A stretch of 34,833 nt of DNA from an uncultured Ilumatobacter sp. (GTDB lineage Bacteria; Actinomycetota; Acidimicrobiia; Acidimicrobiales; Ilumatobacteraceae), in assembly GCA_938044705.1 (NCBI GenBank), contig CALIOL010000038.1, positions 1 through 34,833 of the forward strand. The letters run 5' to 3'. Shown piece by piece: positions 1-34,833 of this stretch. Positions within the stretch are counted from its first letter, which is position 1. Each line of letters starts with the position of its first letter. The notes beneath the pieces were generated by a model. It made no database searches. It was not told where the DNA came from and saw nothing but the letters and a program-made list of their open reading frames with translations. The position numbers and the translations under genes are program-made.

Positions 1-881
1 AGGTGATGGCCGAGTGCGATCTGTGCCTGCCGTCCGATGGCGAGGCGCATGACGTCCGCCGTCACGAACGGGTTGCCATCTCGGTCGCCGCCGATCCAGG
101 AGCCCATGCTGACCGCTCGGGACGTGTCGATGCCGTCCGCGCCGAATCGTCCGAGCGCATGTTGTTCGAGGTCGGCGCCGAGCTGCGGGATCGTCTCGAA
201 CAGGCTGACCTCGTAGTACCGCAGTGCTTCGTTGATCTCGTCGCTCACGCGAAGCTTCGACAATCGCAAGATGGCGGTCTGCCACAGCGTGAGGATCTTT
301 GCATCGAGTTCCCGCACGATCTCCGCTCGGCGTCGGTCGTTCTCGCCGAGTCGGTCGTGGCGGTCCAGGAGGTCAGCGACGTCACCGAGGACGTCGAGGA
401 TCGTCTTGCGTCGGACCTCGGTCGGATGCGCGGTGATCACCGGGCTCACCTGAAGGTCGGCGAGCACGCTCCGGATGCGCTCCGACGACACGCCCGAGGC
501 TTCGAGTTCGTCGAACGTCGCCTCCAAGCTGCCCCGCTGTGCTCCGCTACCGACACTGAGGTGATGACGACGCCGTCGCTCGACGTGGAGGTCCTCGGCG
601 GTGTTGGCGAGCAGCGACAGCCAATCGAATGCTCGAATGACGTGGATGACTTCGTCGATGGGCTGGGTGCTCAGCGCTGCTTCCAACTCCTGTACTGAGC
701 TGGCACCGTCGCGGCGGCCGGCAACGGCAATCTTGCGTACCGATTCGACGAGGTCGAATGTTGCATCGCCCGCTTGATCTCGCACGACATCGCCGAGCAG
801 TCGTCCGAGGAGGCGGATGTCGTCGCCCAGCGCTTCGTATCCGGTGGTCGCAGCGGTGTTCTGAGGCTCGGTGGTCGTCAC
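1..881 (-). CDS. ppc: Phosphoenolpyruvate carboxylase, N-terminal part (runs off the window)
   Basis: This gene would convert phosphoenolpyruvate and bicarbonate to oxaloacetate, replenishing the TCA cycle in the cytoplasm. The minus strand reads through an N-terminal segment (GYEALGDDIRLLGRLLGD) into the family signature GSWIGGDRDGNP near positions 70-100, with RLAIGRQAQIALGHHL after it. About 293 residues are visible of a family that usually has about 900, and the catalytic C-terminal part lies beyond the left edge. I chose GTG at 879-881 because an in-frame stop lies a few codons upstream and the reading frame agrees with the family from there. No strong ribosome binding site precedes it. 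The family assignment is secure from the GGDRDGNP motif, but the exact start is less certain. Confidence 0.9.
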   Translation of the reverse strand, partial: MTTTEPQNTAATTGYEALGDDIRLLGRLLGDVVRDQAGDATFDLVESVRKIAVAGRRDGASSVQELEAALSTQPIDEVIHVIRAFDWLSLLANTAEDLHVERRRRHHLSVGSGAQRGSLEATFDELEASGVSSERIRSVLADLQVSPVITAHPTEVRRKTILDVLGDVADLLDRHDRLGENDRRRAEIVRELDAKILTLWQTAILRLSKLRVSDEINEALRYYEVSLFETIPQLGADLEQHALGRFGADGIDTSRAVSMGSWIGGDRDGNPFVTADVMRLAIGRQAQIALGHH

Positions 882-957
882 ACCCGTCAGTCAACACGAT
901 TCTTCGTGAGGTCGCATCGACATCTCGTGATGCGGCTGTGGCCGACCCGTGTGAACC

Positions 958-1503
958 TCAGCGGGGGAGTGTGAGCTCGAAGGTGTCGCCGCCGTAGCCG
1001 AACTGTTGGTCGCGGCCTTCGATGGTGACGGTCGTGACGTCGTCGGGGATCTCGATACCTGACTGTGACCTCGTGAAGGGCTGCTCGGACGCGTGATCGT
1101 GGGTGAGGATGCGCTCTCCGAACACCGTGCCGTCCGGGCCGACCACCCTCCACGCGTCGGCGTACCGCTCCGGTGTGTCGTAGGGGGACGACAGCGTGGC
1201 GGCGACGGTCCAGGTGGATCCGTCGAACGTGGCCTCTGCGCCGATCACGTCGGGAAACATCTGGATGTCATCAGCGTCGTCGGTGACAACCGGTTCCTCC
1301 GATTCGGCGGTTTCATCTGGTGCGCTCGACTCATCGGCGGGCGCTGCGGTGTCAGTGGGTGCGCCGTCGGTCGGCTGTGGCGTCGCAACGGTGTCGGCAG
1401 CAGCATCGATGGATGCAGGGTCAGCGGAATCCTGGGAGCTTGCGCAGGCGGTGACCAGGAATCCGGTGACCACGAGCGTTCCGATGGCACGGCGAACCAA
1501 CAT
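958..1503 (-). CDS. Putative lipoprotein with acidic Ser/Thr/Pro-rich linker
   Basis: The product is about 181 residues and is probably anchored outside the membrane as a lipoprotein. The N-terminus is MLVRR, then a hydrophobic stretch ending in a lipobox LVTAC with the modified Cys at about residue 20. A low-complexity linker rich in Ala, Asp, Thr, Pro and Glu follows (about residues 22-70). A compact C-terminal domain of about 100 residues contains FDGSTWTVAATLSSPYDTPERYADAWRVVGPDGTVFGER and looks like a beta-rich fold. A Met 11 codons further upstream (start at 1536) is also possible, but the shorter form gives a standard signal peptide. It sits between ppc on the same strand and the divergent glycogen genes. 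I do not recognise the C-terminal domain family and infer no function. Confidence 0.75.
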   Translation of the reverse strand: MLVRRAIGTLVVTGFLVTACASSQDSADPASIDAAADTVATPQPTDGAPTDTAAPADESSAPDETAESEEPVVTDDADDIQMFPDVIGAEATFDGSTWTVAATLSSPYDTPERYADAWRVVGPDGTVFGERILTHDHASEQPFTRSQSGIEIPDDVTTVTIEGRDQQFGYGGDTFELTLPR

Positions 1504-1634
1504 CTGCCAGAACGTACCCGAGCGGGATCGCCACATGGCGTCGGGGAGCGTGCGATTCGCTTCCGAGACGCGAGCGGCAGCTTCGCTCCACCGAAGACCC
1601 TCGCGACCGTCGGCCTCCGCGCCATGATGGTGTC

Positions 1635-3017
1635 ATGCGCGTGCTCTTCGCCACGGCCGAACTCTCGCCGATCGCAACGGTCGGCGGGCTCGCCGCCGCA
1701 GCAGCTGGATTGGGCAGTGAGCTCCGCCGCGGCGGCGTCGACGTCGACCTGGTCATGCCCGATTACGGAGGCATCGCACTCGTTGATGAAGTCACTTTCG
1801 AACTCGAGGTTCCCGACTGGGTCGGTGCAGCGACGGTGCGCCGCGGTCGCCACTCTGGCGTCGGGGCGCTGACGTTGGTCTCGGTGCCCGGTATGGCGCG
1901 AGAGCATCCGTATCTGCAACCGGACGGGGAGGGATGGCCCGACAACAGCGAGCGTTTCTTCCGATTCGCTCGGGCTGTTGCAGCGCTTGTCGAACGTGAC
2001 GAGCCTGACGTGTTGCATCTCAACGACTGGCACACGGGAGCAGCGCTTGCCGCACTCGAGAATCCGCCGCCGACCGTTGTGTCGATCCACAACCTCGCGT
2101 ACCAAGGGGTCGCAGATGGATCGTGGCTCGACGTCATCGGTCTGAACAGCCGCCACTACGAGTGGTGGGGAGACACGAACCCGTTGACGGGAGCGCTCGC
2201 ACTCGCCGACCGGGTGGTCGCGGTTTCCCCGCACTATGCGACGGAGATCCAGACGGTCGAGGATGGGTTCGGTCTCGATAGGCCGCTGCGCGATCGCGGA
2301 GATGCACTCGTCGGGATCCTCAACGGCATCGACACCGATGTGTGGAACCCCGAGACCGACCCGCATCTCCCGGTGAACTTCTCGCGGGACGACATCGCTG
2401 GCAAGGTGGCCTGCCGAGCCGCGCTTGCACAGCGCGTCGGGTTCGACGACGACGAGATTCCGCTCGCAACGGTGGTGACTCGCCTCACGGAGCAAAAAGG
2501 GATCGACCTCCTGGTTCCGTTGATTCCGCTGCTCGAGCAAGTACCGATGCGCCTCGCAGTACTCGGCTCGGGCGACGCCGTTCTGTCTGCTCGCCTCCAC
2601 GACCTCGCCGACAGCCACGCGGAACACTTCGCGTTCGTCGAGGGGTACGACGAAGCGCTGTCACACCTCATGTTCGGTGGCGCGGACCTGTTCGTGATGC
2701 CGAGTCGTTTCGAGCCGTGCGGTCTGACGCAGATGCAGGCAATGCGGTACGGCGCAGTTCCTGTCGTCACCGCGGTCGGTGGGTTGGTCGACACGGTGCC
2801 CGACGCCGACACGAACCCGCGAGGTTTAGGGTTCGTCGCGGATTCGGTGAGCCCTGAGTACCTGCTCGCAGCGATGTTCCGGGCGGCGAGAGCCGTCACC
2901 AAGAAGCGCAACGCCACTGCGCTGCGCAGACGCATGATGGCGATCGATTGGTCGTGGACGAAGCCTGCGGAGCGTTACCGCGAGATGTACGCAAGCCTGC
3001 GCGAGACAGAAACCTGA
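1635..3017 (+). CDS. glgA: Glycogen synthase, GT5 family
   Basis: This enzyme would transfer glucose from ADP-glucose to the end of an alpha-1,4-glucan in the cytoplasm. The 460-residue length is close to bacterial GlgA. The N-terminal Rossmann half starts MRVLFATAELSPIATVGGL, followed by NDWHTGAALAAL and SIHNLAYQG. The C-terminal half has LTEQKGIDLL and PSRFEPCGLTQMQAMRYG, which contains the conserved E-x7-type donor-site signature. Oddly, the usual K-x-G-G-L motif reads T-V-G-G-L, so the lysine at position 15 that contacts ADP-glucose is Thr. glgC starts 57 bp downstream on the same strand, so the two probably form a glycogen operon. Family assignment is firm. The substrate range is less certain because of the lysine change. 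Confidence 0.9.
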   Translation: MRVLFATAELSPIATVGGLAAAAAGLGSELRRGGVDVDLVMPDYGGIALVDEVTFELEVPDWVGAATVRRGRHSGVGALTLVSVPGMAREHPYLQPDGEGWPDNSERFFRFARAVAALVERDEPDVLHLNDWHTGAALAALENPPPTVVSIHNLAYQGVADGSWLDVIGLNSRHYEWWGDTNPLTGALALADRVVAVSPHYATEIQTVEDGFGLDRPLRDRGDALVGILNGIDTDVWNPETDPHLPVNFSRDDIAGKVACRAALAQRVGFDDDEIPLATVVTRLTEQKGIDLLVPLIPLLEQVPMRLAVLGSGDAVLSARLHDLADSHAEHFAFVEGYDEALSHLMFGGADLFVMPSRFEPCGLTQMQAMRYGAVPVVTAVGGLVDTVPDADTNPRGLGFVADSVSPEYLLAAMFRAARAVTKKRNATALRRRMMAIDWSWTKPAERYREMYASLRETET

Positions 3018-3074
3018 CCGAACCGGGTCGCTGTTTCGTACACGACTGACTCGGAGGAGGTACGGTCGTCGCCG

Positions 3075-4298
3075 ATGACCGCAGACCCGAAAGTGCTCGT
3101 GATCGTCCTCGCAGGTGGTGAGGGGAACAGACTGCAGCCACTCACGAGTGACCGGGCGAAACCAGCAGTGCCGTTCGCCGGCACGTATCGCATGATCGAC
3201 TTCGCCCTTTCGAACTTCGCGAACGCTGGCTATCGCAAGATCGTGGTGCTCACGCAGTACAAGAGCCACAGTCTCGATCGGCACATCACGCAGACGTGGA
3301 GGTTCTCCGCGATGCTCGACGACTACGTGACCCCCGTGCCGGCGCAGATGCGCCGCGGCCCGTATTGGTTCCAGGGATCTGCCGACGCGATTTATCAGAA
3401 CCTGAACCTCATTCACGACGAGAAGCCGGACATCGTGTGCGTGTTCGGTGCCGACCACATCTACCGGATGGACCCTCGCCAGATGGTGGAGGAGCACATT
3501 GCCAACAACGCCGGTGTAACCGTCGCTGCGATCCCGGTCCCGAAACACGAGGCAACCGAGTTCGGAGTCATCGAGTCCGACGAAGAAGGAAAGATCGTCG
3601 ACTTCCACGAGAAGTCGGACTCGCCGCCGACGATGCCGGGCGATGACACCCGCTGCCTGGCCAGCATGGGCAACTACGTCTTCAACACCGACACTCTCAT
3701 CGACATCGTGACGCCGGACGAGAACCAGTACACCGACCTCGGTGGCGACGTGATTCCTGCGCTCACCGCTGCAGGAGACGCTCGTGTGTACGACTTCTCC
3801 ACGAATGTGATTCCCGGTCAGGACAGCCGCGAGCGTGGCTACTGGCGCGATGTCGGAACACTCGACGCGTTCTACCACGCCAACATGGACCTGATCACGG
3901 CCGTGCCGGTCTTCAACCTCTACAACGAGAAATGGCCGGTGTTCACGAGCCGTAAGGCGCTGCCGCCGGCCAAGGTGTCACGAGGCCGAGGCGGGGAGCC
4001 GCCGTTCGTCGACGACAGTCTCCTGTGTCAGGGCTCGATTCTCAGTGGAGGCCACGTCGAACGATCGATCATCGGTCCCGGCTGCTTCGTCGATCACGAT
4101 GCGCACGTGACGGATTCGATCTTGTTCCCGGGGGTGCGCGTCGAGGCAGGTGCCCGGCTGCATCGTTGCATCATCGACAAGAACGTCGTGGTGCCACCGT
4201 GGACGCGAATCGGGCTCGAACCCGAGCAGGATCGCGAGCGCTACACGGTGAGTGACGAAGGCATCGTCGTGCTGCCCAAGGACTACAAGTTCGACTAG
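3075..4298 (+). CDS. glgC: Glucose-1-phosphate adenylyltransferase (ADP-glucose pyrophosphorylase)
   Basis: The enzyme makes ADP-glucose from glucose-1-phosphate and ATP, the committed and normally allosteric step of bacterial glycogen synthesis. The 407 residues match the family's usual length. The nucleotide-binding loop reads LAGGEGNRLQPLT with AKPAVPFAG (about residues 12-36), followed by YRMIDFALSN and QYKSHSLDRH. The middle carries FGADHIYRMD and the glucose-1-phosphate region ASMGNYVFNTD. The C-terminal left-handed beta-helix is visible as hexapeptide-like repeats around GSILSGGHVERSIIGPG. The gene follows glgA and feeds it substrate. An AG-rich segment (GGAGGAGG) lies about 15-20 bases upstream of the ATG, rather far for a ribosome site. 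Confidence 0.95.
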   Translation: MTADPKVLVIVLAGGEGNRLQPLTSDRAKPAVPFAGTYRMIDFALSNFANAGYRKIVVLTQYKSHSLDRHITQTWRFSAMLDDYVTPVPAQMRRGPYWFQGSADAIYQNLNLIHDEKPDIVCVFGADHIYRMDPRQMVEEHIANNAGVTVAAIPVPKHEATEFGVIESDEEGKIVDFHEKSDSPPTMPGDDTRCLASMGNYVFNTDTLIDIVTPDENQYTDLGGDVIPALTAAGDARVYDFSTNVIPGQDSRERGYWRDVGTLDAFYHANMDLITAVPVFNLYNEKWPVFTSRKALPPAKVSRGRGGEPPFVDDSLLCQGSILSGGHVERSIIGPGCFVDHDAHVTDSILFPGVRVEAGARLHRCIIDKNVVVPPWTRIGLEPEQDRERYTVSDEGIVVLPKDYKFD

Positions 4299-4320
4299 CG
4301 AGTTGCGGTGGGCCGAGCGC

Positions 4321-5292
4321 TCACTGGCTCAGGGCCCAATACATGATGCCCGTCGTTGTGTCGGCGGCGTGTCCGTTGGCGTTGCGCTCGGGAACGATCG
4401 GATACTGACCGCCGTAGGCGATGACGACCACGATGTCGCCGGGCCGCCAGAGCCCCTCGGCTGACACCCGGTTGTACATGGTCTGAAACTCTTGGAGCCA
4501 GCCCGCCTGGGGCTGGCCGGGAAGGCGGCTCGCCAACCAGACGAACTTCTGGTTCGTCTGACGAGCGATCCGCATCGCTCGGAAGAAGCCGTCCTCGTAT
4601 TCGACGCCGTTGCAGACGTCGTGTGGGCATTCGACGAAGATCCCGTCGCCTTCGAACACCGCCCGCTCAGCGCTCGACCCGGCTGGGATCGGCGGGTACT
4701 GGCGGACGATATCCGTGTAGAAGTTCTGGGGCTGCCACCCGGTGAACACGTTGGTGTACTTGTCGTCCCCGGCGCCGTACGAGGCCCGGTCGACTGCCAC
4801 CCGTGCGGCGGCGATCGTGTCGCCGTCCCATCGGCTCGGTTCGGAGGTGTAGAACGTCAGCGCTTCTCGCTCGAAGTCGATACGTGGATCGATCCGTTCG
4901 ACGTAGTCGTAGGTCTCGACGAAGAACGACGATCCTCGGAAGTCCGACTCGGTGATCAACTGACGGGTGTCGACCTTGTTGGTCACTCGTGCGATCTCGT
5001 CGCCGGAGATCGCAGCGTTGTTGCCCCAGAGTCCGTCGAGGTTCTGGCGGACGAACGACCACTGGCTGTCGAGCGAGCTGTTGTTGGCGAGTGCATTCGT
5101 GCCGTGGAAGGCCATGAAGACCCGAGGGCGGTCCGGCGTCAGATCGACCGGTGGCGAGATTCGCTCAGCAGTTCTGGTTGCGTCCGCGGCGCTGTCGACC
5201 ATGCCTCCGTTGGCTGAGGCCGACACGACCACCGAGGTGGTGCCAGCGCTCGCTACGGCGAGCAACGAGAGGAGGAAGGTTCTAGCGCGCAC
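4321..5292 (-). CDS. Unrecognised secreted protein
   Basis: The product has 323 residues. It begins with a signal peptide (MRARTFLLSLLAVASAGTTSVVVSASA) with likely cleavage near residues 27-29, so it is exported and not lipid-modified. The mature part is about 290 residues. Motifs that may help a search are FMAFHGTNAL, SSFFVETYDYVERIDPR, GDGIFVECPHDVCNGVEY and GDIVVVIAYGGQYP, with two Cys in the ECPHDVC segment that could form a disulfide. The regular alternation of hydrophobic strands (VWLASRLPG, IVVVIAYGG) would fit an alpha/beta barrel, but that is a guess. It converges with glgC 22 bp away. I do not recognise the family and assign no function. Confidence 0.8.
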   Translation of the reverse strand: MRARTFLLSLLAVASAGTTSVVVSASANGGMVDSAADATRTAERISPPVDLTPDRPRVFMAFHGTNALANNSSLDSQWSFVRQNLDGLWGNNAAISGDEIARVTNKVDTRQLITESDFRGSSFFVETYDYVERIDPRIDFEREALTFYTSEPSRWDGDTIAAARVAVDRASYGAGDDKYTNVFTGWQPQNFYTDIVRQYPPIPAGSSAERAVFEGDGIFVECPHDVCNGVEYEDGFFRAMRIARQTNQKFVWLASRLPGQPQAGWLQEFQTMYNRVSAEGLWRPGDIVVVIAYGGQYPIVPERNANGHAADTTTGIMYWALSQ

Positions 5293-5409
5293 AGTGAGTC
5301 ATCGGTCGGTCAGGCGTGACGGTTGAGCAGAATCCGACGCGCGCTGAACGTAACACCGGTCCGTCGGCGTGCTCGTTCACCTCACAGCGTCTTCGGTTGG
5401 CGGGTGTGA

Positions 5410-6372
5410 TCAGGTCCCTGCGAGCCGTGCGACGACAGGAGCGAAAGCGTCGAGTTCCGCTGCGCCGACGATCACGTAGCTGAAACCGAACGCCTCTCGC
5501 CGCGCCACGAGTGTCTCGCAGATCTGGTCGACGTTGCCGATCAGCGCGAACGGCGACTCAGTGATCATCTGCTCGTCGACCCCGATCAACCCTGCCATCG
5601 CCGAGACTTGCCCGTCGCGATCGTCGGTGACGGACACGAAGAACGTGCGAACGTTCATCTCGATGTGATCCAGACGGCCTGCCGCCCGAGCGGCGTCCGC
5701 GACGATCGCGACCTTGTCGACGACTGCGTCGCGGGTCATCGTTGCGATCGCCTCCGGCCCGATCACGCCAGCGTGCAGCGTGCCGTTGACGCCGACGATG
5801 TCCGCCTCGCGTGCGGCGATTCCGAGCACGCGTGGCCCACCCCCGCCGATGATCACCGGCGGATGCGGTGCCTGCAGCGGTTTGGGAAAGCCGTCGTGGT
5901 TGCGGATCGTGTAGTGCTCGCCCTCGAAGGAGAACGGTGTTGCACCCATCACTCCTTTGATGACCTCGAGGCCTTCGACGAACCGGTCGATCCGCACGCC
6001 CGCTCGGTCGTAGGTCATCCCGGCCTGTTCGTAGTCGGCGATCATCCAGCCGGCGCCCAGACCGATCTCGACGCGACCATCCGAAAGGACGTCCATCGTC
6101 GCCAGCTCCTTGGCGAGAACGAGTGGGTGCTTGTAGTCGTTGTCGAACACGAGCGCGCTCGCTCGCAGCGTGGTGGTAGCGGACAGCACCGCCTGTAGTG
6201 CCGGGACGGGAGCGAACTGCGCGTCGAAGTGGTCCGGCATCGTCGCGACGTCATATCCGTGTCCCTCGATGCGTCTGGCCTGCTCCACCCACCCAGCTCC
6301 GGAGTCGGACTTCTGGAGTTGCACGCCGAAGCGAAACGGCTTGATGGGAAAAGGACTGATCTGTTCGGTCAT
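5410..6372 (-). CDS. LLM-class F420/FMN-dependent oxidoreductase
   Basis: This is a luciferase-like monooxygenase fold enzyme of about 320 residues that would use coenzyme F420 (or FMN) for hydride transfer on an unknown substrate. Sequence signs are RFGVQLQ at the N-terminus, YDVATMPDHF, the characteristic GLGAGWMIADYEQAG, and PVIIGGGGPRVLGIAAREADIVG, the phosphate/cofactor loop of this family. It most resembles actinobacterial F420-dependent enzymes of the MSMEG_2516 type, recalled rather than searched. The ATG at 6370-6372 starts the recognisable domain. The open frame continues further upstream, but that part overlaps the divergent penicillin-binding protein and is not coding. The natural substrate cannot be read from the sequence. 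Confidence 0.88.
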   Translation of the reverse strand: MTEQISPFPIKPFRFGVQLQKSDSGAGWVEQARRIEGHGYDVATMPDHFDAQFAPVPALQAVLSATTTLRASALVFDNDYKHPLVLAKELATMDVLSDGRVEIGLGAGWMIADYEQAGMTYDRAGVRIDRFVEGLEVIKGVMGATPFSFEGEHYTIRNHDGFPKPLQAPHPPVIIGGGGPRVLGIAAREADIVGVNGTLHAGVIGPEAIATMTRDAVVDKVAIVADAARAAGRLDHIEMNVRTFFVSVTDDRDGQVSAMAGLIGVDEQMITESPFALIGNVDQICETLVARREAFGFSYVIVGAAELDAFAPVVARLAGT

Positions 6373-6486
6373 CACACTCGACCGTAGGCGGCCGGATGTC
6401 CCTCGGACGTGATCAGATTCGTGAAGAGAAGATGCATTGGGCATGACGCCACAGGGCCCTCGGCCAGCACTAACTTGAGATGCGCT

Positions 6487-8736
6487 GTGCAACGTTTGTA
6501 TTGGATTCCACGCCTGCTGCTCGTCGTCGCGAGCGGCGCACTGTTGATCGTTGCGATCGTGGTGGCTGTGGCACCGAGGGTCTGGTCGGCAGCCAACGCC
6601 CACAGCGAGGACCCAGTCGTTCTTCCTGAATTCGAGTCGCTCGCGCAACGCACCTACGTCTACGACGCGAACGGCAACGAGATCGCTGTCTACGAACTCG
6701 AGAATTCCCAGCCGATCAAGTACGCCGACATCCCCGACACCGTGGTCCAGGCGTTCCTCATCGTCGAGGACAAGGAGTTCTTCAACCACGAGGGCGTGAA
6801 CGTTCGCAGTCTCTTCCGCGCGACGCTGTCGAACTTTGCGTCCGACGCTCCGCAGCAAGGTGCGTCGACGATCACCATGCAGGTCGTCAAGAACGACTTC
6901 CTCGCAGGCCTCGAGCGAGATGGCCGGTACAAGCTCCTCCAGATCCAGTATGCGAAGCGCCTGGAGAAGGAGATGCCGAAAGAAGAGATCATGGAGCGGT
7001 ACTTGAACACCGTCTTCTTCGGGAACAACGCGTACGGCATCCAGGCGGCTGCAGAGACCTACTTCGGCAAGACCGCTGCCGACCTCGACTTCATCGAGGC
7101 CTCGTTCCTCGCAGGGCTCGTCCGCTCGCCGTCCGGTTTCGACCCCATCAACGAACCGGAACGCAGCAGAGCCCGATGGATCCAGGTGCTCGACCGCCTC
7201 GTCACCGAAGAGATCATCACCGAAGACGAAGCGGACTACCTCGACGGTCCGGGCTTCACGCTGCCGGAGCGGGTTCGGGTGATTCCAGGGCGTGAGTATT
7301 CCAGGAGCTACTTCACCGAGGCATTGCGCGACTACCTCCTCAACACGTCGGACATCCTGGGCGACACCTACGAGCAGCGATACAACCAACTCTTCCGCGG
7401 TGGCTTGAGAATCCACACCACGCTCGATCAAGACATGCAGTTCGCCGCCGAACGAGCCCGAGACGAGTTGCCAGCGACGAACGAAGGTTTCGACGCAGCA
7501 ATCGTTTCACTGGATTCTCAGTCCGGAGCGATCCGGGTCATGGTCGGTGGGCGCGGGTTCGAAGCGGGCGAACGCGAGCTCAACATGGCGCTGAGCCCTC
7601 GCCAGACCGGATCGAGCATCAAGTACTTCATTCTGGCCGCAGCGATTCAGGCGGGCGCTCAAGCTGGCGACATCATCGATGGAACACGAGGATGCGCACT
7701 TCCGAGCGGCGACCCCAGCGAACCGATCTTCCAGATCAACGGCGGCATCGCGGGCCGCGTCGGCGACCTCCGTTACATCACATCGAGCTCGGTGAACTGT
7801 GGCTTTGCTCGTCTGTCGCAGATCGTCGGTCTGAATCGTGTGGTCGACACGACCTACCGCATGGCGTCGTCGCCGTACCTGTACAAGGGGCAGCCAGCAG
7901 AGGAACGCGAGCCGGTGCAGCCGTTTGCCAGTTTCGCCACCGGGGCGAACGAGATGAGCGTGCTGGACATGGCGGCCGGTATCCAGACTCTCGCCAACGA
8001 AGGCACCCATCACGAGCCGTATTACGTCGAGTTCATCGACGATGCCGAGAACAACCGGATCTACACGCACTTCGACCCGGGCACGCAGGCCCTCGACCGC
8101 GACGTGGCCCTGGAGACCGTGGACATCATGAAGGGTGTCATCACGGGCGGCACGGCTCGCCGCGAAGGGCCACTCGCCGACAACCGGCCGGCGTTCGGCA
8201 AGACCGGTACCCAGCAGGACAATACAAATGCGTGGTTCGTGGGTGGCACGAAGCAGCTGTCGACGGCGGTGTGGGTGGGCGACCCTGATGCGTACACCGA
8301 GATGATCGGCATCGATGGGTTCGAGTTCCCGAAGATCCAGGGCGGTACCTACCCGGCCCGAATCTGGAACAGCTTCATGGAACCGGCCCATGCGTTCCTG
8401 CCGATCGAGGACTGGGACGACCCGGCCCCACCAGAGCGAGCCAATGCCCGACTGGTATTGCCTGGCAACGAGTGCGAGCGGGTCCTCGTGGGCGTCACCG
8501 GTGGCGAGCCGATCCTGCCCGACCCGGCTGAAGCAGCGCCGGTCGCTGCCGAGGAATTCCAGACCGAACCGGTGCCCGAAGAGCCTGCTGAGACCGTCCC
8601 GGTCCAAACCACGCCGATCGTCGAGATCTTCAACAACGTCCAGCTCGGAACGACGATCGCTCCCGACAATCTCGATCCGCTCCATCCTTTGCCGTCCGTT
8701 GCGCTCGGCCGCAACGTCGGCCCGTGCAGCGGGTGA
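6487..8736 (+). CDS. Class A penicillin-binding protein (transglycosylase/transpeptidase)
   Basis: This bifunctional peptidoglycan synthase polymerises glycan strands and cross-links stem peptides outside the membrane. From the GTG at 6487 it has 749 residues. A membrane anchor (LLLVVASGALLIVAIVVAV) lies at the start. The GT51 glycosyltransferase domain has EDKEFFNHEG (Glu94), GASTITMQ, YAKRLEKEM and KEEIMERYLN. The transpeptidase domain has the SxxK motif SSIK (Ser376), SVN (about 435-437) and KTG (572-574), so all catalytic motifs are present. The tail is Pro/Glu/Thr-rich. In-frame GTG codons at 6409 and 6421 are alternative starts. I prefer 6487 because the anchor begins at once and a GAGA sequence lies about 8-10 bases upstream. 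It is divergent from the oxidoreductase gene. Confidence 0.92.
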   Translation: MQRLYWIPRLLLVVASGALLIVAIVVAVAPRVWSAANAHSEDPVVLPEFESLAQRTYVYDANGNEIAVYELENSQPIKYADIPDTVVQAFLIVEDKEFFNHEGVNVRSLFRATLSNFASDAPQQGASTITMQVVKNDFLAGLERDGRYKLLQIQYAKRLEKEMPKEEIMERYLNTVFFGNNAYGIQAAAETYFGKTAADLDFIEASFLAGLVRSPSGFDPINEPERSRARWIQVLDRLVTEEIITEDEADYLDGPGFTLPERVRVIPGREYSRSYFTEALRDYLLNTSDILGDTYEQRYNQLFRGGLRIHTTLDQDMQFAAERARDELPATNEGFDAAIVSLDSQSGAIRVMVGGRGFEAGERELNMALSPRQTGSSIKYFILAAAIQAGAQAGDIIDGTRGCALPSGDPSEPIFQINGGIAGRVGDLRYITSSSVNCGFARLSQIVGLNRVVDTTYRMASSPYLYKGQPAEEREPVQPFASFATGANEMSVLDMAAGIQTLANEGTHHEPYYVEFIDDAENNRIYTHFDPGTQALDRDVALETVDIMKGVITGGTARREGPLADNRPAFGKTGTQQDNTNAWFVGGTKQLSTAVWVGDPDAYTEMIGIDGFEFPKIQGGTYPARIWNSFMEPAHAFLPIEDWDDPAPPERANARLVLPGNECERVLVGVTGGEPILPDPAEAAPVAAEEFQTEPVPEEPAETVPVQTTPIVEIFNNVQLGTTIAPDNLDPLHPLPSVALGRNVGPCSG

Positions 8737-8783
8737 GATCGCAGTGGCGTGGCGCGCGGCGTGGCGTGCAATGATCGGTGACG

Positions 8784-9530
8784 ATGACCGACGCCAGTGA
8801 CGCACCGGAACCGACCTCGAACACGACTGCTGACCGCTTGCTCTCGGTTCAGGGGATCGATACCGAAGCGGATCAACTCGCAAACCGTCGAGAACGTCTC
8901 GTCGAACGAGAACAGCTCGAAGCCGCGTCGGCGCAACTCGCCACCTGGGAACGCGAACGCACCGCGATGCGGAACCGGATGGACGAGCTGACGGGCGTGA
9001 TCGAGCGAACCGAGGCTGAATCGGCGGAGATCGCCGAGCACAAGGTCCGTCTCGAGGCCCAGATGAAGACCGTGATCGCACCGCGAGAAGCTGAAGCCCT
9101 GATGCACGAGATGGCAACTCTCGACGAACAAGTCGACACGTTGGACACCGCCGAACTCGAGGCGCTCGAGGAGCAGTCGGTTCTCGACGATCGATTGACG
9201 GCGCATCTCTCGTCGGAGGAGGGCCTTCGCGACTCGGTCTCCGTTGCCGACGCGGCCCTCGAGCGGGCGACTGGCGAGATCGATCGAGAAATCGAACGAC
9301 TCGGCGGCGAGCGCGGAGCAGCGCGTGACGAACTCAGCGACGGCGTGCTCGCTCGATACGACCGAGTCCGTACGTCGTCAGGGGTGGCTGTCGCGAAACT
9401 CGTCGGACATCGATGCGACGGCTGCCATCTCGACCTTTCGGCTGCGGAAATCGACGACGTCAAAGACGAGGCAGCGAGCTCGGACGGCGTTGCCGACTGC
9501 CCCAACTGCGGGCGCATGCTCGCACTCTGA
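8784..9530 (+). CDS. cdsZ: Coiled-coil protein with C-terminal zinc ribbon, CdsZ type
   Basis: The product has 248 residues. Residues about 20-200 form a long charged helical coiled coil (ANRRERLVEREQLEAASAQL, GVIERTEAESAEIAEHKVRLE). The C-terminus carries a C4 zinc ribbon: CDGCHLDLS and CPNCGRML. This is the DUF164/zf-RING_7 architecture, called CdsZ in actinobacteria. The precise molecular role is not established from the sequence, and nucleic-acid or protein binding is the usual inference. A GTG two codons upstream (8778) is an alternative start. The next gene begins 7 bases after the stop, suggesting an operon with the membrane protein and perhaps the histidine phosphatase. Confidence 0.85.
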   Translation: MTDASDAPEPTSNTTADRLLSVQGIDTEADQLANRRERLVEREQLEAASAQLATWERERTAMRNRMDELTGVIERTEAESAEIAEHKVRLEAQMKTVIAPREAEALMHEMATLDEQVDTLDTAELEALEEQSVLDDRLTAHLSSEEGLRDSVSVADAALERATGEIDREIERLGGERGAARDELSDGVLARYDRVRTSSGVAVAKLVGHRCDGCHLDLSAAEIDDVKDEAASSDGVADCPNCGRMLAL

Positions 9531-9537
9531 GCCGAAG

Positions 9538-10029
9538 GTGTTCTTCTGGTTCATCGCGACGTCGGTGATCGCCATCGGGTTCGTCTTCCGTGACCCGAGC
9601 TTCGACAATCGATTGCTCGTGGTCGGTTCGGTGCTGCCAGCCGTCGACGTCGTGTTCGGAGGCGCACGTGCACTGCACAGCATCACGGTGAGCATCGCGT
9701 TGCTCGCGTTGGTGATGTTTGCGACGAAACGAGGCAGCGGTATCCGCAAGACCCTGCTCGGTTTGCCGATTGGGATGTTCCTCCACCTGGTGTTCGATGC
9801 AGCCTGGAACGACACCGACACGTTCTGGTGGCCGATCACCGGGCTCGGGTTCGAGGACTCCGGGATCCCGATCATCGATCGCGGCTGGATCAGCATCGTT
9901 CTCGAGATCATCGGTGTCGCCGGTGTGGTCTGGCTCTGGAGGCGCAATGGGTTGAGTGCGCCGGAGCGTCGACGTCGTTTTCTCGACGACGGGCAATTGG
10001 ATGCGCTCCCCGACCGTGCTGCTCCGTAG
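9538..10029 (+). CDS. Small membrane protein, possibly YdjM/DUF457-like
   Basis: From the GTG at 9538 the product is about 163 residues with roughly three to four membrane segments: MFFWFIATSVIAIGFVF, the ITVSIALLALVMFATKR region, IGMFLHLVFDAAW and ISIVLEIIGVAGVVWLW. Between them are GSVLPAVDVVFGGARALHS and FLHLVFDAAW. The spacing of a D, an H and an HLxxD motif resembles the inner-membrane YdjM/DUF457 family of putative metal-dependent hydrolases, but the match is by eye only. The start lies 7 bases after the cdsZ stop. The tail ends in a basic, Arg-rich segment. The reading frame is supported by its hydrophobic pattern and fit between neighbours. Confidence 0.7.
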   Translation: MFFWFIATSVIAIGFVFRDPSFDNRLLVVGSVLPAVDVVFGGARALHSITVSIALLALVMFATKRGSGIRKTLLGLPIGMFLHLVFDAAWNDTDTFWWPITGLGFEDSGIPIIDRGWISIVLEIIGVAGVVWLWRRNGLSAPERRRRFLDDGQLDALPDRAAP

Positions 10030-10074
10030 CGCCCGGTCGCGCACGGCTTCTCGATCGTGTGGCACACTCTCGTC

Positions 10075-10647
10075 GTGTTGATCTTGCTTCGTCACGGACG
10101 CACTGCGGCAAACGAAGCCGGACTCCTGCAGGGCCGGTTGAATCAGGACCTCGATGAACGAGGGCGGCAGCAGGCGATTGATGCCGCTGCGTACATCACC
10201 GCTCAGGCGGGGTCGATCGACGCCGTGGTGGCGAGCCCACTGAAAAGGGCGCAGCAGACCGCCGCTGCGTTCGAGATGGACGTGGAGACCGACGAGCGTT
10301 TCATCGAACTGTCGTACGGCATCTATGAAGGAGTGCCTCACGCCGACGTTCCGTCCGAGGTCTGGCAGACGTGGCGAAACGACTACTCCTTCGTCCCGGA
10401 AGGCGGCGAGTCACTCGCTGCGCTCGACGAGCGGGTGCGCGGAGCGTGCGCCGACCTGGTGGAGCGGGCAGCCCATGAGAATGTCGTCGTGGTGAGCCAT
10501 GTCTCGCCGATGAAATCGGCGGTTGCCTGGGCGTTGGGCGTCGACATCGGTATCTCGTGGAACTGTCACCTCGACCATGCAGCGATCTGTCGGATCGCCA
10601 TTCGAGGTCGCCGACCGGTGCTGCTGACCTTCAACGAAACAGCGTGA
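10075..10647 (+). CDS. Histidine phosphatase superfamily protein (phosphoglycerate-mutase-like)
   Basis: This protein of about 190 residues removes or transfers phosphate through a phospho-histidine intermediate. The catalytic RHG motif is at the N-terminus (LILLRHGRTAANEAG, nucleophile His7), followed by GRLNQDLDERGRQQA, SPLKRAQQTAAAF, the acidic YGIYEG, and the second catalytic His in VVVSHVSPMKSAV. It has the size of CobC/GpmB-type broad-specificity phosphatases. The GTG at 10075 puts the RHG motif at the usual distance from the start, and a GTG at 10057 is an alternative. In several actinobacteria a CobC-like phosphatase domain lies next to the cdsZ homologue, which fits this order. The true substrate is unknown. 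Confidence 0.85.
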   Translation: MLILLRHGRTAANEAGLLQGRLNQDLDERGRQQAIDAAAYITAQAGSIDAVVASPLKRAQQTAAAFEMDVETDERFIELSYGIYEGVPHADVPSEVWQTWRNDYSFVPEGGESLAALDERVRGACADLVERAAHENVVVVSHVSPMKSAVAWALGVDIGISWNCHLDHAAICRIAIRGRRPVLLTFNETA

Positions 10648-10651
10648 TCGT

Positions 10652-11003
10652 GCAATGGTGAGGTGGCCTGTAAGCGGGGTTCTGTAGGAACTTGCGTTCC
10701 CGGTGGCCATCCATCTGTGCGGTCTACCCGAGCGAAACGGACGGGCCGCCCATCGCTCTGCTCGACCTTGCTCCAAGTGGGGTTTACCGAGCCGACGCCG
10801 TCACCGACGCCGCTGGTGCGCTCTTACCGCACCGTTTCAGCCTTGCCTGTGACCGGTTTCCCGGCCCATCGGCGGTCTCTCTCTGTTGCACGTCCGTCAG
10901 GTCACCCCAACCTGGCTCTCGCCAGCACCTTGCCCGATGGAGCCCCGACTTTCCTCGACTCGTGCACGCACGAGCCGCGGCCACCCGGTCACCTCACCAT
11001 TGC
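10652..11003 (-). ncRNA. rnpB: RNase P RNA (bacterial type A)
   Basis: This is the catalytic RNA that matures tRNA 5' ends. The minus strand holds the conserved core GAGGAAAGTCGGGGCTCC near the 5' end, then the CAACAGAGAG region and GGTAAACCCCACTTGGAGCA in the 3' half, ending in CAGAACCCCGCTTACAGGCC. The termini pair: gcaatggtgaggtg at 10652-10665 is the exact reverse complement of 10990-11003, a 14-bp P1-type helix that closes a transcript of about 350 nt. The exact ends are approximate. The 3' end lies within about 5 nt of the stop codon of the convergent phosphatase gene. Short reading frames across this interval are not genes. Confidence 0.93.
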
Positions 11004-11010
11004 GTTGACG

Positions 11011-11016
11011 ACTCTA
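11011..11016 (-). promoter_or_regulatory. Possible -10 element for rnpB
   Basis: On the minus strand TAGAGT sits about 8 bases before the 5' arm of the rnpB closing helix, the distance expected between a sigma-70-type -10 box and a transcription start. I see no clear -35 box at the ideal spacing. Confidence 0.35.
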
Positions 11017-11038
11017 CGGCGACTCGCGCCGCAAGCGA

Positions 11039-12031
11039 TCAAGCCTCTGGTTCGAGTTCGTTGTAGACGAAGCTGTTGGCGGCAGGAGTCTGCAGCACGA
11101 CGCTCTCGCGCACGGCATTGAGGTCGGCAGGCCCAGCCTTGACCTCGATCTGTGCGGTCTGGCCGAAGGTCGACTCGACGGCGAAGTGACGGATCTGGAA
11201 CCGAGCGGTTGGCGGAACCTCTTCGCCGACAAGCGCGGGGGAGACGTACGCCTCGGCGCCACCGATCGCGATGGCGAGCGCTGCGGAGTGGCGAGCTTCG
11301 AGCGTGGCTGCCTCGAGGTGAGCAACTCGTGTCTCGACCGTGCTGGCCGCTGAAGCGAGTTCCTGGTGCGAAGCCGTTGCCAAGGTCTCGAGTGTCTGGG
11401 CGAATGCCATGACATCCTCGGGCACGGCATCGGCGAGCCGGGTGAAGGTGATCTCGTCGCCTTCGGACAGATCGTCGATCGAACTGGTTGCGGTGATCTC
11501 GCCGAGCGTGGTGGTGACGGTCTCAGCGATGGGGACCACTTGACCGATGACCTGAACCATCAACCCGCCTGACTCGTCGAGCACGACCAGCCCGACGACG
11601 TCGGACAGGATCTTTTCGAGCGTGGGAGCGACGAGTCGGTCCATGAGCCAGGGGTTGGACGTGGTCCAGCCGACTCCGCCGGCTGCTTCGGTGAGCTCGA
11701 CCATCTGGTCAGCGATTGCCTGGTGATCTTCGATGAGCCGGTTGACGACGGGAACGAGTTCGTCCGGAATCGCTCCGTCGAGTCCGAGGGCCGTCTCGTA
11801 GACCGAGATCGCGGTGTACTCGAGCGAGGAAGCGGTCCGCAACAGGACGGCTTGGTCGACTTCGAAGGATTCGAGCGCCGTCACGGCGGGCGCATCGCCG
11901 ACGCGTCCCGGAGCGTCATCGCCGCCCCGATTGTCGCCACATGCAGCGGCGAGCGCAGCGAGCGTGGCGCTGAGACCGCCGATCTTGAGTGCCTGGCGGC
12001 GACCGGTGCTGATGTCGAGTGGTGAGCTCAT
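11039..12031 (-). CDS. Tat-exported ferritin-like lipoprotein
   Basis: The product has 330 residues. The N-terminus TGRRQALKIGGLSATLAALAAAC combines a twin-arginine motif (RRQALK) with a lipobox ending in Cys, so it is probably exported folded and lipid-anchored. The body is helical with spaced Glu/His that fit a ferritin-like four-helix bundle: SLEYTAISVYETAL, LIEDHQAIADQM and LEAATLEARHSAALA. This is the Ferritin_2-like (desiccation-related) type recalled from actinobacteria. Its ATG overlaps the stop of the preceding ferritin-like gene by one base (TGATG), which implies translational coupling. An iron-binding or di-metal oxidase role is a family-level inference. Confidence 0.82.
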   Translation of the reverse strand: MSSPLDISTGRRQALKIGGLSATLAALAAACGDNRGGDDAPGRVGDAPAVTALESFEVDQAVLLRTASSLEYTAISVYETALGLDGAIPDELVPVVNRLIEDHQAIADQMVELTEAAGGVGWTTSNPWLMDRLVAPTLEKILSDVVGLVVLDESGGLMVQVIGQVVPIAETVTTTLGEITATSSIDDLSEGDEITFTRLADAVPEDVMAFAQTLETLATASHQELASAASTVETRVAHLEAATLEARHSAALAIAIGGAEAYVSPALVGEEVPPTARFQIRHFAVESTFGQTAQIEVKAGPADLNAVRESVVLQTPAANSFVYNELEPEA

Positions 12032-12678
12032 CAGGCCTCGTCTCCCAGTGAGAGGGCGGATGCGGTGTTGCCGAACAAGACGTCGAGGTCACTGACACCG
12101 AGGAGGTCGGCGAGCACGGTTGCGTGGCGCGCCTCGGTGATGGCGATCGACGCGGTGAGTGCGATCGCGTCGTCGCTCTCGTAGTCGGCGATGAGTGCGG
12201 TGTGTGTCGCCGCAGCGGTCTGCTCGAGGCCGTGAGCGGCAGCGAAGAAGTCGCTGTCTGATCCCGTGAAGCCTGCGAGGTTTGCGTCGATGACGGCACT
12301 GTTTGGTTCGCCAGCCGAGAGGCCCGTGATACCCGAGACCGCCTGTGCAAACGCTTGGTGATTTTCGGCCATCACGCCCACAGCGACTGCGAGGTCGCCT
12401 TCGGCTCCCGACTCGAGCTTGGCCCGGTACAGCTCGCTTGCGGCCAGTTCGAGTGCGATCACCTGCCCGAGTAGCGCAGCGTCCGCCTCGGTGGGGACGT
12501 TCGGTCGTTCGTCGGTGCCCGCCGTAGCGAACGCCGTCTGGTCGACGAGCAATGCGGCGGCGAGGCCACCAAGGGCGGCGGCGCCGCCGGCGGTGACGAG
12601 GCTGCGGCGCGACATCGTCGTGTCGACCTCACGCTCAGCAATTTCGAGATCCACGGGGGATGGGTCCTTTCGGGTCAT
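12031..12678 (-). CDS. Tat-exported ferritin-like protein
   Basis: The product has 215 residues. After a short acidic leader there is a twin-arginine signal (MSRRSLVTAGGAAALGGLAA) at about residues 22-44. The mature region is a predicted helical bundle with motifs resembling the downstream paralogue: LELAASELYRAKLESG, VMAENHQAFAQA and ASIAITEARHATVLADLLG. The Glu...Glu-x-x-His pattern suggests a di-iron ferritin-like fold. I chose the ATG at 12676-12678 because GAGGAGG lies about 11 bases upstream. An internal ATG right at the Tat motif (12615) is an alternative. It is coupled to the next gene by a one-base overlap. The two proteins may form a heteromeric complex outside the membrane, which is inference. 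Confidence 0.82.
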   Translation of the reverse strand: MTRKDPSPVDLEIAEREVDTTMSRRSLVTAGGAAALGGLAAALLVDQTAFATAGTDERPNVPTEADAALLGQVIALELAASELYRAKLESGAEGDLAVAVGVMAENHQAFAQAVSGITGLSAGEPNSAVIDANLAGFTGSDSDFFAAAHGLEQTAAATHTALIADYESDDAIALTASIAITEARHATVLADLLGVSDLDVLFGNTASALSLGDEA

Positions 12679-12797
12679 GCGACTGCGGCCCTCCTCGGAG
12701 GGCATCGGAGCGATTCTAGGGTGATGCATGGCGTGAACACCGGATTCGTCCGTTCGTGATACTCGTCTCGCTCTCGTCGCTCGGTGGAACGGGAGCA

Positions 12798-14282
12798 TCA
12801 GAAGTCGAGTGCCGAGAGGTCGGGGTGCCAGGTTCGAGCGCGAGTCAGCGCTTCAGCCCAACGCTTGCGTCCGTCGGAATGGTCGAAACCCGTGGTGGGG
12901 AGCGCGGTGATCGAGGGATTCCACAGGTTCCCGACATCGTTGATGTCGTCCCACCGTCCGAGCGCGAGTCCGGCCAGGAATGCTGCGCCACGGGTGGTGG
13001 CTTCGGTCGTCGGTGAGACCTCGATCTGGCGGCCCGTTGCGTCCGCGAGCGCGGTGATGAGCGTCGGGTTGGCGGACATGCCGCCGTCGACGTGAATCGT
13101 TTCGATTGGGACGCCGGTGTCTGCGATCGCAGCGTCGATGAGGTCGGCGCTGCGATGGGCCACGCCTTCGAGCACGGCTCGCACGATGTGTCGCCGCTCG
13201 GTTCCGCGTGTCATTCCCAGCAGGGTGCCTCGGGCGCCGTAGTCCCAGGCCGGTGTGCCGAGTCCGAGGAGTGCTGGGACATACGAGACGCCTTCGGTCG
13301 ACTCGCACAGCTGAGCGACGTCGTGGCTGTGGGCGCTGGAGTCGATGATGCCCAGGTCATCGCGGAGCCACTCGACGTTGGTGCCCGCAGAGAGCATGAT
13401 CGCCTCGGCGCCCCACGTGAGTTGGCCAGCCAACTGCCACACCGGCAGCGCGTAGGTCCCGGCCGGGTTTCGCTGGATCTCGGTCGGTGCGGGTGCCCCC
13501 GTCACGACGTCGAGCATGCCGCCCGTGCCGAGGGTGAGCTTGGCGGCTCCCGGTCGGACGCACCCTTGGCCGATCAGCGACGCCTGTTGATCACCGATCA
13601 TCGCTGCGATGGGCGGCGACCCGGGAAGCGCGGTTGCCTGGGCGATGACCCCCGCTGAATCGACGACGCGAGGGAGCATTGCTTCGTCGATCGAGAACTC
13701 CGCGAGACGATCGGTCGACCATGCGGACCCATCAGCGATGCGCATGCCGGTGGTGGTGGTCGACATGTTGGTGCCGTCACTGACGTGAACGGAGCCGTGC
13801 GTGAGTGTCCAAGCGATCCATGAATCGATCGTGCCGAAGCACAGATCTCGCCCAGCGAGATCTCCGGAGTTCGCGAGCAGCCAGCCGAGCTTGGTCAGCG
13901 ACTGGTTCGGCGCCACGGTCCAATCGTGGGTGGCCTTGGCCACGATGCACTCCGTGATGGTGCGCAGGTCTTGCCAGCCGAGACCCGGTCCGATCGGTTC
14001 GCCGGTTGCGCGGTCCCACACGACGGTGCTCGCTCGTTGATTCGTGATTCCGACTGCAGCGACGGGTGAATCGGCTGCTTCGATCGCTGCATGGCTGGCC
14101 TCGAGGACGAGTCCGGCGAGAGCCACAGGATCGAATTCGACGAGTCCGTCGAAGGGAATCGATGGAGGGCTCGCTCGGTATTCGTAGTGGAGAATTCGCA
14201 GGGTGTCGTCGACGATTGCGGCTCGTAGCCCAGTGGTGCCGACGTCGATGACGAGGAACGTGACGTCAGCTCCGCTGCTCAT
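12798..14282 (-). CDS. FGGY-family carbohydrate kinase, glycerol-kinase-like
   Basis: This 494-residue cytoplasmic kinase would phosphorylate a polyol or sugar with ATP. The N-terminal phosphate motif is VIDVGTTGLRAA, followed by ITNQRASTVVWDRATGEP and GLGWQDLRT. The catalytic Asp motif is IGDQQASLIGQG (Asp231), and the C-terminal FGGY ATP-side motif is VDGGMSANP with EVSPTTEATTRGAAFLAG. Overall it looks like GlpK, but two of the four glycerol-contacting positions differ: the Glu of GlpK NQRE is Ala84, and the Tyr near position 135 aligns with Asn126. Arg83 and the Asp are kept. I therefore do not call it glpK. Its ATG overlaps the stop of the upstream membrane-protein gene by four bases (ATGA), so they are coupled. 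Confidence 0.87.
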   Translation of the reverse strand: MSSGADVTFLVIDVGTTGLRAAIVDDTLRILHYEYRASPPSIPFDGLVEFDPVALAGLVLEASHAAIEAADSPVAAVGITNQRASTVVWDRATGEPIGPGLGWQDLRTITECIVAKATHDWTVAPNQSLTKLGWLLANSGDLAGRDLCFGTIDSWIAWTLTHGSVHVSDGTNMSTTTTGMRIADGSAWSTDRLAEFSIDEAMLPRVVDSAGVIAQATALPGSPPIAAMIGDQQASLIGQGCVRPGAAKLTLGTGGMLDVVTGAPAPTEIQRNPAGTYALPVWQLAGQLTWGAEAIMLSAGTNVEWLRDDLGIIDSSAHSHDVAQLCESTEGVSYVPALLGLGTPAWDYGARGTLLGMTRGTERRHIVRAVLEGVAHRSADLIDAAIADTGVPIETIHVDGGMSANPTLITALADATGRQIEVSPTTEATTRGAAFLAGLALGRWDDINDVGNLWNPSITALPTTGFDHSDGRKRWAEALTRARTWHPDLSALDF

Positions 14283-14719
14283 CGTCGGCTCGACGGCACG
14301 AAGCCTTGGGCTTGTAGGCGGCTGCCGAGGAACCCGCCGAGCAACCCTGCTGCGGAGATGACCGACAGAGTGAAGACGATCGCGAACCACGGAACGGCGG
14401 TCCCGCGCACGAGCCGGACGATCACGAAGACGAATTCGACGACCACGTAGGTGCCGATGGCTGTGACGAGTGCGTGGCTCAACGGCGTCGCGGCGCGCTG
14501 CACCCATGCGGCACAACCGGCGCCGATCACGAAGAAGACGATGAACAGCACGAAGAACAGGGCGTTCAGCCCGCCGGAGTCACTTCCGACAACCGCGGCG
14601 AGGATGCGGAAGGGCACGGCGAGAGCGACACACACCGAGGCGCCCGCGCGGATGGCATCGGCATCCCATCGCTGAGGGAGTACGGCGTCGATCTTCGCGA
14701 TGCGATCGTCCTCGGTCAT
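14279..14719 (-). CDS. Small membrane protein coupled to the FGGY kinase
   Basis: The product is about 146 residues (MTEDDRIAKIDAVLPQRW at the N-terminus). It has about four membrane segments: ASVCVALAVPFRILAAVVG, LNALFFVLFIVFFVIGAGCAAWV, ALVTAIGTYVVVEFVFVIV and WFAIVFTLSVISAAGLLGGFL. No conserved family motif is evident to me. An ATG three codons upstream (14728) is an equally possible start. The stop codon overlaps the kinase ATG, so the two are translated together. A transport or regulatory partner role is only suggested by the operon. Confidence 0.75.
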   Translation of the reverse strand: MTEDDRIAKIDAVLPQRWDADAIRAGASVCVALAVPFRILAAVVGSDSGGLNALFFVLFIVFFVIGAGCAAWVQRAATPLSHALVTAIGTYVVVEFVFVIVRLVRGTAVPWFAIVFTLSVISAAGLLGGFLGSRLQAQGFVPSSRR

Positions 14720-14871
14720 CGTCTGCATGGTGTCACGGCCGCAGCGTGCGCCACCAACTCGCCGCGCCATCAATTGGTGTCGATGCGAGTACCGTTGCGG
14801 CCCGTGCCCAGGAACGTCGACGATGACTGGCTCGGCTGTGCGCTGGCGGACCCCGCCTGGAGGGTTTGCTG

Positions 14872-16188
14872 ATGACGACGACCTACGACCCGCTCGACGC
14901 TGTCTACACCGACGAGGCCGACGTCCGCCTCGAACTGGCACGAGTCCAGGACATCTGCCACGAGTGCCGCCGATGTACCGACTTCTGCGGTTCGTTCCCG
15001 ACCTTGTTCGACATGCTCGATGCGATGACCGAGGCGTCCGCTGAGCGGCTCACGCCCGCTCAGCAGGATCACGTCGTCTCCGAGTGCGTTCACTGCACGC
15101 TCTGCGCGGTCGGGTGCCCATTCGGTTCGGGAACGCACGAGGCAGACGTCAACGTGCCGCTCCTCATGCTGCGGGCTCGGGCGATGCAGTTCGAGCACCA
15201 TCACCTCGGGGCGACGGGCAAGTTGGCAGCGCGAGTGCTGTCGCGCCCGGATCGCATCGGCCGGCTTGCGTCGGCGACTCCACGCGTTGCGAACGCGATC
15301 ATCAGTGCACCGAGAGGGTCGCGACGCCGTCGCCTGCTCGCACGCTTGACCGGGGTGTCTCCCGATCGACACCTCGGATCGTTCGTCGCGCAGCGTTTCC
15401 GAGCGTGGTTTCGTGCGCGGCCCAAGGTCACGCTCCACCGTCGCCAGGCGAGCGTCGCGCTGGTGCCGACCTGCATCGTCGAATACCAGGCGGCGTCGAT
15501 CGGCAAGGACCTCGTCAAGGTGTACGAACGCAACGGCGTCGAGTGCTCGGTTTCCGGCGTCCGCTGCTGTGGTGCGCCGATGCTGCACGCCGGCGATGTC
15601 GACGCGTTCGGCAAGGTCGCTGCGAAGAACATCTCGCAACTGGCCGGCGAGATCCGCAGGGGCGCCGACATCGTCGTGACGCAGCCAGCGTGCGCCCACG
15701 TGTTGGCCGTCGACTCAGCTGCCCATGTCTCGGGTGCAGAGGCGAAAGCCGATGCGGCCCTCGTTGCCGAACACACCTACGACTCCGCCGGCTATCTCAT
15801 GAGCCTGCATCGTGGTGATGACTACGTACTCGACACCGATTTCGAAGGCGAGACGCATCGACGCATCACGTACCAGGCTTCGAGTCATGTGCGTGCCCGC
15901 GGGCGCGGGTACCCCAGTCGCGATCTGATGCGACTCACCGGCGCGCAGATGGAGGTCATCCAACAGCCGTCAGGAGTCGGTGGCATCTGGTCGCTGCGAA
16001 CTCGAGACGACGCCGATGAGTCAGTGACTCGAGCGCTCACGGAACGCATTGCTGCAGGGAACGGCACCGTCGTTGCCAGCGACTCGTACCTCGTCGGCCT
16101 CGCGGTGACCGAACGAAGCGAGGACGTGAAGGTGCTTCACCCGCTCCAGGTCATCGCTCGGGCGTACGGCATTCCCGACGAAGCCTGA
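14872..16188 (+). CDS. GlpC/HdrB-like iron-sulfur protein with one intact CCG domain
   Basis: The product has 438 residues and is probably an electron-transfer subunit. Two 4Fe-4S motifs lie at the N-terminus: CHECRRCTDFC (Cys 29, 32, 35, 39) and CVHCTLCAVGC (Cys 72, 75, 78, 82). A CCG-type domain follows with VPTC (201), GVRCCGAP (232-233) and PAC (274). The second CCG domain, expected near residues 330-370, is recognisable by YQASSHVRARGRGYPS and QQPSGVGG, but its cysteines are gone. In GlpC relatives these read HAPCH and CCG. GGAGGG 8 bases before the ATG supports this start. It is divergent from the FGGY kinase pair. No GlpA/GlpB or flavin subunit is visible next to it, so its redox partner is unknown. 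Confidence 0.82.
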   Translation: MTTTYDPLDAVYTDEADVRLELARVQDICHECRRCTDFCGSFPTLFDMLDAMTEASAERLTPAQQDHVVSECVHCTLCAVGCPFGSGTHEADVNVPLLMLRARAMQFEHHHLGATGKLAARVLSRPDRIGRLASATPRVANAIISAPRGSRRRRLLARLTGVSPDRHLGSFVAQRFRAWFRARPKVTLHRRQASVALVPTCIVEYQAASIGKDLVKVYERNGVECSVSGVRCCGAPMLHAGDVDAFGKVAAKNISQLAGEIRRGADIVVTQPACAHVLAVDSAAHVSGAEAKADAALVAEHTYDSAGYLMSLHRGDDYVLDTDFEGETHRRITYQASSHVRARGRGYPSRDLMRLTGAQMEVIQQPSGVGGIWSLRTRDDADESVTRALTERIAAGNGTVVASDSYLVGLAVTERSEDVKVLHPLQVIARAYGIPDEA

Positions 16189-16306
16189 CCAGCGACGCTC
16201 GCCGTCAACTTTTCCTGGCGCGCGGGCGTCACACGCTCTAAGTTCCCCGCAGCGACGGCTGGGGACATCGTCGCACAAGCTGAGTGTTGGCCACGGGGGC
16301 AACGAC

Positions 16307-16561
16307 ATGTCGATACAACAGATCAATCCGCAGGAAGCCAAGTGGTGGGATCTCGGTGCGTGCAGGGGGCTGGATGCATCGATCTTCTACCCCGATGACG
16401 AGGCCGAAGCGCAAGCCGCCAAGACGGTGTGCGACGACTGCGCGGTGAAGACCGCCTGCCTCGACCACGCGTTGAGCTTCCGTGAGAAGTCCGGTGTCTG
16501 GGGAGGCGCAACCGAACGTGATCGGCGTCGGATTCTGCGCCACCGACGTCGACCGGCCTGA
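16307..16561 (+). CDS. WhiB-family iron-sulfur transcriptional regulator
   Basis: The product is 84 residues, typical for Wbl proteins of actinobacteria, which carry a 4Fe-4S cluster and act with the housekeeping sigma factor. The four cluster cysteines are present: Cys19 (LGACRGLD), Cys42 and Cys45 (CDDC), and Cys51 (TACLDHAL). The turn motif GVWGGATERDRR (63-74) is followed by a basic C-terminal tail (RRILRHRRRPA) that would contact DNA. Which Wbl class it belongs to cannot be settled by eye. It lies alone between the Fe-S protein and trpD, with about 118 bp upstream for its own promoter. Confidence 0.93.
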   Translation: MSIQQINPQEAKWWDLGACRGLDASIFYPDDEAEAQAAKTVCDDCAVKTACLDHALSFREKSGVWGGATERDRRRILRHRRRPA

Positions 16562-16621
16562 TCGCCGTTCACCACGCAACTGCTTGGGCGGCGTCGTCCG
16601 CTGACGAATACGATCACGCGC

Positions 16622-17674
16622 ATGTCTGAGATCGATGACCACGGTGGCTGGGCCACGTTGCTGCGCACGCTGATCGCCGGAACCGATCTTTCCTCGGACG
16701 AAGCAGGCGCAGCGATGTCGACGATCCTCGCCGGTGACGCAACGCCGGCTCAGATCGCCGGCTTCGTGGTTGCGCTTCGCGCCAAGGGCGAAACGGTCGA
16801 TGAGCTCGCCGGGATGCTCGACGCAGCGATGGCGCAAGCGGCCATTGTCCCGCTCAGCGATGCGCAGCGGGACGCAGCGGTCGACGTCGTCGGAACCGGT
16901 GGAGATGGCTCGCACTCGATCAACGTGTCGACGATGGCCGCGATCGTCGCCGCTGGCGCCGGTGCGACGGTGTGCAAACACGGGAACCGTTCGGCGTCAT
17001 CGAAGTGCGGCACAGCGGATGTGCTCGAGCTGCTGGGTGTTGCGATCGAGCAGACGGCCGACGGCGTGGCGGAGTGTGTGCGCACTGCTGGAATCGGCTT
17101 TTGCTTCGCTCCGGCGTTCCACGCCGCCTTTCGCTTTGCCGGACCACCGCGCCGCGAGATGGGCGTGCCCACCGCGTTCAACCTGATCGGACCGATGGCC
17201 AACCCAGGACGTGTTCGCAACCAGCTGATCGGTGTCGCCGACCCGCGGTTCGCTCCCACGATGCTCGGCGCGCTCGAGCGTCAGGGCGTGACCAGCGCCT
17301 GGGTCGTGCACGGAGACGGACTCGATGAACTCACGACCGGTGGCGTCTCGCAGGTCTGGGAACTCAGCAATGGCAGTCAGCGATCGTTCGACATCGACCC
17401 GCAGGACTTCGGCATCGCCCCATCGGTCGGCGACGACCTGCGCGGAGGCGAGCCGGAACAGAATGCCGAGGCGGTGCGCCGGGTGCTCGCAGGTGACATC
17501 GGCCCCCACCGTGATGTGGTCGTGCTCAACGCGGGTGCCGCGCTCGTGGTGGCCGGCCACACACCCGATCTCGCAGGTGGGATCGAGGCGGCCCGGGCTG
17601 CAATCGATGACGGGCGGGCTGCCGCAACGCTCGACCGCTTCGTCGAAGTGTCGCAGTCCCAGGTCAGCGAATGA
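16622..17674 (+). CDS. trpD: Anthranilate phosphoribosyltransferase
   Basis: This enzyme joins anthranilate to PRPP in tryptophan biosynthesis. The 350 residues match the family. The PRPP-binding motif GTGGDGSHS is at 91-99, the anthranilate/PRPP site has KHGNRSASSKCG (119-130), and AFNLIGPMANPGRVRNQLIGV and HGDGLDELT follow. The length and motif order are complete. It is separated from other trp genes in this window and overlaps thrB downstream by four bases (ATGA at 17671-17674), so tryptophan and threonine steps are co-transcribed here. Confidence 0.95.
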   Translation: MSEIDDHGGWATLLRTLIAGTDLSSDEAGAAMSTILAGDATPAQIAGFVVALRAKGETVDELAGMLDAAMAQAAIVPLSDAQRDAAVDVVGTGGDGSHSINVSTMAAIVAAGAGATVCKHGNRSASSKCGTADVLELLGVAIEQTADGVAECVRTAGIGFCFAPAFHAAFRFAGPPRREMGVPTAFNLIGPMANPGRVRNQLIGVADPRFAPTMLGALERQGVTSAWVVHGDGLDELTTGGVSQVWELSNGSQRSFDIDPQDFGIAPSVGDDLRGGEPEQNAEAVRRVLAGDIGPHRDVVVLNAGAALVVAGHTPDLAGGIEAARAAIDDGRAAATLDRFVEVSQSQVSE

Positions 17675-18507
17675 CCGAGCCGGCGCTGGTCGTTCGTACG
17701 CCTGCGTCCTCCGCCAACCTCGGTGCTGGCTTCGACGTGTTCGGGATGGCGTTGACCATGTACGCCGACATCGGTGCCGGCGACGCTCCCGACGACGGGC
17801 ACCAGATCGACGAACACCACCCGGCGCGGGTGCCGTTCGAGCGTCTCGGCGGCAGTGGGCCGATGTGGCTACGTACGAACATTCCGATGGCGCGAGGTCT
17901 CGGCTTCAGCGGCGCGGTGCGCGTCGGTGCCGCCGCCCTTGCCGTTGTCCAGTCCGGCCGCACGGTTGCCGACGGCGCCGCTGAGATCCTTTCGGTGGCA
18001 GCGGAGCAGGAAGGGCACGGTGACAACGTCGCCGCGTCGCTGCATGGCGGCATCGTCGCCTACGTCGCAGAGCAGGTCCGTCCCTTCGTGCTCGGGCCGA
18101 CGTTGGGCGATTCTTCGTTCGTGGCGTGGGTTCCCGACGTCACCACCTCGACCGACAGGTCGCGTCAAGCCTTGGGCGCGACCGTCGACCGGGCGGCCGC
18201 CGTTCACAACATCGGGCGGGCCGTGCAGTTTGCGTTGGCGTTCGCCCACGACGACCCGGAGATGTTGGTCGATGCAACCGCCGACCGAATGCACCAGGTT
18301 GGTCGGCTGGCCGCGATCCCGGGAGCTGCCGACGCAATGGACGCCGGTATGTCCGCCGGCGCTTGGTGCTCATGGCTGAGTGGGAGCGGGCCGACGGTGG
18401 GGATGCTCGTCGCCAGAGAGCGAAGCGAGTCCGTAGCGGCAGCGCTTCCGTCCGGCGGGCACACGAAAGTCCTTGCGATCGATCGGCTCGGCGCTCGAAG
18501 CGTTTGA
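17671..18507 (+). CDS. thrB: Homoserine kinase
   Basis: The enzyme phosphorylates homoserine on the threonine pathway. It is a GHMP-fold kinase of 278 residues, slightly short for ThrB. The N-terminal signature is VRTPASSANLGAGFDVFGMAL. The ATP-binding GHMP loop reads PMARGLGFSGAVR (about 72-84), where the family usually has GLGSSAA, so the first Ser is Phe. Further ThrB-like signs are QEGHGDNVAASLHGG, TSTDRSRQALG and DRMHQVGRL, close to the DRLHQ motif. Start overlap with trpD is ATGA. Other GHMP kinases are possible in principle, but DNVAASLHGG and the DRMHQ segment favour homoserine kinase. Confidence 0.87.
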   Translation: MTEPALVVRTPASSANLGAGFDVFGMALTMYADIGAGDAPDDGHQIDEHHPARVPFERLGGSGPMWLRTNIPMARGLGFSGAVRVGAAALAVVQSGRTVADGAAEILSVAAEQEGHGDNVAASLHGGIVAYVAEQVRPFVLGPTLGDSSFVAWVPDVTTSTDRSRQALGATVDRAAAVHNIGRAVQFALAFAHDDPEMLVDATADRMHQVGRLAAIPGAADAMDAGMSAGAWCSWLSGSGPTVGMLVARERSESVAAALPSGGHTKVLAIDRLGARSV

Positions 18508-18541
18508 TGCGCGCTGCGAGGCAGCCAGGTTGCCGCAGTGC

Positions 18542-20215
18542 TCAGGCGGCGCGCTCGAGTGGAGGAATCTTCTCGTTCATCGCGATCGGGAACCGCCAGT
18601 CACCACTACACACCACGTCGAGATGCGCTGCGTGCTTGTCGAAGAACTTCGCCAGGCACAACGCCTCGTCGGCGTGTTCTCGCGGCACGGGTTCGCCGAC
18701 CGTGATGCTGCCGAGCGGGCCGGCAGGGAGTGCCGACGTGAGTGCGGTGCTGGTGCGCGTGTCGACGAGGTAACCGTCGCTCAGAATCCAGGTCGTGTCG
18801 CCATGGGTCACCTCGGCATTCTTCGATTGGCCCAGCGCATCGAGGAGTTGTGTACGGCGCACCGCACCGAGCAGCGCAGAGAGTCGATCCCGTGTCGTGG
18901 CGGCTTCTTCGAAACGCTGCTGGCCGGCAAGCGAGCGCATGCGATCGCGGAGTCGTTCGACGACGTAGGCGTGGTCGCCGTCGAACGCTCGAGCACACAG
19001 CTCGACCGCCGCCGCGTAGTCGCCCGGATCTGCGGTTCCCGAACACGGGCAGTGCGCAACGCCCAACTGGGCTGCGCTGCATACCGGTGCATCGAGGGGT
19101 GCGGTGTAGTTACGGCCGAGTCGTTGCGTGCAACGCCGAAGCGGCAGTGCTGTCTGGATCGCCTCCTGGACGAGCGACGCCATCTTGCGCGACGGCAGCG
19201 GCCCGAGGTGCAGGCCGAGTCGGGCCGGGTTCTTCACGATGCTCAGTCTCGGCCAGGCGGTCTCGGTGTCGAGGCGGAGGTAGCAGTACTTGTTCGCGGT
19301 GGTGCCGCGTCGGTTGTACCTGGGAAGCAGTTGGCCGATCATGCGCGTTTCGACGACTTCGGCCGTGAGCGGATCGGGCATTTCAACATGTCCGACCGCA
19401 ACAGTCTCTCGAAGCATCGGCCCGATCTTTCGGCGGTCGTCGCTCCCGAAGTAGCTGCGCACCCGTTGTCGAAGATTGGTTGCCTTTCCGACGTAGAGCA
19501 CGCGATCGCCAGCTCCCCGGAAGGTGTAGACCCCCGGTGATCGGGGGAGCCCGGCGGTCAGCTTGAGTTTCGGTGCCATCGGGTGGCCGCCGATCTTGCC
19601 GAGCGCGACGAGGTCGTCCAGCCCGAGGACCCCGAGACCCGATGCTCGTTCGATCAACAGGTGCAACAGGTCAGTCGTGGCGAGCGCATCGTCGAGGGCC
19701 CGGTGACTGGGTTGATGATCGAGGCGGAGGCGAGAGGCAAGGGTCCCGAGCTTGCAGTTCGGCACCTCGTCTCGGACGAGCCTGCGTGCCAGGTGAACGG
19801 TGTCGACCACGACGCCGTTCCACTCGGGCCGCTCGCTCCGGCGAAGTGCGGCTCGGATGAAGCCCACGTCGAACTGGGCGTTGTGAGCGACCAGCACTGC
19901 GTCGCCGAGGAAGCTCAGCAACGACGGGAGCACCGCCTCGATTCGCGGGGCGGGTGCGACGAGGACGTCCGTGAGCCCGGTCAGGATCGAGATTTGCGGA
20001 GGAATTGCGCGTCCTGGGTTGACCAGGGTCTGGAATGTCCCGAGGCATTCACCGGCTCGTACCTTGACCACGCCGATCTCGGTGATCATGTCGTCGTTGC
20101 GGTTGCCTCCAGTGGTTTCGAGATCGAGCACGCAGAACGTCACGTCGGCAAGCGGCGTGCCCAACTCATCGAACGAACGTTGCAGAATGACTTCGGAAGC
20201 GGCCCCAACTCGCAT
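18542..20215 (-). CDS. DnaQ-like exonuclease fused to UvrC/Cho-like GIY-YIG nuclease
   Basis: The product has 557 residues with two nuclease modules and probably acts in DNA repair. Residues about 25-190 are a DEDDh 3'-5' exonuclease: LDLETTG (Asp31, Glu33), HNAQFD (Asp116), and SHRALDDA (His171, Asp175/176). Residues about 220-300 are a GIY-YIG endonuclease like the N-terminus of UvrC: SPGVYTFRGAGDRVLYVGKATNLRQRV with Glu289 in EVVETRMI. The remainder resembles the UvrC middle region, with a UVR-like segment near RFEEAATTRDRLSALL. This DEDD-GIY hybrid is typical of actinobacteria (Rv2191-like in mycobacteria). Its start lies 8 bases from a palindromic SOS-box-like site, suggesting damage control. 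It converges with thrB. Confidence 0.9.
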   Translation of the reverse strand: MRVGAASEVILQRSFDELGTPLADVTFCVLDLETTGGNRNDDMITEIGVVKVRAGECLGTFQTLVNPGRAIPPQISILTGLTDVLVAPAPRIEAVLPSLLSFLGDAVLVAHNAQFDVGFIRAALRRSERPEWNGVVVDTVHLARRLVRDEVPNCKLGTLASRLRLDHQPSHRALDDALATTDLLHLLIERASGLGVLGLDDLVALGKIGGHPMAPKLKLTAGLPRSPGVYTFRGAGDRVLYVGKATNLRQRVRSYFGSDDRRKIGPMLRETVAVGHVEMPDPLTAEVVETRMIGQLLPRYNRRGTTANKYCYLRLDTETAWPRLSIVKNPARLGLHLGPLPSRKMASLVQEAIQTALPLRRCTQRLGRNYTAPLDAPVCSAAQLGVAHCPCSGTADPGDYAAAVELCARAFDGDHAYVVERLRDRMRSLAGQQRFEEAATTRDRLSALLGAVRRTQLLDALGQSKNAEVTHGDTTWILSDGYLVDTRTSTALTSALPAGPLGSITVGEPVPREHADEALCLAKFFDKHAAHLDVVCSGDWRFPIAMNEKIPPLERAA

Positions 20216-20222
20216 TCGAACG

Positions 20223-20244
20223 AGTACACACGAACATGTGTACT
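20223..20244. promoter_or_regulatory. Palindromic operator, LexA/SOS-box-like
   Basis: AGTACACA (20223-20230), a 6-base spacer, and TGTGTACT (20237-20244) form a perfect 8-bp inverted repeat. Overlapping it, CGAACATGTGTACT (20231-20244) matches 12 of 14 positions of the actinobacterial SOS consensus CGAACRNRYGTTYC, as I recall it. The site sits 8 bases before the ATG of the exonuclease/GIY-YIG gene and in the same 87-bp gap as the start of the divergent NYN gene, so it could control both. Confidence 0.5.
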
Positions 20245-20302
20245 GATGTCAAGCTGAAGTACTCCTCAGCGGGCGAGGCCGTGGGCCGGGTAGGTTCGAT
20301 CT

Positions 20303-21547
20303 ATGAGCGAGGTCGAGCATCGACATCTCCGGTCGGCATTGGAGTTCGCCTTGCTCGTCGCCGCCGAAGGTCAGAAGCGTCGGCCACCGCTGCACGTTCC
20401 GAAAGAACTGAAGCCGTTCTTGTCCAAGCAGCGCATTGCAGCAGGCAGCTTGGGGCGGCTGCGTCGAATCATCGAAGCCGACGACACGTTTCGTTCGGCG
20501 CTCTCCGCCGGAGCTGTGCCCGAACTCGTCGACGAAGTCGGTCGACTCTGGTTGGCCGGCCGGAGTGGGTGGGAACAGCGAGCCCAGGAGCTCCTCGACG
20601 CCGAAGCAGCGGAGAGCGAATCGAAGGACCTTCAGCGCGACCTGAAGCGGGCGGAGAAGCGACGTCTCGCGGCGGAGCAGGCGACCGCCCGCGTCCAGGC
20701 AGAGGTGCTCGTGCGCGATCAGACCATCGCAGCGCAGCTTGCGGAACTCGACGATCTTCGTGCCGATGTTGCCAAGGCCACCGAGGTGCTCGCCGAAGTC
20801 CGCACGGAGTTGATCGATACGCGCAACGAGCTGCGCCACGCACGCGATCGCGAAGCGTCGGCCACCCGGCGAGCCGAGGCGGCTTCGGAACGACTTCGTG
20901 AGGTCGATGGCCCGACAGAACGTGCGGCTGCTGCCGACGACGTATCGACGATGGCGGCAGCGGAGCTGCGAGCAGCAGCCGCCACCCGGCAGCGCCTCGA
21001 TGCAGCGTTGGACGCGTCTCGCAGCTTCGCCTCCGAGATGGAACGGCTCCTCGGCATCGAGGACCTGCCGAGTGAGCCGGAGCGATCAGCACGGGTGGTG
21101 CAAGGCGTGCGCGTACCGGTGGCGTTGCCCGGCGGCGTGATCTCGACCTCAGCACAGGCCGCAGAACACCTGGTGCGGTCCGACGCCTTGATTCTCGTCG
21201 ATGGGTACAACGTCGCGAAGCTGGGTTGGCCTGGTCGCTCGCTCGAGGAACAACGCGAAGCGCTGATCGCCCGAACGGAGAATCTCGCTCGTCGGCACGG
21301 TGCGGATGTCTCCATCGTCTTCGACGGGGATTCCGTCGTCGGTGCTCACGCAGGGGTGCGTCGCACGGTGCGCGTCGTGTTCTCGCCGTCGGGCGTGACC
21401 GCGGATGATGTCATCCGAGACGAGGTCGAACGGTTGCCGACGGAGCGACGCGTCGTGGTCGTGACGAATGATCGAGAGATCGTCGACGATGTGCGTCGAT
21501 GGGGCGCCAATGTCGTGCCGAGCAACGCGTTCATCGCGACCCTGTAG
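20303..21547 (+). CDS. NYN/PIN-domain RNA-binding or nuclease protein with long coiled coil
   Basis: The product has 414 residues. The N-terminal ~100 residues form a helical domain (ELKPFLSKQRIAAGSLGRLRRI). Residues about 105-245 are a long coiled coil rich in Glu, Arg and Ala. The C-terminal ~125 residues are a YacP-type NYN domain: LILVDGYNVAK (Asp300), IVFDGD (Asp341), GVTADDVIRDE (Asp369), and VVVVTNDREIVDDV (Asp390). The conserved acids fit a metal-dependent PIN-like ribonuclease fold. Substrate is unknown. The ATG is preceded by GTAGG about 8 bases upstream. The gene is divergent from the DnaQ/GIY-YIG nuclease. Confidence 0.87.
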   Translation: MSEVEHRHLRSALEFALLVAAEGQKRRPPLHVPKELKPFLSKQRIAAGSLGRLRRIIEADDTFRSALSAGAVPELVDEVGRLWLAGRSGWEQRAQELLDAEAAESESKDLQRDLKRAEKRRLAAEQATARVQAEVLVRDQTIAAQLAELDDLRADVAKATEVLAEVRTELIDTRNELRHARDREASATRRAEAASERLREVDGPTERAAAADDVSTMAAAELRAAAATRQRLDAALDASRSFASEMERLLGIEDLPSEPERSARVVQGVRVPVALPGGVISTSAQAAEHLVRSDALILVDGYNVAKLGWPGRSLEEQREALIARTENLARRHGADVSIVFDGDSVVGAHAGVRRTVRVVFSPSGVTADDVIRDEVERLPTERRVVVVTNDREIVDDVRRWGANVVPSNAFIATL

Positions 21548-21592
21548 CAATGCTGCTGGACGGTCTCGGTCATCGCGTTTGAGAACGGTCGG

Positions 21593-21620
21593 TTGTCGGT
21601 GATGATCGAGGCGATAACAT
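21593..21620 (+). promoter_or_regulatory. Possible promoter of tRNA-Asn
   Basis: TTGTCG at 21593-21598 and TAACAT at 21615-21620 have a 16-base spacer. This would place transcription start about 6-8 bases before the tRNA 5' end. Assignment is by eye. Confidence 0.35.
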
Positions 21621-21633
21621 CTGGTTGCAACAT

Positions 21634-21706
21634 TCCGGGATAGCTCAGTTGGCAGAGCACGGCACTGTTAATGCTGTTGTCGCAGGTTCGAGCCCTGCTC
21701 CCGGAG
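21634..21706 (+). tRNA. tRNA-Asn (GTT)
   Basis: A full cloverleaf is visible: acceptor TCCGGGA (21634-21640) pairs with TCCCGGA (21699-21705), the D-loop is AGCTCAGTTGGCAGAGC, the anticodon loop is CTGTTAA with GTT at 21667-21669, and the T-arm is AGGTTCGAGCCCT. The 3' CCA is not encoded. Confidence 0.95.
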
Positions 21707-21710
21707 CTCG

Positions 21711-21745
21711 AAGGCCCACCGTCCACGCGGTGGGCCTTTGTCATT
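21711..21745 (+). terminator. Intrinsic terminator after tRNA-Asn
   Basis: A 10-bp perfect stem, AAGGCCCACC (21711-21720) with GGTGGGCCTT (21729-21738), closes an 8-base loop. A T-rich tail (TTTGTCATTTT) follows the stem. Confidence 0.85.
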
Positions 21746-21815
21746 TTCTGCAGCGGCGACGCCCGTCGTGGCGTAAACCTCAGATTGCTCAGCGGTCGTC
21801 TGGTTGACTGACGGT

Positions 21816-23072
21816 ATGGCAGACGCTCCTGATCCAATCAGCGAGCGATCGACCCGGAAGTTGGCGATGCTCGTGGTCGCCGCGGTGGCCCTCGCTGCGT
21901 GCTCGAGCGGCGATCTGTCCGACGCTGCCACCGAGGCCAGGAGCAACGCGTCGAGCACCGTCGAACCCGACCTCGTGGCGGAGACGGAGACGACCGAGCC
22001 GCCCGTCACGACGCCGCCCCCGGCGACGTCCAACAGTTCGAGTACCGTTCCGCCAGCCGGCTCGACGACGTCGATCGCTCCGGAACCGGCGACGACGCCC
22101 GCACCGACGGTTCCGCCCGACCCGACGTGTCCCTCGCCGGTCGACCTGCTGCCAGCCGACGATGAGCCGGTCAAGGTGATCCTCGATACGGACTTCGCGG
22201 GAGACGTCGACGATGCGGGAGCGTTGGCGGTGCTCCACGTGCTCGCCGATGCCGGGGGCGTCGAGATCTTGGCCGTGATGGTGTCCGACGGTGGCCCGGC
22301 GCCGTCGCACCGAGCGATCGATGCGATCAACACGTACTACGGGCGACCCGACATTCCGATTGGCGTGGTCGCAGGTGTCGCTCCGCAGGCTGGTTCCTCC
22401 TACGTCGAGGCGCTCGCCGAGAACTTTCCGAACGACGTCGACGACCCACCCGCTGCAGTGGACCTGTACCGAGAGATCCTCAGCGAACAACCGGACGACT
22501 CCGTGACCGTCGTGAGCGTCGGGTATCTCACGAACCTCGACGCGCTGCTGTCTGCGCCGCCTGACGGGCGGAGCGACCTTCCGGGAGATCAGCTCGTGAG
22601 CGCAAAGGTGCGTCGTTGGATCGCAATGGGTGGGGCGTATCCGGATTCGTCGATTCATCCCTTCGGTGCGGAGTTCAACTTCGTCGAAGACGCCACAGCG
22701 ACGCTCAATGCAGTCGCCGGGTGGCCGTCTCCGGCGTTGTTCAGCGGCTGGGAAGTCGGCGACGCCGTGCTGACCGGTGCGATTCTTCAGGCGGAGACAC
22801 CTCCTGAGAACCCTGTCCGCGAGGCGTATCGATTGTTCAACGGCGGCGAGAACCGCCACAGCTGGGACCTCACCGCAGTCCTGGTTGCCGTTCGCGGAAC
22901 GGCTGGATTCTTCGAGGTGTGTGCAGGGCGGAACGTGATCGGGCCAGGTGGAAGCAACACGTGGGAACTCGAAGCGCAGGGCCCCCACGGATTTCTCCGA
23001 CTGACCGTGCCGGGGGCGGACGTCGCTGCGCTTCTCGACGCTCTGCTGATTACGCCGCCGAGTGCGCCGTGA
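21816..23072 (+). CDS. Lipoprotein with nucleoside-hydrolase-like domain (intact Asp motif)
   Basis: The product has 418 residues. A signal peptide with lipobox ALAAC (Cys29) anchors it outside the membrane. A Thr/Pro-rich linker (about 50-105) leads to an IU-nucleoside-hydrolase-like domain. The Asp cluster reads ILDTDFAGDVDDAGALAVL (Asp124, 126, 130, 132, 133), matching the Ca2+/ribose-binding DTDxxxDD-type motif, and a late Asp lies in SWDLTAVLVAVRG, as in the family. NTYYGRPDIPIGVV and WIAMGGAYPDS are also family-like. It would cleave ribonucleosides or a related N-glycoside extracytoplasmically. The substrate is not proven. The ATG at 21816 gives a normal signal peptide, and a TTG at 21804 is possible. 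A close paralogue forms the ectodomain of the kinase 70 bp downstream. Confidence 0.85.
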   Translation: MADAPDPISERSTRKLAMLVVAAVALAACSSGDLSDAATEARSNASSTVEPDLVAETETTEPPVTTPPPATSNSSSTVPPAGSTTSIAPEPATTPAPTVPPDPTCPSPVDLLPADDEPVKVILDTDFAGDVDDAGALAVLHVLADAGGVEILAVMVSDGGPAPSHRAIDAINTYYGRPDIPIGVVAGVAPQAGSSYVEALAENFPNDVDDPPAAVDLYREILSEQPDDSVTVVSVGYLTNLDALLSAPPDGRSDLPGDQLVSAKVRRWIAMGGAYPDSSIHPFGAEFNFVEDATATLNAVAGWPSPALFSGWEVGDAVLTGAILQAETPPENPVREAYRLFNGGENRHSWDLTAVLVAVRGTAGFFEVCAGRNVIGPGGSNTWELEAQGPHGFLRLTVPGADVAALLDALLITPPSAP

Positions 23073-23142
23073 CGGTCCATCGGCATGACCCACGCGAACC
23101 GGCCAGACCCGGAGTGGGTATCGTCGCTGCGAAAGGGGTGGG

Positions 23143-25488
23143 ATGGATCTCGGAATTCCAGGGTTGGAGCGAGCTGAACGAGTAGGTCAGGGCGGCTTCG
23201 CGACGGTGTACAAGGCGTATCAGCCTGCGTTCGCGCGTACGGTCGCGGTGAAGGTACTGACCGGTGCGCAGTTCGACGAGGACAGCCAGCTGCGGTTCGA
23301 GCGAGAACTTCGCGCCCTCGGACTGCTGTCGGAACACCCCGGCATCGTGACCGTGCACGACACGGGGTTCACCACCGATCGCCGGCCCTACCTCACGATG
23401 GCGTTCGTCGTCGACGGAACGCTGAAGGATCGGCTGAATGCGTACAGATCCGTGCCCTGGGCTGAGTCTGCCGCGATCTTGATTCGTTTGTGTGGAGCGC
23501 TCGAGACCGCTCACCGGAGTGGAATCATCCACCGGGACATCAAGCCGGCAAACGTGCTGATGTCGCGTTACGGCGCTCAACTCAGCGACTTCGGCATCGC
23601 TCGAATTGCCGGCGCGCACGAGACCCAGGCCGGTGTGGTGATGGCGAGCATCGCCTACGCGGCTCCCGAAGTGCTCGAAGGCGCGCGTCCGAGCGCTGCG
23701 GCGGACATCTACTCCCTTGGATCGACCGCCTACACGATGCTGCTCGGGAGTCCGCCGTTCGAGCGTGCTGGCGACGAGACCCACCTGGCTGTCATGCTGC
23801 GCATTCAGGCGGAGCCTCCTCCGGATCTCCGCGCCTACGGGGTGCCAGCGGACCTCGCCGCTGTCTTGGAGGCGTCGCTCGCAAAGGATCCGGCGAACCG
23901 ACCGCAGTCGGCGCTCGAGTTCGGTCAGCAGCTGCAGGAAGTGTTGCGCGCCAACGGCGAACGCGTCCCGGAGATGATCCTGGCGCCGGAGACGAACGCA
24001 GCGGTCCAGAAGGAACAACTCGGTGGGGCGCCAAAGCCGGTTGCTCCCGTGGTTGATGAACGAATGGTTCGAACATCCGCCATGGGTGACGCGGGCGAAA
24101 CCGCTCCGACTCCGATCGTGCCGACTCCGCCCGTGACGGCGAACCCGCCGCCGGTGCACGCGCCGCCAGTGATGCTCGCCTCCCAGATGCCGCGGCGAAA
24201 GTGGGGACTCATCGGTGCCCTCCTGGTCGCCGGAGCGCTCCTCGTCGTCGCAATCGCGGGAATCGCGGTCGCGATGCGAAACAGCAACGGCGACGATGTG
24301 GCCACTCCGATGGTCTCGGACAGCGGCGTTGCGACGTCGCTGCCCGAAGAACGGGCGCCGACGTCTGACCAGGTTGCGACCAGCGTGGCCGATACGACCC
24401 CGAGTACCGACGTCCCCGGGACGGAGCCACCCACGACAGAGGCACCGACTACGGAGCCGCCGGTCACCGATCCACCCACAACCGAGGCTCCTGCAATCGT
24501 CCTTCCGACATTCAGCGAGGGCCCTGTGGTGGCCGATCCGGTGTGTGGAGTCAGCGAGCGACTGTTGCCGAGTTCGGGCGGCGCACAGAGCGTGATCCTC
24601 GATGTCGGCGTCGGTGTCGGCGTGGATGATCTCGGAGCACTCGCTGTCCTGCATGCGCTTGCCGATGCCGGCGAGGCGGAGGTCCTCGCGACGATGGTGT
24701 CGGTTGGTGGTGACCCGGACGCTGCGTCGACGGTCGACGCGGTCAACACGTACTACGGCCGTCCGAATGTTCCGATCGGTGTCGTGACCGGGCCGGCGCC
24801 GACGGGTACGTCGCCGTACACCGCGCAGATCGCCGCGGGCTTCCCCAACGATGTGTCGGAGCCGGAGCCGGCCGTCGATGTGTATCGACGGGTGCTGGCC
24901 GCCCAGCCGGACGCATCGGTCACCGTCGTGACCGGAGGTTTCCTCACGAACCTGGCTGCGTTGCTTGCGTCGCCCCCCGATGCCGTGAGTGACCTCACGG
25001 GTGAGCAGCTCGTGGGAACGAAGGTGGCGCGATGGGTTGCGATGGGCGGCGCGTACCCGGCGTCAGCGGACTACTTCGAGAGTGCCGAGTTCAACTTCTC
25101 CGAAGACCCGGCGGCGGTGCGCAGTGTCGTCACCGACTGGCCGACGCCGGCGGTGTTCACCGGCTTCGAGGTCGGAAATGACATCTCGCTCGGAGCGGCG
25201 TTGCAGTCGGCGACACCGGAATCCAACCCCGTTCGGGAGGGCTATCGGCTCTGGGGAGCGACCGACGATGGGCCGGCGTTCGACCTGACCGCAGTCCTGC
25301 TCGCGGTGCGCGGGACGTCCGGGGGTGCGTTCGAGGTGTGCACGGGCCGCAACATCGTCGCCGTGGACGGCACGAACGCGTGGGAGAACCGTGAGAGCGA
25401 TCGACGTGGGTACGTCAGGATCGTCGGGTCGGCCGACGGGATCGGTGACACGCTGGATGATCTCCTCACGACGCCGCCGGCGAACTGA
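23143..25488 (+). CDS. Transmembrane Ser/Thr kinase with degenerate nucleoside-hydrolase ectodomain
   Basis: The product has 781 residues. Residues 8-270 are a Pkn-type kinase with all motifs intact: GQGGFATVYKA (15-25), AVKVL (Lys37), HRDIKPANV (130-138), DFG (149-151) and APE (174-176). A Pro-rich juxtamembrane stretch follows, then one membrane segment (354-378, WGLIGALLVAGALLVVAIAG) and a TEPPTTEAP-type linker. The ectodomain (about 470-781) is a paralogue of the preceding lipoprotein. In it the Asp motif reads ILDVGVGVGVDD: Asp487, 495 and 496 remain, but the positions of Asp126 and Asp130 of the lipoprotein are Gly489 and Gly493. FDLTAVLLAVRG is kept. Catalysis is therefore unlikely, and ligand sensing is the inferred role. 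GAAAGGGGTGGG precedes the ATG, a good ribosome site. Confidence 0.9.
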   Translation: MDLGIPGLERAERVGQGGFATVYKAYQPAFARTVAVKVLTGAQFDEDSQLRFERELRALGLLSEHPGIVTVHDTGFTTDRRPYLTMAFVVDGTLKDRLNAYRSVPWAESAAILIRLCGALETAHRSGIIHRDIKPANVLMSRYGAQLSDFGIARIAGAHETQAGVVMASIAYAAPEVLEGARPSAAADIYSLGSTAYTMLLGSPPFERAGDETHLAVMLRIQAEPPPDLRAYGVPADLAAVLEASLAKDPANRPQSALEFGQQLQEVLRANGERVPEMILAPETNAAVQKEQLGGAPKPVAPVVDERMVRTSAMGDAGETAPTPIVPTPPVTANPPPVHAPPVMLASQMPRRKWGLIGALLVAGALLVVAIAGIAVAMRNSNGDDVATPMVSDSGVATSLPEERAPTSDQVATSVADTTPSTDVPGTEPPTTEAPTTEPPVTDPPTTEAPAIVLPTFSEGPVVADPVCGVSERLLPSSGGAQSVILDVGVGVGVDDLGALAVLHALADAGEAEVLATMVSVGGDPDAASTVDAVNTYYGRPNVPIGVVTGPAPTGTSPYTAQIAAGFPNDVSEPEPAVDVYRRVLAAQPDASVTVVTGGFLTNLAALLASPPDAVSDLTGEQLVGTKVARWVAMGGAYPASADYFESAEFNFSEDPAAVRSVVTDWPTPAVFTGFEVGNDISLGAALQSATPESNPVREGYRLWGATDDGPAFDLTAVLLAVRGTSGGAFEVCTGRNIVAVDGTNAWENRESDRRGYVRIVGSADGIGDTLDDLLTTPPAN

Positions 25489-25494
25489 GTGCTG

Positions 25495-25568
25495 TGGGGC
25501 GGGCGGGACTTGAACCCACGACCGAGCGATTATGAGTCGCCTGCTCTAACCAACTGAGCTACCACCCC
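25495..25568 (-). tRNA. tRNA-Ile2 (CAT anticodon, lysidine-type)
   Basis: On the minus strand the cloverleaf begins GGGGTGG (from 25568) and ends CCGCCCC plus A. The anticodon arm GGCGACTCATAATCGCT and the variable/T region match the minor isoleucine tRNA of bacteria (E. coli ileX-type) rather than tRNA-Met. The CAT anticodon (25532-25534) would be modified by TilS to read AUA. CCA is not encoded. Confidence 0.85.
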
Positions 25569-25603
25569 GGGTTGATTCGAGGATGGACCGTAGCAATGAA
25601 GCG

Positions 25604-25867
25604 CTACTCGTCACCCTGCTCGATTGCATCGAGGAACGCGTTGACGTCGCCCTCTTCGCCGCCCACCAGCCAGATGGTGAGTTCGCCGTCTTCGATCTCG
25701 GCGCCGTCATCGTCCTCGGCGTCCTGCCAGGGGAGTACGCCGTCGACGAAGTAGCGGTCGACGGTGATGTCGTCGCTCTCGCCGTCGACCGGCGCGATGA
25801 CGGCGAGTTCGACCTCCGCGTCGGACGGCTGGTCACTCAAGATGTCGATGAGTTCGTGGACGCGCAT
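25604..25867 (-). CDS. Small acidic protein of unknown function
   Basis: The product has 87 residues and is strongly acidic, with segments DAEVELAVIAPVDGESDDI, PWQDAEDDDGAEIEDG and LVGGEEGDVNAFLDAIEQGDE. The N-terminus MRVHELIDILSDQPSDAEVELAV resembles a recurring actinobacterial small-protein start with two-strand, one-helix content, but I do not recognise a family. A GGAGA ribosome site lies about 8 bases before the ATG. It lies between tRNA-Ile2 and another uncharacterised gene on the same strand. Codon use is typical of the core genes here. Confidence 0.75.
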   Translation of the reverse strand: MRVHELIDILSDQPSDAEVELAVIAPVDGESDDITVDRYFVDGVLPWQDAEDDDGAEIEDGELTIWLVGGEEGDVNAFLDAIEQGDE

Positions 25868-25900
25868 TGCGGTGTCTCCGTGTCGGGGTGAGGTGGTCGG

Positions 25901-26470
25901 TCAGAGATCGTCGAGCCATGCCGGGGCCCGGTCGAGCAGGTACAGGCTCACGTGCTTGCAGCGTTCGAGTGCCGCACCGATGGCGTCGTCGTTCGTGAGG
26001 TACACGTCAGCGAGGTCGACGGTCATCTTGGCCACGATCGAGAGGCTGCGCTCGGGTGAGTCGGTCACCGACGGGAACGAATCGATCGCCGAGACCTCGA
26101 CCGGCAGGTCCATGCCGCCGATTCCAGCGAGGTCGATGGACAGCACGAGCAGATCGGGAGGATCGGGGAGCGGCGGCAGCGTCCACGTGAAGAGCATTGC
26201 GAACGTGAACCCGGTCGGGGGAGGGTCGTCGATCTCCTCGAGCCGGATGACTTCGTCTTCGAACGCGAGCATCGCTCGAGGGTCGACGTCGAGTGACAGG
26301 TGGAGATCGATCGGGCCTTCGCACGCTCGCTCGGGGTGCAGATCGACTTCCCAGAGTTGGCGCAACGAGTAGGTCTCGACGAAGTGCCGTTCATCGTGCA
26401 CGTGAAAGCCGTGGTCGATCGCCTGACTCTTCACGTCGGCGACGAAACCCGCTACGTCGATGACTGCCAT
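25901..26470 (-). CDS. Uncharacterised protein, possibly beta-rich and cytoplasmic
   Basis: The product is about 189 residues, with no signal peptide or membrane segment. The N-terminus is MAVIDVAGFVADVKSQAIDHGFHVHDERHFVETYSLRQLW. The rest alternates short strands and charged turns (IDLHLSLDVDPRAMLAF, FTFAMLFTWTLPPLPDPPDLLVLSIDLAGIGG). The protein ends in a helical segment ALERCKHVSLYLLDRAP. I do not recognise its family. The ATG at 26468-26470 starts the conserved-looking part. The open frame extends further upstream, but that section overlaps the divergent monophosphatase gene and is a shadow. It is adjacent to the small acidic protein on the same strand. Confidence 0.7.
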   Translation of the reverse strand: MAVIDVAGFVADVKSQAIDHGFHVHDERHFVETYSLRQLWEVDLHPERACEGPIDLHLSLDVDPRAMLAFEDEVIRLEEIDDPPPTGFTFAMLFTWTLPPLPDPPDLLVLSIDLAGIGGMDLPVEVSAIDSFPSVTDSPERSLSIVAKMTVDLADVYLTNDDAIGAALERCKHVSLYLLDRAPAWLDDL

Positions 26471-26590
26471 CGATGCGGACACTACCGCCCCGACGCACAA
26501 GGCGAACAACGAATGGTGACCCAGCTGGCCGAGGCGAATCGGGTGCACGGTACGGTCGGGCCTCGTGGACGTGGAGTGGGACCGCCTGTG

Positions 26591-27367
26591 ATGCTCGATC
26601 ATCGCGATGCTGATGCCGTCTTGGAACTGTTCGGCGCGATCTGTGACCGCACCACCGCGATCGTTGCAGCGAACGACGACTGGTCCATGTCCGGTGACCG
26701 AGAGACGCAGTATGCGATCGACGTGGAGGTCGATGCTGCGTGCCTCGAGATGCTGCACGGTGGGGGACTGCGCGTGTTGTCCGAGGAGAGCGGTGTCACG
26801 GGGCCTGCCGGGGCTGACCACGCGGCACTCGTCGTCGTCGATCCTCTCGATGGATCAACGAATGCAGCGCTCGGGTTGCCATGGTGCGCCACAGCGCTGT
26901 GTCTCGTGGTCGACGGGTTGCCGTCGGTGGCGATGGTCGCCAATCTGCGCACCGGGAACCGGTTTGCGGCCATCGTCGGCCGCGGTGCAACCCAGAACGG
27001 TCACGCCATCTCCGTCGGCCACGCACCACGTCTGGCGGATGCGATCGTCGCAGTGAACGCTCGACCGCCCGCTGGGTTCCGTCCCGCGCAATATCGCTCG
27101 ATGGGGGCAACGGCGCTCGACATCGCATCGGTCGCCGGTGGTGGAGGGTTCGACGCGTCGATCGACTTCGACGACGACAAGATCGGTGTGTGGGACTATC
27201 TCGCGGCGGTCACGATTCTCCACGAGGCTGGCGGGGTGGCCGCTGATGCGCTCGGCCGGGATCTCCTGACGCTCGATCACGGCGCCCGCCGTCGCCCGGT
27301 CGCTGCGGCGTCACGCGAGCTGCTGCATGAGCTGTTGGCCGCGACGGACGACGGCGTCGAGCCTTGA
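26591..27367 (+). CDS. Inositol-monophosphatase-family phosphatase
   Basis: This Mg2+-dependent phosphatase of about 258 residues would act on inositol phosphate, histidinol phosphate, or a related ester. The metal-binding motifs are present: LSEESG (Glu65, Glu66), VVDPLDGSTNAALGLPW (84-100), and the C-terminal WDYLAAVTILHEAGG. GDRETQYAIDVEVDAACLEML gives the N-terminal helix-strand usual for the family. The ATG at 26591 fits the family length. An ATG at 26513 would add 26 residues that do not look conserved. Its substrate cannot be decided by eye between SuhB, HisN and related types. It is divergent from the uncharacterised gene at 25901-26470. Confidence 0.85.
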   Translation: MLDHRDADAVLELFGAICDRTTAIVAANDDWSMSGDRETQYAIDVEVDAACLEMLHGGGLRVLSEESGVTGPAGADHAALVVVDPLDGSTNAALGLPWCATALCLVVDGLPSVAMVANLRTGNRFAAIVGRGATQNGHAISVGHAPRLADAIVAVNARPPAGFRPAQYRSMGATALDIASVAGGGGFDASIDFDDDKIGVWDYLAAVTILHEAGGVAADALGRDLLTLDHGARRRPVAAASRELLHELLAATDDGVEP

Positions 27368-27412
27368 CATCTCCGGCTCGGTCGAGTCGACCGATAGGCT
27401 CCGGCACCTGTC

Positions 27413-27486
27413 GGGCGCATAGCTCAGTTGGTTAGAGCGCTGCTTTTACAAGGCAGATGTCGGGGGTTCGAATCCCTCTGCGCCCA
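27413..27486 (+). tRNA. tRNA-Val (TAC)
   Basis: Acceptor GGGCGCA (27413-27419) pairs with TGCGCCC (27479-27485). The D-arm is AGCTCAGTTGGTTAGAGC, the anticodon loop is TTTACAA with TAC at 27447-27449, and the T-arm is GGGGGTTCGAATCCCTC. CCA is not encoded. It marks the border between the core-like region and accessory DNA. Confidence 0.95.
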
Positions 27487-27768
27487 CCGAAGTCGGCTTT
27501 CGAACCCAGTCCCGCAACGGCCGGTGGTCGGACGTCGGCGGTCTCGTGCCGCTCAGACAACGGCTGCGCTGTTGCGAGTGCGACCTCGAACCGGCGTTTG
27601 GTGGCACCCTCAAAGACGGGCGTCGTCGAGCGGTATAGGACAATCAGCCGAGCGCATCCGTGCCGTTCCTGAGTGGTCGCCGACCGAGGAACGCCGACGC
27701 ACACGTCGACCTTGCTCGCGCTCAGAGGGGTGCCGGTAAGAAACGTGTTGTGAGCGGCAAACGATGGG
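27487..27768. other. Non-coding stretch after tRNA-Val
   Basis: No credible gene is visible on either strand. Frames that end in GIRTPDICLVKAAL-like peptides are the well-known mistranslation of the tRNA gene itself. I see no second copy of the tRNA 3' end that would mark an integration site in this window. Confidence 0.6.
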
Positions 27769-27969
27769 TCAGGCTCGTTCGGCTTGAACGCGGTTGATGG
27801 TTCGGTAGACGGTTGGCCGGGAGATCGAGAACACGTCGGCGAGGTCGGTGATGCTGTGTTCGCCGGCGTCTTCGGCTGCTTGTGCCCCGCCGATGGTTGC
27901 GACTCCGATCACGAGGGCGAGGGGGATGAGGACGACGGTAGCGAAGAGGTTGGCGAACTTCATACCCAT
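27769..27969 (-). pseudogene. Resolvase-type HTH remnant fused to a hydrophobic segment
   Basis: A short frame of 66 residues ends in AEDAGEHSITDLADVFSISRPTVYRTINR, the C-terminal helix-turn-helix typical of Hin/Tn3-type serine recombinases (ISRPTVYR). Its N-terminal third is MGMKFANLFATVVLIPLALVIGVATIGG, a membrane-like stretch that does not belong to such enzymes. The catalytic serine domain is absent. I read it as a recombinase fragment joined to unrelated DNA rather than a working gene, although a small membrane-tethered DNA-binding protein cannot be excluded. Confidence 0.5.
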
Positions 27970-28057
27970 CGATGGCCATCGAGGCGTGGGACACGTACAG
28001 GAGAGTTCGTTCGAAAGTTGTTGTACGGGTTGGTGTCGGGTGTGGCCGTTTGGTGTT

Positions 28058-28275
28058 GATCGGGGCCGCGAGAGCCTCGGCGTCGAACCGGAGGTAGTCG
28101 ATCATGTTGTCCAGACCGCGCTCGAGCAGGCCGTCCCTGATCGACGATGAGGTGCACTTCTCGGGGGGTTTCGACGTATCGGCCGCCAGGTGCTCGACGA
28201 TGAACACAGCGGCGTTCAAGTTGTTGGCGAGAGCCGCTCGTCGCTGGTCGATGTCGGTGGCGGCGATTCTCGGCG
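28058..28275 (-). pseudogene. Orphan coding-like fragment without a start
   Basis: On the minus strand a stretch of about 70 residues reads like real protein: AATDIDQRRAALANNLNAAVF, IRDGLLERGLDNMIDYLRF. Most codons end in G or C, as in the genes around. There is no start codon at its beginning, and the frame loses its protein-like character before the HTH remnant. I do not recognise the family. It is best seen as a truncated gene piece. Confidence 0.4.
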
Positions 28276-28294
28276 AGGCCCTAGAACCACAGAA

Positions 28295-28333
28295 AATCTC
28301 GGTATATCTGGACCGCTCAGATATACCGAGATT
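28295..28333. repeat. Perfect 16-bp inverted repeat with 7-base spacer
   Basis: The arm AATCTCGGTATATCTG (28295-28310) is followed by spacer GACCGCT and the exact reverse complement at 28318-28333. The arms are AT-richer than the surroundings. It ends 18 bases before the start codon of the broken AAA-ATPase gene, the position of an operator. An mRNA hairpin or a mobile-element end are alternatives. Confidence 0.85.
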
Positions 28334-28351
28334 GTCTGGAGGGGTGGCGGC

Positions 28352-28780
28352 GTGAATCCGTTTACTCCGGGGTTCGGGACGTCTCCTCACTCTTTGGTTG
28401 GGCGTGATTAGGTGCTTGCTGAGATCGGGCGGGCGTTCGGTGGTTCGTATGATTCGCATCGCACGACGTGGTTGCGGGCTCGGCGCGGTGCTGGCAAGAC
28501 GTGTTTGTTGAACGAGGTGCAGGACCTGGCGGCTGGCGCGGGTTGGGCGGTTGTGCAAGAAGATGGTCAGAGCCCGGGGTCGTTGTGGCAGCGGGTTGCT
28601 CGTCGGATTGAGCACGAGGTGATCGATCAGCCGCAGAGCCGGTTTCGTGGCGGTGGTGTGTCGTCGCCGCTCGGCGGTGTATCGGTGCAGTTCGCGGAGC
28701 CTGAGCGAGTTGAGTCGACGTTGCGCGATGTGATGACCGAAGCAATCAGTGGGCCTGGCGCACCGAATGGGTTGTTGGTG
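28352..28780 (+). pseudogene. AAA-family ATP-binding protein, N-terminal part with in-frame TAG
   Basis: From the GTG at 28352 (ribosome site GGAGGGG) the frame reads NPFTPGFGTSPHSLVGRD, the start of an actinobacterial AAA_16-like ATPase family. It then meets TAG at 28409-28411 and continues in the same frame as VLAEIGRAFGG, with a Walker A-type loop RRGAGKTCLLNEVQ. Recognisable similarity ends near 28780 at GAPNGLLVV, before any Walker B. The rest is replaced by unrelated DNA. Intact relatives are about 380-400 residues (recalled). So it carries a nonsense change and a lost 3' half, and is not functional as an ATPase. Confidence 0.75.
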
Positions 28781-28920
28781 GTTCCGGTCGACGCACTCCT
28801 CGGCGAACCAGTGGGACGCTCCGCCAGCATCTGCACGAACCAACACCGGACGCTCGACGGTGTCGGAGCGGTCGCCGACATCGTGGCCGGCCCGCCACAC
28901 CTGCGGGAGTTGGCCTGCTG
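28775..28920 (-). mobile_element. Possible IS1380-like transposase scrap
   Basis: The minus strand reads LPQVWRAGHDVGDRSDTVERPVLVRADAGGASHWFAEEC when split over two short segments. The VLVRADAGGASH part resembles the catalytic-Asp strand (RxDSGG/A) of IS1380 transposases. It abuts the point where the ATPase similarity ends, so it may have replaced the 3' half of that gene. The match is short and by eye. Confidence 0.3.
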
Positions 28921-29146
28921 GTAAGAAACGCTGTCACCAGAGGAGAGCCGCAGAATCGTAGGGCTGTGACCAGGCACTTCGTGGTTGGACTCGGTCGCCG
29001 AACGGAACCGACGGCGGCTCACTTTTTGTCAATTTCCTTACTCTGCACTTGCGGTCCGCTTACGAGGGGTCCCGATGATGTGGTTCACGGGCGAATTTCA
29101 CCATCGGAACTGAGACGGCAGTTCTACGATCGAAAGGTATCGCCAG

Positions 29147-29614
29147 ATGAATGAAACCCGAGAAGACCGGCCTTCGATGGCCACCGGCGCAGGGCGGTCG
29201 TCGCAGCGCATCCGGAAGTCCAAGGCTCTTGCCGCTGCCGTCGCACTCAGTGCCTCCGGTGTCGCCGTTGCGACGATTGGGTCTGCGACCCCTGCAAGCG
29301 CGGAGGCGGGGTATCGAATGTGCTACCAAGCACAAGACGATGGATCGTTTCTGTATCGAAAGCGAGTGAGATCGAGTGAGTGCTCAAGCTTTGGTTACAG
29401 GGATATGCCAACTCTCGAGCGCGACGGTGAGTTGGTCGACTTCAGCATCTGCGAGGAGTTCACGTATTGGCATATGGAGATCAAGGAGTGGGCGGGTAAT
29501 GGAGACAAGTCTCTCGACGTGTGCGAGCACATGGACGAATGGTCGTGGCAGACCCTTGACCGCAAGCACACGTACACGATGCAAGAGCTCTGGAACGCTC
29601 TCGGGATCGCATGA
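29147..29614 (+). CDS. Small secreted protein with four cysteines
   Basis: The product is 155 residues. A basic N-terminus (RIRKSK) leads to a signal peptide ALAAAVALSASGVAVATIGSATPASAEA, with cleavage likely after ASA near residue 53. The mature domain of about 100 residues has Cys in YRMCYQ, SSECSS, SICEEF and LDVCEH, enough for two disulfides, and is rich in aromatic residues (FTYWHMEIKEW, DEWSWQTL). GAAAGG lies 8-9 bases before the ATG. I do not recognise a family. Base composition is lower in GC than the core genes, and the gene sits between mobile-element remains, so it was probably acquired. Confidence 0.75.
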   Translation: MNETREDRPSMATGAGRSSQRIRKSKALAAAVALSASGVAVATIGSATPASAEAGYRMCYQAQDDGSFLYRKRVRSSECSSFGYRDMPTLERDGELVDFSICEEFTYWHMEIKEWAGNGDKSLDVCEHMDEWSWQTLDRKHTYTMQELWNALGIA

Positions 29615-29630
29615 CCGGTGGCAGACGGTC

Positions 29631-30200
29631 GCCGAGGCGGGACCGACGGCCGAAACGATTCGGCTCGCAGTCGGACGCCTACCCGCCGGCGCCGTACGCG
29701 CCTCCGTTCGGCTGATTGCAGAAATCAACGCCCAGGTCGCTGTGCTTGAGGACGAACTGTCCAGGCGGTTCGCCCCTCACGACGACGCCGAGATCTACTC
29801 GTCGCTCCCGGTCTCGGCACGATCCTGGGCGGCGGGTCCTCGGTGAGTTCGGCGACGACTGCAACCGCTACCAGAGCGCGAAGGCCCGTCGGAACTACGC
29901 CGACACCTCACCAATCACGGTCGCATCAGGACAGCGACGATCGGTGAGCGCCCGCCATATCCGCAACGACAGGCTCTACGACGCCATCAGCCGATGAGCA
30001 TTCAGCAGTCTCCGAAACAGCGAAGGCTGCCGAAGCTTCTACGGCCAACGCAGAGCTGCGGGAGATCTACACCACCAAGCGCTTCGAGTCCTCGGCAACC
30101 GTCTCGTCGGCTACCCCCACGGCTGTCGCCGCGCTCAAAGCCCGTCCGACGAAGCCACCGCATGGGACCACCGTCGACACCTCAACCCCGCAGACCTACC
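29631..30200 (+). pseudogene. IS110-family transposase, C-terminal remnant with frameshifts and stop
   Basis: Three consecutive blocks match the C-terminal half of IS110 transposases. First is LIAEINAQVAVLEDELSRRF with DAEIYSSLP. Second, in another frame, is VLGEFGDDCNRYQSAKARRNYADTSPIT...RHIRNDRLYDAIS. Third, after an in-frame TGA (29995-29997), comes AFSSLRNSEGCRSFY and LHHQALRVLGNRLVG. Indels lie near 29810-29850. The usual Trp of the WAF motif is the TGA. The N-terminal DEDD domain is missing. No element ends or target duplication were identified. Confidence 0.85.
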
Positions 30201-30214
30201 AAACTGACCACAGT

Positions 30215-30259
30215 GTTCTGATCGCCACCCCGTACGGAAGATGTGCCGATCGGGAGCGG
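30215..30259 (+). repeat. Intergenic repeat motif, copy 1
   Basis: GTTCTGATCGC (30215-30225) is followed after 17 bases by GTGCCGATCGGGAGCGG (30243-30259). The same two blocks with nearly the same spacing recur at 33287-33330 and, more weakly, at 30953-30996. Confidence 0.5.
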
Positions 30260-30365
30260 CTTCAGCGGGCGCGACTCGCTGATGTTCTGATCCGTTCGAC
30301 GGGTGCGATCATCGGATCGTTGCGGGACCATCGAACGATGTGCAGAGCACCGCTACCGTTCATCC

Positions 30366-30911
30366 ATGGCCGTCAGACTCCCGACCCCAACTGACTCCGA
30401 CGTCCGGACAGTCTTGAACCGGCAGGCCCTGGTCATGTTCGAGTTGGCCAACGAGGTGCTGGAGGACGTGACCCTCGACGAATGCCTCTGGCAGATCAGC
30501 GATCGGAGTTGGACGGTGCACGAATCGAATGGCCGCTTCGTTGGCGAACTGGGCGACGAACCTCCCGACCTGCCAACTCCATCGTTGGGGTGGACGATGT
30601 GGCATCCGATCTGGTGGCTCTCAGTTCTGATCGCCCATGCTCACGGCCAGGAGATTCCAGCGCCGGAGTCCGTGGAGTGGCCAGGCCCAGATTCCGCTCT
30701 CGCAACCATCCGCGAGCTTTGGGATGAGTGGATGCTGTTCGCGAGCGAGCTTGACGAAGCCGACCTCGGCTCGGGCGAGCTGAGCAAGTTCCCATACACC
30801 GACGGTCGACCCTTTGTTCACACGATTGGATGGGCGTCGATGGAGTTGGTCAAGAACCTGTCGGAGATGTGCATGCTCCGCCGGGTCGCGAACGCATTTC
30901 CGGAGCAATGA
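30366..30911 (+). CDS. DinB-like superfamily protein
   Basis: The product is about 181 residues. It has a helical, Trp-rich pattern of the DinB/YfiT four-helix-bundle type: ALVMFELANEVLEDVTLDECLWQISDRSWTVHES, SLGWTMWHPIWWLSVLIAHA, TIRELWDEWMLFASELDEADL, and HTIGWASMELVKNLSEMCMLR. Several His (WHPIWW, IAHAHG, HTIGW) could bind a metal as in this superfamily. In actinobacteria such proteins include mycothiol-dependent transferases, but a specific role cannot be read here. The ATG at 30366 starts the conserved part, and an upstream extension to 30303 looks non-coding. It follows the IS110 remnant. Confidence 0.72.
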   Translation: MAVRLPTPTDSDVRTVLNRQALVMFELANEVLEDVTLDECLWQISDRSWTVHESNGRFVGELGDEPPDLPTPSLGWTMWHPIWWLSVLIAHAHGQEIPAPESVEWPGPDSALATIRELWDEWMLFASELDEADLGSGELSKFPYTDGRPFVHTIGWASMELVKNLSEMCMLRRVANAFPEQ

Positions 30912-30952
30912 CGTTGGATCGAGGGCGACGAGAAACAGAAACCTGACTCGAC

Positions 30953-30996
30953 GTTCTCGCGCAGGTGACCGAGCGAAGGTGCGCCGATCGCGGACG
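30953..30996 (+). repeat. Intergenic repeat motif, copy 2 (diverged)
   Basis: GTTCTCGCGC at 30953 and GTGCGCCGATCGCGGACG at 30979-30996 keep the block order and a 26-base offset of the other copies, with mismatches. Confidence 0.3.
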
Positions 30997-31046
30997 CCTT
31001 CCGCGACCGTTTGGCTGTGTTGATGTGTGCGCCGGGGGTAGTCGGC

Positions 31047-31568
31047 TCAGCCCAAGGACTTGTTTGTCGGCAGGTAATTCTCGTGGCGCAGGATTGCGTA
31101 GGAGAGCGCGTCGCTGCGAGAGCCGTCGGCGTTGGTCCAAGCTTCGACGAATCTTCCCTCCAGCCGGTAGCCGCAGTGTGCGAATACGGACTGCATTGCG
31201 ACGTTGTCATCGCGCGTGGTGGCCTCGATCCGATGAAGCGCGGGATAGGTCGTGAAGAGATAGTCGGTCAGCCACGTGACGGATCGACGACCGATACGGC
31301 GTCCGCGATGTGCTTCGGCAACGCGCAAGTCGAACAACGGGCTGCCGGCTTCGAGATCATCGAGATCCATGATTCGTAGCAGGCCAACTGTGGTAACCCC
31401 TTCGCAGATCCAGAATGACGTGATGTCGTCGGATTCGACGCGGACCTGTGCTGCGGTGTCAGAACTCAAGTGCGGTTCGGCGTGGAATGGCCACTCGTTG
31501 GTAGAGAGAAACTCCACAACCGCTGGCTCGTCGGCGGGCAAGTCCAGCGGTTTGAACTGAAGATCCAT
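31047..31568 (-). CDS. GNAT-family N-acetyltransferase
   Basis: The product is about 173 residues and would transfer an acetyl group from acetyl-CoA to a small molecule or protein N-terminus. The GNAT core is visible: VGLLRIMDLDDLEAGSPLFDLRVAEAHRGRRIGRRSVTWL contains the acyl-CoA loop (RGRRIG), followed by YPALHRIEATTRDDNVAMQSVFAHCGYRLEGRFVEAW, the usual NxxxxxxxxxxGF-like end of the fold (here HCGYRLEG). This resembles RimJ/RimL-type acetyltransferases. The ATG at 31566-31568 (MDLQFKPLDLP) gives a normal start. It is the only minus-strand gene in this accessory stretch. Confidence 0.87.
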   Translation of the reverse strand: MDLQFKPLDLPADEPAVVEFLSTNEWPFHAEPHLSSDTAAQVRVESDDITSFWICEGVTTVGLLRIMDLDDLEAGSPLFDLRVAEAHRGRRIGRRSVTWLTDYLFTTYPALHRIEATTRDDNVAMQSVFAHCGYRLEGRFVEAWTNADGSRSDALSYAILRHENYLPTNKSLG

Positions 31569-31712
31569 GCGCCCAGCTTCCCACGCCGCACCGGCAATCT
31601 GGAGCGCTGAAACGAGCACCGACGTGCCGCTACAAGCGGTTCGAGACTCCTGCGGTGCTCGTCGATATGCGCTGGACCCCACGCGCCACGTCGAGAGCTA
31701 GCGTCAATCCGA

Positions 31713-31979
31713 GTGGTTGATCTCACGAACGAGGAACTCCTGGTGCTCTTTGAGTGTCTTCACCGGATGTGTGAGACCGAGCGGATTGCGGTCAGTCATC
31801 CCGCAGAGGTGGTCGTGATCGACAAGATCGCAGCACAGTTGGAACGTGAGCTGGCGGAGCCGTTCGAGCCGAACTACCCCTCGAGGCTCGCAGCAGCGCG
31901 AGACGGTGTCCTGCACAACTACCGGGAACGGATGGGTGAACACGGGTGGGTCGAGAGGGTGTCGCTCGAACAGACGTAG
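31713..31979 (+). CDS. Small protein of unknown function
   Basis: The product is 88 residues from a GTG: MVDLTNEELLVLFECLHRMCETERIAVSHPAEVVVIDKIAAQLERELAEPFEPNYPSRLAAARDGV forms two helical stretches, and the C-terminus is GWVERVSLEQT. No signal or membrane segment is seen, and I know no family for it. The codon pattern and the helix-forming sequence support a real gene. It lies 144 bp from the divergent acetyltransferase gene. Confidence 0.65.
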   Translation: MVDLTNEELLVLFECLHRMCETERIAVSHPAEVVVIDKIAAQLERELAEPFEPNYPSRLAAARDGVLHNYRERMGEHGWVERVSLEQT

Positions 31980-32059
31980 ATGGACTCCGGAAGTGCCACT
32001 GGGGGCCACCAGGCACACGCTCACCAAGCTGCACAATCTCAAGCGGATCCACCGATCGA

Positions 32060-32078
32060 ACGTGCCGATCGCGAGCGG
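32060..32078 (+). repeat. Intergenic repeat motif, half copy
   Basis: ACGTGCCGATCGCGAGCGG is identical over 19 bases to 33312-33330. The GTTCT block of the full motif is not seen upstream. Confidence 0.5.
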
Positions 32079-32135
32079 GTCGGCTGGCGAGGGCGCGTGT
32101 TGTTATGAGCGGCTACGTTCGGATGAGTGGGGCGG

Positions 32136-32636
32136 ATGGAGTCTGAGGTTGGCAGTCCCGATTCTTGCTCGACGTGCTCGCATGCTCTGGGAGATCACGA
32201 TCGGGACTTCCGTTTTCTGCTTCCTGATGAGTTCTCGGCTCTCGCTCCCGGCGAACTGGAGGCTCGGCTCTCTGGAGACGACAAGTTCCTTCGCGTTGAT
32301 GAGAGTCGATATTTCATTCGCTCGATCATGTCGGTCCGGCTGGTAGGTGGCCATGAGATTGCGTACGCCGTTTGGCTCGAGTCGGACCTCGGAACCCTTC
32401 GACGGGCGTATGAGGTTTGGGACGAGCCGGCCTACATCTCGATGACAATCGAGGGAACGATGGCGAACGATCTGCCTCCCTGGCCAGGTGTTGCAATTGG
32501 GGCCCAAGTTCGGTCCCGCCCTCGAAGCCCTGACGAGTTGCCGTATGTGGTCGGGAGCAGCGTTCCAGCCGTGGCGACGATGCTGAGCGAAGCGTGGGAT
32601 CACGACCACGTGCTGAGAACGCTGCAGAGCGCATAG
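32136..32636 (+). CDS. DUF2199-like protein
   Basis: The product is about 166 residues. It starts with a Cys pair (SCSTCSHALGDHDRDFRFLLPDEF) and then DDKFLRVDESRYFIRSIMSVRLVG, EIAYAVWLESD, WDEPAYISMTIEGTMANDLPPWPG. The order CxxC, DFxFxLPD, YFIR, and the late LPP-W/Y segment are as I recall for DUF2199. The function of that family is unknown. The ATG at 32136 follows GGATGG weakly, and an in-frame GTG at 32127 is also possible. No membrane segment is seen. Confidence 0.75.
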   Translation: MESEVGSPDSCSTCSHALGDHDRDFRFLLPDEFSALAPGELEARLSGDDKFLRVDESRYFIRSIMSVRLVGGHEIAYAVWLESDLGTLRRAYEVWDEPAYISMTIEGTMANDLPPWPGVAIGAQVRSRPRSPDELPYVVGSSVPAVATMLSEAWDHDHVLRTLQSA

Positions 32637-32744
32637 CTGAGCGCGGATGCGCTGATGCGCTGATCGCGATCGGGCGTCGGTGCGAGACGCGTCGAACGTT
32701 TCGATCGCCTTGGCGCCTGCGCTCGCCTTGTCTTCAAAACTCGT

Positions 32745-33164
32745 ATGGGGCACCATTCGCTGGTGATTGAATCGGCAGAGGAGTTCGTCGCGCTACGCAC
32801 GAGCAACAGTCCTTACGACTACCGCAGGGCGGCTCGCGAGTCAGCCAGCGACGCCGTCTGGTTCGACGTCATCGAGCGATTTCACGAAATGCGGGAGTGG
32901 GTCGCTCGCAACAAGACCACATCGGCTGTCGTTCTGGAACGGCTCGCTGCCGATCCTGACCCAAGCGTGAGGTACGCAGTCGCGATGGCCAATCGCATCG
33001 ACGTAGGTCTGTTGCGTTCGCTGTCGCTCGACCCCGATGAGACAGTGCGTTCCCGTGTCGCGCACCACAAGCACGCGCCCGACGACCTAGTCGAGTCGCT
33101 ACGACACGATGAGTCGCCCGTTGTTCGTGAGGCGGCCGAAGCGGCGAGGCTCCGGCGCATCTGA
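32745..33164 (+). CDS. HEAT/LRV-like helical repeat protein
   Basis: The product has 139 residues. After an N-terminal helical part (IESAEEFVALRTSNSPYDYRRAA) there are about three repeats of roughly 22-24 residues: VARNKTTSAVVLERLAADPDPSVRYAVAMAN, the LLRSLSLDPDETVRSRVAHHK block, and APDDLVESLRHDESPVVREAAEAA. The 'L..L..D.d..VR..va' pattern is that of leucine-rich-repeat-variant and HEAT-like proteins, which usually mediate protein-protein contacts. The partner is unknown. The product is short and might be a truncated relative of larger repeat proteins. Confidence 0.75.
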   Translation: MGHHSLVIESAEEFVALRTSNSPYDYRRAARESASDAVWFDVIERFHEMREWVARNKTTSAVVLERLAADPDPSVRYAVAMANRIDVGLLRSLSLDPDETVRSRVAHHKHAPDDLVESLRHDESPVVREAAEAARLRRI

Positions 33165-33515
33165 ACGAAACGCTTCAGCTTGATGTTGTCGATCGGCACC
33201 GATCAGATCAGCGCTGATCCAGCCGGTGTGACCAGCTGAAGATTCGGCAGCGGCGAGCGTCTCGGCGGCGGCGTCGAAAGGCGAACGTTCTGATCGCGTG
33301 GCCACGCCGATACGTGCCGATCGCGAGCGGTCTTGGGTGCTTGGCCTCTGGCGCGTTATCGAGTGACGGACAGGGTTCGTTGCTGTGTCGACGGCACCGG
33401 CGTGGTCGGGTGCGAGCCTCGACAACTCGGATCGTGTGGGATGGAGCCTGTGGCATTGTTTGCCGAGTGCATTCGACGCCGGGTTGGGTGCGAGAGACGC
33501 CTTGGAGGTGTTGTG
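33165..33515. other. 351-bp gene-free stretch with palindrome and repeat
   Basis: No credible gene is visible. It holds a perfect 14-bp palindrome GATCAGCGCTGATC (33206-33219), a copy of the intergenic repeat (33287-33330), and, at its right end, the GGAGG ribosome site of the next gene. Promoter elements for that gene probably lie here but I cannot define them. Confidence 0.5.
33287..33330 (+). repeat. Intergenic repeat motif, copy 3
   Basis: GTTCTGATCGC (33287-33297) and GTGCCGATCGCGAGCGG (33314-33330) are offset by 27 bases, close to copy 1 (28 bases). The second block, with two extra bases on its left, is identical to 32060-32078. Confidence 0.5.
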
Positions 33516-34490
33516 ATGGGTTCAGTCACGTTACGTGTTCGCTCAATCGTGTGGTTCGTGACTGGGGTGTTGCTGGCAACGACAGCAACGTTGATGTTTG
33601 CGAACGCGTGGCGGGTCGATGCGGCGCCTGGCGATGACGACGCAACGTTCGTGTCGATCACACCGTGTCGTCTTGCCGACACCCGCCCCGCCCCAGCGCG
33701 GGTTGGTACTGCGGGGTCGTTGGGTGTTGCTGCTACTCAGACGTTTGGGGTGCATGGATCGAATGGTGAGTGCACGATCCCAACCGAGGCGGTTGCGGTG
33801 TCGTTGAACGTCACGGCGTTGGGTGCAACCGAGCGGTCGTTTCTCACGTTTTGGCCTGACGGGGCGCAGCCGTTGGCGTCGAGTCTGAACCCGGCGCCCG
33901 GTCAGCCGCCGACACCGAACGCTGTCACGGTGGATCTGTCGGCTGCGGGCGGGTTCAACGTGTACAACGATGCCGGGTTGGTGAACGTCGTGATCGATAT
34001 CAACGGCTACTACATCCAAGGATCACTCACCGAGCTTGCATCACGAGTCGCAACACTCGAAACCGCGACGGCCGACCTGGAAACGGCGACCGCGGCGTTG
34101 AATGCATCCCAACCCTTCACCGTGGCCTCCGACTTCACCCTCAGCCCCGTGACTGCGCAGTCGACGGCGACGGCGATCCGTCAAGTGACCGTGACCGCAC
34201 CCGTTGCTGGCCATGTTGCCACCATTGCCTCCGGCTACATGGGAGAGGGCACGGACAGCCAAAGCGTTAGATGCGGGTTGATGGACTCCGTCACTAGCCC
34301 ACCGCTCGGCCTAGATCTGCTGTGGCAGTCGCCGACCGGAGGGGACGAATCGCATTTGTCGGCGAGTCGAGTGTTCCCCATCGCCGCCGGAGAAACCGCC
34401 ACCTACACCCTCGTCTGCGAAAACCTCAGCGGCGGGACGTCGACCATCGCGTCGCCGCAGGTGACCGCGATCTTCACCCCCGCACCCTGA
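33516..34490 (+). CDS. Secreted surface protein with TPCRLxDTRP-type domain
   Basis: The product has 324 residues. A signal peptide (IVWFVTGVLLATTATLMFANA) is followed by a domain at about 43-170 with SITPCRLADTRPAPARVGTAG, AVAVSLNVTALGATERSFLTFWPDGAQP, NAVTVDLSAAGGFNVYNDAGLVNVVIDINGYY. This unit recurs in large secreted proteins of actinobacteria, notably Acidimicrobiia. A short coiled coil (LASRVATLETATADLETATAALN) links it to a C-terminal beta-rich domain of about 120 residues with a Cys pair (VRCGLM, LVCENL) likely forming a disulfide. GGAGG lies 9 bases before the ATG. It has no sortase or membrane anchor at the C-terminus, so it is probably released or bound by partners. Confidence 0.8.
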   Translation: MGSVTLRVRSIVWFVTGVLLATTATLMFANAWRVDAAPGDDDATFVSITPCRLADTRPAPARVGTAGSLGVAATQTFGVHGSNGECTIPTEAVAVSLNVTALGATERSFLTFWPDGAQPLASSLNPAPGQPPTPNAVTVDLSAAGGFNVYNDAGLVNVVIDINGYYIQGSLTELASRVATLETATADLETATAALNASQPFTVASDFTLSPVTAQSTATAIRQVTVTAPVAGHVATIASGYMGEGTDSQSVRCGLMDSVTSPPLGLDLLWQSPTGGDESHLSASRVFPIAAGETATYTLVCENLSGGTSTIASPQVTAIFTPAP

Positions 34491-34743
34491 TCGCCACCGA
34501 ACACGAACCGGTCCCGAAAGGGCGAGTGTCGACCCACACTCAACCCGTTGCGCGGCCCAGCAGAGCGACACCTGCGGCACAACCCAGGTGCTCGATAGTC
34601 ACGTCGCTGCGACAGTCGTCTGCCCGTACAGTTCCGGCAATATGGGCACGCCAATGCGCTCAAAATCGTTCGCCGCGAACGCTGTTGCTGCGAGCCGAGC
34701 GTTGCCGTATCCGCTGGCTAGCTGCTCCGCGTCGCGCGGCCGG

Positions 34744-34833
34744 TCAGGCGGGTGTGGGGTCGATCGGACGCCACGACTCGATCGTGAGCACCAGATCATC
34801 CACGAAGTCGTTCACGAACCGCTCACCCTCCGC
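34744..34833 (-). CDS. C-terminal end of an unidentified protein (runs off the window)
   Basis: On the minus strand the last 29 residues before a TGA read EGERFVNDFVDDLVLTIE and SWRPIDPTPA. The composition and codon pattern look like a real coding end, but too little is visible for a family call. Between this stop and the surface-protein gene lie about 250 bp with no recognised feature. Confidence 0.45.
   Translation of the reverse strand, partial: AEGERFVNDFVDDLVLTIESWRPIDPTPA

What the first reader, a model, noticed from the sequence alone, without database searches (positions are those of the whole stretch)
23143..25488. Ser/Thr kinase whose ectodomain is a nucleoside hydrolase that lost two catalytic-site aspartates
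Seen: an intact Pkn-type kinase, one membrane segment, a Thr/Pro linker, and an ectodomain close to the preceding lipoprotein. The Asp cluster ILDTDFAGDVDD of the lipoprotein is ILDVGVGVGVDD here, so two acids are Gly while neighbouring residues are nearly identical. Known: in IU-nucleoside hydrolases this cluster binds Ca2+ and the ribose, and bacterial Pkn ectodomains often bind ligands (for example PASTA repeats). Inferred: a dead hydrolase now senses a nucleoside-like ligand and signals to the cell. I know of no described receptor kinase of this design.
Basis: partly seen in the sequence, partly recalled or inferred. Interest (0 to 1): 0.85.

Follow-up and report, generated by a model that had tools for sequence, protein, structure and literature searches.

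The report
Receptor kinase with dead nucleosidase ectodomain
A bacterium carries a membrane signalling kinase whose outside part is related to nucleoside-cutting enzymes but lacks their key catalytic residue, next to a gene for a twin that keeps that residue, which suggests a sensor built from a disabled enzyme.

Summary
Window 23143-25488 encodes an intact Hanks-type kinase, one membrane segment, a Thr/Pro linker and a nucleoside-hydrolase (NH) ectodomain 53% identical to the preceding lipoprotein. Profile alignments place one lost Asp on NH Asp10, the general base and a Ca2+ ligand; the other lies in a two-residue insertion that canonical NHs lack. The change is old and fixed: a congener (G404) has the same lipoprotein-kinase pair, with Gly at both sites in the kinase and Asp in the lipoprotein. 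Position 10 is Asp in 62 of 64 aligned rows; the two exceptions are these kinases. The ectodomain is under purifying selection (dN/dS 0.31). The pair sits between two tRNA genes that are adjacent in two congeners, and at another site in G404, so it moves as a unit. Of the seven next-nearest kinases in the genus, two carry PnrA-like and one a phytase-like ectodomain: the kinase looks like a receptor chassis. Most likely a dead-enzyme receptor reading a ligand handled by its lipoprotein twin, resembling BlaR1 in logic. Ligand, binding and targets are untested. No other NH-kinase fusion was found in the genomes sampled.

The parts
21634..21707 (+). tRNA-Asn, left neighbour of the lipoprotein-kinase unit; followed by a terminator-like hairpin 21709-21740
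   Evidence: ARAGORN; terminator-like site
21804..23072 (+). Lipoprotein (422 aa from the TTG listed) with lipobox-like ALAAC, Thr/Pro linker and an NH domain with the full Asp motif (VILDTDFAGDVDD)
   Evidence: Pfam IU_nuc_hydro E 6.4e-16; motif and hydropathy; lipobox read by eye from the translation
22176..23069 (+). NH domain of the lipoprotein (residues 125-422)
23143..25488 (+). Receptor-type Ser/Thr kinase gene, 781 aa, 70 bases after the lipoprotein stop on the same strand
23167..23907 (+). Kinase domain, residues 9-255, catalytic motifs intact
   Evidence: Pfam Pkinase E 1.1e-42; motifs
24202..24276 (+). Single membrane segment, about residues 354-378, preceded by RRK
   Evidence: hydropathy 2.78 for residues 360-378; sequence
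24277..24531 (+). Thr/Pro-rich linker, residues 379-463
   Evidence: sequence; 24 of 68 aligned residues identical to the orthologue
24535..25485 (+). NH-like ectodomain, residues 465-781; two cysteines (468, 733) at columns shared by both kinases and both lipoproteins
24601..24630 (+). Altered Asp motif D487-V-G489-V-G-V-G493-V-D495-D496; G489 is at the NH Asp10 position
24703..24705 (+). Val521: Asp in both lipoproteins, Val in both kinases
25279..25284 (+). Phe713-Asp714; Asp714 is taken as the Asp241 Ca ligand equivalent; the Trp before it in the lipoproteins is Phe in both kinases
   Evidence: the Asp241 assignment is by motif, not by a structural or profile alignment
25494..25568 (-). 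tRNA-Met, right neighbour of the unit, 5 bases after the kinase stop

Best explanation
It is a single-pass receptor Ser/Thr kinase whose sensor is a nucleoside hydrolase that has lost the Asp10 general base and is therefore probably catalytically dead, encoded next to a lipid-anchored twin that keeps the full motif. Proposed mechanism: a ribosyl compound outside the cell (a nucleoside or a relative) binds the dead ectodomain, is not destroyed there, and changes ectodomain pairing, which activates the kinase inside; the lipoprotein hydrolyses the same or a related compound at the cell surface and so clears the signal. Shown here: architecture, homology, fixed loss of Asp10, purifying selection, co-occurrence of the two genes at two different sites, different ectodomains on related kinases. 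Inferred: export, lack of activity, ligand class, binding, activation by dimerisation, activity and clearing role of the lipoprotein, and co-transcription.
For: Domains and motifs. Asp10 placement by two profile methods; its role as general base and Ca ligand is from the RihA paper (PMC2898832, passages). An engineered Asp10Ala NH of T. vivax was crystallised with intact inosine (PMC12648331, passage; entries 1kic and 1kie are among the matches), so loss of this residue can turn an NH into a binder. Position 10 is Asp in 62 of 64 rows that cover it and Gly only in the two kinases. Kinase ectodomains form one clade (99/97) and lipoproteins another (97/94), so the duplication is older than the species split. 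dN/dS: ectodomain 0.31, kinase 0.20, lipoprotein NH domain 0.16. Of 22 fixed kinase-lipoprotein differences, 4 lie in the 10-column Asp motif (P 0.003) and 6 in the 14 columns before Asp714 (P 0.0001, region chosen after seeing the list). The pair occurs at two different sites in two genomes. Of seven next-nearest kinases in the genus, two carry Bmp/PnrA-like and one a phytase-like ectodomain. BlaR1 is a precedent of a receptor sensor homologous to an enzyme class, the class D beta-lactamases (PMC5957439, passages).
Against: No ligand or activity data. Only two such kinases exist in my sample, both from draft assemblies (369 and about 190 contigs). Other Ca-ligand and ribose-contact positions remain, so residual activity cannot be excluded. 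For HopQ1, with a changed Asp motif, no binding of standard nucleosides was detected. Four of the seven next-nearest kinases have no named ectodomain, and the Bmp ectodomain of L092 scores best in NCBIfam, far below cut-off, against a putative B6-binding model (70.8 of 400 bits), so a common nucleoside theme is not proved. dN/dS of the ectodomain is about twice that of the lipoprotein, so some relaxation is possible. The ectodomain model has mean pLDDT of only 52.7, with residues 171-317 of 317 almost wholly under 50. Eight of ten held genomes of the genus lack the pair, some of them incomplete.
Confidence: 0.55

Rival explanations
1. The ectodomain is a pseudoenzyme partner, not a small-molecule sensor: NHs can be oligomers, and the dead domain could pair with the lipoprotein twin, so that the kinase reads the presence or state of the lipoprotein.
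For: The two genes stay together at two different sites and the domains are 53-56% identical; RihA forms a tetramer (PMC2898832 passage).
Against: No interface was modelled. For sister kinases with a Bmp or phytase-like ectodomain, no second match of that family lies on the same contig, so a paralogous partner next door is not a general rule; the assemblies are drafts.
Confidence: 0.22
2. The domain is still an enzyme, with altered chemistry or substrate, because Asp8, Asp14, Asp15, the Glu-Phe-Asn motif and Asp714 remain.
For: Retained residues; purifying selection.
Against: The general base is lost, and each of the other 62 rows that cover the motif keeps it.
Confidence: 0.1
3. The ectodomain is a decaying fusion with no specific role beyond tethering or spacing.
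For: Weaker constraint than the lipoprotein (dN/dS 0.31 against 0.16); only 2 of 221 held family genomes have the pair.
Against: 206 of 318 ectodomain residues are identical in the orthologue while the linker keeps 24 of 68; both Gly fixed; both cysteines kept.
Confidence: 0.13

Closest known systems
IU/CU nucleoside hydrolases (RihA, RihC, CfNH, TvNH; Pfam PF01156)
   Same: Homologous domain, Pfam score above cut-off; Asp8, Asp14, Asp15, LTNL, EFN and, by motif, the C-terminal Asp kept
   Different: Asp10 is Gly; fused to a kinase and a membrane segment; two-residue insertion in the motif, as in several secreted NH-like relatives
PASTA kinases (PknB, PrkC, Stk1)
   Same: Hanks kinase, one membrane segment, C-terminal ectodomain; NCBIfam PknB_PASTA_kin is the best match (220.8 bits)
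   Different: Score is under that family's cut-off of 450; no PASTA match in Pfam
PknD of Mycobacterium tuberculosis
   Same: Receptor Ser/Thr kinase with a folded extracellular sensor (PMC6213207 passage)
   Different: PknD sensor is a beta-propeller, not an NH relative
BlaR1 beta-lactam receptor
   Same: Extracellular sensor structurally homologous to class D beta-lactamases (PMC5957439 passages); similar logic of sensor plus enzyme, inferred
   Different: BlaR1 output is an intracellular zinc protease and its ligand acylates the sensor; homology to this protein was not tested
HopQ1/XopQ NH-like effectors
   Same: NH homology with a changed Asp motif; no activity on or binding of standard nucleosides detected for HopQ1 (PMC3608555 passages)
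   Different: Effector proteins, not receptors; a different motif change (DXXXDXDD)

Membership tests
Hanks-type Ser/Thr protein kinase | Pkinase domain above cut-off with Gly loop, VAVK Lys, HRD, DFG, APE | tested here: met
   146.7 bits against 31.7; motifs at 15, 34, 130, 149, 174
Hanks-type Ser/Thr protein kinase | Phosphotransfer activity | not testable with these tools
   needs a kinase assay
PASTA kinase | Score above NCBIfam NF033483 cut-off and PASTA repeats | tested here: not met
   220.8 of 450 bits; no PASTA match in Pfam
Nucleoside hydrolase superfamily (by descent) | PF01156 match above cut-off and NH fold | tested here: met
   64.2 bits against 34.2; the 50 Foldseek matches at E up to 0.001 are NHs or NH-like effectors, with TM-scores of only 0.32-0.48 by either length, the C-terminal part of the model being poor; profile-profile probability 99.0 over 183 columns
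Active nucleoside hydrolase | Asp motif with Asp10 | tested here: not met
   Gly at Asp10 in both kinases
Active nucleoside hydrolase | Asp15, Asp241 and Thr124 Ca ligands, Glu164 and Asn166 | tested here: inconclusive
   D496, T602, E649, N651 kept by alignment; D714 by motif only, beyond the profile-aligned stretch
Active nucleoside hydrolase | Hydrolysis of nucleosides | not testable with these tools
   needs an assay
BlaR1-type sensor (analogy only) | Enzyme-derived sensor that binds ligand without turnover and controls a related enzyme | not testable with these tools
   ligand and regulation unknown

The most novel reading that the evidence does not exclude
A mobile two-gene sensor-and-eraser cassette: a receptor Ser/Thr kinase that reads an extracellular ribosyl compound with a dead nucleoside hydrolase, next to a live, lipid-anchored copy that erases the same compound. 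The replacement of the acidic loop by GVGxG after the first strand may have changed the site from Ca2+-bound ribose to a phosphate-bearing ligand such as a nucleotide or ADP-ribose. The genus would use one kinase chassis with exchangeable sensors taken from secreted or binding proteins.
Probability: 0.25. Interest if true: 0.8.

Novelty: new variant of a known kind. Interest (0 to 1): 0.62.

Why it matters
Ligands of bacterial receptor Ser/Thr kinases are, to my knowledge, mostly unknown outside PASTA kinases. Here the sensor descends from an enzyme family with known chemistry, and a twin with the full motif lies next door, so the twin's substrate would give a direct list of ligands to try. 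It would also be a natural case of an enzyme turned receptor by loss of a catalytic residue, mirroring an engineered mutant that was crystallised with its intact substrate.

Tried and rejected
Assembly artefact: rejected, because the same pair occurs in a second genome with different flanks. Recent duplication or gene conversion: rejected by the tree. Mobile-element signature: no direct repeat over 7 bases between the two end regions compared; I did not search for an integrase. Other NH-kinase fusions: the match tables show 18 places, other than the G000 and G404 kinases, with an open frame of 500 aa or more; tblastn of the kinase domain against all 18 fetched loci found nothing, and the control locus L035 was found. 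A first look at 14 of the 18 by motif was also negative. Short fetched loci and contig ends could hide a kinase. Adjacent Bmp or phytase-like gene beside the sister kinases: no second match on the same contig. Viral contigs for more alignment rows: four scans, two loci, neither used. Plasmids: 3 records with a match, none covering 80% of the query. Paper searches bearing on this design: 2,127 papers hold 2 of 6 terms, 12 listed, none of these with 'nucleoside hydrolase'; 4 papers, none relevant by title; 0 papers with 'nucleoside hydrolase' and 'pkinase'; 25 papers, 20 listed, none on a kinase receptor by title. Searches were for the Asp10 mutant, 47 and 68 for kinase surveys and Ilumatobacter, 65 for PnrA, 96 for BlaR1. 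The genus name Ilumatobacter in my search is a guess recalled from genome size; it comes from no call.

Rows: 65 sources were given and 66 rows came out (two each from the window and L041; none from L025). Loci that repeat the window or L041 copies (L002-L004, L033, L035, L040, L042) were left out beforehand. Five loci are the same place fetched twice (L021/L053, L022/L064, L028/L071, L030/L059, L037/L049), so 61 rows are distinct and 59 cover the motif, 57 with Asp10. L039 and L050 do not cover it. The rows are best matches, not a random draw. The tree used 18 of the 66 rows. Alignments A2 and A3 were set aside because their first codon had been read as Met.

Full report
What is there. ORF 23143-25488 (+) encodes 781 residues. 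Pfam finds a protein kinase at 9-255 and IU_nuc_hydro at 484-683. The kinase motifs are intact. A single strong hydrophobic segment, preceded by RRK, separates the kinase from a Thr/Pro-rich linker and the NH-like ectodomain. By the positive-inside rule (general knowledge) the kinase is cytoplasmic and the NH domain outside; the two cysteines at residues 468 and 733, at columns shared by both kinases and both lipoproteins and the only ones in the aligned domain, would fit a disulphide outside the cell (inference). The preceding gene, 21804-23072, is a lipoprotein-like NH with the full Asp motif, and the two domains are 53% identical over 316 residues. The genes are 70 bases apart on one strand with no terminator-like site found between them. 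A third, canonical NH lies elsewhere in the genome.

Which residues are lost. HMMER against RihA and hhalign against canonical NHs both align the second Asp of the lipoprotein motif with NH Asp10 and leave the next one in a two-residue insertion. In RihA the Ca2+ is held by Asp10, Asp15, Asp241, the Thr124 backbone oxygen, the ligand 2' and 3' hydroxyls and a water, and Asp10 is the general base (PMC2898832, passages read). The kinase ectodomain has Gly at Asp10 and keeps the other positions that I could align; Asp241 is assigned by motif only. An Asp10Ala NH from T. vivax was crystallised with inosine (PMC12648331, passage), which shows that loss of this residue need not abolish binding.

The loss is fixed and specific. 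Among 221 held genomes of the family, 6 match the ectodomain query and 2, the window's own (G000) and G404, have close matches, each a lipoprotein-kinase pair; the other 8 of 10 held genomes of the genus have no match, several of them incomplete. The G404 kinase is 733 aa, its ectodomain 65% identical, and it reads VILDTGVGLGIDD, while the G404 lipoprotein reads VILDTDFASDVDD. In 66 NH rows gathered here, 64 cover the motif; position 10 is Asp in 62 and Gly in the two kinases (57 and 2 of 59 after removing five double fetches). The tree puts the two kinase ectodomains together (99/97) and the two lipoproteins together (97/94); some other rows have long branches. Between the kinases, Nei-Gojobori dN/dS is 0.20 in the kinase domain, 0.31 in the ectodomain and 0.26-0.35 in juxtamembrane, membrane and linker parts, where dS is high and the ratio unsure; the lipoprotein NH domain has 0.16. 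Of 314 columns without gaps in the four rows, 22 are fixed differences between kinases and lipoproteins; 4 are in the 10-column Asp motif (hypergeometric P 0.003) and 6 in the 14 columns just before the C-terminal Asp (P 0.0001, region picked after seeing the list). Five of the 22 lose an Asp and none gains an acid.

Fold. A three-row AlphaFold2 run gave mean pLDDT 52.7 and pTM 0.58, usable for about residues 11-170 of the 317 given. The 50 Foldseek matches at E up to 0.001 are NHs or NH-like effectors, with TM-scores of 0.32-0.48. The lipoprotein with the same rows behaved alike: pLDDT 51.1, pTM 0.56, and the 50 matches listed of 55 are of the same kind. So NH homology is firm; the pocket in detail is not modelled.

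A unit that moves. In the window the pair lies between tRNA-Asn (21634-21707) and tRNA-Met (25494-25568, minus). In two congeners, G403 and G408, the same two tRNA genes are 79 and 63 bases apart, with matching sequence on both sides. About 3.7 kb is thus extra in the window genome. In two other congeners whose corresponding left-hand gene was fetched (G134, G404), no tRNA was found beside it, so that site is not comparable. In G404 the pair sits between a Sir2-like gene (named by eye) and a gene that follows the Sir2-like gene directly in G134; the matching stretch of the window genome, with the Sir2-like gene, lacks the pair. Two insertions, or an insertion and a move, are the simplest reading; loss from congeners is possible for each site taken alone. 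No flanking direct repeat over 7 bases was seen.

The kinase chassis. A search with residues 1-376 in the 10 held genomes of the genus found kinase relatives in all 10. I examined the seven next-best matches after the G404 orthologue by Pfam: two carry Bmp (PnrA-like) ectodomains (E 1.7e-36 and 2.1e-34), one a phytase-like ectodomain (E 2.8e-30), four have no named ectodomain. Most of the weaker kinase matches were not examined. The kinase domain of L092 is 54% identical to that of the window kinase over 261 residues. This supports a receptor role for the C-terminal parts. The Bmp family includes nucleoside-binding proteins (PMC7093131 and others, titles and abstract beginnings), but the Bmp ectodomain of L092 scores best in NCBIfam, well below cut-off, against a putative B6-binding model, so a common nucleoside theme is not established.

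Rarity. In the order sample 29 of 298 genomes had a match with the ectodomain, and in the class sample 130 of 395 with the five-row profile, most of them weak. In the phylum sample (E up to 1e-12) 1 of 396 matched, the window genome itself. The samples overlap and do not contain every genome. All 18 other places with open frames of at least 500 aa gave no kinase match. The genome-contig scan, which finds close relatives only, returned one, a secreted-type NH without a kinase from a Bacteroidetes assembly.

Likely working. A ligand-reading, probably catalytically dead NH ectodomain on a receptor kinase, next to a surface twin with the full motif. The closest logic is BlaR1, whose sensor is structurally homologous to class D beta-lactamases (PMC5957439, passages). 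Against: for HopQ1, with a different Asp-motif change, binding of standard nucleosides was not detected (PMC3608555, passages), so the ligand may not be a common nucleoside. A survey of 993 prokaryotic Ser/Thr kinases lists other tethered domains, and the words nucleoside and hydrolase do not occur in its main text (PMC2877116, word search and passages); its supplementary table of architectures was not seen. I conclude that the design is a new variant of receptor kinase, rare in the genomes sampled, real and testable, with function unproven.

Noticed in passing
L092:1573-4422 (+) and L095:1591-4437 (+): Congeners carry Ser/Thr kinases with a Bmp/PnrA-like ectodomain (Pfam E 1.7e-36 and 2.1e-34); the two are 64% identical. 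A second kinase-like ORF lies downstream on the opposite strand in both.
   Followed up: partly
L094:2056-4566 (-): A congener kinase of the same kind has a phytase-like (esterase-like) ectodomain, the only PF13449 match in the four genomes searched.
   Followed up: partly
L117:64-3372 (+), own genome contig C175: A 1103-codon open frame that reads like a BTAD/AAA-type regulator with a membrane segment and a C-terminal Bmp domain; the Bmp part is from a family search, the rest is judged by eye.
   Followed up: partly
window 21708-25493: The two-gene unit lies directly between tRNA-Asn and tRNA-Met, which are 79 and 63 bases apart in two congeners, so this spot holds about 3.7 kb more here.
   Followed up: yes
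L043-L048 and L006: Six of these seven loci show a related NH-like motif DTDLS-x-WWDD with Trp where other insertion-type relatives have Asp; L048 shows it too (DTDLSRWWDD), so all seven.
   Followed up: no
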